The notes under the pieces are model-generated. The model worked only from the letters and a program-made list of their open reading frames with translations. It was not told the origin of the DNA and made no database searches. DNA of 40,550 bases. Origin: a virus. Location of the stretch: positions 1-40,550 of the IMG/VR virus record IMGVR_UViG_3300044675_000560; one strand, written 5' to 3'. Shown here piece after piece: positions 1-40,550 of this stretch. Positions within the stretch are counted from its first letter, which is position 1. Every line of letters begins with the position of its first letter. Made by a program: the position numbers and the translations under genes.

Positions 1-1
1 C

Positions 2-124
2 ACAAACCTCCCAGCCACTGATGCACGCCAGCGACCTGCCCCTTGTTCGGCTAACCGAATGGTGCTTGACAGGAACTTATTGCTAGACTATACTAGAGTT
101 ATCAGCGAGGGTTCTACTTACTGA
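2..124 (+). CDS. Small ORF open at the left edge (probable end of the gene starting at 40543)
   Basis: The frame is open from the first bases to a TGA at 122-124. If the window ends are joined, the ATG at 40543 with an upstream purine-rich GAAAGG continues in this frame to give a 43-aa basic protein. No family is recognised. Promoter P1 (66-94) and the first palindrome (46-59) lie inside this frame. The coding call depends on the molecule being circular or circularly permuted, which is inferred and not shown. Confidence 0.4.
   Translation, partial: TNLPATDARQRPAPCSANRMVLDRNLLLDYTRVISEGSTY
46..59. promoter_or_regulatory. Palindromic site 1 of 7 (TTCGGCTAACCGAA)
   Basis: First copy of the repeated palindrome with consensus GTTCGGYTARCCGAAC. 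It lies immediately upstream of the -35 box of promoter P1. It is the only copy placed upstream of a promoter, so it may be a conventional operator or activator site. Confidence 0.7.
66..94 (+). promoter_or_regulatory. Promoter P1 (sigma70 type)
   Basis: TTGACA at 66-71 and TATACT at 89-94, separated by 17 bp. This is close to the bacterial housekeeping consensus. The predicted start near 101 gives a leader of about 70 nt that contains palindrome 2 and feeds the small genes at 171 and 302. Confidence 0.8.
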
Positions 125-139
125 TAGCCGACAACAGTT

Positions 140-155
140 GTTCGGTTAACCGAAT
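140..155. promoter_or_regulatory. Palindromic site 2 (GTTCGGTTAACCGAAT)
   Basis: A 16-bp palindrome with one end mismatch. It lies downstream of P1 and ends 15 nt before the start codon at 171. On the RNA it would form a 5-6 bp stem closed by a UUAA loop just upstream of the ribosome binding site. Confidence 0.75.
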
Positions 156-170
156 AGAATGGAGTAAGAC

Positions 171-305
171 ATGCTAGACCTAGATGAACTACTTGCTCAC
201 CTTGAAGTTCAGACCAACATTCTGAATGAGAAGCGAGCAGAGCAAGAGCGTTATCAGCGTGGTGTTCGTGCTATGGCTGAGGCTTCCAATAAGGAGTCAC
301 AATGA
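171..305 (+). CDS. Small charged protein, 44 aa
   Basis: First gene behind P1. ATG at 171 follows a GGAG at 161-164. The 44-aa product is acidic and basic by turns (Leu/Glu/Arg/Gln-rich) and is predicted to be largely helical, with no Cys and no membrane segment. It overlaps the next gene through ATGA (302-305), so the two are translationally coupled. No family is recognised. Its place as first gene of an early operon suggests a regulatory or host-interaction peptide, but that is inference. Confidence 0.65.
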   Translation: MLDLDELLAHLEVQTNILNEKRAEQERYQRGVRAMAEASNKESQ

Positions 306-511
306 AAGACATGTATGATTGCGCCACCTATGAGGAGATAGACATAGAGTGGGAAGCAGGTAAAAAGCGATTCAGAGAATTGCTAGATAATATGAAAGAC
401 CGCCAGCAAAATGGAGATTTTCGTATGGGCTACTCAGCCTTACGCGAAATTATTGAAGGCCTAGAACTCAACGAGTTCATTCTCGAAAATAGTGAGGGAA
501 TGGGTGCTTGA
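302..511 (+). CDS. Small acidic protein, 69 aa
   Basis: Second gene of the P1 unit, coupled to the preceding gene by a 4-nt overlap and preceded by a strong AAGGAG at 291-296. The 69-aa product is acidic and helical with no recognisable motif. Promoter P2 starts inside its last codons (TTGACC at 508-513), so transcription is re-initiated where this gene ends. Function unknown. Confidence 0.65.
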   Translation: MKDMYDCATYEEIDIEWEAGKKRFRELLDNMKDRQQNGDFRMGYSALREIIEGLELNEFILENSEGMGA

Positions 512-536
512 CCCAAAGTTCTATCCATGCTATACT
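508..536 (+). promoter_or_regulatory. Promoter P2 (extended -10)
   Basis: TTGACC at 508-513, 17-bp spacer, TATACT at 531-536, with TGC directly before the -10 (extended -10). The expected start near 543 coincides with the beginning of a structured leader (541-651). Confidence 0.8.
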
Positions 537-540
537 AAAG

Positions 541-651
541 CCTTAAGCGGATAGCCTACCCTGATTTGGGCAGGTAGTAGGCTGGTGGCTCACGATAGGT
601 AGTTACGCAAGTGCGAGTCTTGCGGTGAGCGCGTGATAACAAATTGTTATC
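541..651 (+). ncRNA. Structured leader RNA or small RNA downstream of P2
   Basis: About 145 nt without a gene lie between the P2 start and the next CDS. Hairpin A: 553-559 pairs with 577-583 (7 bp), extended by 560-563 with 571-574 around a 7-nt loop. Hairpin B: 588-593 pairs with 625-630, enclosing 606-611 with 619-624 (6 bp each). A 17-bp odd palindrome (635-651) and palindrome site 3 follow. No tRNA T-loop or CCA is present and no known riboswitch was recognised. It could be a regulatory leader or a processed small RNA; paired arms are visible but no covariation could be tested. Confidence 0.5.
635..651. promoter_or_regulatory. Odd palindrome GATAACAAATTGTTATC
   Basis: Perfect 8-bp arms around a single central A. 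With the preceding bases (GTGAGCGCGTGATAACAA) it resembles half of a lac-type operator. It lies in the P2 leader, just before palindrome 3. It may be a DNA operator or a third hairpin of the leader RNA. Confidence 0.45.
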
Positions 652-653
652 CT

Positions 654-669
654 GTTCGGCTAACCGAAC
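654..669. promoter_or_regulatory. Palindromic site 3 (GTTCGGCTAACCGAAC)
   Basis: A copy with intact GTTCGG/CCGAAC arms. It ends 18 nt before the ATG at 688 and 5 nt before its GAAAGG ribosome binding site. Confidence 0.8.
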
Positions 670-687
670 GAATCGAAAGGTTATGAA

Positions 688-837
688 ATGCAACTGTTCA
701 ACTTAGAGATAAGTAAATGGAGTATCAACATTGAGACATACTTTGGTGACCTTTACTTAATGCACCGAGCATGGATTACTGTTCTTGCTCTTGTCGTAGT
801 GCTTCGCCTTGCTAAGCGTATTCGTGAGGAGTGGTAA
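688..837 (+). CDS. Small single-pass membrane protein, 49 aa
   Basis: First gene after the P2 leader. The ATG at 688 is preceded by GAAAGG (675-680); a competing ATG at 683 gives only a 7-codon frame. The 49-aa product has a polar N-terminal half, a hydrophobic segment of about 13-15 residues (roughly 28-42) and a basic tail (KRIREE), as expected for a type II or tail-anchored inner-membrane protein. Its stop (835-837) lies 2 nt before the next start. Function unknown; a host-envelope role is possible. Confidence 0.6.
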   Translation: MQLFNLEISKWSINIETYFGDLYLMHRAWITVLALVVVLRLAKRIREEW

Positions 838-839
838 TC

Positions 840-1025
840 ATGTACCCAACAGCAGATGAACTAGTGGCAGAAATTTCCGACACAAACACGCTGTGGGAAT
901 CCCGCCTCGACTATGACCTTGTTCAAGAGATTCTTGGGCATGACCTATCCCAACTAGAATGGGAAGAACTAATAGAAAAACTTGATGATGTTGTCTTTGA
1001 GACTGTTATGAGTTATCAGAGATGA
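840..1025 (+). CDS. Small acidic protein, 61 aa
   Basis: The ATG at 840 is chosen over the upstream GTG (831) because GAGGAG at 826-831 sits 8 nt before it. The 61-aa product is strongly acidic (many D/E, several W) with no known motif. It overlaps the next gene by ATGA (1022-1025). Such small acidic early proteins are common in phages and some mimic DNA; no specific role is claimed. Confidence 0.6.
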   Translation: MYPTADELVAEISDTNTLWESRLDYDLVQEILGHDLSQLEWEELIEKLDDVVFETVMSYQR

Positions 1026-1189
1026 TTACCATTGAATTGGCTGAGCGTGAGTGGCATGCCATTATGGGTGCCTTGCGCATGCAAGAGGAGAGCCACAAGC
1101 GTAATGACTTCAAGGCATTGGTATCAGAGATGCAAGAGATTCGCTCTCGCATGAATGATGCCATGATTGACAGCAAGTTATCCGTATGA
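1022..1189 (+). CDS. Small helical protein, 55 aa
   Basis: Begins in the ATGA overlap with the previous gene and ends at 1189. The 55-aa product is rich in Glu, Arg and Met and is predicted to be a helical hairpin. No family is recognised. Promoter P3 is built into its 3' end (TTGACA at 1167-1172), as P2 is built into the end of the 302-511 gene. Confidence 0.6.
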   Translation: MITIELAEREWHAIMGALRMQEESHKRNDFKALVSEMQEIRSRMNDAMIDSKLSV

Positions 1190-1195
1190 TAGAAT
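1167..1195 (+). promoter_or_regulatory. Promoter P3 (extended -10)
   Basis: TTGACA at 1167-1172 and TAGAAT at 1190-1195 with 17-bp spacing and TGA before the -10. Predicted start near 1202. Palindrome 4 follows at about +26, ahead of the amidoligase gene. Confidence 0.75.
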
Positions 1196-1226
1196 ACTCT
1201 TGTTGCAAAGCGCAACAAGTAAGACT

Positions 1227-1242
1227 GTTCGGTTAAACGAAC
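1227..1242. promoter_or_regulatory. Palindromic site 4 (GTTCGGTTAAACGAAC)
   Basis: Variant copy with one arm mismatch (ACGAAC for CCGAAC). It ends 15 nt before the ATG at 1258, between P3 and the amidoligase ribosome binding site. Confidence 0.7.
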
Positions 1243-1257
1243 GAGAAGGGTAGTGCA

Positions 1258-2505
1258 ATGATAGATGAAGTTGATGAATCAGTTCACGAATGTGCGGTGT
1301 GTAGTACCGACATTGAGACTGATGATGTAGTCTTCACAAGTTACGACAGTTCTATTGTATGTAGCGATTGTTGTATGATTTGCGATAGGTGTGATGAAGT
1401 GGGTACTACTAATGACACCTTCTATGAGATAGATGGTCGCATGATGTGGTGCGAATCATGTGCTGAGAATCGTGCTTACTACTGCGAATCATGTAGTGAG
1501 TACAACTCATTCGGTACAAGTTACATGACAGACAGAGGAGAATCATGGTGTGAGGGTTGTACTCAGGATGCTTACTACTGTGATGATTGCGACGAATGGA
1601 ACGCTGACGGATGCGATAGTTGCGCGGAGAGTAGCAGTCGTCTCATACACGATTACAACTACAGACCTGATGCAATCTTCCACTCTACCGATAAGAATGA
1701 ACGCTTGTTCTTTGGCATAGAGGTAGAGGTAGAGGCTGGTCGTAATTACGAACTAGCATCCGAGTATGCTTACCGATTAGAGGCACTAGACCTAGCCTAT
1801 CTCAAGAGTGACGGCTCTCTCAATCATGGCTTCGAGATAGTCACACATCCTATGTCTCATGACTTCTTCAAGAATGAGGCACAAGAACTATGGGATACGC
1901 TAGAACAACTGCGTACCAATGACCCGTACAAGGTCAAGGCATGGGATACGAATACCTGTGGCTTGCATATCCATATCTCACGCACAGGGTTTAGTGGTGG
2001 TGCGCATACGCACAGATTCCTCAACCTTGTGTATTCTAATCAAGAGTTCTATGAGAAGTTAGCAGGTCGTTCATCCGACCAATGGGCTAAGTTCACCGAC
2101 ATCATCAGACAAGATTACAAGCGAGATGAAGAAGGTAATCGCCTTCTTGATGAGCATGGAAGGTACTCCCTTACGACTACGCGTTCCTTTAAGAATAAGT
2201 TGAGTACCCACTTCCATACAGATAGATACTCAGCAGTTAATACCAATAACCCTGCCACACTAGAGATGCGTATCTTTAGAGGTAGTGTGAACAGTACTAC
2301 TATCAAAGCCCAATTAGACTTAGCGCATGCCAGCGTTGAGTATACCCGAACCCTTAACGCCAATGATGTAATCAACGGAGCACTTACCGCTGATAGTTTC
2401 ATGTGGTACATCTTCGAGCATGAAGAACTGTATCCACAACTTGTATCCCGTATAGATAAACTAATACCTAGCGTTCGGTTAGCCGAACAGAATGTGAGCA
2501 ACTAA
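1258..2505 (+). CDS. Amidoligase (GS-like COOH-NH2 ligase) with N-terminal zinc-finger array
   Basis: The 415-aa product has two parts. Residues 1-122 carry 17 cysteines arranged as eight CxxC pairs (12/15 through 119/122), enough for about four zinc sites of LIM or treble-clef type. Residues about 150-345 match the putative amidoligase family (Amidoligase_2, glutamine-synthetase-like fold): FGIEVEVE (152-159), KSDGSL (183-188), GFEIVTHP (191-198), CGLHIHI (234-240) and NNPATLEMRIFRGS (330-343). The family is known or predicted to join a carboxylate to an amine using ATP. The next gene encodes a glutamine amidotransferase, a partnership described for this family, so ammonia from glutamine or a peptide amine may be the co-substrate. 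ATG at 1258 has GAAGGG upstream. The last codons contain palindrome 5. The substrate is unknown. Confidence 0.85.
   Translation: MIDEVDESVHECAVCSTDIETDDVVFTSYDSSIVCSDCCMICDRCDEVGTTNDTFYEIDGRMMWCESCAENRAYYCESCSEYNSFGTSYMTDRGESWCEGCTQDAYYCDDCDEWNADGCDSCAESSSRLIHDYNYRPDAIFHSTDKNERLFFGIEVEVEAGRNYELASEYAYRLEALDLAYLKSDGSLNHGFEIVTHPMSHDFFKNEAQELWDTLEQLRTNDPYKVKAWDTNTCGLHIHISRTGFSGGAHTHRFLNLVYSNQEFYEKLAGRSSDQWAKFTDIIRQDYKRDEEGNRLLDEHGRYSLTTTRSFKNKLSTHFHTDRYSAVNTNNPATLEMRIFRGSVNSTTIKAQLDLAHASVEYTRTLNANDVINGALTADSFMWYIFEHEELYPQLVSRIDKLIPSVRLAEQNVSN
2473..2488. promoter_or_regulatory. Palindromic site 5 (GTTCGGTTAGCCGAAC), inside a CDS end
   Basis: Near-perfect copy within the last codons of the amidoligase gene (read as VRLAEQ). 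It ends 19 nt before the start codon of the amidotransferase gene, the same spacing as copies in non-coding leaders. Confidence 0.75.
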
Positions 2506-2507
2506 CA

Positions 2508-3350
2508 ATGTGTCTACTCGTTGTAGCCTCGCCTAATTCCACGCCTCGTAAGAAGGATTTGGAATGTGCATCATGTAATAATCCGCATGGCTTCGGCTTT
2601 GCAGTAGTGACTCCTAATGGAATCGTTACTGGTCGTGGCATGTCTAGTAAGAAAGTAATCAACAAGTTCCTAGAAGTACGCAAGGAATTTCCTAACAGTT
2701 ACGCCATGTTCCATGCTCGCTATGCTACGCATGGTGTAAAGAATGAGGATAACTGTCACCCGTTCAAGGTACCTAACTCACATGATACTTACCTTGCACA
2801 CAATGGTATCTTAGATATCAAAATCTCTGCTGGTGATAGGCGTAGTGATACGCGTATCTTTGCAGAGGATACGCTACCTAGCATGGGTGGTATCACATCA
2901 CTAGATGATGACCATGTGTGGGCTATGGTAAGCAAGTGGGCATTAGGTAGTAAGATTGCTATCTTTACACTAGACCCTAGTGCTAAGGAAGTATGCTACA
3001 TTATCAACGAGAGTGCTGGTCATTGGGATAATGAGGGCATGTGGTGGTCTAACACTACCTACAAGCAATCGAGTTGGAGTAACTACCTATCCATGCCCAG
3101 TACGGCGTCGGCTACGGCGCTTAATGATAGCGGGTACGAAGAAGATGCAATCGTTTATGAGTGCGCTCATTGCCTTACCATAGCCTATGAAGATGCCAAC
3201 CCGTACTATTGCGAGATGTGCTTCACATGCTATGATTGCGACGGGATGTATCAAGATACATGCCTATGCTGGACACCTGAGACAGACCGATACGCATACA
3301 ACAGAAAGGGAAAGATAAGTGGATACTACAATGACTCATTCGGATTCTAG
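2508..3350 (+). CDS. Class II glutamine amidotransferase-like Ntn hydrolase with C-terminal zinc domain
   Basis: The 280-aa product starts Met-Cys, placing the catalytic Cys of a class II glutaminase at residue 2. Other family motifs follow: NPHGFGFA (25-32), HARYATHG (69-76), NCHPF (82-86), LAHNG (96-100, oxyanion Asn/Gly) and SDT (113-115). The glutaminase active site therefore looks complete. Residues about 219-254 add eight cysteines (CxxC at 219/222, 235/238, 241/244 and CLC at 252-254), a zinc module resembling the one on the neighbouring amidoligase. The gene follows the amidoligase by 2 nt, with a weak ribosome binding site and palindrome 5 just upstream. It probably releases ammonia from glutamine for the ligase; the acceptor is unknown. 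Confidence 0.85.
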   Translation: MCLLVVASPNSTPRKKDLECASCNNPHGFGFAVVTPNGIVTGRGMSSKKVINKFLEVRKEFPNSYAMFHARYATHGVKNEDNCHPFKVPNSHDTYLAHNGILDIKISAGDRRSDTRIFAEDTLPSMGGITSLDDDHVWAMVSKWALGSKIAIFTLDPSAKEVCYIINESAGHWDNEGMWWSNTTYKQSSWSNYLSMPSTASATALNDSGYEEDAIVYECAHCLTIAYEDANPYYCEMCFTCYDCDGMYQDTCLCWTPETDRYAYNRKGKISGYYNDSFGF

Positions 3351-3543
3351 TGTTCGGTTAACCGAACAGACAGACCCGTTCAAGGGAATGTGGGTGGCGG
3401 GGTGGATTACCTCGACACAAACTTCTGACGGACTCGTACACTACGGGCCGTTTGATACCAAAGAACTTGCCCTGAATTGGGGTAAGGAACTAACTAATGT
3501 AGAGGTGTATCGAGTATTCGTACCCTCATTCAATGCAGGATAG
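3331..3543 (+). CDS. Small hypothetical protein, 70 aa
   Basis: Overlaps the end of the amidotransferase gene. The start is uncertain: GTG 3319 (GAAAGGG 8 nt upstream), ATG 3331, ATG 3388 and GTG 3394 (AAGGG 7 nt upstream) are all in frame. The later starts would place palindrome 6 outside the gene, in the usual position just upstream of the start. From residue about 20 the product has a compact beta-type pattern (WVAGWI, HYGPFDT, VYRVFVP) like small SPOR- or DUF-type phage proteins. No function is assigned. Confidence 0.55.
   Translation: MTHSDSSVRLTEQTDPFKGMWVAGWITSTQTSDGLVHYGPFDTKELALNWGKELTNVEVYRVFVPSFNAG
3352..3367. promoter_or_regulatory. Palindromic site 6 (GTTCGGTTAACCGAAC)
   Basis: Perfect 16-bp palindrome directly after the amidotransferase stop codon. 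It lies 20-26 nt before two candidate starts (ATG 3388, GTG 3394) of the following gene. Confidence 0.8.
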
Positions 3544-3550
3544 GAGCATC

Positions 3551-3682
3551 ATGACCATACAACAAAGAGAGCAACTACGGGAAGTCTTGATTGACTATCT
3601 GCAATTGCTTACAGCACAGACAGATATACGACTCGATAAAAAGATAGCACAAGTCCGATTACTACTAAGAGAGGTGGCGTAA
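3551..3682 (+). CDS. Small helical protein, 43 aa
   Basis: ATG at 3551 with TAGGAG at 3541-3546. The 43-aa product is Gln/Leu/Arg-rich and predicted to be a single amphipathic helix or helical hairpin. Its stop overlaps the next start (TAATG). No family is recognised. Confidence 0.55.
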   Translation: MTIQQREQLREVLIDYLQLLTAQTDIRLDKKIAQVRLLLREVA

Positions 3683-3780
3683 TGGAACCACGCTTGGAAG
3701 ATGATATCGCACTAGGGTTAGATGAAGAAGAGGATGATGATGGATACCAAGAGCCAGATAGGATGTGGGGAGATGAGTAA
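3682..3780 (+). CDS. Very small acidic protein, 32 aa
   Basis: Begins in a TAATG overlap with the previous stop and has AGAGAGGTGG as ribosome binding site. The 32-aa product contains an acidic run (EEEDDD). Its stop overlaps the next gene (ATGAGTAA). It is short, but tight coupling on both sides supports translation. Confidence 0.5.
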   Translation: MEPRLEDDIALGLDEEEDDDGYQEPDRMWGDE

Positions 3781-3925
3781 ACCTTATACTTTCTTAGTCA
3801 CTATCATGGACACAGAAGAAGAACGCAAAGAGCCACTATCTGAACAGCAATTAAAGGATACGCTCTGGGCTAGCATAGAGTATAGAGGTACTCTAACAGT
3901 GCTCAACATAGTGAGGGACTACTAA
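3773..3925 (+). CDS. Small hypothetical protein, 50 aa
   Basis: The ATG at 3773 (MSKPYTFLV) is chosen because it overlaps the preceding stop and gives a sensible beta-alpha pattern. The frame extends upstream to 3722, but that part overlaps the previous gene. The stop shares its last base with the WhiB start (TAATG). No family is recognised. Confidence 0.55.
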   Translation: MSKPYTFLVTIMDTEEERKEPLSEQQLKDTLWASIEYRGTLTVLNIVRDY

Positions 3926-4341
3926 TGAATGCAGCAATCATAGGCAACTGCACAGGAGATAGCAACCCTGATGCATGGTTTCCAGAACTATCGCGGGGTA
4001 ACCCGTCCGACACTAAAATGCTGGCATTAGCCACAGAAGTACGGCGTGCTATTGGTGAGTGCTACACATGTCCTAATCAGGCAGGATGCCTTGAACAAGG
4101 GATGCAACCTAAAAACTTGTCATATGGTATTTGGGGTGGTAGACTTGCAGGTGAGAGAATGCTCATGGCTGATGAACAGGGCATTGAGTATATGGTTACT
4201 GGTCGAACGGGAGGCACAGCGCATTCTCGGGGTATCAACAAGCGTTCTGTAGTAATCAAAGAAGATGAACGGGTAACTGTCGAAGCAAAAAGGAATGCAC
4301 TTGGGTTCTTGAGAAAGATACGACCATGGATTGAGGTATAG
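3925..4341 (+). CDS. whiB: WhiB-family iron-sulfur transcription regulator
   Basis: The 138-aa product carries the four WhiB cysteines: C9, then C46-x2-C49-x5-C55. The turn motif GIWGG (68-72) and a NPDAWFPE stretch near C9 are also typical. WhiB proteins are confined to actinobacteria and their phages, bind a [4Fe-4S] cluster and usually act with the primary sigma factor, so this gene is the best host marker in the window. The C-terminal 60 residues are basic and fit DNA binding. ATG at 3925 follows GTGAGGGA and is coupled to the preceding gene. It may reprogramme host transcription or bind near the phage promoters; neither is shown. Confidence 0.9.
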   Translation: MNAAIIGNCTGDSNPDAWFPELSRGNPSDTKMLALATEVRRAIGECYTCPNQAGCLEQGMQPKNLSYGIWGGRLAGERMLMADEQGIEYMVTGRTGGTAHSRGINKRSVVIKEDERVTVEAKRNALGFLRKIRPWIEV

Positions 4342-4342
4342 T

Positions 4343-4735
4343 ATGATTAAGAAATGGGCTCTATTGCTTACCTTTGCACTAGTAATATGGTTTATTAGTC
4401 ATTCGGTTAACCGAACAGAGGATAAGTCATTACCTGTAAGAGATTGGGCAGTTGCAGATAGCAAGGCTTATGCTCAGGATGTTGTCCTATCTTGGGCTAA
4501 CAATCAGTACGAATGCTTGGACAAACTATGGACACAGGAATCCAACTGGCGTTCAGAGGCATACAACAAAGTAAAGGTAATGGGTAAAAATGCTGGAGGT
4601 ATACCGCAGATATTAGGGTTAGACCCTAGAACTCCTGCACCATTACAGATAGACAGAGGCTTCGCCTATATCTTGCACAGGTATGGCACGCCTTGCATGG
4701 CATGGAAGTTTCATCAAAGAAAGGGTTGGTACTAG
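4343..4735 (+). CDS. Secreted or anchored lytic-transglycosylase-like protein
   Basis: The ATG at 4343 (GAGG at 4333-4336) is preferred over the TTG at 4331. The 130-aa product has an N-terminal hydrophobic signal or anchor (about residues 5-20) and a C-terminal SLT/APF-like lysozyme fold. Visible features are C58, TQESNW with probable catalytic E66, EAYN, GGIPQI (85-90), a QIDRGFAYI helix, C118 (likely disulfide with C58) and a terminal GWY. Related domains cleave peptidoglycan in actinobacteria. It lies in the early small-gene region, far from the lysis genes, so wall remodelling or superinfection exclusion is as likely as lysis. Palindrome 7 lies within its coding sequence. Confidence 0.8.
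   Translation: MIKKWALLLTFALVIWFISHSVNRTEDKSLPVRDWAVADSKAYAQDVVLSWANNQYECLDKLWTQESNWRSEAYNKVKVMGKNAGGIPQILGLDPRTPAPLQIDRGFAYILHRYGTPCMAWKFHQRKGWY
4401..4416. promoter_or_regulatory. Palindromic site 7 (ATTCGGTTAACCGAAC), intragenic
   Basis: Copy with one end mismatch, within the coding sequence of the transglycosylase-like gene (read as SVNRTE). It is the one downstream copy not placed just ahead of a plausible start codon. Confidence 0.7.
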
Positions 4736-4911
4736 TGGCTAGTTATGAATACAAGTGCGAAAAAGATTCTTCGACACAAACTATTCAGCGTGGCATGACG
4801 GATGATGAAATCATACCATTGTGCGATGCATGTAATGCACCTATGAACCGAGTATACTCAGCACCACCAGTTAAGTTCAACGGTTCTGGATTCTATTCGA
4901 CAGGAGGATAA
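4735..4911 (+). CDS. FmdB-type zinc-ribbon protein
   Basis: The GTG at 4735 overlaps the preceding stop and gives the expected N-terminus ASYEYKC. The 58-aa product has C8, then CDAC (30-33), and ends GSGFYSTGG, the usual FmdB pattern. FmdB zinc ribbons normally carry two CxxC pairs; here the first has only one Cys (CEKD), so zinc binding may be three-Cys or altered. FmdB-like proteins are thought to be small regulators but the role is not established. AGGG at 4721-4724 is the likely ribosome binding site. Confidence 0.7.
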   Translation: MASYEYKCEKDSSTQTIQRGMTDDEIIPLCDACNAPMNRVYSAPPVKFNGSGFYSTGG

Positions 4912-5025
4912 ATGACAGATGAAGAGATGCAAAAATTACAAGAAAGTATTATCGAAGGTATCGAAGACTACTTTGAAAGTTATGACTGGGACAAGGCATT
5001 CAAAAAATATCTGGAGGGTCAATGA
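4912..5025 (+). CDS. Small acidic protein, 37 aa
   Basis: ATG at 4912 preceded by GGAGG (4903-4907). The 37-aa helical, acidic and aromatic product ends in an ATGA overlap with the nuclease gene (5022-5025). Coupling suggests it accompanies the nuclease, possibly as partner or inhibitor; that is inference. Confidence 0.55.
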   Translation: MTDEEMQKLQESIIEGIEDYFESYDWDKAFKKYLEGQ

Positions 5026-5447
5026 AAGATAGTAACTGGGACTTAGACTACAGGGCTGGAATAGCAGGTGAGAGTAAGATTGCTGACCTGTTACACATAG
5101 ATACTGTAGAAGTTAAAACTGATAGACGCTGGGTAGAGACAGGCAATATCTATATTGAGACTGAGTGTTACTACCAAACTGAGGATGCTTGGAAGCCTTC
5201 TGGTGTAAGGGCTAGCCAAGCATCTCATTGGGCATTCGTACTAGAGGACTCAGTATTCATAGTGCCACTACACAGGCTCAAAGAAATTATCTGGGAGTCT
5301 GGTAGACCTATCAACTGCAATATCCCACCGAATCCATCGAGGGGATACTTAATTAATGTTGGTGCTTTAATAGAACATGTACGACTTAACAGGGCTAGAG
5401 AGATTGCTGAACATGAAGAACATGAACGATGGGAGATTTATGGATGA
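5022..5447 (+). CDS. PD-(D/E)XK-type nuclease (putative)
   Basis: The 141-aa product opens with a GIAGESKIADLL helix (E17 as candidate catalytic acid). TVEVKTD follows (E30-x-K32, the core (D/E)xK), then TGNIYIE, in the order seen in small Holliday-junction-resolvase or restriction-type folds. Later segments (SHWAFVL, VFIVPLHRL) fit core beta strands. Substrate unknown; recombination, host DNA degradation or repair are possible. Preceded by GGAGG at 5013-5017. This is the last well-supported rightward gene. Confidence 0.65.
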   Translation: MKDSNWDLDYRAGIAGESKIADLLHIDTVEVKTDRRWVETGNIYIETECYYQTEDAWKPSGVRASQASHWAFVLEDSVFIVPLHRLKEIIWESGRPINCNIPPNPSRGYLINVGALIEHVRLNRAREIAEHEEHERWEIYG

Positions 5448-5538
5448 GGAATTACTCGTCGGTATCGCTTTCTTCCTTCTCGGTATCTTCATTGTGACTA
5501 TCGTCTTGCCTAACCTTATCCGACTCATCCTTATCTAA
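5440..5538 (+). CDS. Possible 32-aa membrane peptide overlapping the sigma-like gene
   Basis: ATG at 5440 overlaps the nuclease stop and has GGGAG at 5431-5435. The product is MDEELLVG followed by a hydrophobic segment to the C-terminus, so it is a membrane peptide if translated. It is antisense to the acidic C-terminal tail of the leftward sigma-like gene; antisense Asp/Glu codons read as Ile/Phe/Leu/Val, so hydrophobicity could be an artefact. Confidence 0.35.
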   Translation: MDEELLVGIAFFLLGIFIVTIVLPNLIRLILI

Positions 5539-6138
5539 GAAAGAACGGAATCCGCCAAGCCTAGTGATAAGTCTTTTGATTGCACGATTGTGGCGCATGC
5601 GTGCAGCATCATCACTAGGCAAGGCGAGTTCCTCTGCAATAAGATTATAAGTTAATGAGTTTGCATACTTGTGATAGAGAATATGTCTATCCTCTGTATT
5701 AAGTTTCAGATATGCAGCCTTAATCTCAGCCATCATAGCCATCATATTTCCACCCTCTGCTGGCGCAGAAGGCTTTCCAGGCATGCCTAAGTTAAGTACT
5801 GGTGCTTCAGTTACATCACCACGCAGTATCGCTGGAAGCAACGCTTCAACAACTGCTGGCTCATAGAAAAACAAATCAGATACTTCATAGCCGATAGACT
5901 TTGCTTTCCATAGTTGGCAATAGTCCAGGGCTTGATTGCGCAGTGAACGATACAATAAGTTCTGAGTAGACTTCTTGCTAAAGCCTTCCCACTCCGTCAA
6001 CTTGCGAGGGTGCGACACAAACCATTCGTAGAGCGCCTGCTTAATATCTTCGCGGTCAACCATGCTATACTTTTTATGGTATTCGTCAGCGACATGCAAG
6101 ACAATGTAATCCCAAGGTTGGATGCGATTCCAGTCCAT
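5452..6138 (-). CDS. Sigma-70-like transcription factor (phage)
   Basis: Residues about 10-80 resemble sigma region 2 (helical, DREDIKQALYEWF, then an aromatic and basic helix QNLLYRSLRNQALDYC). Residues about 145-200 resemble region 4 with a helix-turn-helix (LNTEDRHILYHKYANSLTY, then IAEEL and a basic recognition helix RMRHNRAIKRL). An acidic tail (about 205-228) follows. The ATG at 6138 is chosen because it overlaps the upstream stop (TAATG); ATG 6144 and TTG 6150 are alternatives. As the last gene of the leftward early operon, it could direct host polymerase to late or control promoters. Divergence is high, so the sigma call is moderate. Confidence 0.6.
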   Translation of the reverse strand: MDWNRIQPWDYIVLHVADEYHKKYSMVDREDIKQALYEWFVSHPRKLTEWEGFSKKSTQNLLYRSLRNQALDYCQLWKAKSIGYEVSDLFFYEPAVVEALLPAILRGDVTEAPVLNLGMPGKPSAPAEGGNMMAMMAEIKAAYLKLNTEDRHILYHKYANSLTYNLIAEELALPSDDAARMRHNRAIKRLITRLGGFRSFLDKDESDKVRQDDSHNEDTEKEESDTDE

Positions 6139-6878
6139 TACCATTTCCAAGTTTTTCCTTCTACCGTAAAAGAATTGTTAACGATAGGGACTAGTTGTGG
6201 AACAACTGTCTTGCCGTCAACATGGAGAATGCCAAAGCCTTGTTGCCATGTGAATAGCCCAGCCTTGATATATTTAGCATTACGATAATCCATAAGGTTA
6301 CCAAGTTCTAATCCCCAAATAGTTTTTGGCTTACCACCACGATAACTTTGAGTATGATGAGTCAGACCCATACGGTGAGTATGACCGCAGACAACGGACA
6401 TGCCTGAACGCTTTGCTAGACCCAACGCCGTAGCACCAGCCGTAGGTTGGACGTTGCCTTCATCACCATGCATGAGTAACCAGCCAGGAGCGAGTTCATA
6501 AGGGTCAGCGTGATACTTAATTTCAAGTTCATCTAGCCCAAGAAAGTTCTCTAACTTTAATTCAGGTAGGCCAAGTAATCCTGGCGCTCTCATAGCAACT
6601 GTATTGAACAGTCTATCTGTATGATTACTGCGTACCATGTGCTCAACAGTTAAGTCGTATAAAACTTGTCGCGTGAGGTCTCTATCCCGTCCGATAGAAC
6701 GCTCATACTCTAACTCAGTTCCCTTACTCCACTTACTGATAGTCTGCATATCCATTTCATCGCCACAGGATACGACGGTATCTGGTTGGTACGCCTTGAT
6801 AAATCTAGCCACAGCCTTAGTGGCTTCTACATCGTGGTACGGTACTTGCAAATCAGATATGCAGACTATAGTTTTCAT
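6138..6878 (-). CDS. Calcineurin-like metallophosphoesterase
   Basis: The 246-aa product has the metal-binding motifs in order: SDLQVPYH (D9, with Gln11 where DxH is usual), CGDE (39-42), RSNHTD, MHGDEG and CGHTHRMG. The set supports a two-metal phosphoesterase. Phage members are usually found in replication operons and may act on nucleotides, RNA ends or signalling dinucleotides; the substrate is unknown. The start overlaps the HNH gene stop by ATGA (6878-6875). Confidence 0.85.
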   Translation of the reverse strand: MKTIVCISDLQVPYHDVEATKAVARFIKAYQPDTVVSCGDEMDMQTISKWSKGTELEYERSIGRDRDLTRQVLYDLTVEHMVRSNHTDRLFNTVAMRAPGLLGLPELKLENFLGLDELEIKYHADPYELAPGWLLMHGDEGNVQPTAGATALGLAKRSGMSVVCGHTHRMGLTHHTQSYRGGKPKTIWGLELGNLMDYRNAKYIKAGLFTWQQGFGILHVDGKTVVPQLVPIVNNSFTVEGKTWKW

Positions 6879-7198
6879 GGCTTCTTTTTAACCGCTTTCT
6901 TAATAGTCTTTTTCACAGCCTTTTTGACTGTGCGACGCTTATTTTCTTTGCCAACATTCTTTGAATGACTCATTGTTTGCAGGTTATCAATGCCGTCTCG
7001 CCCTGCTCGTCCTCCGTTGTCTTTATGGTCAACGTCAGTATTGCGTGGCAATGTCTTGCCCGTTGCATCTTCATAGTCTTTGCGTGCTTTGTTAGTAGAT
7101 GTTGTAGTGGTAGAGCCATCCTTCTTCTTACGTTTAATAACGTAGATAGGTCGTCCGCCGTTTTGCTTGCTTCCTTTGTATGGTCCAAAGATTTTCAT
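6875..7198 (-). CDS. HNH endonuclease with lysine-rich tail
   Basis: The 107-aa product has an HNH core: DVDHKDN (55-61), then DNLQTMSHSKN (71-81) with H78-x2-N81. The last 20 residues are almost all Lys, Ala, Val and Thr, a basic tail that may bind nucleic acid non-specifically. It sits in the replication operon, not beside the terminase where packaging HNH proteins usually lie, so a homing or DNA-processing role is more likely. Start and stop overlap neighbours. Confidence 0.8.
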   Translation of the reverse strand: MKIFGPYKGSKQNGGRPIYVIKRKKKDGSTTTTSTNKARKDYEDATGKTLPRNTDVDHKDNGGRAGRDGIDNLQTMSHSKNVGKENKRRTVKKAVKKTIKKAVKKKP

Positions 7199-7491
7199 CA
7201 GTTATCCCATTGTCCTCTCAGTACTAGCAATCCGATGATTGCGTAGTTTGCCATATCCTTAAATGAATCTTCTAAACTCTCATGCTCTGGGTCAGCACCG
7301 CTATCAACTAAGTTGTTGATGCGTGCTAACTTATCATGCATGCGTACTCGTAGACCATTGACTGCACCGCCAGGGGCTAACGAGATGTTCTTAGGACCAT
7401 AGTCCCTATGCTTGCTAATGAGGAGTTGAGACAACTCATTAACTGTATTATCAATATGAGTTTCTAAATGTAACTCACGCGCTATACTCAT
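7198..7491 (-). CDS. DUF1599/Nmad1-like protein (nucleotide-modification associated)
   Basis: The 97-aa helical product has the pattern SKHRDYGPKNI, RMHDKLARINNL, then ESLEDSFKDMANYAIIG, typical of DUF1599, a family related to all-alpha NTP pyrophosphatases and proposed to accompany nucleotide or DNA modification. A GAGGAGG ribosome binding site precedes ATG 7491, which overlaps the upstream stop (ATGA). It may hydrolyse or sense (d)NTPs; this is family-level inference. Confidence 0.7.
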   Translation of the reverse strand: MSIARELHLETHIDNTVNELSQLLISKHRDYGPKNISLAPGGAVNGLRVRMHDKLARINNLVDSGADPEHESLEDSFKDMANYAIIGLLVLRGQWDN

Positions 7492-7829
7492 CTATCCTCC
7501 TCTAGTAGTTCTTCTAGTTCTTCATCTATCAAAGACATGTGTTCATGTATAATTGCATCTTCAACTAACTTTTTCATTAGACCAATGTCTGACTCCGCTG
7601 CATACAATGTTCCATATGTTAGTTGGGTTATGGTCCGTACTTTTTCTGGATTGTCAGCGTTGTCAAAGAGTTGGCGTAACATACTTCCAACCAGTAATCT
7701 ATATCCATTAGGTAAGATAATTTCTGGATTAAATTCTTCTTCGCCGTTGTCCTCTATAAGATGGTCAGTTGCTTCGAAAATGTTATCGAAGTGTTGTCCG
7801 CATATACCGCAAGGTGGAATCTCAATCAA
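7488..7829 (-). CDS. Hypothetical acidic protein with N-terminal CxxC, 113 aa
   Basis: Starts at TTG 7829 overlapping the primase stop; this start is the least certain in the operon. The N-terminus has CGIC (7-10) and a later His (DHL), a partial zinc-finger pattern lacking a clear fourth ligand. The rest is helical and ends in a strongly acidic tail (EELEELLEEDR). No family is recognised. Its position between primase and the DUF1599 gene suggests replication or nucleotide metabolism. Confidence 0.6.
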   Translation of the reverse strand: MIEIPPCGICGQHFDNIFEATDHLIEDNGEEEFNPEIILPNGYRLLVGSMLRQLFDNADNPEKVRTITQLTYGTLYAAESDIGLMKKLVEDAIIHEHMSLIDEELEELLEEDR

Positions 7830-8448
7830 TGTTTAGCCCCATTTTTTCTTTGATGAATGACGCGCCGTATCGAATATAAGCAGAGTTAACATCTTCTCCG
7901 TCTCCGAAGGTAATCGTGGTGACTGGTAGTTCCCTCGCAAGACTTGCTGCGAACTCACGCCCTGGGGCATCACCGTCGGCAAAGACGAAGATGCGTTCAA
8001 AGTCTGCAAGTAATCTTGTATAGTGTTTCTTCCATGAGTTGGCGCCAGGAACCCCAATGCAGGGAACTCCAACGAGACGAGACATAGTAAGCGTGTCCAA
8101 CTCTCCCTCACAGACTCCAATCCAATCACCAGCATGTTCAATATCAAGTACGTTATACATGCGAGTATCAGCACCAACCATACCCATATACTTCGGTTCA
8201 ACAGCAGGGTTAAGAGAGCGAAAACGCAAATCAACCACGCCAGTTTTCGTGATATACGGAATACTAAGTCTGCCCGTGTACTGTTCATGTCCAGGTTCAG
8301 GCTCCTCTACTACGCCTAATCGCGCCAGACGTGCTACTTCCTTGCTTATTCCCCGACTTGCTAGGTAATCTTCCGCCAGAGAGATGCTTTCCGCGTACCT
8401 GCTGGTGGCTCTCCCCAGTAATTCCTTCTGCGATTGACTTTGCTTCAC
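7822..8448 (-). CDS. DNA primase, TOPRIM-domain ORF
   Basis: The frame runs up to 8619, but codons before about 8448 are the out-of-frame shadow of the zinc-finger ORF. A GTG at 8448 with GAAGGG 10 nt upstream gives a 208-aa protein. It carries the primase core: YLASRGISKEVARLARLGVV, a GRLSIPY strand, the TOPRIM Glu motif VCEGELD and the Asp motif FADGDAPGRE, then DGEDVNS. It overlaps the zinc-finger ORF by about 150 nt in a different frame. It is expressed either from its own start or by a +1 shift at GGGG (complement of 8413-8416). Confidence 0.8.
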   Translation of the reverse strand: MKQSQSQKELLGRATSRYAESISLAEDYLASRGISKEVARLARLGVVEEPEPGHEQYTGRLSIPYITKTGVVDLRFRSLNPAVEPKYMGMVGADTRMYNVLDIEHAGDWIGVCEGELDTLTMSRLVGVPCIGVPGANSWKKHYTRLLADFERIFVFADGDAPGREFAASLARELPVTTITFGDGEDVNSAYIRYGASFIKEKMGLNID

Positions 8449-8671
8449 GTATATCGCACCCTTCTTTTTTAGCAATAATTTGGATACTGTTGCCTTGCAT
8501 GCCACACGCGAAGCAATTAAAAATGTTCTGTCTTGTATTAAAACTAGCACTTGCATGCGAGTCGTTATGGAACGGACACTTAACATTGACCTGACCAGAA
8601 GAGCGGTTGATGTTAGCACCGTAGTGCTTCAATACTGCTACTATGTCTGGTAAGTCATCAACCAAATACAT
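8297..8671 (-). CDS. DNA primase, CHC2 zinc-finger ORF
   Basis: The 124-aa product contains the primase zinc motif: VKCPFHND (32-38) and FNCFACGMQGN (about 51-61), i.e. C-x2-H and C-x2-C. A helical segment (REAKSIAEGITGES) and a basic Gly/Ser-rich C-terminus follow. The catalytic TOPRIM domain is in the overlapping +1 frame. Two-ORF primases occur, as I recall, in some mycobacteriophages, so this may be a conserved arrangement and not damage. The start overlaps the upstream nuclease gene by 14 nt. Confidence 0.8.
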   Translation of the reverse strand: MYLVDDLPDIVAVLKHYGANINRSSGQVNVKCPFHNDSHASASFNTRQNIFNCFACGMQGNSIQIIAKKEGCDIREAKSIAEGITGESHQQVRGKHLSGGRLPSKSGNKQGSSTSGAIRRSRGA

Positions 8672-9026
8672 CGCCCAACCTTAATACTAGATACGAATCT
8701 GCTATTGATTTTCCTCGAGCCTTGATAAGTACCGCAGCGAGGACGGCGTTACGGTCAAGACCCCTTGCTTCTGCATAATGTGCTGCTTCTGTTTGAGCCT
8801 CTTTCGTCCAACCGCTGAGGTCAATAGCGTTGCCCGCCCCTGGGGCTTTGCATTCAATGATTCCAATGCTTGCTCCAATGAAGTCTGCTCTGACAACAAC
8901 GTCGCCTTCATCTTTTGCACCTGTGCGAGCAAGTCGTTCAGCATCAAATCCAAGAGTTCTAAAGTAATCTTTGGTGTCCGTTTCAAAGGTTGCACCTCTA
9001 GCCTTGTGACTCTTCCTTGTTGTCAT
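8658..9026 (-). CDS. Holliday-junction-resolvase-like PD-(D/E)XK nuclease
   Basis: The 122-aa product (ATG 9026, GGAG 6 nt upstream; an in-frame TTG lies at 9038) has ARGATFETDTKDYF near the N-terminus, RTGAKDEGDVVV (catalytic Asp) and IIECKAPG (ECK). This is the E...D...ExK layout of archaeal Hjc-type and VRR-NUC-like nucleases. The C-terminal helix and strand (ADSYLVLRLGDVF) fit the fold. It probably resolves recombination intermediates of phage replication, or trims DNA, in a pathway with the adjacent primase and ATPase. Confidence 0.75.
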   Translation of the reverse strand: MTTRKSHKARGATFETDTKDYFRTLGFDAERLARTGAKDEGDVVVRADFIGASIGIIECKAPGAGNAIDLSGWTKEAQTEAAHYAEARGLDRNAVLAAVLIKARGKSIADSYLVLRLGDVFG

Positions 9027-9153
9027 CTTTATCTCCAAAGTTAGGTACTTCTATCGCTTCAATTGCCGTACGCAGTGCGCCTTCGAAGTTGGATGTGATT
9101 GCATCTGCTGCATCTTGCCAACCGTGGATGTATGCTTGTTCTAAAGATTTCAT
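8998..9153 (-). CDS. Small hypothetical protein, 51 aa
   Basis: ATG at 9153 with AGGGGA just upstream and a stop at 8998, overlapping the start of the resolvase-like gene by 29 nt in another frame. The 51-aa product has a helical N-terminal half (SLEQAYIHGWQDAADAI) and an acidic, Lys-containing tail. It fills what would otherwise be a 135-bp gap in a tightly packed operon. The pattern of Trp/Asp/Ala helices resembles small ATPase- or SSB-interacting peptides, but no function is claimed. Confidence 0.6.
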   Translation of the reverse strand: MKSLEQAYIHGWQDAADAITSNFEGALRTAIEAIEVPNFGDKDDNKEESQG

Positions 9154-9161
9154 TGTGTCCC

Positions 9162-9944
9162 CTAAACATTCTCTGGTATATCATCGATGTACATGTATTC
9201 TGGATTAAATGCTAGCCATGTCATGAGCGTTCCGTTGGCATCTGCTCTTCCATAGCGATTCTTGACTGATGCAACGCCCATTGATGTGCCAACAGTCCCG
9301 AGCGTACATATGAGTGCAGGGAGTTGAGAGACTTTTCCTTGGATTGCACTTCTTGGTTGACAAGGATTTCCTGGAACTGCCTCCGAAGTGTGATGTAGTA
9401 CAACAATCGCTGCATTAGTATCTCTCGCAAGAAATTTTAACTCCTTCATAATTGCTCGCATAGATGCGAACTCCTCGCCACCGTCGGTGGCTACATCCAT
9501 GAGGTTGTCCAAGATAATCAAGTGCGGGGGGCAACCCCACAACTCTTCAAACGCTTGGACTTCCTCATCGATATCTTCTAGCGTGGGTGATGATTCGAAT
9601 GACCAAACTATATGATTTCCTTTTTGGAGGACTGCCTTAGTCCAACCAACATCAGTATTAAGTTTCCGCTCTACATCTGACTGGCTCTTGCCAGAAATCA
9701 TAGATGCTAAACGCATAGCCATTGTATGTGCGTTGGTATCTGCAGATATATACAAGGTTGGTACGTTAGTTTTGAGTGCAAGTGCAAGAGCAAGGGTAGA
9801 TTTTCCTGCTCCTGGAGCACCTGCAAACATAGAAACTTCTGAACGACGAATGATAATCTTGTTCGCTTCGAATGCTTTAAAAGAACTAGGAAGAGGTTCC
9901 CCTCCGATAGAGGCACGACCTACTGAACGTACTAGTGTTCTCAT
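9162..9944 (-). CDS. RecA/DnaB-like P-loop ATPase (replicative helicase-type)
   Basis: The 260-aa product has Walker A GAPGAGKST (42-50) and Walker B HLIILD (141-146). HHTSEA after a beta strand (AAIVVLHH), and SAIQGKVSQLPALI, resemble the H3/H4 region of DnaB/RecA-fold ATPases such as RepA and AAA_25. There is no DnaB N-terminal domain, so it is a compact single-domain motor. It probably unwinds or loads at the phage origin with the two-part primase. AGGAAGAG precedes ATG 9944. Confidence 0.8.
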   Translation of the reverse strand: MRTLVRSVGRASIGGEPLPSSFKAFEANKIIIRRSEVSMFAGAPGAGKSTLALALALKTNVPTLYISADTNAHTMAMRLASMISGKSQSDVERKLNTDVGWTKAVLQKGNHIVWSFESSPTLEDIDEEVQAFEELWGCPPHLIILDNLMDVATDGGEEFASMRAIMKELKFLARDTNAAIVVLHHTSEAVPGNPCQPRSAIQGKVSQLPALICTLGTVGTSMGVASVKNRYGRADANGTLMTWLAFNPEYMYIDDIPENV

Positions 9945-9987
9945 CGGCTCTCTTCCTAGTTAATTTAAAATGGAAATTGTTCTGGTA

Positions 9988-10392
9988 TTAGTTGACTGGC
10001 TTGCATTGGTCCGCGCCCTGAGGCATCGGACAGACCCACATCGCGTATGGATTCCCCGTCTTGCTGGAGATTCCCGACTTGTACTTGCGAGGCCCGTGTT
10101 GGCACGTCGGTCCACCCTGTACGGGGGTTGCTGGAGCCGTAGCGGACGGAGCCTGAGCCTGGGGTGGTACGGAGGAGGTGGATTGCATTGTGCCTTGAGT
10201 TGAAGGCGATGTCGCTAAAGGGGCTACCCCATACGCACCGACTACCAAACGCTGAACTGCAGCAATCTGAGTTGAATAATCGCCCATTGATTCCAATAGG
10301 ACGCTAAGTTCATCTGCTGTCTGTGCTCGTACGTTAATCATGTCACCAGCAGGTGTCTTATATGATACTTGTAACTTCCAGTCTTCGGCCAT
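9988..10392 (-). CDS. Zinc-ribbon protein of the replication module (SSB-like role suspected)
   Basis: The 134-aa product has an N-terminal beta-rich part (WKLQVSYKT...INVRAQTADEL), a flexible Pro/Ser/Thr/Gln/Ala linker (about 60-95) and a C-terminal zinc-ribbon-like segment. That segment has TCQHG, KSGISSKTGNPYAMWVC and a last Cys in ADQC, a layout common in actinophage replication loci. AAGGAT precedes the ATG, which abuts the nuclease stop. Single-strand DNA binding is plausible from domain layout and context, not proven. Confidence 0.6.
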   Translation of the reverse strand: MAEDWKLQVSYKTPAGDMINVRAQTADELSVLLESMGDYSTQIAAVQRLVVGAYGVAPLATSPSTQGTMQSTSSVPPQAQAPSATAPATPVQGGPTCQHGPRKYKSGISSKTGNPYAMWVCPMPQGADQCKPVN

Positions 10393-11004
10393 TTATTTAT
10401 CCTTCTTAATCGAGAATTGGCAGTACTCTGTGAGTCCACACATGTACTGACAACTGTTTGTGTTGGGCAAGAATATCGCAGCCTTGCGTGCTTTGTCAAA
10501 TGTTTCTATGAGGTACTCCATCTTCTCATAGGTGTACTCAGATAGGTCCACCATCTCAGAGATGTTGTTACCGCGAGACATATAGTAAGTTCCCCATTTG
10601 ATTTCGATACCGAACTGTTGTTCGAGACCTAGTTTGTAGAACCCAAGTTGTAGACTGCTGGTAGGTGTGTTCTGTGATGTCTTTAAGTCGACAATGACAA
10701 GTTCGCCATTGACCTCGAACACACGGTCAATAATCATTTTAACTGCCACGCCTTTGACGACGGGAGTTAGGGCAAGTTCGATTCCTGGGTTGCCATCTGG
10801 TGCTGTCCAGATTTTCCAGTTAGCGTTAGTCTTGCGCCATGCGATGTAGGCCTCGACCCACTTAGGGCCTTGGTTCTGCCAGAAGTTGACGTCTTCCTTG
10901 TTAGGGTTAGCCTTGGTAGCACGACCACCAACGCGAGCATTGGTTAGGTCGATATCACCTTTGGACTCAAGCCATGCTTGGTCCCATAGTTGTTGAGTGC
11001 TCAC
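10393..11004 (-). CDS. Cas4/RecB-type nuclease, C-terminal catalytic part (split gene)
   Basis: The 203-aa product carries the PD-(D/E)XK core: IIDRVFEV (D93) and VIVDLKTSQ (D106-x-K108), then QLGFYKLG (motif QxxxY-like). Three C-terminal cysteines, C185, C189 and C195, are arranged like the last three ligands of the Fe-S cluster in Cas4/AddB-type nucleases. The N-terminal His and first Cys are in the upstream ORF. GTG 11004 has a textbook AAGGAG five bases upstream and overlaps the upstream stop by GTGA, so this is a genuine separate start. Confidence 0.8.
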   Translation of the reverse strand: MSTQQLWDQAWLESKGDIDLTNARVGGRATKANPNKEDVNFWQNQGPKWVEAYIAWRKTNANWKIWTAPDGNPGIELALTPVVKGVAVKMIIDRVFEVNGELVIVDLKTSQNTPTSSLQLGFYKLGLEQQFGIEIKWGTYYMSRGNNISEMVDLSEYTYEKMEYLIETFDKARKAAIFLPNTNSCQYMCGLTEYCQFSIKKDK

Positions 11005-11192
11005 ATGTTCTCCTTATCGTAGTTTTCACACGCTAGGTGGAACGCTGAACCGCCAACAGACCAGACGGATGGGGCTTCCTCCTTGTTGAGGAGTCTACCG
11101 AGGTAGTATTGATACCCACACGTGAGGTAGGTAGTGAATGCAGAGTACGATATGTGCTCTGGTAGAGTATATTCTTCTAGTTTGATTGACAT
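11001..11192 (-). CDS. Cas4/RecB-type nuclease, N-terminal part (split gene, leaderless)
   Basis: The 63-aa product has ISYSAFTTYLTCGYQYY (C25, equivalent to the first Fe-S Cys of Cas4/AddB families) and a GGSAFH motif (H52, RecB-family motif I His). It ends where the C-terminal ORF begins. The ATG at 11192 lies 7 nt after a perfect TATAAT, so the mRNA likely starts at the ATG; no Shine-Dalgarno is present. The frame extends to 11228 but that part overlaps the promoter. In most relatives this segment is fused to the catalytic part. Confidence 0.75.
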   Translation of the reverse strand: MSIKLEEYTLPEHISYSAFTTYLTCGYQYYLGRLLNKEEAPSVWSVGGSAFHLACENYDKENM

Positions 11193-11198
11193 AGTTCT

Positions 11199-11228
11199 AT
11201 TATAGACATAGACACCGCTAGGTGTCAA
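11199..11228 (-). promoter_or_regulatory. Leftward early promoter (leaderless)
   Basis: On the minus strand TTGACA (11228-11223), an 18-bp spacer and TATAAT (11204-11199). Both hexamers match consensus. The predicted start coincides with the ATG at 11192. It should drive the whole replication operon down to 5452. Confidence 0.85.
11211..11226. promoter_or_regulatory. Inverted repeat in promoter spacer (GACACCGCTAGGTGTC)
   Basis: Six-bp perfect arms around GCTA, overlapping the -35 and spacer of the leftward early promoter. The position is ideal for a repressor operator. It is unrelated to the GTTCGG palindromes. Confidence 0.55.
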
Positions 11229-11240
11229 TTGTTTAAATAG

Positions 11241-11268
11241 TTGACAATTGGAAATTTATCTGTATAAT
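11241..11268 (+). promoter_or_regulatory. Rightward promoter of the 11343 gene
   Basis: TTGACA at 11241-11246, 16-bp spacer, TATAAT at 11263-11268. It is back to back with the leftward early promoter (the -35 boxes are 12 bp apart). It gives a leader of about 70 nt with a small GC hairpin (11291-11305). Confidence 0.8.
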
Positions 11269-11342
11269 TGATATATAAAGAAAATATATAAAGGCCTTCG
11301 GCCTTGTATATAGTATATAAACTATAATATCTAAGGAGTACT

Positions 11343-11495
11343 ATGTCAAATTTTTTTGAAGTAGCATTAGCCTCACTCACTGGTATCGCGGTATTCTATG
11401 TCTTTGAGGCATTCTATTATGAGATAAAGGCTCGAATCAATGGTCGTCAGTACGAGAAATTCTTGGAAGAACTAGAGGAAGAAATCCAACCGTAA
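11343..11495 (+). CDS. Small membrane protein, 50 aa (moron-like cassette)
   Basis: ATG at 11343 with AAGGAG at 11333-11338. The 50-aa product has a hydrophobic stretch (about residues 7-22: VALASLTGIAVFYVF), then basic residues and an acidic C-terminal helix (FLEELEEEI), consistent with a single-pass membrane protein with a cytoplasmic tail. It is the only rightward gene between two leftward operons and has its own promoter and terminator. Function unknown; membrane-located exclusion proteins often look like this. Confidence 0.7.
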   Translation: MSNFFEVALASLTGIAVFYVFEAFYYEIKARINGRQYEKFLEELEEEIQP

Positions 11496-11514
11496 CCCTT
11501 TAGAAATGACAAAA

Positions 11515-11560
11515 GACCCCCTTACCCTAGTATAATCACTAAGGTAGGGGGGTTTCTTGT
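11515..11560. terminator. Bidirectional intrinsic terminator
   Basis: CCCCCTTACC (11517-11526) pairs with GGTAGGGGGG (11543-11552) with one G-U, continued by TAGT/ACTA around an ATAATC loop. The rightward strand is followed by TTTCTTGTCTT; the other strand reads into a T-rich run (GTCTTTTGTC). It separates the 11343 gene from the converging late operon. Confidence 0.85.
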
Positions 11561-11590
11561 CTTAAAACAGCCTTCTAAGGCGTTTAATGG

Positions 11591-11779
11591 CTATTCTTGA
11601 GCGCTACGTCCGAACTCTGTAGCAGATGAATCTAGCCACTTGAGGATAGGACCAGCAGCACCAGCAAGGGCTGCCATTGATAGTGTCTTTAGGTCTGTCT
11701 CACCAGCAAGGTATAGTGCTACGGCAGCGGCTGCTGCTGCACGAAACCATGATAGTGCGATTTGCTTGAATTGTTCCAT
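11591..11779 (-). CDS. Putative holin, 62 aa
   Basis: The 62-aa product has one or two hydrophobic Ala-rich helices (AAAAAAVALYLAG and TLSMAALAGAAGPILKWL) with short charged ends, typical of small phage holins, and lies directly after the endolysin. It would permit endolysin access to peptidoglycan. It is the last gene of the late operon, ending about 40 bp from the terminator. Identity as holin rests on size, topology and position. Confidence 0.65.
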   Translation of the reverse strand: MEQFKQIALSWFRAAAAAAVALYLAGETDLKTLSMAALAGAAGPILKWLDSSATEFGRSAQE

Positions 11780-11803
11780 GTGTATACTCCTAGGGGTAGG
11801 TTA

Positions 11804-12304
11804 CTACTTTGCACCGTGCAACTTGCAACAGGTACAAACTTGGGTTTTGTAAGCCTTCTTGGCTGGCAAAGTGGATAAAGATGCAACTACCTGATTGATA
11901 GGCTTAGGTGCATTCATCCACCAGAACCAAGGGCTAGTGTCCCGTCCCTTGTCTTCATTGATAGAAACATGAAGATGCTTGTTGTGCTTGTTAGAACCAT
12001 TGTACTCACGGTCACCTTCTCTTGAACGCTCACGTGACCAGATTTTACCCTGGAAAATTAAATACTTAACTCGTTCATCTTCTTTTAACTTCTGGAAGAT
12101 TTCTACGCAGTCAATGCCGTTCTTTGGGTCATGCGTTAAGTCTACTGCGTACCCTGTGTTGTGGTCTGAATCAGGATTCTGATTTTGGTGGGCAACAGAA
12201 GGGAGCAAACCATCGCTTATCTTCTTGCGTAGCGGCTTTAATGCCGTCGCTTGACGTAGAACAGCAATTGCAGCAGGTGTGGCTTTCTTGACTACAGGTT
12301 TCAT
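11804..12304 (-). CDS. Endolysin, M15-type peptidase
   Basis: The 166-aa product has the zinc-peptidase motifs SDHNTGYAVDLTHD (H48, D55) and KHLHVSI (H112), as in VanY/L-Ala-D-Glu and D-Ala-D-Ala peptidases. These cleave peptide stems of peptidoglycan. The basic N-terminus (about 1-30) and a C-terminal extension ending CTCCKLHG (three Cys in four residues, 157-160) may bind wall or metal. No signal peptide, so export depends on a holin. The start overlaps the upstream TM gene by ATGA. Confidence 0.8.
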   Translation of the reverse strand: MKPVVKKATPAAIAVLRQATALKPLRKKISDGLLPSVAHQNQNPDSDHNTGYAVDLTHDPKNGIDCVEIFQKLKEDERVKYLIFQGKIWSRERSREGDREYNGSNKHNKHLHVSINEDKGRDTSPWFWWMNAPKPINQVVASLSTLPAKKAYKTQVCTCCKLHGAK

Positions 12305-12507
12305 TCATTCTTCCCTCGTTGTAACATCATCTGGTAGAGGATTTCTACCTTTTCTTCAAGTCGTATGACCGAATCCTTTAGGCTTGAGCCTGAGTTTGGT
12401 TTCAATTCATAAAGGTAATGCTTAACTAGCCATCTTACTGAACCAGCAAATGCAGATACAATTGCTATTACAGATACGATTAGTCCAGCCCAGTTTGCTG
12501 CGGTCAT
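12301..12507 (-). CDS. Small TM plus coiled-coil protein of the lysis cluster
   Basis: The 68-aa product has an N-terminal membrane segment (about 6-28, GLIVSVIAIVSAFAGSVRWL) and a charged helical C-terminus (SVIRLEEKVEILYQMML) suitable for a coiled coil. This fits a second holin or a spanin/holin-antiholin partner; it is common next to endolysin genes. A TAGGAGCG ribosome binding site precedes the ATG. Confidence 0.6.
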   Translation of the reverse strand: MTAANWAGLIVSVIAIVSAFAGSVRWLVKHYLYELKPNSGSSLKDSVIRLEEKVEILYQMMLQRGKNE

Positions 12508-12525
12508 TGGTTGCGCTCCTAAGAG

Positions 12526-14493
12526 TTATACGGTACGGATAGTGATTTGAAGGACGCCACCAAAGCCGTCGAAACGCTTGTCTGGTGGGGTTAAACGGGT
12601 GAACGTTATTTGTTCAATAACAGCCTGACGAGATTCGCCAGTTGTTAAGTCTTGCCATGTTACTACGTCCCCTGTACCTTCGATATCCTCAAGTAGGCGA
12701 ATCTTATCGAATGCTCTACCTTCATATCCTAGAAGTACGTTGTATCGGTCTGTTTCAATATCGTAGCAGTAGACTGGGAACTGCACCACACGCTGACGTG
12801 GAGTAGCAATTGTAGCCCTTGCCTGATAACCCTTGAACTGTGGACCCTTGCTTGCATCTGTACCATCTCGGTACATAATAAACTTATAAGCCAAGTACTC
12901 TTGTGCTGCAGAAGGAGATGATGTTGTTACCTCTGGAGCACCTACTGATGCATCGTAAGAAATTACGTCGTATACCGTGCCAGCCTCATCAACAGTATTT
13001 AATGTCATAGAGCCATAAGTAAAGTCACCACGACCAAGAAGACGCTTGAAGTTCTTCTTCTCAAGAGTATTGTAACGGATGCTACCTGTTGTAAGATAAC
13101 CAGTTGGGGTTAGTTGCGACATGTTCTCCATGTATACGTAGCCAACTGCAGATGTTGATGCTGCTGTTACAAATGCCATTTGTTCTGTTCCATTAACAAA
13201 AGCACACCCTGTTGTTTGATGTCCAGTAACTCCTGGATAGTAGACATCGTTAGCGTAAGCAAATACTAGATTGTCAATCTCTGTACCTAGGTCGATACGG
13301 ATAAGTCCTGGCTCGCCATCTACAGATGTAGCACACCATACAAAGCGGTCACGTGCTGCAAAGTCATAGCAAGGCTGGTCTGTTTTTACAAACAAAGGTC
13401 CGTACTTAAGTGAGCCATCTTGTTCGCTAACCTGTGCTGCGCGTATACCTTTATTGGTTCCGATAAGCATTGTACCAAGGTAGTAGTAAATCTTGTGGAC
13501 TACTTCACCCACTGGTAGTTCTGCTGCTACTACCGCTTGGGTAAGTGTTGGCATTACACCAGCAGTAGATAGTGTGAACTTAAGAATAGTTGATTGAATA
13601 CCGTTGTAGCCAGATACATAGATAGCAGGACCCGATGCTGCCACAGATGTAAAGACGTGTGTAGTTGATGGGTGCGTATACACAGCAGTTGGCATCGCAG
13701 ATGCAGATGATGAAAACTCATACACCTTGTTGTCTGCGCACAGTACAATACGTTCTTTTACGAACTCCATTGTAGCGTTGGCAACAGTGCCAATCTCATC
13801 AAACATTGCAGTAGGTGAAGTGGTAGATGTTCCAGTCAACGCCTTCTTGTAAACAGTCTTCTTGGTTGCTGTATTAGTAATCCAGAATGCTGTTGTACCA
13901 TCATCACAGATAGCATACACTGGAGCATCTGTTCCAGAGTTGTAATCAATAAAGTGGGTTACTGTACCAGTGGAATCAATCTTGTCTACGTCGTATTCAT
14001 CCCACACTAGAACAGCGGGAGTATCATTATATTTGATTGAGCGTATCGCCTGGAAAGGTTGCCCGTTTGAGCGTACTTGTCCAGTAATGTTATGACCTGG
14101 AGCCATGTTGTTAAGTAGGGTTACTTCGCCCTCTTCAAAGATATCTACGCCTTTGCTATCTGCAAAACGATAGTGTCCAAACTCGTCTGCAGTTTGAGGG
14201 TCGAAGTAAGTAATTCCTGTACCACCATGGAAAGATGACTGTGAACGAATCCACCAGCCAGTTAGGGATTGCTCACCTGGTTCTGTCTGGTTGTCAAACT
14301 GGTCTTTACGAAATGGTGCTGTCTGTCTAATGTATGGTCGTGCATCACTAATAGCGTAGATGAATGGGAGTCCACCAATTGCTACATCATAGTTAATGTC
14401 GGTGTTCTGCCATACTGCACCGTCGGAGACGATACCAATATCAGTTGCGATGGCTCGCGTTGGACGACCTTCGGTAATATCACGACCAGCCAC
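12526..14493 (-). CDS. Large virion protein, probable tail nozzle or tail-hub type
   Basis: The 655-aa product starts at GTG 14493 (TAAGGAG upstream). It is made of repeated beta blades (WDEYDVDKI, CDDGTTAFWITN, SGPAIYVSGYNG), with a C-terminal beta-sandwich region, reminiscent of the propeller-like tubular tail protein B of podoviruses and other nozzle proteins. No catalytic motif is visible. Position before the lysis cassette and after fibre genes fits a tail structural protein. The specific role is inferred. Confidence 0.55.
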   Translation of the reverse strand: MAGRDITEGRPTRAIATDIGIVSDGAVWQNTDINYDVAIGGLPFIYAISDARPYIRQTAPFRKDQFDNQTEPGEQSLTGWWIRSQSSFHGGTGITYFDPQTADEFGHYRFADSKGVDIFEEGEVTLLNNMAPGHNITGQVRSNGQPFQAIRSIKYNDTPAVLVWDEYDVDKIDSTGTVTHFIDYNSGTDAPVYAICDDGTTAFWITNTATKKTVYKKALTGTSTTSPTAMFDEIGTVANATMEFVKERIVLCADNKVYEFSSSASAMPTAVYTHPSTTHVFTSVAASGPAIYVSGYNGIQSTILKFTLSTAGVMPTLTQAVVAAELPVGEVVHKIYYYLGTMLIGTNKGIRAAQVSEQDGSLKYGPLFVKTDQPCYDFAARDRFVWCATSVDGEPGLIRIDLGTEIDNLVFAYANDVYYPGVTGHQTTGCAFVNGTEQMAFVTAASTSAVGYVYMENMSQLTPTGYLTTGSIRYNTLEKKNFKRLLGRGDFTYGSMTLNTVDEAGTVYDVISYDASVGAPEVTTSSPSAAQEYLAYKFIMYRDGTDASKGPQFKGYQARATIATPRQRVVQFPVYCYDIETDRYNVLLGYEGRAFDKIRLLEDIEGTGDVVTWQDLTTGESRQAVIEQITFTRLTPPDKRFDGFGGVLQITIRTV

Positions 14494-14502
14494 TTAGACT
14501 CC

Positions 14503-15225
14503 TTAAGGTTTATCTTGCTCTATTTGATTCTTTAATGTTTGCCAACTCCAGTAGAGACCGTAGTAATCGGCATCTAGTGAGAATCGTTTCATATGTCGTA
14601 CTAGCGCACCTGTGTGTGCGTATAACGGAATGCCTGCTTCTTTGAGTTTGCGGAAGAACACGATGTCTTCTCCTACAAACTTATCGCCAATACCTTCTTG
14701 CTCTGCAAACAAAGACTGGTCTGGAAACTTCTCGCGAAGTTTAGGAATAATAGACTTGTGCATTAAGCAGAACCCAAGACCTGCTGAATCAACAGGAACA
14801 ACTTGGTTTTCTGGCAGTGGATGTAAATGACGAATGGTATGTTCGTTGACCTCTGTAAATAAAGCAGGAAACGGTTGGGCTAGTGTTCCTTCACCCTGCT
14901 TAGAGATGAAATAAGTACCAGATACAACTGGCTTACCAATCTTGTCTGCAGCATCCCAGAGTTTTGTTACTACGTGGATGTCTATAACAATATCTGAATC
15001 TACCCATAGGAGCCAGTCAGTCTTAACTTGGTCAGCCCAATAGTCAAAGAGAACCTGGCGTTGTCTGCCAATCTGATTACCCTGTACTCGCATACTGTGG
15101 GTAATAGGGATACCATTAGCAGGAGCCTGTAAGGCTACGCTAACCATACCCTCTGTGAACTTACCGTCTGTATTACCATTATCGCACCAGCCGAAGGCTA
15201 GTGTTCCTTTGTTTACTTTAGCCAT
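14503..15225 (-). CDS. Glycosyltransferase (GT-A fold)
   Basis: The 240-aa product shows a GT2-like architecture: an RVQGNQIGRQRQ helix near the N-terminus, TDWLLWVDSDIV with the DSD metal/nucleotide-sugar motif (D76, D78), VSGTYF, then GLGFCLMHKS and GEDIVFFRKLKEAG (ED motif). A sugar from a nucleotide donor would be transferred to an unknown acceptor. Located among adhesin genes, it may glycosylate virion fibres or the host surface; a role in DNA modification is less likely here. Confidence 0.75.
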   Translation of the reverse strand: MAKVNKGTLAFGWCDNGNTDGKFTEGMVSVALQAPANGIPITHSMRVQGNQIGRQRQVLFDYWADQVKTDWLLWVDSDIVIDIHVVTKLWDAADKIGKPVVSGTYFISKQGEGTLAQPFPALFTEVNEHTIRHLHPLPENQVVPVDSAGLGFCLMHKSIIPKLREKFPDQSLFAEQEGIGDKFVGEDIVFFRKLKEAGIPLYAHTGALVRHMKRFSLDADYYGLYWSWQTLKNQIEQDKP

Positions 15226-15241
15226 TGTGTCCCCGCTTCTA

Positions 15242-15616
15242 TTATTCTGTTGGTAAAACTACTTCAACCCAAGATAGGGTTGGCTCATCCCACGTAAAGA
15301 ACTTGCCTTCTTCTACTGGGCGAGGAGTTGGTGCTTGCCACTTAGCATCAGCGTCTAATGTCCAAGAAGGATATGGCTGAGGTGCAAAGAAGTGGTCAGC
15401 AACTGGGTCATAGGTATAGCCAATGCCAGCATAGTTCTTACGGATGTTGCCATTGTAAGATGTCTGAATCCAGCGGGTATCATCACCTAGTAGAGACTTG
15501 CAGAACATAATTCCTTTAGTCTCGTTCTCTACTCCATCAAGTAGTAGTTCATCATTAGCCACAACGATTACCTGTGTGACTAGGTTGTTCTCATCTAGTT
15601 GTGCAAAGTGTGCCAT
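15242..15616 (-). CDS. Conserved phage protein near fibres (AQLDENNLV family)
   Basis: The ATG at 15616 (MAHFAQLDENN) with GAGGGATGAG just upstream is preferred over the frame's GTG at 15628. The 124-aa product has a familiar pattern from aquatic phages: FAQLDENNLVTQVIVV, WIQTSYNGNIRKNYAGIGY and PYPSWTLD. Such proteins lie next to tail fibres, but their role (structural or chaperone) is not established. Confidence 0.65.
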   Translation of the reverse strand: MAHFAQLDENNLVTQVIVVANDELLLDGVENETKGIMFCKSLLGDDTRWIQTSYNGNIRKNYAGIGYTYDPVADHFFAPQPYPSWTLDADAKWQAPTPRPVEEGKFFTWDEPTLSWVEVVLPTE

Positions 15617-15624
15617 CTCATCCC

Positions 15625-15849
15625 TCACTTAGATAGTGCAGCAATTTCCTCGGCGGTAAGTCCGAGTGCTGCTAACTTAGCGTTTGCTGATTCTTTGGCT
15701 GCTAATGCTGCAGCCTTTGCTGCTTCACGTTCTTCTAGTTCTATAGCAAACGCTGCTGCTTCTGCTTCGCGTTCTGCTAGTTCTTCTGCTGTCAAAGGAC
15801 GCTCAATGACTTCCCCTGTAGTGCAGTTTACTTCGATTGCTGTTGTCAT
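15625..15849 (-). CDS. Small coiled-coil protein, possible fibre chaperone
   Basis: The 74-aa product begins with a short beta part (IEVNCTTGEVIERPLT) followed by a long Ala/Glu-rich helix to the C-terminus. This is the layout of small proteins accompanying phage fibre genes (tail-fibre-assembly-like). Role inferred from context. Confidence 0.55.
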   Translation of the reverse strand: MTTAIEVNCTTGEVIERPLTAEELAEREAEAAAFAIELEEREAAKAAALAAKESANAKLAALGLTAEEIAALSK

Positions 15850-15858
15850 TGTTTCTCC

Positions 15859-16377
15859 TTATGAGTTCTTGATGCCGTATAGGTAAAAGGTTGAGTTTTC
15901 AACAAATAAAGGACTTGTTCCTTGTAAAGCAAAAGTAATACTTGTAATAGCAGCACTATTAGCCCATAGAGCAGCATCTAAATATGCTGTAGCACCTGTT
16001 CCATTTTGTTCAGTTACATTTTCTGAAAACATAGGTTTGTTATTAGAAGATGCATAATTAGGAATATAAAATTCACAGTTAGAAAAAGTAGAAGTAGTTG
16101 AACTACCCTCATTAGTGTTAATAACCCAATTAATATAAGTGCCACTTGCACTTGCAGCACTTGCTACTGCTGTTCCTGTTCCATATAATAAACGCTCAGA
16201 GTATCCAGTTGATGAACTATTAAAAGTAGTTCTATAAGAACCAACTGCGCCACTTGTCCTTAGAGATGCTTTTATAATTAAATCAGTATAAGTGCCAGGT
16301 ATAGAACTAAAAGTAACAGAGGCTGTACCACCACTACCAACAGTACTAGATGCAATTAAGTTATATGTATTAGCCAT
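15859..16377 (-). CDS. Adhesin-like protein 1 of a tandem paralogous set
   Basis: The 172-aa beta-rich, Ser/Thr/Ala-rich product has TFSSIPGTYTDL near the N-terminus and ends FYLYGIKNS. Its two upstream neighbours share the same opening and LYGIK ending, with divergent centres. This is the organisation of variable receptor-binding domains. Stop and start overlap the next paralogue (TAATG at 16377). Receptor binding is inferred. Confidence 0.6.
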   Translation of the reverse strand: MANTYNLIASSTVGSGGTASVTFSSIPGTYTDLIIKASLRTSGAVGSYRTTFNSSSTGYSERLLYGTGTAVASAASASGTYINWVINTNEGSSTTSTFSNCEFYIPNYASSNNKPMFSENVTEQNGTGATAYLDAALWANSAAITSITFALQGTSPLFVENSTFYLYGIKNS

Positions 16378-16880
16378 TATGCCGCCTTAATTCCGTAGAG
16401 CGTAGCAATTGTTCCAGCAGCATAATTTCCAGAGCCATCTGCTTTCCAAGTAACAGATGTAATAGCAGCAGTACTTCTCCAAAGTCCAGCACCAACAGAA
16501 ATCGTGCCTGTACCATTTTTATCATTTGCTGATTTTCCTAATACTGTTTTATAAGTAGAACCAGCATAGGAAAATATATTCCACTGTTGAAAAGTAGGCG
16601 CAGCATTTGTTGTTTGGTCATATTGCAATTCTATTGATGTATAATCATAATCAAGATTTACTGCAGCAGTAGTACCCGTGCCATTTATTGAGTTAAATGA
16701 ATAATTATTTGTTGTGTCGCCATTGAATTGCAACACCCCATATCTGCTTACACTGGCTGGAGCAATTGCGACTGCTATAAGAACTAAATCAGTATAAGTG
16801 GCAGGAATGGAACTAAAAGTAATTGAGTTTGCAGCAGTACTTAAAGTACTCGTACCAATTGGTTCATATGTTCCTGGCAT
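16377..16880 (-). CDS. Adhesin-like protein 2 of the tandem set
   Basis: The 167-aa product opens YEPIGTSTLSTAANSITFSS, has IPATYTDL, and ends TLYGIKAA. It aligns by eye with the paralogues on either side across both ends and the LWRSTAAITSV segment. It has no N-terminal anchor module, unlike the next paralogue, so it may associate with that protein or be an alternative tip. Confidence 0.6.
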   Translation of the reverse strand: MPGTYEPIGTSTLSTAANSITFSSIPATYTDLVLIAVAIAPASVSRYGVLQFNGDTTNNYSFNSINGTGTTAAVNLDYDYTSIELQYDQTTNAAPTFQQWNIFSYAGSTYKTVLGKSANDKNGTGTISVGAGLWRSTAAITSVTWKADGSGNYAAGTIATLYGIKAA

Positions 16881-16882
16881 TG

Positions 16883-17473
16883 TTACCCCTTAATTCCATA
16901 AAGCGCAAAGGACGAATTAGTTTCATAGTTTGCTGTGGCTTCACTCAATGTAAAAGTGATTGTTGAAATTGCATTTGTTGATTGCCATAATCCAGAAGCA
17001 AGATTTACTTCTCCTAAAAGATTACGGTCATATCCACCTAAATGTCGTAAGGTTTTATATCTAGATGTATTGGCATAGTCTAATATATCTATTATACCAA
17101 CACCATAAATCAATGTATTTGATGAACTACTGGATGAGACTGAATATGACCGCATAACATTTGTTGTACTTCCATTGTATGCTGACATTGAAGCAGAGTT
17201 TCCGTATACAATATGATACGCATAATTGTTTCCAGTATCAGAATTAAACCTTGTAAGCATAGTTGCGCCATTGTCAGTAGTTCTGGCAGAGCGAGCAATG
17301 TATCTTATTTGCAAATGTTTGTAAGTGCTAGGAATACTACTAAAAGTAACAGTGCTTGTTGCAGTGCTTACAGTAGTTGTAGCAATAGGTTCATAGTCAT
17401 TAGGAATAAATGGACCATTGCCTACCAACAGTGAGCCACTTTTAGTTTTGTTTTTAATACTGATAACAGCCAT
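16883..17473 (-). CDS. Adhesin-like protein 3, with N-terminal anchor module
   Basis: The 196-aa product combines a short N-terminal module (SIKNKTKSGSLLVGNGPFIP) with the same adhesin domain as its two downstream neighbours (YEPIATTTVS, TFSSIPSTYKHL, then LWQSTNAISTITF, FALYGIKG). The N-terminal module recurs on two otherwise unrelated proteins encoded upstream, pointing to a common virion attachment site. Confidence 0.65.
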   Translation of the reverse strand: MAVISIKNKTKSGSLLVGNGPFIPNDYEPIATTTVSTATSTVTFSSIPSTYKHLQIRYIARSARTTDNGATMLTRFNSDTGNNYAYHIVYGNSASMSAYNGSTTNVMRSYSVSSSSSSNTLIYGVGIIDILDYANTSRYKTLRHLGGYDRNLLGEVNLASGLWQSTNAISTITFTLSEATANYETNSSFALYGIKG

Positions 17474-17480
17474 TAGAAAA

Positions 17481-17714
17481 TCACTCTCCTATTTTCAAAG
17501 GTTTTAATTCTTCTTCTGTAAGTTTGCGAACTGCCCAAACTTGCCAGTAACTGCCATCTTTTAATTCTGGAGCAAGGGTATAAGATATTTCATCTTCTGC
17601 CGTTACAGGTGGATTAACTTCAATAACCTCAGACCAATTAGCAGTAGGTTCTAAAGCAACATCACCATCAAAGCGTGGGTATTCCATAGTATCAAGATTT
17701 ATAAATAATGTCAT
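17481..17714 (-). CDS. Small protein among fibres, possible assembly factor
   Basis: The 77-aa acidic product has an early FINLDTMEYPRFDGD strand pair, a central NPPVTAEDEISYTLAPE and an ending VRKLTEEELKPL. It resembles small tail-fibre-assembly or fibre-accessory proteins. It overlaps the upstream propeller gene by 4 nt. Confidence 0.5.
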   Translation of the reverse strand: MTLFINLDTMEYPRFDGDVALEPTANWSEVIEVNPPVTAEDEISYTLAPELKDGSYWQVWAVRKLTEEELKPLKIGE

Positions 17715-18976
17715 ACTGTCACCTTTGTTACTGTTGCAGTTGATGTTGTTGCTGTATATGTTGGAGTTGTTGCTGTATAACTTGCATTGGCTATAGTTGT
17801 ATTCTGTGTTGCGCTTGTATAACCTGGGTCTGCTTCAGTAAATGAACCAGCAGCATAGACAATGTTTGTACCACCAAGAGAGTAAGTACCTGTAAGACTG
17901 CCATCTGTTGGTAGTGCAGCAAGAAACACATCTCCACCATTAGTTGCAATTTTTCCAGTTAGATACATAGTTGAGCCACTAACTACAATACTTTGTATTC
18001 TTATATTATCAGCATCAGACTTAAAAGTACGTTGCCACTGAATAGTACCGCTTGTATTATATTTAATAATAATACCGCCTTCGGCAGCAGTGCCACCTGT
18101 TGCATAATAACCAACATAATATAGATAACCATCATCTGCTAAAATAAGTGAGTTCTCAGCAGACCTAAGTGTACTACTATGTGTTATACGTCTAGCCCAT
18201 TGAGCAGTACCAGAGGAATTAAATTTCCATATGGTTGGACCAATAAATCCAAGAGCATAAACATTGCCTGATGAATCTACAGTTCCACCAATAATAGTTG
18301 GACCTTGTGGATTTATTTGCCAAGTAATTGCACCTGCAGTTGTTAATTTCACAATAAGATTTTCAGTAGCACCATAGGCGTAACCAAAAGCGTGTGGATT
18401 TTGAGAACTATCTAAAGCAAGTGTATAAAAATATTGGTCATCGGCTGCTCCACCAGTTGTTGAAAATTGCTTTTGCCAAGATATAGCCAAAGCATTATCT
18501 ACTTTAAGTATTGCACCTTTGCCACCTGTGGATGGATAAACTGGTAAATAACCAACGCTATTTGTAGAATCCCATAATACACCCATAGTGGAATAAAGCC
18601 CACCATAATCTTTTTGCGCCTGGATTGCACCTGTTGAATCAATTTTAACTAACGTAGCAGAGTTAGCGCCACCTGTGTTACCAAGATAGAAATTACCTGC
18701 ACCATCGTTAGCAACTTTTCCAACGCCTAAAGAAAACCCGTTACTTAAATACTTAGAAACAGATACGCTTCCACTAGTTGCAATTTTCTGAAAGAGTCCA
18801 CCACCTTGGGCATCATATCCTGCTACATACAAATCATTGTTGTACATAGACATTGCTCGTCCACTTTGTTCACCAGCACTTGTTGTAATTGATGAAATAA
18901 AGTAAGGGCTATAAGCCGTATTACCAACAAGGAGACTGCGACTGAACGTTCCAGTCTTAAGACTTCTAATAGCCAT
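17711..18976 (-). CDS. Beta-propeller-like fibre protein with N-terminal anchor module
   Basis: The 421-aa product begins with the shared module (SLKTGTFSRSLLVGNTAYSP). A string of about 50-residue blades follows, each with a D-x-x-G-N or similar turn (NDGAGNFYLGN, DSSGNVYALGF, LADDGYLYYVGYY) and a repeated W-Q-R/K motif, typical of SBBP-like propellers. The C-terminus is Thr/Ala-rich repeats (TPTYTATTSTATV). It is probably a receptor-binding spike or appendage. Confidence 0.6.
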   Translation of the reverse strand: MAIRSLKTGTFSRSLLVGNTAYSPYFISSITTSAGEQSGRAMSMYNNDLYVAGYDAQGGGLFQKIATSGSVSVSKYLSNGFSLGVGKVANDGAGNFYLGNTGGANSATLVKIDSTGAIQAQKDYGGLYSTMGVLWDSTNSVGYLPVYPSTGGKGAILKVDNALAISWQKQFSTTGGAADDQYFYTLALDSSQNPHAFGYAYGATENLIVKLTTAGAITWQINPQGPTIIGGTVDSSGNVYALGFIGPTIWKFNSSGTAQWARRITHSSTLRSAENSLILADDGYLYYVGYYATGGTAAEGGIIIKYNTSGTIQWQRTFKSDADNIRIQSIVVSGSTMYLTGKIATNGGDVFLAALPTDGSLTGTYSLGGTNIVYAAGSFTEADPGYTSATQNTTIANASYTATTPTYTATTSTATVTKVTV

Positions 18977-18985
18977 TGTTACTCC

Positions 18986-19942
18986 TTAGAATGTAATAGT
19001 TCCTGAGCCTGTAAATGTGTAATAACGATATCCTCCAGAAGTTGTCGTTGCTGGTGAACCTGTAGTTGATGTTGCAGCAACAAAAGAATCTGGATAACGA
19101 ATTATAACAATACCGCTACCTGCTGCTCCAGTGTAAACTGGACCTCCGCCACCGCCACCGCCTGTGTTTGCAGTTGCATTAGGTGCTTGTGTTCCAAGAC
19201 CTGTTCGTCCGCCACTTGCTCCGCCACCATATCCGCCAGTTGGGTTTGCGCCGTTACCACCGCAACCACCGCCACCGCCAGCATAATAATAAGTTCCTGA
19301 AACATTTTGTCCAGTAGATGTAGCAGCACCCCAAGCAGACCAAGTTGATAAACCATTACCACCATTACCGCCTGCATAACTTCCGCTTGCGTTTCCGCCT
19401 ACGACGCCTGCACCACCGCCACCGCCGCCAGCAACGCCCGAACCAGGAACGTGATTTCCAGTACCGCCATTGTTACCATAACCTGTTGCACCGCCTGAAG
19501 TACCTTGATTAGCAGTTCCGCCTGAAGCAGTTCCGCCTGCAACTATATTTCCACCACCGCCTGCTGAACCACCTGCGCGACCAGTTGAAGTACTTGCATC
19601 TCCATAACCATTACCACCGCCACCGCCTTTGTTAGCAGTGATTGTGCCAAATACTGAGTTTGTACCATCCGCACCTTGTACAGCACCTGTAGCACCACCT
19701 GCACCACCGCCACCAATTGTTACGGTGTAAGAAGTACCAATAGATACAGAATATGCACTAGCATAACAAAGCCCACCAGCACCACCGCCACCACCTGCTA
19801 GTGAACCAGCAGCAGCAGAACCTCCGCCACCGCCAGCAACTACAAGTGCTTCAATAGAACTTAATGGTGGATTGTAAAATGCATTACCAGCCAGTAAACT
19901 AGATGGAGAAACTACGCCAGTCTTAAGACTAGAGATTGACAT
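18986..19942 (-). CDS. Glycine-rich fibre tip protein with N-terminal anchor module
   Basis: The 318-aa product starts with the same anchor (SLKTGVVSPSSLLAGNAFYNP). A long Gly-rich domain follows, with many GGGGG and GGxGG runs (about residues 35-270), then a C-terminal strand module (IVIIRYPDSF, YRYYTFTGSGTITF). Gly-rich domains of this kind form polyglycine-helix receptor-binding tips in other phages. Low-complexity codon runs make the region recombination-prone. Confidence 0.7.
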   Translation of the reverse strand: MSISSLKTGVVSPSSLLAGNAFYNPPLSSIEALVVAGGGGGSAAAGSLAGGGGGAGGLCYASAYSVSIGTSYTVTIGGGGAGGATGAVQGADGTNSVFGTITANKGGGGGNGYGDASTSTGRAGGSAGGGGNIVAGGTASGGTANQGTSGGATGYGNNGGTGNHVPGSGVAGGGGGGAGVVGGNASGSYAGGNGGNGLSTWSAWGAATSTGQNVSGTYYYAGGGGGCGGNGANPTGGYGGGASGGRTGLGTQAPNATANTGGGGGGGPVYTGAAGSGIVIIRYPDSFVAATSTTGSPATTTSGGYRYYTFTGSGTITF

Positions 19943-20268
19943 TAGACCGAAGCCTCATCTCCAAATGCCTGAAAGGCAATGTTTGCAGTAGAAGCGTAGA
20001 CAGAAAGTACGTCAGTTGTTGCAAGTGTTAGACCTACTGTAATGATTGTTGAGTCAGATGCTCCGACTGTAATATCATATCCAATGTAGTGCTGGTTAGC
20101 AATTGATGCACCTGCTGGACGTACTGCCAGTCTAAATGTTGCAGCAGTTGCAGTTAAGTTAGCAACTGAGATAGATGAGACTACCGCTTCCTTCGCAGAA
20201 GGAACAGTGTATAGAGTTGTAAGTGTTGTTGCAGATGGGTTTACTTGCCCAAGTACTTTCTTTGCCAT
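19942..20268 (-). CDS. Small beta-sandwich virion protein
   Basis: The 108-aa product is beta-rich with Thr/Ala/Val repeats (LTTLYTVPSAKEAVVSSISVAN; DVLSVYASTANIAFQAFG). This pattern is frequent in aquatic phages next to fibres and resembles capsid-decoration or fibre-attachment domains. Stop and start overlap the Gly-rich gene. Confidence 0.55.
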   Translation of the reverse strand: MAKKVLGQVNPSATTLTTLYTVPSAKEAVVSSISVANLTATAATFRLAVRPAGASIANQHYIGYDITVGASDSTIITVGLTLATTDVLSVYASTANIAFQAFGDEASV

Positions 20269-20284
20269 TGTTTATATCCTTTGC

Positions 20285-21964
20285 TTAGGCACCCATCAGC
20301 ATAAATACTGACGGTGTAGGGTCGGTTACGATTGATGCCCACGCAGCGGCTGTGCCGTTCGTGGTCAAATATTTTCCTGAGTTACCAGTCTGTGATGGTA
20401 GTGCATCTACGGCTCCCCAAGATGAAGCGGTTCCATTAGTGGTTAAGTACTTTCCAGAGTTTCCTGTCTGAGAGGGTACCACATAGACACTTGTTGTGTC
20501 AAGGCTTACTGTTGCAGCCCCGCTTGTCGCCCCACCTGTCAATCCTGTTCCTGCTACTACCGAAGTAATATCGCCAGTATCGTTTGGAATCCAGGCTAAG
20601 CCTGTTGCTGCTGCTGAGTTAACGCTAAGTACATAGCCATTAGTTGCTGCAACTGTTAGTGGGCTAAAGGCATCTAAGCCTGTGCCTACTAGTAAGTCAC
20701 CCTTAGCATCAAATGATGCGGCTACTGCGGCTGCAGCAGTTGCTGCACTTGCCGCGGCACTTGTGGCTGATGTCGCTGCAGCGGTTGCGGATGTGGCTGC
20801 ACTTGATGCACTTGTTGCAGCAGCACTTGCAGATGATGCAGATGCTGTAGCAGAAGTTGCAGAAGCACTAGCACTTGAGGCTGAGGCAGTTGCACTATTA
20901 GCAGAAGCCGTTGCAGATGTTGCCGCGCTACTAGCACTAGTTGCTGCACTAGTTGCTGATGTTGCCGCTGCTGTTGCACTGGCTACAATCGTTGCTACGG
21001 ATGCTGCTGCGGTTACTGCACTTGCTGCAGCAGATGTGGCTGATGTAGCCGCTGCTGTGGCAGAGGCTGCTGCTGATGTAGCAGAGGTTGCTGCTGCTGT
21101 TGCTGAACTGGCTGAAGTTGTGGCTGATGCTGCTGAAGCAATTGCTGATGTCTCTGCACTTCCTGCAGATGTAGCAGCAGATGTTGCACTTGTGGCTGCA
21201 GATGCAGCACTAGTGGCTGCAGATGTTGCTGAGCCTAGAATGCTATCTACATAATTCTTTGGTGTAGCAGATGATACTGACATACCAGCAGATGAAAGAC
21301 CAGTAAGTGTGACGCCAGTCATATCAATAGTTTTGTTAGTAAGAGTTTGCGCTACTGCTGCAAGTACTACTGTACCTGTTGCGTTAGGCATAGTAATTGT
21401 ATTATCTTGAGTTGGGTCTACTACTGTAAGTGTAGTCTCATACGCATCTGCAGTAGCGCCTTCAAAGACAATGCTTGCATCTACTCCAGCACCAGAGATG
21501 CTTGGATTAGTAATGGTAGGGGATGTTAAAGTCTTGTTTGTAAGAGTCTGAGTCTTAAGTGTACCTACAACATCGCCTTCACCTGATGCAATACCGTGCA
21601 TTGTGTGTGAGCCAGTACCGTCGTTGTATCCACCAGTTGCTTCAATATGAAGGTTGGCTTCGCGGAAATCACGACCAATTGCCATATGGCGAACAGCAGC
21701 ACCAGCGGAGTGAGCCTGACCAGTGCCAGCATTCTCAACACCACGGGTAATTGTTAATACATTAGTACTAACAACTGTGACGTCTACAATTTCTTCGAGG
21801 GCTGTATCTGGGTCAATGACAACAGTAAATGTTGTACCAGCGGGGACGGTTGCTCCACCAAGTAACGCTGAGCCAGATACTACTGTACAACTTGTCGCTG
21901 TATCTGTAATACCTGCTGCTAGCGTAGTTTGCTGGGAGCGAGAGGAGTATTTTCTTGTTGTCAT
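20285..21964 (-). CDS. Tail fibre with long Ala/Ser/Thr-rich stalk
   Basis: The 559-aa product has a beta-rich N-terminal domain (RGVENAGTGQAHSAGAAVRH, NLHIEATGGYNDG) and about 175 residues (about 243-417) made almost only of Ala, Ser, Thr and Val in short repeats (AATSATSAA type), a rod-like stalk. The C-terminal head contains two copies of a PSQTGNSGKYLTTNGTA unit. This is a classical trimeric fibre layout. The antisense strand of the stalk is also an open Ala/Val frame, a by-product of the repeats. Confidence 0.8.
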   Translation of the reverse strand: MTTRKYSSRSQQTTLAAGITDTATSCTVVSGSALLGGATVPAGTTFTVVIDPDTALEEIVDVTVVSTNVLTITRGVENAGTGQAHSAGAAVRHMAIGRDFREANLHIEATGGYNDGTGSHTMHGIASGEGDVVGTLKTQTLTNKTLTSPTITNPSISGAGVDASIVFEGATADAYETTLTVVDPTQDNTITMPNATGTVVLAAVAQTLTNKTIDMTGVTLTGLSSAGMSVSSATPKNYVDSILGSATSAATSAASAATSATSAATSAGSAETSAIASAASATTSASSATAAATSATSAAASATAAATSATSAAASAVTAAASVATIVASATAAATSATSAATSASSAATSATASANSATASASSASASATSATASASSASAAATSASSAATSATAAATSATSAAASAATAAAAVAASFDAKGDLLVGTGLDAFSPLTVAATNGYVLSVNSAAATGLAWIPNDTGDITSVVAGTGLTGGATSGAATVSLDTTSVYVVPSQTGNSGKYLTTNGTASSWGAVDALPSQTGNSGKYLTTNGTAAAWASIVTDPTPSVFMLMGA

Positions 21965-21972
21965 TTAGTTAC

Positions 21973-22890
21973 CTATCGGCTGTAGTGAACGCGAATTGGA
22001 TATTGGGCTTGTTGTCTATCTGTTTCTTCCTTAAGACGCTGTTGGTACAATGCGTACAACTGCTTAGTTGCTGTACCACTAGCGCCGAATGGACGCTTGC
22101 TGTCAGTCTCGTCAGCCTGTGGGCTAACCTGAGCAGCACGTGCAGGGTCTAGATATGTAAGAAGACGATATGATGCGCCGAGAATTACTACGTCCCGTGT
22201 GGAATTTGGCAGACCAGTTTGTGTTGAGTAGTCTTCTGTATTTGTTGTAAATGGTTCAGGGTCTGTTGCATAGACAACCTTGATTGTACGCCCAGGTTGT
22301 ACCCAGTCACCAATTGTTACTGTCTGTGCTCCAGAACCAAATGCTGTGCTAGATGCTAATGCATCCCATGACCAGTGACGGATTGGAATCCATTCCTGAG
22401 AAGGTCCAATATCTTGCCACATCATTGTCATGATATTGTGGATGTTTAAGTTATTGAATGCATACGTTGTCTGTGCTGCATTAAAAGTAAATGTTGTTGT
22501 CTTGACCGCAAAGATAGTCGCGCCAAAGGCTGCGATAGTATCGTTGATTGCTTTCTTGATAACATAGCGTGGGAAGGTTGGTGTAATTGTAACCTTTGCT
22601 CCAGCAGTATGGGTTGCTCTAGTTGTACCTAGATAGTTGCGACCCCAAGGCGGAACGGTTGCTGTGTTAGATACACGGTCAAATGAGTCTAGCCAAATAA
22701 GTTCTTCATCAATCTCAATTGTTCCCTTACCAATATTATCAGTAGAGGCCAACTGTAAGGTTATTGGGCTAGCAATAGTAGATGCGCTATCACTTACGTT
22801 TTCTGTGATGTAAGTTGCTCTATCTTGCTGGTATGTATAACCTGCAAGGTTAATAAGCACTTCATCAATCATGTCGTTCAAATTAGGCAT
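21973..22890 (-). CDS. Virion protein, possible tail tube or adaptor component
   Basis: The 305-aa product has an N-terminal helical part (LNDMIDEVLINLAGYTYQQD), a beta-rich centre (TIEIDEELIWLD, WGRNYLGTTRATHT) and a helical C-terminus (KQLYALYQQRLKEETDRQQAQ). This mixture resembles head-tail connector or tail-tube-A proteins. It lies between capsid-associated and fibre genes, consistent with the tail base. Overlaps the next gene by 8 nt. Confidence 0.55.
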   Translation of the reverse strand: MPNLNDMIDEVLINLAGYTYQQDRATYITENVSDSASTIASPITLQLASTDNIGKGTIEIDEELIWLDSFDRVSNTATVPPWGRNYLGTTRATHTAGAKVTITPTFPRYVIKKAINDTIAAFGATIFAVKTTTFTFNAAQTTYAFNNLNIHNIMTMMWQDIGPSQEWIPIRHWSWDALASSTAFGSGAQTVTIGDWVQPGRTIKVVYATDPEPFTTNTEDYSTQTGLPNSTRDVVILGASYRLLTYLDPARAAQVSPQADETDSKRPFGASGTATKQLYALYQQRLKEETDRQQAQYPIRVHYSR

Positions 22891-23155
22891 TAATAGTCCT
22901 TAACGCTGCAAGAGCAGATAGTCCAGTAGTAGATGCTAATTCATTACAGATAGCATTAAGATTTTTATAATTATTAGGTTGACGTGTTGAGTCAGCCTTA
23001 TAATTAAGAGCGGCAATTAAGCCTTTACCTGATGTTCCAGCCCAGGCATTGGCAGCACCCTGCGATTCTTTAAACGCAGTCATTAGTGGATAATTTCCAC
23101 CATTTGCTAAACGGTTAAGTTCAGCACAGAATGATAAACCAGGAATGCTTGCCAT
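22883..23155 (-). CDS. Small hypothetical virion-region protein, 90 aa
   Basis: The 90-aa product (SFCAELNRLANGG, ALNYKADSTRQPNNYKNLNA, then helical) has a globular pattern without a known motif. Two Cys are present but not spaced for metal. Co-transcribed with the tail genes. Confidence 0.5.
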   Translation of the reverse strand: MASIPGLSFCAELNRLANGGNYPLMTAFKESQGAANAWAGTSGKGLIAALNYKADSTRQPNNYKNLNAICNELASTTGLSALAALRTINA

Positions 23156-23175
23156 GCCTCGACCTCTTTCTTAAA

Positions 23176-24009
23176 TTACTTCTTTTTTGTTTTCTTGGAA
23201 AGTGTTGTTGCTCCGAAAGAGCCCTTCTTACCTACAGTGACTTTACCTGCTGCAGCACGTGCTGCATCTGCTGATGCTGCTGGACGTGACTGAATAGTTT
23301 TGCGTGCTGCTGCTTGACCAGCCTTTGATGCGTATTCAGATGCTGTACCAAGTCCTGACTTAGCCTGCTGCATTGTGGTCTTACCGAATGAACCCTTAGG
23401 TCCAACTGTAACCTTTGCAGCGCTTGCCTTTGGTGCAGCCTTTGCTGCTGCAAATGCCTTTGATGTAAGAGGCTTGCCACTTCCAAATAGTGCCTTACCA
23501 ACGGCTGACTTTGCTAGTCCTGGAGCAAGTTTAGCCGCTGCACTGCGACCTGCTGACCCACCTTTAGCGGCTAGTGCAATTGCTGCTACTGTTCCGCCAA
23601 TGACTTTAGCCTTAGTTGCTGCTGATGAACCCTTTGATGCTGGCTTAGCCATTGGCTTTGCCGCTGGCTTTGCTCCTGGCTTTCCACCTGATGATGGATA
23701 ACCAGTCTTACCATAAGTTGAAGGTAGATACTTGTCTACTCGGCTACCGTACATACGGCGAGCACCTTCAATAAATTCTTTGCTTGCTGGAACATTCTTG
23801 CCACCAGGTTGTCCAATACTCTTTAATGATTCAAGAGTCTTTGACATTCCCATGCTCTTAATGTTATCAATTGTCTTTTGTGATACCTTAGTACCAGGAG
23901 TTACTTTTGTTTTAGTAACAGCCTTCTTCTTTACTGCACTCTTTGTAGAAGCAGTAAGTCCTGCTCTACGTCGTGCTGCTGCTTCTGAATCCATGTTATC
24001 AATTGCCAT
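23176..24009 (-). CDS. Lys/Ala-rich basic protein with repeated VTVG(K/P)KGSFG motifs
   Basis: The product (277 aa from ATG 24009, which overlaps the upstream stop; GTA-ATG context) is histone-H1-like: Lys and Ala dominate, with Pro-Ala-Lys repeats (about 110-135), an Ala/Gly-rich hydrophobic stretch (IGGTVAAIALAAKGG) and two KVTVG-x-KGSFG(K/A)TT motifs (about 203-220 and 255-272). Such proteins could condense packaged DNA or enter the host with it. The role is inferred. Confidence 0.6.
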   Translation of the reverse strand: MAIDNMDSEAAARRRAGLTASTKSAVKKKAVTKTKVTPGTKVSQKTIDNIKSMGMSKTLESLKSIGQPGGKNVPASKEFIEGARRMYGSRVDKYLPSTYGKTGYPSSGGKPGAKPAAKPMAKPASKGSSAATKAKVIGGTVAAIALAAKGGSAGRSAAAKLAPGLAKSAVGKALFGSGKPLTSKAFAAAKAAPKASAAKVTVGPKGSFGKTTMQQAKSGLGTASEYASKAGQAAARKTIQSRPAASADAARAAAGKVTVGKKGSFGATTLSKKTKKK

Positions 24010-24287
24010 TACCATTTCACCTTATCTGCCCAATATGCGGCACTCATTTTTCCTTTGGATATATTGCTTGCGTGTCTTGCTTTGAAAGACTTTCTTCGTG
24101 CTGCATAGGATGCAGATTCTCCTGCTTTTTTAGGTGAGCCAGAAACGCCTTGTTGTCCAAAACGTATGGTCTTAATCTGGCTACCTACCTTAGCCACAAC
24201 AACGTGTGACTTAGTAGGGTGGCTTGGTGTACGCTTAGGTTGATTAAAACCTGCGACACCAGCCCGAGTCAATCTTGAGTCTTTCAT
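24009..24287 (-). CDS. Conserved small basic protein (SFKARH...SAAYWA family), 92 aa
   Basis: The 92-aa product has a distinctive conserved block: KTIRFGQQGVSGSPKKAGES, RRKSFKARHASNISKGK and SAAYWADKVKW. I recognise this pattern from many aquatic phage genomes, where it lies in the head module and is annotated as hypothetical. The strongly basic, compact structure suggests contact with nucleic acid or capsid. Confidence 0.6.
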   Translation of the reverse strand: MKDSRLTRAGVAGFNQPKRTPSHPTKSHVVVAKVGSQIKTIRFGQQGVSGSPKKAGESASYAARRKSFKARHASNISKGKMSAAYWADKVKW

Positions 24288-24289
24288 TT

Positions 24290-24442
24290 TTATTTCCTTT
24301 TTGCTGCGGCATTATCAACCAAATTAGGATATGGTCTTCCTGCTGCTTTAGCCTTAGCCTTTGCTCTAGCCTTCTGTGCTGGAGTTAGAGGAGTTGATTT
24401 CTTTTTAGGATTTGGTTTTTCCCAAAACGCTTTTTTCTTCAC
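24290..24442 (-). CDS. Very small basic protein, 50 aa
   Basis: The GTG at 24442 opens a 50-aa Lys/Ala/Pro-rich frame (KKKAFWEKPNPKKKSTPLTP...KAKAKAAGRPYPN). It fills the gap between the 92-aa gene and the next small gene, with near-contiguous ends. The ribosome binding site is weak. Composition matches the neighbouring basic proteins. Confidence 0.55.
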   Translation of the reverse strand: MKKKAFWEKPNPKKKSTPLTPAQKARAKAKAKAAGRPYPNLVDNAAAKRK

Positions 24443-24447
24443 GACTT

Positions 24448-24603
24448 TTACTTGCCGTAACCTTTGTAAACATCCTTGCCATACTTCTTCTTCAAGAGAG
24501 CAAGGCTTGCTTTGTCTTGTGGAGTCATCTTAGGCACTAACTTGCTAATATCAAATGTCTTTTCTAAAGAAGTTTTAGGTCTTGCTTTTTTTGCTGCAGC
24601 CAT
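24448..24603 (-). CDS. Very small basic protein, 51 aa
   Basis: ATG at 24603 opens a 51-aa frame (AAAKKARPKTSLEKTFDISK, VPKMTPQDKASLALLKKKYG). Short, highly basic, with one amphipathic helix. It is separated from the next start by 5 nt. No family is recognised. Confidence 0.55.
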   Translation of the reverse strand: MAAAKKARPKTSLEKTFDISKLVPKMTPQDKASLALLKKKYGKDVYKGYGK

Positions 24604-24605
24604 GA

Positions 24606-24755
24606 TTACATGCCACGCTTTCTTACCATTGAACGCTTCTTTGCAACCTTCTTAGCAGCCTTCTTCATTGGCTTGCCAGTCTTCTTAGCCTCAGCCTTAG
24701 CCATTGCCATTCCTTTTGCTGTGTAAGCAAACTCTTTCATTCCTACTTTTGGCAT
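24606..24755 (-). CDS. Very small basic protein, 49 aa
   Basis: ATG at 24755 overlaps the upstream stop (TAATG). The 49-aa product is Lys/Ala/Met-rich (AKAEAKKTGKPMKKAAKKVA), an amphipathic basic helix resembling histone-tail or protamine-like peptides. It forms, with the next three genes, a run of nucleic-acid-binding candidates directly after the capsid gene block. Confidence 0.55.
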   Translation of the reverse strand: MPKVGMKEFAYTAKGMAMAKAEAKKTGKPMKKAAKKVAKKRSMVRKRGM

Positions 24756-25069
24756 TATAGTGCTCCCACTTCTTTCATTACTTCGACGGTTTGTTTTGTG
24801 ATATTTTTTGCAGTTGGCATAGTGTTGGCATCGTAAGGCCTATTAAGAGTCTCACTTGCAGCATATGCTTGCTGGATGTGCTTATGTGTTGTTCCTGCTG
24901 GTTGAATACCCTGTGCTCTCGCATCCTTATAGGCATTCAATTCTCCGACCCATTTCTTGTCAGATATATCTCGCTTGGCATCGCCAGTAGATAATTCAAG
25001 AAGTTGTATCTTACAACCAAAGCAACCTTCTACATACTCTGGATGTGTCTGTATTTGATGTAATCCCAT
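24755..25069 (-). CDS. Conserved hypothetical protein with CFGCK motif, 104 aa
   Basis: The 104-aa product starts GLHQIQTHPEYVEGCFGCK, where the CxxC may bind metal with N-terminal His residues. A helical centre (WVGELNAYKDARAQGIQP) and a conserved THKHIQQAY stretch follow. The pattern is familiar from aquatic phage head modules. Function unknown. Confidence 0.6.
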   Translation of the reverse strand: MGLHQIQTHPEYVEGCFGCKIQLLELSTGDAKRDISDKKWVGELNAYKDARAQGIQPAGTTHKHIQQAYAASETLNRPYDANTMPTAKNITKQTVEVMKEVGAL

Positions 25070-25074
25070 TGTCC

Positions 25075-25344
25075 CTACACTTCTGTGAAGTTTGCCTCTG
25101 TTATGTCAATGTCTGCTGCAATTAAAGCAGCCTTAGTTGCATCACTTACTTCATAGTTTCTTCCACCACGATAGACTTCTTCGTAGTTGGGAATATCAGA
25201 ATCTACCAAGTATCTTGCAAGATAGTAAACACCTGCTTCTTTTACAACTGATACGCCAACATCCATCTTATAAAAGTAAAATAGGCGTGCGTTACCTATA
25301 GGACCTTCTTGTACTGTTGGTGTTTTAAATAGCCAAGTAGCCAT
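25075..25344 (-). CDS. Small virion-region protein, 89 aa
   Basis: The 89-aa product is beta-rich (WLFKTPTVQEGP, RLFYFYKMDVGVSVVKEAGVYYLARY), ending in an acidic helix and strand. It directly follows the capsid gene and is similar in size to head-completion or decoration proteins found there. Function inferred from position only. Confidence 0.5.
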   Translation of the reverse strand: MATWLFKTPTVQEGPIGNARLFYFYKMDVGVSVVKEAGVYYLARYLVDSDIPNYEEVYRGGRNYEVSDATKAALIAADIDITEANFTEV

Positions 25345-25369
25345 TAGTCCTCCTTAGTGAACTTACTCC

Positions 25370-25395
25370 GTGACAGGGAGTCCCCCCCCTGCCAC
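25370..25395 (-). terminator. Hairpin after the major capsid gene (attenuator or processing site)
   Basis: GTGACAGGG (25370-25378) pairs with CCCTGCCAC (25387-25395) with one G-U, around a C-rich loop. It lies in the gap after the major capsid gene. No U-tract follows, so partial termination, RNA processing or mRNA stabilisation is more likely than full termination. Confidence 0.4.
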
Positions 25396-25410
25396 AGCGT
25401 CAATCAACTC

Positions 25411-26610
25411 TTATAGAGCGCCAATTGATGAGCCTGTTTCGATACGATACAGTGCTTCTTCGCGGTAGCGAGCAAAGCCAAGTACGCCGTACCAACCCAT
25501 TGGGCGGAAGCGCATCAACTTGTCAACGACTGGTCCGATAACTGTGTGTGGCTCTTCTGCAACAGCCTGAGCCATTGCTTGCTTTCCACATACAATTGTA
25601 GAGTAAACGCGGGTTACTGGTGTAACAGTTAGAACTGTTGATACTGTAACTGCAGCAGAGTTAGCAACGTCAACAGTAAATGTTGTTGTTGAACCTGATG
25701 TTGAGATAGCAGTAATCTTCGCAGATGTTCCTACGCCTGTTCCTGAAATCTTATCGCCAACCTCAGCGCGTGTTGCAATAACAGAAGATGAAGCAACGCC
25801 GAATGTGAATGCGGCTGAAACTCCTGCTACTGTAACTGCTGTTGTCGCTAGTGTTGCCTGGTCTGCACCTGTCTTAGCAGAGTACAAACGTGGTGACTCT
25901 ACGAAGAATGCGCCTTCGTACTGTCCAATTTCTCCAGCCCAGATGTTATCTGGTGAAGAGTAATTGTGTGGGTCGCGCCATCCTGCTGCGCCTGTCTCTG
26001 CACGAAGGTCGTGTGAAACTTCTGGGTGGATACCTGTCCAGTATAGTGAACCCTTGCGGTATGCAGCCTTGTTTGAACGCAACTTAGCAACTGCACGACG
26101 GATGTCTGCTGAATCTAGTGTTGCAGCAGCAGTGATTGTTGCTGTTGATGTAGCGGTTGAACCGCCGTAGATTACGTTGCTTCCACCGTTAAGTGTAGAC
26201 ATTGCAACCTTATCGATTGAGTCTGCAAGGTTGAAAGCGATTACGTTAGCAATTGCTGGGTCAACATCTGCAAGTGAGAATAGTTCCAAAGCACGTGTTA
26301 CAAGAACAGAGTTACCGTACTCATTAAGAGTAATTGTAACTGTGTTAGGTGTTGACAATGCTACTGCATCTGGGTCAACAGTCTCTGTAAGTGTGTCTGT
26401 TACTGCGTTTAGGTCAACGTACTTCTGTAGAACTACTGTTGAACCTGGGATTGATTGCTGTGCTGGAGTCTTGTCTGCGACTGAACGAATTAGTGGTTCG
26501 GCGCGGAGAGCGAACTCAAGAAGACGGTCATACGCCTTCTGTACAAGACCTGCACCGCCGACTGTACCACCAAGAGTGGTAGAGCCTGTGGATGTGTATG
26601 CATTTGACAT
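25411..26610 (-). CDS. Major capsid protein (N4-gp56-like)
   Basis: The 399-aa product has the N4-gp56-type opening (QKAYDRLLEFALRAEPLIR, GSTVVLQKY), a central IRRAVAKLRSNKAAYRKG...WTGIHPEVSHDLR and a conserved ending (YSTIVCGKQAMAQAV...GWYGVLGFARYREEALYRIE). The fold is HK97-like by family. Residues about 248-333 form a Ser/Thr/Ala/Val-rich insertion of beta-sandwich type, a probable surface decoration. It follows the scaffold gene. Confidence 0.85.
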   Translation of the reverse strand: MSNAYTSTGSTTLGGTVGGAGLVQKAYDRLLEFALRAEPLIRSVADKTPAQQSIPGSTVVLQKYVDLNAVTDTLTETVDPDAVALSTPNTVTITLNEYGNSVLVTRALELFSLADVDPAIANVIAFNLADSIDKVAMSTLNGGSNVIYGGSTATSTATITAAATLDSADIRRAVAKLRSNKAAYRKGSLYWTGIHPEVSHDLRAETGAAGWRDPHNYSSPDNIWAGEIGQYEGAFFVESPRLYSAKTGADQATLATTAVTVAGVSAAFTFGVASSSVIATRAEVGDKISGTGVGTSAKITAISTSGSTTTFTVDVANSAAVTVSTVLTVTPVTRVYSTIVCGKQAMAQAVAEEPHTVIGPVVDKLMRFRPMGWYGVLGFARYREEALYRIETGSSIGAL

Positions 26611-26645
26611 ACGCGGTCACCTCCAAGTGACTATGAACGGATAAA

Positions 26646-27122
26646 TTATTGTTGCGAGCGAAGAATTGCTAGTATGTCCTCTTCGGATGTTGCTTGGGAC
26701 ATTCTGTATTCAATATCGTTTGCTCGGTCTGGCGTCAAAGCATTCTGTGTAACCATATCCTGGTTGCGCAACGCTGCGCGGTCCATTTGGTTCACATCTG
26801 ACTCTTCTGCAACCGTTAGTCCGAACAAGTCTGCATTATCATCAAGCCAGTTAGAAACTGACTCTTCGTTAATATCATCCAAGTCCTTCATTACTAAACG
26901 GGCTGCCTTAAGATTGACGCCCTTCTTTTCTAGTGTCGACTTGACAATTGCCTCACGCTGCGCCTTGGAGAAACCTTCAAGTTGTTCGGTAAGTTCCTTG
27001 ATACGCTTCTCGTCTGCACGCTTGGCTTTACGCAACTTTTTAAGTAAGTCGCTTCCATCCAATGGTGCTTCTTCGATTGTATCTAGGTCATCGTCTTCGT
27101 CGTCCCAGTAGTTGTTGCTCAT
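26646..27122 (-). CDS. Scaffolding protein (putative)
   Basis: The 158-aa product is acidic at the N-terminus (WDDEDDDLDTIEE), then a long coiled coil (KKLRKAKRADEKRIKELTEQLEGFSKAQ) and a helical C-terminus. Size, acidity, coiled coil and position immediately before the major capsid gene match phage scaffolds. It could be a substrate of the proteasome-like peptidase encoded upstream in the operon. Confidence 0.75.
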   Translation of the reverse strand: MSNNYWDDEDDDLDTIEEAPLDGSDLLKKLRKAKRADEKRIKELTEQLEGFSKAQREAIVKSTLEKKGVNLKAARLVMKDLDDINEESVSNWLDDNADLFGLTVAEESDVNQMDRAALRNQDMVTQNALTPDRANDIEYRMSQATSEEDILAILRSQQ

Positions 27123-27244
27123 AGCAACGCCACCCTTCTATTCGTAGTTAGTTCGCAGGCCACAGGTTCCATTCGGGGAAATGGTCTGGCTCCTACTGTC
27201 GGTCTAATACACTGGTGGGGCCGATGGGTCCACTCAGGATTCTA
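27123..27244 (-). promoter_or_regulatory. Non-coding leader ahead of the scaffold/capsid genes
   Basis: A 122-nt gap in an otherwise tightly packed operon. It contains a small inverted repeat (CCATT/AATGG around 27168-27183) and ends in AGAAGGGTGG, a strong ribosome binding sequence for the scaffold gene. A TATAAT-like box lies near 27244-27249 on the minus strand with a poor -35. A separate capsid promoter or a leader RNA is possible. Confidence 0.35.
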
Positions 27245-28957
27245 TTATATTACTCTATTTGCTCTGTTGCGTGATGCTAGGCTTCGTGAACCAAATGTTC
27301 CAGAAGTACCAGAGAAGCGTGCTGCTTCCTTTTCTGCTTCCAAACGAATGCGCTCTTGTTCCTTAACATCTTGTTGGAAAGTAGACTTGATAAGACTTTC
27401 TTGAGCAGTAACTGGTTTAACAGCCTGTCCTGTGCTAATTTCAGTCAACTTCTGTAGAGGGACTGCGCCCTTTGCGACTGTACCAAAGTTTGTAAGTGAT
27501 GTACCATAGTCAAAACCTCTTGCAGCAATATCTGCAGCAAGTGTATTTTCAATAGTAATACCTTGTGACTTAGCAGCAGATAGTACGCTAACTTCTCTGA
27601 TTTGCTTCTGTAGGTCATCTGCACCACGCTTGCCAAGAAGAAGTGCTTTAGCGATAGATGTTCTATCTATTCCTGGAGCAACTACTTGCAGGTCTTTCTT
27701 AAGGGCATCTGGTGCATTATCAATAGTCATGAAGACATCATTTACTAGGTTAAGTACTGCAGCAACCGACTTGCCCGTCCCTAGTACTTCGCCAAGAATC
27801 TCTTGAGTTGCTAAATCTCCTAAACCAACTTCACGTAGTTTATCACCAAGTGTTGATTCTGATTTGAAGAACTCTGCAATGGTTGGTACGTCAATTGCTT
27901 CACCTTGTGCAAGGCGGTCTTGAAGAGCAAATACACCAGCAAAACGCTTAGTAAATGGTTCTAGTTCTGGCTTATTACGTGCATCCTGTAAAGCAAGATT
28001 AAGCGACTCATCAATAGTTGAACCACTTTTGTAGTAACTAGATACAACTTTAAACAAAGCATTAGCCCATGGTTGTGACATTTCTTTTGCACCAAAGAAC
28101 AATGCAAGGGTATTTTTAAAAGTATCTGGGGCAAGCGTTCTTTCGCTGCCAGTTTCCATGCCAGTTGCGCCTGGGTTTACAAGTGTGTTAGTCCAGCCTG
28201 CAACATTGTCCCAAGTCCAGTTACCAGCCTCTGTAGGCTTTGCTGGCATCTTGTAAGTCTTTGATACTGGGTCATACACGAATGCTGGAGGAGTGCCAAT
28301 TGGACGTGCTGGCGTAGTGGTTTTTGTCCCAATAATAGCGGTAGTCTTGTCGCTATACGTAACAGTAAATGTACCATCACCATTGTCTACGCGAGAGATT
28401 TCTGTTTTACCAGTAGGTGTTGAAAACTTTTTGCTAATAACAGCAGCGCTTGGCTGAGTTACTTTTCCAGTTGCTGCATTAAAGTAATCACCAATACTAC
28501 CACCATATTCATCAACAAATGACTGTGCTAATGCTTTAGCATTATCGTATGCTGCTTGTTGTTCAGGCGTTCTTGTTGTAGTTGATGCAGTTCCAGAAAC
28601 TCCAGGCTTAAGTCCTGTGCCAGAAATAAGATTGCCCTGTGCATCATATGTGTTTCCATATGCTGTTGAGCGTTCAGTTGGAATCGGTGTTCCAATAGGA
28701 AATATTTCTTTGAAGGTTCCGACGCCACCTGCTTCGGTACGAACAAATTTAATTTGTGCTCCAGCGGCCTTACCTTCTTGTGTTAACTCAGGCTTTGGTT
28801 GCGCTTTATAGGCTTCAGTAATACGAGCATTTGCCTCTTGTCTAGTTTCCCCAGGCAATCTATTATCAATATTAGCACCCACTGATTTACCACCAGCAGC
28901 AACAACTTTTGCGGTAGCAGCATCAATCTGTGCCTGTGTCATTCCAATTATTGGCAT
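27245..28957 (-). CDS. Large virion protein, probable internal or ejection protein
   Basis: The 570-aa product starts MTQAQIDAATAKVVAAGG, with a Thr/Ala/Pro-rich beta region (DNGDGTFTVTYSDKTTAIIG) and a long helical C-terminal half, ending basic. It sits beside two other large helical proteins upstream of the scaffold gene, as internal virion proteins do in some podoviruses. The role is inferred. Confidence 0.55.
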   Translation of the reverse strand: MPIIGMTQAQIDAATAKVVAAGGKSVGANIDNRLPGETRQEANARITEAYKAQPKPELTQEGKAAGAQIKFVRTEAGGVGTFKEIFPIGTPIPTERSTAYGNTYDAQGNLISGTGLKPGVSGTASTTTRTPEQQAAYDNAKALAQSFVDEYGGSIGDYFNAATGKVTQPSAAVISKKFSTPTGKTEISRVDNGDGTFTVTYSDKTTAIIGTKTTTPARPIGTPPAFVYDPVSKTYKMPAKPTEAGNWTWDNVAGWTNTLVNPGATGMETGSERTLAPDTFKNTLALFFGAKEMSQPWANALFKVVSSYYKSGSTIDESLNLALQDARNKPELEPFTKRFAGVFALQDRLAQGEAIDVPTIAEFFKSESTLGDKLREVGLGDLATQEILGEVLGTGKSVAAVLNLVNDVFMTIDNAPDALKKDLQVVAPGIDRTSIAKALLLGKRGADDLQKQIREVSVLSAAKSQGITIENTLAADIAARGFDYGTSLTNFGTVAKGAVPLQKLTEISTGQAVKPVTAQESLIKSTFQQDVKEQERIRLEAEKEAARFSGTSGTFGSRSLASRNRANRVI

Positions 28958-29953
28958 TTAGACTCCAAATCCAAAGGCTCTTGCAAGCCCTGTTGCTGCA
29001 TCACGTGCGTTCTCATTTGCTTCTTGTGTAAGGTCGTATTTAGGGTCATTCTTGGCCTTCATTAACAAGTCATAGTATGATGGCTGTTGTCCCTTGCCAT
29101 CTGGACCTGCGTAGTTAAGATAAGACATTACGAATGGGTTATCCATCTTGACGGCCTTTGGGTCCATCTGCCATGTCTTTGCTAACATATTGATAACAGG
29201 AGAAGCAATATCGTATGTAGTTAAAGTTGGGTCTTTATCAAAACGGTCTGCAAACTGTGGGTATTCCTTCTTTGCAATCTGCTGTAGTTCTACATTGTAG
29301 TCTTCAATAGTCTTATTGCCCATTGCAATTTCTTTTGCTGCAATACGCATATCATTTTCGGTAACACCAAGAAGTTGGAACGCATCTACTAATCCACGAA
29401 CCTTAGCAAAAGCATCAAGTGCCTTAGCACCTAATTTAGTTTGGTCTTTGAAGTCAATCTTTGAGTAGATAAAGTTCTTGGCAAAATCAGTAGGCTTAAA
29501 GAATGATGGGAACTCTTGACGAGCAACAGATTCAATAATCTTCTTCTGTGCCTCTGCAGTTGCACCAGGTTTAATTTGAGTACGAGCAGATGTTACAATC
29601 TTTTCAATTTGATTATTCTGCTCTGTCTCAAAAGCCTTCATAAAGGCGTTGATGTCATCTGAACTTAACTTTCCTACAAAGTCAGCCTCTTTCATTGCCG
29701 CTTCAAGAAGAGCCTTGGCTGAGTTAAATGTTAGTTTAGTAACAGATGTTTGAGATGAAGACTGGGCTGTGCTTGATGGGCCACCCTTACTAGTATCTTG
29801 TGCTAAAAGACTAAGAAGAAATGGTGCGACACTAGCCAAAGTAGAAGCATCTTGTGCATCCTGATTAGGCGTTGCAGAAGTTGCTTTATTGGTACCACTA
29901 CCGCCGTCAATGTCAACGTTATCTGGAATGCCGTCTTTATCTCTGTCTGCCAT
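28958..29953 (-). CDS. Helical virion protein with N-terminal Ca-type DxDxDG motif
   Basis: The 331-aa product begins ADRDKDGIPDNVDIDGG, matching thrombospondin type 3 calcium loops (DxDxDGxxDxxD). A flexible Ser/Thr/Gln linker and a long helical body (KALLEAAMKEADFVGKLSSD, QKKIIESVARQEFP) follow. It abuts the 1664-aa gene by a 1-nt overlap. Likely an internal virion or ejection component; Ca binding is inferred from the motif. Confidence 0.6.
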   Translation of the reverse strand: MADRDKDGIPDNVDIDGGSGTNKATSATPNQDAQDASTLASVAPFLLSLLAQDTSKGGPSSTAQSSSQTSVTKLTFNSAKALLEAAMKEADFVGKLSSDDINAFMKAFETEQNNQIEKIVTSARTQIKPGATAEAQKKIIESVARQEFPSFFKPTDFAKNFIYSKIDFKDQTKLGAKALDAFAKVRGLVDAFQLLGVTENDMRIAAKEIAMGNKTIEDYNVELQQIAKKEYPQFADRFDKDPTLTTYDIASPVINMLAKTWQMDPKAVKMDNPFVMSYLNYAGPDGKGQQPSYYDLLMKAKNDPKYDLTQEANENARDAATGLARAFGFGV

Positions 29954-32900
29954 TAGTTAACCGCCTTCAAACTGTCGTTGTCAAAGTAATTCTTAATCAG
30001 AGTTTCTAAGTTAGGGTCCCACTGCTTCACATACTGACCAACCCACTGGTTATATCCATCACGGATAATAGCCTTGCGTGGGTCATAGTCAGGTAGTGAT
30101 TGATAGAACGTAACGAAGATACTTCGTGCCTGCATGAATAACTTAGTATCTTTCCAGAACTGGTTATTCTGTTGCTTGCCCATAAACTTAGGGTCTTGAG
30201 TAATAAGAGTCAATGCTCGAGCATACTTGTAAGATGTATCTCCACTAGCAGATAGTTGATATTCATCATACCATGCTTGGCTTTGATTCTTAAATGTAGT
30301 CTCTACTAGTTGCTCTAATGGAGCCTTTAATTCTGGGTGAGCACGTAGTGTCTTACCATCAGTAATCTTAGCCTCTAGTGCATCACGAACCAGGTTGTAC
30401 TGGTCCCATGTACGCTGCTTCATGCGCTCACGCTCAACTTCTTGAGGTGTTAACTTAAAGTCATTGATGTTCTTACTTGTACCTGGAAGTTTAAGATTAG
30501 GATTACTTAGAATAGAAAGAATGTTGGCTGACTGCTCTTCTGGGCTTCTACTGAGGTCAGCAGTTAATAGGCTTACTAATCCAATATCGCCTTTTTCAAT
30601 TGCAGCAAGTTTTCCAACTAAATCATCATTATCTTCAAATACACGCTGGTATGCTTCATATGTTGCTGGAATACTTATGTTCTTTGAAGAACCAGTAAAA
30701 GTAATACGGTCAAGCATGAACTTGGGACCCATAATAGCAAGCATTTCATCACCTGCTGCATCACGTGCCTGCTGTGTCCCATAACCCATCTTATTGTACT
30801 TTTCAAGCAACTTGTAGTACAAGTTAGTTGACATACGCATAGGGTTGGTTTCTACTTTAAAAGGTACACCAGTAACAGAAGCAAAGCCTGAAATAAACTT
30901 TTCAGCCCATAGAGCCTTTACTTCTCTTTCAATCTCTGCATCTGACGGGAACTTATCTGTAACGCCCATCTCTACCAACATCTTGTGGTAGTTGTAGACT
31001 GAGCGCCATGATGCTAGGTAGTCTGCCTTACCTGGGTTACCAGTTGCAGCATTCCATAGCGAGTTAGCCCATGGTGGAGTCAACTGCTTAGTTAAAGATG
31101 TTGGCGCTCCATAAGGAAAGACAATATCAAAATAATTAGTTCCATTAACAGTCAACGCTTCTTTGATGCCTTCTTCGGTACCAGGAAAGTTCTGCATTAG
31201 TTTACCAACAGACAGTGCTGTAATAAATGATGGAGATGGTTGGTTAAGTAAGAATCCAAGGGACTTTGCATTCAATGCAAGACCTTCATCCATATATCCA
31301 AGACCCATTTCTTTGGTTCCTGGAAGGATTAGGTGCGTCATATCTGCTAGATTTTGAGTTGGGTTACCATTCTCATCCACACCAAAGTTCTGAAATACTC
31401 GTCCGTAGTTATATGCAAACTGTGTAGCGCGAACAGGGTTCTTTGCTGCAAGTCGACCATAACGGTAGAAAGCATTAACTGTTGCTGTTGGGAATGCTAC
31501 AGCAAAGCGTGCATTGTGTAACAAGCGGTTTTCGCGTCGTACTGTATAAACAGTCTTTTCAAGTTCTTGAATTGCCTCACGGCCAGAAGACTGGCGAAGT
31601 GCATTCCAACGTGCAGGTGTCATTTCGATACCTTGTTGAATCATGTACTCTGCTTTGCGGGCCATTGCATCTAATGCAACGTTATCAAAGAACGCATTAC
31701 GGATAGGGTTTTCAGCACTAGCCATCTTACGGAAAATTGTTGCACTAAAGTTGTTAACAGCGTTACTCAACTCAGCATATCTACCAACACCTAAGTTGGC
31801 TGAACCGTAGTTATAGTTACTTGGTACAATATCGTAGAGTTCATCTACATAAGGCGCAAGCCACTTCTGTAGTTCTTGTCCTGTTACTTCTCGTTGAAGT
31901 ATGGCTGCACGTGCCTCAAATGATGGGAATGTGCGATTAACCAATGCAATTTTATCTGCAAGGTATGAATTAAACTCTTTAGGGTCAAATATATCAAATG
32001 AACGCAAGTAAGAGAGACCTGCACTGCTATTTGCCCAACGCTGTAATTCACCAATTGGTGTGTTACCTAAGATTAAATCAATAAGTGGGTCTCCGCGCAT
32101 TACACGGTTAGCAATGTATTCTAACTCACCAAAGTATAGTGGGTCTGATACACGTACTACATCTAATGGAATCTTACGCTCAATAAGAGACTTACGAGTT
32201 CCCACAGATAGTTCACCTAAGAAATTAATATCGGCTGTACGTGCGTTACTAATTTCAGCACGCATTGCTGCGCTAAAGTTTTTATCTCCAGTTACAAATG
32301 AATCAATTGCCATATACTGACCATTAACCATACGATACTGTGATTCTCTAGAATAGTAACGCTTCTTAAACTTCTCTGTCTTGCCAAAAACATCTGCTTG
32401 TTGCTTAAGCGTTGCACCTAGTTCGTTAAGAATATTGTCGATATTCTGATATGCTGCGGCAACTGCGTTGTCAGCATCAACAATAACCTGCTTGTTACTA
32501 GCCATCTTATTGATGACGTTCCTGTAATTAGCAATAGCAGCCTTTGCTGCTGCAATCTCTGTCTTCTTGCTTGAAGCAGTTGATTTAGATTCTAAGAATG
32601 CAATGCGACGCTCTAGTGTTGTAACACCTGGAATTGCTTCTTTGACACCCAATGGAACTACAGCAGAGCGTAGGTCTAGTTCAATCTCATCTAGAATAGA
32701 TGATGCTGACTTAAGTGCTTCGCGTGCTGCGTCTAAATGCTGTGCTTTGGTTGCAGGAGATGTATTACCAGATAGCAAGTCTTCCAGTGAAGCCTGTGCA
32801 TTATCCTTAATGGCTGCTGCGCGAGCATACATTTGCTTCTTATCAAGAACTGCTTTATTGACAGCAATACGTTCTTTGCGATTTGCAGTCTTTGATATCT

Positions 32901-34947
32901 TGCCCATAGCAAAATTGCCTAGGTTACGCAGGGCATTGGTTCCGATGTTTGCAGCATCTTGCCATAAAAATTCCATACCTTGTGCAATAGTTGCACTTAC
33001 GATAGGCTCACCGAGTGACTGCTTAACAATGTACATAGGGCGTACAAGTACGTCAAATGTCCACAGACGGTTAAGGTCGCGGAATACTTGCTGACCAATA
33101 TTTGCTGTTGCACGTGCTCCAGCCTTTAAACCACTCTTTTCGGTGGTTGCGATAAACTGACCTTCAATTGCATCCCAAGGTGTGAAGCGATATGATTCAG
33201 TCATCTGACGAACAGTCTGTGGGTCTACTAGAATCTGGCTACCATCATGACCAATGCCAAAGCCATTTTGCTTTACTGATTCAATACCACGGTTTACATT
33301 ACCACGGAATGAACGGATGTGTGCTGAAATCTCACGCTCATCATAGATACCAGCCTTGTATGCAAGCATACGGCCAATTGATTCATCAATACTATCAAGA
33401 ACTTCTACTTCATTCTTTCCAAGGGCGTTCATATAACGTGATTCAAACTCACGACGGACATCTGCTACCTTTGCATTTACCCCTGGAGCAATTTCAATTT
33501 CATCTGCTCCATCACGGAATATCTTAAGGTTATTAAGGAAAGCATTAAGTTCTACGCGACCATCAAGTGGGCGTACACCAGAGAATGTAACAAAACCTAG
33601 AGGCTTGTACTCTGATTGGCGTGTACCAAACTTTACTAGACGTACACTTGCACGACCAAAACCTTTACCAATCTTAGTCTCAAATATATCAGCAAACTTG
33701 TCAAACTCGCGGTATGCAGCAACTGACTTAAATTCACGTACCTTTGCACCTGCACGAATTGCTGCAGACTTACCAATGATTGGTTCCATTGGATTAAATA
33801 ACTTACCGCCAGGAGTTAGGCTATAGTCAGGGTCAAAGAATGCATCACGAATCTTTATAAATTGTGGCTCATTAGCAATAGCAGCATCAAATGCAGACTT
33901 TAGGCGTGGTACTGCTGCACCTTCTGGAATGTATGTCTGTCCAGTTTGCAAGAACTTGTTCTGCAACTGAGATGATGTATTTGATAAATCAAATAACTTA
34001 TCTGGTGAAGTAGCAGCAAGACGCTCTAATGCAGCAATATTACCCTTATCTGCAAGAAGCAAATCTTTAACTACATCAGCATCGGTTGTTTCATGAATAA
34101 GAGGAATAAGTTTTTCGTTAGTACTATACTTAGAAACAAGGTTGGTAATAGTTCCCCAGTCCTTGCTTTCTGCTAGTACAACTGCATGGTTGCCTGATAC
34201 GGTCTGAGAACCCATAGCACCATTAGTTTTAGCATACTGAATACCATTGTTCATATCCGCTGCCAATTGGTCTACAGTCTTATTCTTAGTGTAAAGACCA
34301 GCCTTACCAAATCCTACTTTACCACCAGCAACTGCAACTCGTCCTACACCACCAAGTACGGCGTTACCAACTGCAAAGTCAGTAAGACCAGTAAACCAGC
34401 GACCTACTGCGTTATCTACAAAGTTCTGCTTAAGACTTTGGTCATTCCACAAATCAATCTTATTAACATCTAGTCCACCCATAGGTAGAACCATTGCCGC
34501 TAAACCGCTAATAGGTGTCATGTCCGATAATGTAAGTGCTTGACCTACGGACACCTTAGAACTACGATTATACGCAGCCTTTACATCGTCAAACTGGAAG
34601 CCTTCTTCATATTGACCCTTCTTATAAAGGGGAGACTGAAAGTCTGTGAGAAGCGCAGCAGTTGATACTGGACGAAAAATATATGGAGAAAGAACTTCTT
34701 GATTGAGAGTAACAGCACCTTGGAGTAACTTATCTCCAACACCCTTAACTACTTTTTTGCCAACACCAAATCCAGGAACATTACTTAATCCTGTATCAAT
34801 GCCACGTAGGGCATCCTTTACGGTATTGTGAAGAGTCTCTTCTTTTGCACGTTCTTCATCGCTAAGGTAGTTTCCACCACCAGTAAGTCTCTTAAGAGCC
34901 GTAGGTATTGCAGCAATAGAGGTTGTGAAATCATTCCACCAAGCCAT
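29953..34947 (-). CDS. Giant internal virion (ejection) protein, 1664 aa
   Basis: The longest gene in the window (1664 aa). The N-terminal third has amphipathic and weakly hydrophobic stretches (ISGLAAMVLPMGG, TDFAVGNAVLGGVGRVAVAGG), the middle is mostly helical and coiled (QASLEDLLSGNTSP, DEIELDLRSAV), and the C-terminus is helical and charged. This resembles very large T7 gp16-type internal core proteins, which are ejected to form a channel for DNA entry. No transglycosylase, protease or polymerase motif was seen, so the call rests on size, composition and position. Confidence 0.65.
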   Translation of the reverse strand: MAWWNDFTTSIAAIPTALKRLTGGGNYLSDEERAKEETLHNTVKDALRGIDTGLSNVPGFGVGKKVVKGVGDKLLQGAVTLNQEVLSPYIFRPVSTAALLTDFQSPLYKKGQYEEGFQFDDVKAAYNRSSKVSVGQALTLSDMTPISGLAAMVLPMGGLDVNKIDLWNDQSLKQNFVDNAVGRWFTGLTDFAVGNAVLGGVGRVAVAGGKVGFGKAGLYTKNKTVDQLAADMNNGIQYAKTNGAMGSQTVSGNHAVVLAESKDWGTITNLVSKYSTNEKLIPLIHETTDADVVKDLLLADKGNIAALERLAATSPDKLFDLSNTSSQLQNKFLQTGQTYIPEGAAVPRLKSAFDAAIANEPQFIKIRDAFFDPDYSLTPGGKLFNPMEPIIGKSAAIRAGAKVREFKSVAAYREFDKFADIFETKIGKGFGRASVRLVKFGTRQSEYKPLGFVTFSGVRPLDGRVELNAFLNNLKIFRDGADEIEIAPGVNAKVADVRREFESRYMNALGKNEVEVLDSIDESIGRMLAYKAGIYDEREISAHIRSFRGNVNRGIESVKQNGFGIGHDGSQILVDPQTVRQMTESYRFTPWDAIEGQFIATTEKSGLKAGARATANIGQQVFRDLNRLWTFDVLVRPMYIVKQSLGEPIVSATIAQGMEFLWQDAANIGTNALRNLGNFAMGKISKTANRKERIAVNKAVLDKKQMYARAAAIKDNAQASLEDLLSGNTSPATKAQHLDAAREALKSASSILDEIELDLRSAVVPLGVKEAIPGVTTLERRIAFLESKSTASSKKTEIAAAKAAIANYRNVINKMASNKQVIVDADNAVAAAYQNIDNILNELGATLKQQADVFGKTEKFKKRYYSRESQYRMVNGQYMAIDSFVTGDKNFSAAMRAEISNARTADINFLGELSVGTRKSLIERKIPLDVVRVSDPLYFGELEYIANRVMRGDPLIDLILGNTPIGELQRWANSSAGLSYLRSFDIFDPKEFNSYLADKIALVNRTFPSFEARAAILQREVTGQELQKWLAPYVDELYDIVPSNYNYGSANLGVGRYAELSNAVNNFSATIFRKMASAENPIRNAFFDNVALDAMARKAEYMIQQGIEMTPARWNALRQSSGREAIQELEKTVYTVRRENRLLHNARFAVAFPTATVNAFYRYGRLAAKNPVRATQFAYNYGRVFQNFGVDENGNPTQNLADMTHLILPGTKEMGLGYMDEGLALNAKSLGFLLNQPSPSFITALSVGKLMQNFPGTEEGIKEALTVNGTNYFDIVFPYGAPTSLTKQLTPPWANSLWNAATGNPGKADYLASWRSVYNYHKMLVEMGVTDKFPSDAEIEREVKALWAEKFISGFASVTGVPFKVETNPMRMSTNLYYKLLEKYNKMGYGTQQARDAAGDEMLAIMGPKFMLDRITFTGSSKNISIPATYEAYQRVFEDNDDLVGKLAAIEKGDIGLVSLLTADLSRSPEEQSANILSILSNPNLKLPGTSKNINDFKLTPQEVERERMKQRTWDQYNLVRDALEAKITDGKTLRAHPELKAPLEQLVETTFKNQSQAWYDEYQLSASGDTSYKYARALTLITQDPKFMGKQQNNQFWKDTKLFMQARSIFVTFYQSLPDYDPRKAIIRDGYNQWVGQYVKQWDPNLETLIKNYFDNDSLKAVN

Positions 34948-34956
34948 TGCTACCTC

Positions 34957-35166
34957 CTAGAAATCTCGTTTAATATAATTATATTCTCGTCCGCCTTTGA
35001 CGTCTTCTCCAGTAACACCCATAATGAAAGCATCGCGGTCATCTATTGACTTCCAAGGTATTAAAGCAAGTTCAAATACTATTCCTGCATTCTGATAACC
35101 AAGTGAAGTTGCAAACTTGTCTACGTTATCAAAGAAACTGCCAGGCATGAATGTTACATCTGCCAT
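34957..35166 (-). CDS. Small hypothetical protein, 69 aa
   Basis: The 69-aa product (FMPGSFFDNVDKFATSLGYQN, then FELALIPWKSIDDRDAFIMG) lies between the 1664-aa gene and the 150-aa gene, sharing 1 nt with the latter. No domain is recognised; probably a virion or assembly component by location. Confidence 0.5.
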   Translation of the reverse strand: MADVTFMPGSFFDNVDKFATSLGYQNAGIVFELALIPWKSIDDRDAFIMGVTGEDVKGGREYNYIKRDF

Positions 35167-35618
35167 TATTGTGCCATTAAAAAGTTAACGAAACGCTTAA
35201 ATGAATCTGGAGCATCTTTAGACTGTGCAGCAATTACCAAGTCTGGTAGATATTGCTTTGCAATCATAGCATTCTCATCTGGACGAGTGTTATTCTGCAT
35301 ATTCTTAGGCAACGCCTCTGAACCTGCACCACGGAAACCATCTACGCCTGTAGTCATTGGTTCCATTGGGTTGGTATCTGGGTCAAATAGTGTGCCAAGT
35401 TCTGGGAAATTCATACCACCGTATGGTGCCTCTGGTGCTCTATCATCTGCTGCTTTAACAGATTTAACTGCTTGATTACCTGTCACACGGTCTTGGTTGA
35501 TTGCTTTATTCTGGCCATAAGCAAAGCCTGTATAGTCACCGCTTTGTCCAGCCCCACCTACGCCAGAGACATTAGCAGGATTATACTGGGGTCCTCCATT
35601 TGGTCCACCACTTACCAT
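35166..35618 (-). CDS. Gly/Asn-rich structural protein, 150 aa
   Basis: The 150-aa product has a Gly/Asn/Pro-rich disordered N-terminal half (GGPNGGPQYNPANVSGVGG), an Asp/Pro-rich middle and a helical C-terminus (DSFKRFVNFLMAQ). Similar disordered-then-helix proteins are seen next to portal genes of aquatic podoviruses. It may be a neck or internal component. Confidence 0.55.
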   Translation of the reverse strand: MVSGGPNGGPQYNPANVSGVGGAGQSGDYTGFAYGQNKAINQDRVTGNQAVKSVKAADDRAPEAPYGGMNFPELGTLFDPDTNPMEPMTTGVDGFRGAGSEALPKNMQNNTRPDENAMIAKQYLPDLVIAAQSKDAPDSFKRFVNFLMAQ

Positions 35619-35627
35619 GATTGCCTC

Positions 35628-36194
35628 CTACTTAAATTGTTTAAATGTATAAATTGGTTCAGAGCACATATTATCGTATCGAATTGCAATAGCAATTGCT
35701 TTACGAATCATTGTCTCTGCTTGATTAACTGTCTTTACTTTTTCCACACCCAACGCTGCCAATGCACCGAGGGCAACATCTCCACCGCTACCCATAACGT
35801 ATACATTACGAACATCGGTATCCCAAGAATAATCATCAGAAATCGAGAAAACTTGCCCTTTGATTGAGATAAGGAACCCGCCTTCGTTCTGCGCAACATC
35901 GCCGTCCTCTTTCATATCAATACCTGCATCTACAAAGTTCTTGCGCATTTGCGGTATGAACTTTTGCGTCATGTAAGTATTTAAATCTTCTTTTAATGTT
36001 GCCTTAGGTTGTATATAACCATAATGTAGCACATTACTTGCGCGAGAAGAACCACAACCAGCAATCAATACACCATTGTTTTCTACAATCTTTGGTGTCT
36101 TGCTTACTTGAAAGCGTCCATGCTCGTCACTAAGACGAGAATCACACCCTAATACCGACCATCCGTCACCCTGTATCGCTACTAGCGTAGTCAT
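35628..36194 (-). CDS. Proteasome beta/HslV-like Ntn peptidase, candidate prohead protease
   Basis: The 188-aa product begins Met-Thr-Thr-Leu-Val. Removing Met exposes a nucleophilic Thr1, as in HslV and 20S beta subunits. Numbered from Thr1, the fold's Asp17 (GCDSR), a Lys near 33 (K34, SKTPKIV), the GSGG turn (VYVMGSGGDVALGAL) and a later Asp (IAIAIRYDN) are all present, so the active site looks intact. It lies directly after the portal gene, where phage maturation proteases are found. It may process scaffold or capsid, or degrade host proteins. No ATPase partner is encoded in the window. Confidence 0.8.
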   Translation of the reverse strand: MTTLVAIQGDGWSVLGCDSRLSDEHGRFQVSKTPKIVENNGVLIAGCGSSRASNVLHYGYIQPKATLKEDLNTYMTQKFIPQMRKNFVDAGIDMKEDGDVAQNEGGFLISIKGQVFSISDDYSWDTDVRNVYVMGSGGDVALGALAALGVEKVKTVNQAETMIRKAIAIAIRYDNMCSEPIYTFKQFK

Positions 36195-36195
36195 T

Positions 36196-37974
36196 TTATC
36201 CCCTAGTTGTTACTCGTCCCGATGCCTTGCCACTACCACTGAGGGTAGATAAAATTGTTTGGATATCTGGTGCTGGTGCCGCTGGCGCCATACCCATTCC
36301 TGCTTCTGGTGGAAGGCCTCCTGCTGGAGCCGCGCCTGGAACAGGGGACGGCTGCTCAACAGGGGAAGGTGCAGCCCCAACAGGAGGAACTGGTTGCTCT
36401 GGAGCAAACGCTTCTGCAACGGCATCTTCAAGAGTTGTACCCTTTTGACGTGCAGTAATTACTCCCGCAATCTTAGTTACAATAGATGCTGGGTCTCCAC
36501 CTGATGTAGCCATTGCTGGGATAGCCTGAGCCATCGCAGTAATACCACCAAGAAGTGATGCACGCATACTTTCAATTTCAATCTTTTCAAGTTCTTGTGT
36601 GACGTTTACCGTAAATGGTAGTTCACGCATAGCCATATCCTTAGAGATAAGACCGCCACCTAGAGCCTGTAACATAAAGATAAGTCCCTGTGCTGGGTTA
36701 AGACCAGCAAGCATACCATAACGAACATCAGCAGAGAAATCTCCCTTGATGTCTCTTGATGGCTTGTATGTAATCTCGTATGGAGAACCAGAATCTACAC
36801 CACGAATGGTCTTCTCTTCTGGATACATCTTCTCATCAATTTCAAAACACATGCTGATTACATCACGTAGTGATGAAGCAAAGATTGCCTGTGCTGACTT
36901 GACCTGTGTATCAAATGCACCCATGAGTGCTTGTACGCCTTGGCCAGTAACGATGCTTGCATCGATGTTACCAGAACGTCCTTCTGGATAACGAGTACCT
37001 GCACGAAGTTCTTGATTAAGAAGTTGTGATTCTGTGAATGCGCCTTGTGGAATGTTTAATTCGACACGACGAACGCCAGCAGGGTTGGCGGTACGAATAA
37101 CCGCATCACCACCCAACTGGAGTTCTTGTACGTCTTGAGGTAATACAATTGGTGCTTGAACACTTTTCTCTGCTGCTTCCATTGCCAATAAGGCGAAACG
37201 GTTGCGGAGAAGTTGGATACCTAATACGTCGTCGAATTGTCCACGCAGTTCACCATCAATGGATGGCTTACGCGCCACGACAACCATCATCTTACCAAGG
37301 GGATTAGCCGCGTAAGATAAAACTAAATTCTTTTTTGTTGGCAAGTAGATAAGTGATTGGTCTTTATCGTAGTACCGAATCATTTCTACCTGTGAGTACA
37401 AGTCCTGCTTGTAGCCATTAGCGCCAAGTAGTTCTCGTTCAAACTCTGGGAACTGTGAAACAAGTTCACCAAGAGTCATTATATATCGTTTAGCAAATGC
37501 AACGCAGCGTCCATAGCGGTCAAATTCTGGGTAGGCCCCAATCGGATTTTCTATGCGGATACGCGGCATCTTTGCTTCTTCGTCCAATTCAATCATGAAC
37601 GGAACGAAACCATATGTTAGATACCAGTCTGCACCTGAGTACATCTGTACTGATAGGTCAGAGTGTGAAAAGTAATTTGATGCAATACGAGTACGCTTAT
37701 CAGCGAATGCTCGAGCCTTATCGCTAACAGAGTTAGCAGCAGAACAGTTAACTGCAGGAAGTGGAGCCATAACCTCTGAGAGGTCGCGTGCTACTACATC
37801 GATGAAGTTAGCAACTACGTTGGCATCTACGCCGTCTGGGAAGAAGTCAGGGTAAACCTGTGAGATTTGACCCTTACGGACAGCAAGGACATCCTGGTTG
37901 CGAGCATCGCGCTCACTGTTGCGGTAGCGTAGCGCTTCAACGCGTGCTGCTACCTGTTCCATTGATAATGCCAT
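36196..37974 (-). CDS. Portal protein
   Basis: The ATG at 37974 (MALSMEQVAARVEALRYRNSE; AGGAT upstream) is preferred over the longer frame to 38022. The 592-aa product shows the podovirus/SPP1-type portal layout: an N-terminal wing (DFFPDGVDANVVANFIDVVAR), a clip-like beta region (IRIENPIGAYPEFDRYGR), a long helical stem with Q-rich turns, and a Pro/Ala/Gly-rich disordered C-terminus (VPPVGAAPSPVEQPSPVPGA). It follows the terminase gene by 7 nt and forms the packaging vertex. Confidence 0.8.
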   Translation of the reverse strand: MALSMEQVAARVEALRYRNSERDARNQDVLAVRKGQISQVYPDFFPDGVDANVVANFIDVVARDLSEVMAPLPAVNCSAANSVSDKARAFADKRTRIASNYFSHSDLSVQMYSGADWYLTYGFVPFMIELDEEAKMPRIRIENPIGAYPEFDRYGRCVAFAKRYIMTLGELVSQFPEFERELLGANGYKQDLYSQVEMIRYYDKDQSLIYLPTKKNLVLSYAANPLGKMMVVVARKPSIDGELRGQFDDVLGIQLLRNRFALLAMEAAEKSVQAPIVLPQDVQELQLGGDAVIRTANPAGVRRVELNIPQGAFTESQLLNQELRAGTRYPEGRSGNIDASIVTGQGVQALMGAFDTQVKSAQAIFASSLRDVISMCFEIDEKMYPEEKTIRGVDSGSPYEITYKPSRDIKGDFSADVRYGMLAGLNPAQGLIFMLQALGGGLISKDMAMRELPFTVNVTQELEKIEIESMRASLLGGITAMAQAIPAMATSGGDPASIVTKIAGVITARQKGTTLEDAVAEAFAPEQPVPPVGAAPSPVEQPSPVPGAAPAGGLPPEAGMGMAPAAPAPDIQTILSTLSGSGKASGRVTTRG

Positions 37975-37981
37975 TGTTATC

Positions 37982-39847
37982 CTAACTGTATTGTTGTGAC
38001 CATTGGTCAGCAAATGCGTCATCTAGATTGATTGCGAATCTGCGTTCAACCTGTGCGCGAGTTGCCCATCGGTTATTTGCATACTGTGTTGCCTGGCTTG
38101 AGCGCTGCATCATTTCTCTGATACGAATCACAGCAAACCATAAAGCCATAACTACGTCAGTTGGGTTCTTAGTGTCAGGCTTCCAGGTAATGAGTTCTTG
38201 CACTAGGGTCTTCAGACCTTCAGAGCCTTCATTACTTGGTAGTTCAATAATGTTGTTATCCTGGAAACGCCCATCACGGGTGTTACCAAAGAGCGTAGCC
38301 ATAGATGCCACACCAAAAGAAGTGTCCCATTTATTCTTACCTGTAAAGTGAGAATTAAGTTGCGTACCGTAACCTGCTAGGAAGTTACGTAAATTGTCGT
38401 CCAGGGCGTAAGCCTTCTGATGTGCGTTGATTTCGATACGCAATTCTTGCGGGCGGTATTTCTCCACCCAATCTTCAATAAGATTTTGAATCTTAGCAGG
38501 AGTAGGTTCTGTCATATTGACAGCATCTAGAACGTAGATACGCCCATCTGCTCTATTGTAGGTACATACTACAGCACCTGTTGCACCTGCCATAGCAGGG
38601 TCAAGTCCAATAATGGTATAACCCTCAACATGCTGGGGATGTCCTGGAGCACCTGGCTTTAGAGGTCCTCTTTTTCGCATTCCGTTGACTGAGCCAGCCA
38701 CACAGGTTGGAGAGAATATCGAGTCTTCTTGGACGTCTTCTTGTTGGTAGACCATAGCCCATACAGACGGAGCGACCTCAGAGCGACGCTTAAAGAGCGA
38801 GGGTCCGTCCCATTTCGGGTATAATCCATTTTCAAGTACATCGTCCAAATCATTTTCTTGCTGGTCTGTTTCAGGCCAGAGGGTTTGCCAATTCTTAGGC
38901 TTCTCGTCAAACTGTAGTACGGCTGGCATAGCACAGTATGTAAAGGGGGTCTTGCCACCTGTCCACTGTGAGCCATCTCTAATCATCTTGTAGAGGTCAA
39001 TAGATGCTACTCTAGTCCCAACGATGATAAGTTTACCGTGGCGTCCCAAACGGGTTATAACTTCTTTTTGAAGCCACTCAATTTGCTTTTCCCACTCATG
39101 AGCGTTTGAACCCATTACCACGTCGTCAAGAATAATCAGGTCAGCACGTGCTCCGTAAATTTGAGACCCAAAGCCCAATGCTTGAACCGTAGGGTCCTTC
39201 TCGCCAGAGTCACGTCCTGTACCTAGATAAATCATGTCGGCGGACCATTGTGTAGCATCCGCCTTATACCCACCGTTAGGGCCGAAGGCCGTTTGTAGTC
39301 GCATGTAGCCAGGGTGGGAAAGGCGCGTCTTAATAGCGCCTAGGAACTTGCGAGCCATACCCTGGGTTTTAGAAACGATAATTACTCGCGTATTAGGGTT
39401 GGTCACAATCTTGTAGGTTACGTAGTTAGTCGTAATCGTTGTGGACTTAGCGTGCTCGGGTGGCACGTTAATCAGGACACGGTTGGGGTCTCCTGGCTCA
39501 TAAGTCATACCCGAAGGTAGCCAGCGAGGAGTGTTACCCTCAATCAGGTCAATCCAGTCCAGTTGATGGTTAAATAGTTTAGAGCCTAGGAAGGTCTCAG
39601 AGAACTCATGGAAGGGCATATCCTTAAGTTCGGATAAATCAGCCTTAATGCCTTTACCCATAAGACGAGCCTTGTCAGAGGCTTCCTTGAACTCGGGGTT
39701 CTGCATGGACCATTGACGAAAGGCAGTATCCTGACGGTCGACGGCGGCCATGGCGGCGGTGATTGTAGCACCCTGCTCTAGAAGAGCCAGTACTTTAGCC
39801 TGTGCCTCTTCCTTGGTAAAACTCTGTTTTCCTGCTTTTCGACCCAT
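37982..39847 (-). CDS. Terminase large subunit with N-terminal HTH extension
   Basis: The 621-aa product has the packaging ATPase (VPPEHAKST, 128-136; Walker B LIILDDVV, 237-244; a coupling motif GTRVAS near 277) and nuclease (IIGLDPAMAG, D416; later acidic motifs around KWDTSFGVAS and LIDW-type helices). Residues about 14-60 form a helix-turn-helix-like segment (QAKVLALLEQGATITAAMAA...) resembling a small-terminase DNA-binding domain. No separate small subunit gene was found, so the functions may be fused. First gene of the leftward late operon. Confidence 0.9.
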   Translation of the reverse strand: MGRKAGKQSFTKEEAQAKVLALLEQGATITAAMAAVDRQDTAFRQWSMQNPEFKEASDKARLMGKGIKADLSELKDMPFHEFSETFLGSKLFNHQLDWIDLIEGNTPRWLPSGMTYEPGDPNRVLINVPPEHAKSTTITTNYVTYKIVTNPNTRVIIVSKTQGMARKFLGAIKTRLSHPGYMRLQTAFGPNGGYKADATQWSADMIYLGTGRDSGEKDPTVQALGFGSQIYGARADLIILDDVVMGSNAHEWEKQIEWLQKEVITRLGRHGKLIIVGTRVASIDLYKMIRDGSQWTGGKTPFTYCAMPAVLQFDEKPKNWQTLWPETDQQENDLDDVLENGLYPKWDGPSLFKRRSEVAPSVWAMVYQQEDVQEDSIFSPTCVAGSVNGMRKRGPLKPGAPGHPQHVEGYTIIGLDPAMAGATGAVVCTYNRADGRIYVLDAVNMTEPTPAKIQNLIEDWVEKYRPQELRIEINAHQKAYALDDNLRNFLAGYGTQLNSHFTGKNKWDTSFGVASMATLFGNTRDGRFQDNNIIELPSNEGSEGLKTLVQELITWKPDTKNPTDVVMALWFAVIRIREMMQRSSQATQYANNRWATRAQVERRFAINLDDAFADQWSQQYS

Positions 39848-40026
39848 TATATATCCCGTCCAATAACGCAGATTTAACGCCTCTTAGAAACGGCATAACT
39901 GTCCCATTTGTATAAAAAATTCAAAAATTATATTATATATAGGAGGAGCGGAGTCTTAAACGGAGCGACTCCGTATATATTATCTATATACTATAGAAGA
40001 CCCGTTCAAACGGGTCATTTCCGAGT

Positions 40027-40053
40027 GGGTTGGGAAAGTATTTTCCCGAACCC
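40027..40053. repeat. Strong hairpin GGGTTGGGAAA...TTTCCCGAACCC
   Basis: GGGTT plus GGGAAA (40027-40037) pairs with TTTCCC (40042-40047) and AACCC (40049-40053), with a single bulged G. It is the most stable inverted repeat in the region. It could be a terminator for rightward RNA lacking a U-tract, or a DNA structure at an origin or packaging site. Confidence 0.45.
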
Positions 40054-40072
40054 CTGTATACTAAGCGTACGG

Positions 40073-40088
40073 TGTGACGTAGGTCACA
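40073..40088. promoter_or_regulatory. CRP/GlxR-type binding site (TGTGACGTAGGTCACA)
   Basis: Exact match to TGTGA-N6-TCACA and to the actinobacterial GlxR form TGTGANNTANNTCACA, inside an 18-bp perfect inverted repeat (40072-40089). A host cAMP-receptor-type regulator could bind here. TATACT at 40057-40062 lies just upstream, so binding could repress or activate a rightward promoter. Confidence 0.55.
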
Positions 40089-40320
40089 CTATCCGAGGAG
40101 TACTTTAGGTACTCTGAGGGGGGTATTAAATATAACAGAAAATAATTATGGGAGTATATATATACAATACAAAGCGTTTTTAATAAACCTCGGGTCAAAG
40201 ATGCGCATTTATGCGCTTATTGTGCGTGTTATCTATGTGCAGGGGAATCTGTAGTGAGTAACTATCCCCTGCGGGTATTCAATAAATAGATTCCCCCCGT
40301 AATAAATAAATAAATCTTGA

Positions 40321-40350
40321 GCAGATAGATGCGGATAGATGCAGATAGAT
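40321..40350. repeat. Three tandem 10-bp repeats (iteron-like, GCRGATAGAT)
   Basis: GCAGATAGAT, GCGGATAGAT and GCAGATAGAT in direct head-to-tail order, flanked by AT-rich AATAAATA runs on the left and an AGTTGAATCTTCAACT palindrome (40351-40366) on the right. This is the form of initiator-binding iterons, but the set is short. Confidence 0.5.
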
Positions 40351-40379
40351 AGTTGAATCTTCAACTACTTTATCCGCCT

Positions 40380-40397
40380 CTGTCGGCTGGCCGACAG
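40380..40397. promoter_or_regulatory. Palindrome CTGTCGGCTGGCCGACAG, divergent relative of the seven-copy site
   Basis: Perfect 8-bp arms around TG. Its TCGGCTNNCCGA core matches the core of the GTTCGGCTAACCGAAC sites. It may be a variant copy or an independent operator. Confidence 0.4.
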
Positions 40398-40542
40398 GCA
40401 CACGCTCAGCCTCACGCTCACGCGCCCGCCATACACGCTCAAAGAAAGATTGCGCCTATGGTGGAATAAATCGTGTTTATCTGTCATACTTGAGTGCGCC
40501 CGCGGCACATCCGCAACGGGCTCCCAAACGAAAGGCAATAAA

Positions 40543-40550
40543 ATGGCTAC
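40543..40550 (+). CDS. Start of a rightward gene cut by the window end
   Basis: ATGGCTAC at the last eight bases, with GAAAGG 6-7 nt upstream, reads Met-Ala-Thr. Joining it to position 1 continues the frame to a stop at 124. It is either the gene across a circular junction or the 5' end of a gene beyond the window. Confidence 0.45.

Follow-up and report, generated by a model that had tools for sequence, protein, structure and literature searches.

The amidoligase and the class II glutamine amidotransferase (GATase) encoded back to back in the phage genome analyzed here probably form a single glutamine-dependent amide synthetase, with the ligase as synthetase subunit and the GATase as glutaminase subunit; a LIM-like zinc module on the ligase would hold the substrate or the partner. 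The synthetase reading is based on the family, fold, and active-site residues of the two proteins, the adjacency of their genes, the co-occurrence of the zinc module with the GATase, and a promoter ahead of the pair. In the proposed reaction, the GATase (Ntn fold, N-terminal Cys2) would hydrolyze glutamine and pass on ammonia, the ligase with its glutamine synthetase (GS) fold would use ATP to activate a carboxylate of the substrate as an acyl phosphate, on which it would trap the ammonia as an amide, and the N-terminal tandem LIM-like module would grip the substrate or the partner. The ligase is predicted from its sequence to be an ATP-dependent amide ligase, and we infer that it forms a complex with the GATase through which ammonia is channeled.

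The ligase and the GATase of the window

The whole stretch of DNA analyzed (hereafter the window) is a virus record of 40,550 bases, and its gene content indicates an actinophage: it encodes WhiB (3925-4341) and a relative of L5/D29 gp49, and Streptomyces phages are the nearest to its terminase among annotated phages. The features of the pair are as follows.

1258-2505, plus strand: amidoligase gene, 415 aa (PF12224, E 1e-12; AlphaFold2 model; GS/YbdK fold)
1291-1623, plus strand: ligase zinc module, tandem and LIM-like (residues 12-122), with four predicted zinc sites from eight CxxC pairs
1714-2277, plus strand: GS-like catalytic core of the ligase, residues invariant or at least 90% conserved over 76 sequences
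2508-3350, plus strand: class II GATase gene, 280 aa; Cys2 is the nucleophile once Met is removed
3162-3269, plus strand: 8-Cys tail of the GATase, residues 219-254, C-x2-C-x12-C-x2-C-x2-C-x2-C-x7-C-x-C

Both open reading frames lie on one strand with the 2-nt gap described in the first-pass annotation. In approximately 70 syntenic sister phages the catalytic residues are all invariant and the cysteines nearly all, and this conservation rules out chance or spurious reading frames.

The assignment of the first protein to the amidoligases was borne out by the Amidoligase_2 profile (PF12224), which scored 48.9 bits (cut-off 22) and matched all 76 ligase homologues (E up to 0.5). Eleven core residues are invariant in 76 ligases with identities down to 27%, namely E155, E157, K183, D185, S187, E193, H237, H239, R323, N328, and E336, and R338 is conserved in at least 90% of them; together with G153 they make up the motifs G153/E155/E157, K183-x-D185-G-S187, E193, H237-x-H239, R323, N328, and E336-x-R338. 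We modeled ligase and GATase separately as single chains. The AlphaFold2 model of the ligase (mean pLDDT 88.9) has a fold of the YbdK/GS/GCS type (Z 11-12.3): the best match was YbdK (Z 12.3, 218 residues aligned, rmsd 3.9), glutamine synthetases followed at Z 10-12, the YbdK/glutamine synthetase match spans residues 145-414, and the first Foldseek match was Dop. An NCBIfam search returned no match for the ligase, a PDB sequence search with the ligase alone as query gave no meaningful match, and casein kinase matches of the ligase profile in the PDB were judged to be noise.

The second protein had been called a Cys2 glutaminase of class II, which likewise stands. It matched PHROG 25883 over residues 1-260 (E 7e-37), scored 23.3 bits against PF13522 (GATase_6; E 6.8e-5, Pfam cut-off 27), and came slightly below the Pfam cut-off against PF13230 (E 4.5e-4); its only NCBIfam matches were weak ones to GlmS/PurF. 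A Clostridial partner GATase exceeds the GATase_6 cut-off with 54.6 bits. The protein carries the Cys2 nucleophile and the class II motifs HARYATHG, HNG, and SD; C2, H69/R71/T74/G76, and N99/G100 are invariant in 63 sequences and D114 is conserved in at least 90% of these. Its model has an Ntn-hydrolase fold (Z 13-14) and is poor over the last 90 residues, including the Cys tail. The active sites of both enzymes are intact, with residues invariant down to approximately 20-27% identity.

The first-pass annotation had also noted eight CxxC pairs on the ligase N-terminus and four Cys pairs on the GATase C-terminus. The ligase pairs (12/15, 35/38, 42/45, 65/68, 76/79, 98/101, 108/111, and 119/122) form four units of the pattern CxxC-x7-21-CxxC, and there is an additional cysteine, C39, without conservation. 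Fourteen of the 16 module cysteines are invariant in 70 sister ligases, the exceptions being C79 (90%) and C122 (69%), where His is a frequent substitute; the tail cysteines (219/222, 235/238, 241/244, and 252/254) are all 100% conserved in 76 sister GATases. Because of this near-complete invariance, the pairs are not a product of chance, and zinc is predicted to be bound by both the ligase module and the GATase tail. By its spacing the ligase N-terminus is classed as a tandem LIM-like zinc module: its first module reads C-x2-C-x19-C-x2-C-x3-C-x2-C-x19-C-x2-C, compared with C-x2-C-x16-23-(C/H)-x2-C-x2-C-x2-C-x16-21-C-x2-(C/H/D) in LIM domains, and its two halves are related (hhalign probability 91%). 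Pfam LIM matched 10 of 76 ligase family members (best 6e-7), the window protein not being among them, and PDB LIM matches of the ligase profile were weak (E 0.15). The GATase tail may have arisen as a duplicate of a ligase zinc unit: the two aligned with an hhalign score of 22.4, equaled in 1 of 60 Cys-preserving shuffles, at a probability of only 28%.

The same 8-Cys arrangement occurs in the GATases of Mycobacterium phage Marvin and an M. chimaera plasmid and is absent from those of MEP402, MW202733, and the Clostridial partner in locus L276; a Christensenellaceae GATase has two CxxC pairs that differ from the window tail. Among these sequences the tail is confined to the actinobacterial branch, to which the window group, Marvin, and the M. 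chimaera plasmid belong, and the general feature of the pair appears to be the ligase module, not the tail. Accordingly, the earlier suggestion that the zinc modules dock the enzymes together or onto a substrate is upheld in part: the LIM-like ligase module goes together with the presence of a GATase, but the tail is limited to that one branch, so its docking to the module is not what generally unites the pair.

Promoter and palindromes around the pair

The pair was said to sit behind its own promoter, P3, and the regulatory region contains the following elements.

1167-1195, plus strand: promoter P3, TTGACA-17-TAGAAT with TG before the -10 element, 11/12 match
1199-1219, unstranded: leader inverted repeat (stem 9, loop 3), downstream of the promoter and ahead of the ligase
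1228-1241, unstranded: 14-bp palindrome TTCGGTTAAACGAA, 16 nt ahead of the ligase start
2474-2487, unstranded: palindrome TTCGGTTAGCCGAA, within the ligase 3' end, 20 nt ahead of the GATase start
3353-3366, unstranded: palindrome TTCGGTTAACCGAA, right behind the GATase stop
46-59, 141-154, 655-668, 1228-1241, 2474-2487, 3353-3366, and 4402-4415: all palindrome copies

A TTGACA-17-TAnnnT element matching at least 10/12 positions, mostly at approximately -91 from the ligase ATG, the distance it has in the window, is present in 50 of 70 sister phages as against 2% of shuffled controls, in agreement with the promoter claim. Leader inverted repeats resembling that at 1199-1219 are visible in many sister phages.

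The 14-bp palindrome (TTCGGTTAACCGAA) has 7 copies in the window where 0.08 are expected, all of them in the rightward early region (first 4.4 kb). At the corresponding positions each sister phage carries a palindrome of its own (for example GTCGGCTAGCCGAC in L004 and TCCGTTTAAACGGA in L032), in 7-9 identical or nearly identical copies. A near-palindrome is common to the upstream regions of both genes in 31 of 68 sister loci, and in 29 of these 31 a copy also lies behind the GATase stop. The palindromes look like putative operators that co-evolve with a phage-specific regulator. Promoter-like sites at 66-94 (11/12) and 508-536 (10/12) precede small early open reading frames, with palindromes after each.

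Three other genes of the window, all on the minus strand, deserve mention. An HslV/proteasome-like protein (35628-36194; PHROG 1040, E 1e-23; Pfam Proteasome, 1.5e-5) is encoded within the head module, beside the gene for the portal, and a glycosyltransferase-2-like protein (14503-15225; Pfam E 1.8e-4, below cut-off) among structural genes. A DUF1599 protein, 'nucleotide modification associated domain 1' (7198-7491; E 1.9e-7), is kept in most sister phages and may point to modified DNA; a DNA-base-modification role of the pair through this NMAD1/DUF1599 gene was considered, but nothing ties the gene to the pair.

Pairing across phages, plasmids, and Clostridia

Among 80 IMG/VR GATase loci, the ligase is directly upstream in 76, and the remaining four start at or inside the GATase. 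The flanking genes are in identical order at all 80 loci, which therefore represent one lineage, so we sought independent evidence outside this sister group. The two genes are directly adjacent in Marvin (79 nt between them), lie 5 nt apart in MW202733, and overlap in MEP402 and in the M. chimaera plasmid. The GATase of this plasmid (WP_232527345.1, L362:4768-5523) is annotated from 4804, so that its catalytic Cys2 is missing; starting in frame at 4768, with ATG-TGC, suits the GATase family. The adjacency is also found in Clostridia, in mobile DNA of gut bacteria: the genes around three of these loci resemble those of mobile elements and include serine recombinases, DUF932, YqaJ, and a HerA/TrwB-type ATPase. 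No ligase-GATase fusion was found among 365 loci.

In a contrast sample of 391 Clostridia genomes plus matches from genome contigs, a Cys2 class II GATase is directly downstream at 28 of 31 loci with a zinc-type amidoligase and at none of 39 with an Amidoligase_2 lacking the zinc module; the Fisher value of 1.6e-16 is too optimistic because related loci were treated as independent, and the split largely coincides with two tree clades. The three zinc-type exceptions carry GATase remains by HMM. At two loci (L281, downstream of 6138, and L307) an intact zinc-type amidoligase adjoins an apparently truncated or broken GATase.

In the tree, the ligases with zinc module and GATase form a single clade (support 98/97) apart from ordinary Amidoligase_2. 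The ligases of Methylophilales phage MEP402, Marvin, and the M. chimaera plasmid also belong to this clade. Nested within it, a C. difficile phage/plasmid lineage has a ligase without the zinc module, and a GATase profile search of the whole 130-136 kb record found no GATase; the same profile does detect the GATase in Marvin, MEP402, MW202733, C75C1, and the M. chimaera plasmid. These sequences are suggestive of one correlated loss of zinc module and GATase. Clostridial GATases form a separate branch at approximately 20% identity, and the partner may therefore have been swapped. The functional pairing proposed at first reading is accordingly seen well beyond the lineage of the window, with both family profiles matching and both the pairing and the ligase zinc module conserved.

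Possible targets and comparison with known systems

The LIM-like module and the position of the pair in early/DNA-metabolism regions of phages and mobile elements incline us towards a macromolecular carboxylate, of a host protein or a wall-precursor peptide, as the target. The odds between protein and wall are roughly equal. One possibility, to be taken as tentative, is that the pair, with the same chemistry as in the preferred reading, amidates or re-links a wall-peptide carboxylate; this would alter the surface of the cell and prevent superinfection, as has been suggested for the phiEco32-type cassette. Such a role has been put forward for related phage genes (PMC5498523, PMC10580990, PMC11318856), in statements that are proposals without experiments, and the hosts of every carrier have peptidoglycan. 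However, no wall genes adjoin the pair, the ATP-grasp protein, second COOH-NH2 ligase, and gamma-glutamylcyclotransferase (GGCT/AIG2) co-encoded in phiEco32-type phages were not found among the 30 window proteins scanned, and ATP-grasp_3 was not found in 20 sister contigs.

It is equally conceivable, though again not the expected outcome, that a host protein is bound by the LIM-like module and amidated on an Asp/Glu side chain or at its C-terminus. LIM domains are modules that bind proteins, and PafA, a relative of the first Foldseek match Dop, is a GS-fold protein ligase; moreover, presence of the zinc module tracks the GATase. On the other hand, the highest structural scores of the ligase are to YbdK/GS, enzymes acting on small molecules, and nucleic acid is also a possible ligand of zinc modules. 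The further step, in which the LIM-like module is a reader domain that directs a two-subunit synthetase to host-protein carboxylates in a post-translational modification not described before, is doubtful; if true, such a protein-amidating class would have traveled through Actinomycetota, Clostridia, and Pseudomonadota on phages, plasmids, and mobile elements.

It is quite unlikely that the ligase forms a gamma-glutamyl or similar amide that the Ntn protein then hydrolyzes, as EgtC does in ergothioneine synthesis: the GATase model folds like PurF (Z 14.0), GlmS (13.9), and EgtC (13.4-13.6), which are essentially tied, but the GATase family profile matched PurF/GFAT/GlmS (1e-7 to 1e-4) and did not find EgtC. 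PADLOC anti-phage defense models gave no match. A functionally meaningless conservation of gene order in one phage lineage, as the 80 syntenic IMG/VR loci by themselves might suggest, is highly improbable and as a full account is rejected by the loci outside the sister group, since the pair recurs in five unrelated contexts and the Clostridia contrast separates the two ligase types.

The preferred reading, a two-subunit glutamine-dependent synthetase, builds on phage amidoligase-GATase pairs that are already known from Marvin, OM43 phages, and LUZ24-like phages; they were predicted more than 15 years ago and are treated as proposals alone in the accessible literature. The zinc-type subfamily and its GATase pairing appear to be undescribed in the searchable literature: no paper treating amidoligase and LIM domains jointly was found in a search that did not extend to Iyer et al. 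2009, and priority is uncertain. The subfamily is sharply bounded, its zinc module predicts the partner, and the lineage that lost both is a natural control.

Glutamine synthetase, YbdK, GCS, and PafA/Dop share the fold and the ATP/metal residues with the ligase; to our knowledge, they have neither a GATase partner nor a LIM-like module. MurT-GatD resembles the proposed pair in being a two-subunit enzyme for glutamine-dependent carboxylate amidation, but it combines a Mur-ligase fold with a class I-type GATase, and the folds are unrelated (PMC3267633). The 'peptidoglycan modification cassette' of the phiEco32/PSA-HP1/LUZ24 type, like the window, has an amidoligase and a class II GATase in the early region, and additionally holds an ATP-grasp protein, a second ligase, and AIG2/GGCT (PMC3890496, PMC5498523). 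In the Methylophilales phages MEP401 and MEP402 the ligase also adjoins the GATase in the early region (PMC10580990), but its N-terminus is long, unlike that of the window, with one predicted zinc site, and the GATase has no zinc tail. In Marvin (Marvinvirus), gp105-gp106 are, as in the window, a zinc-bearing amidoligase and, next to it, a class II GATase whose tail has the same eight cysteines, although the ligase has a shorter zinc module, a C-terminal extension, and approximately 30% identity; this pair was earlier proposed to make secondary metabolites (as cited in PMC10580990). With a bounded subfamily, a control lineage, and Marvin gp105-106 in Mycobacterium smegmatis as a representative workable in the laboratory, the old amidoligase-GATase prediction is now directly testable.
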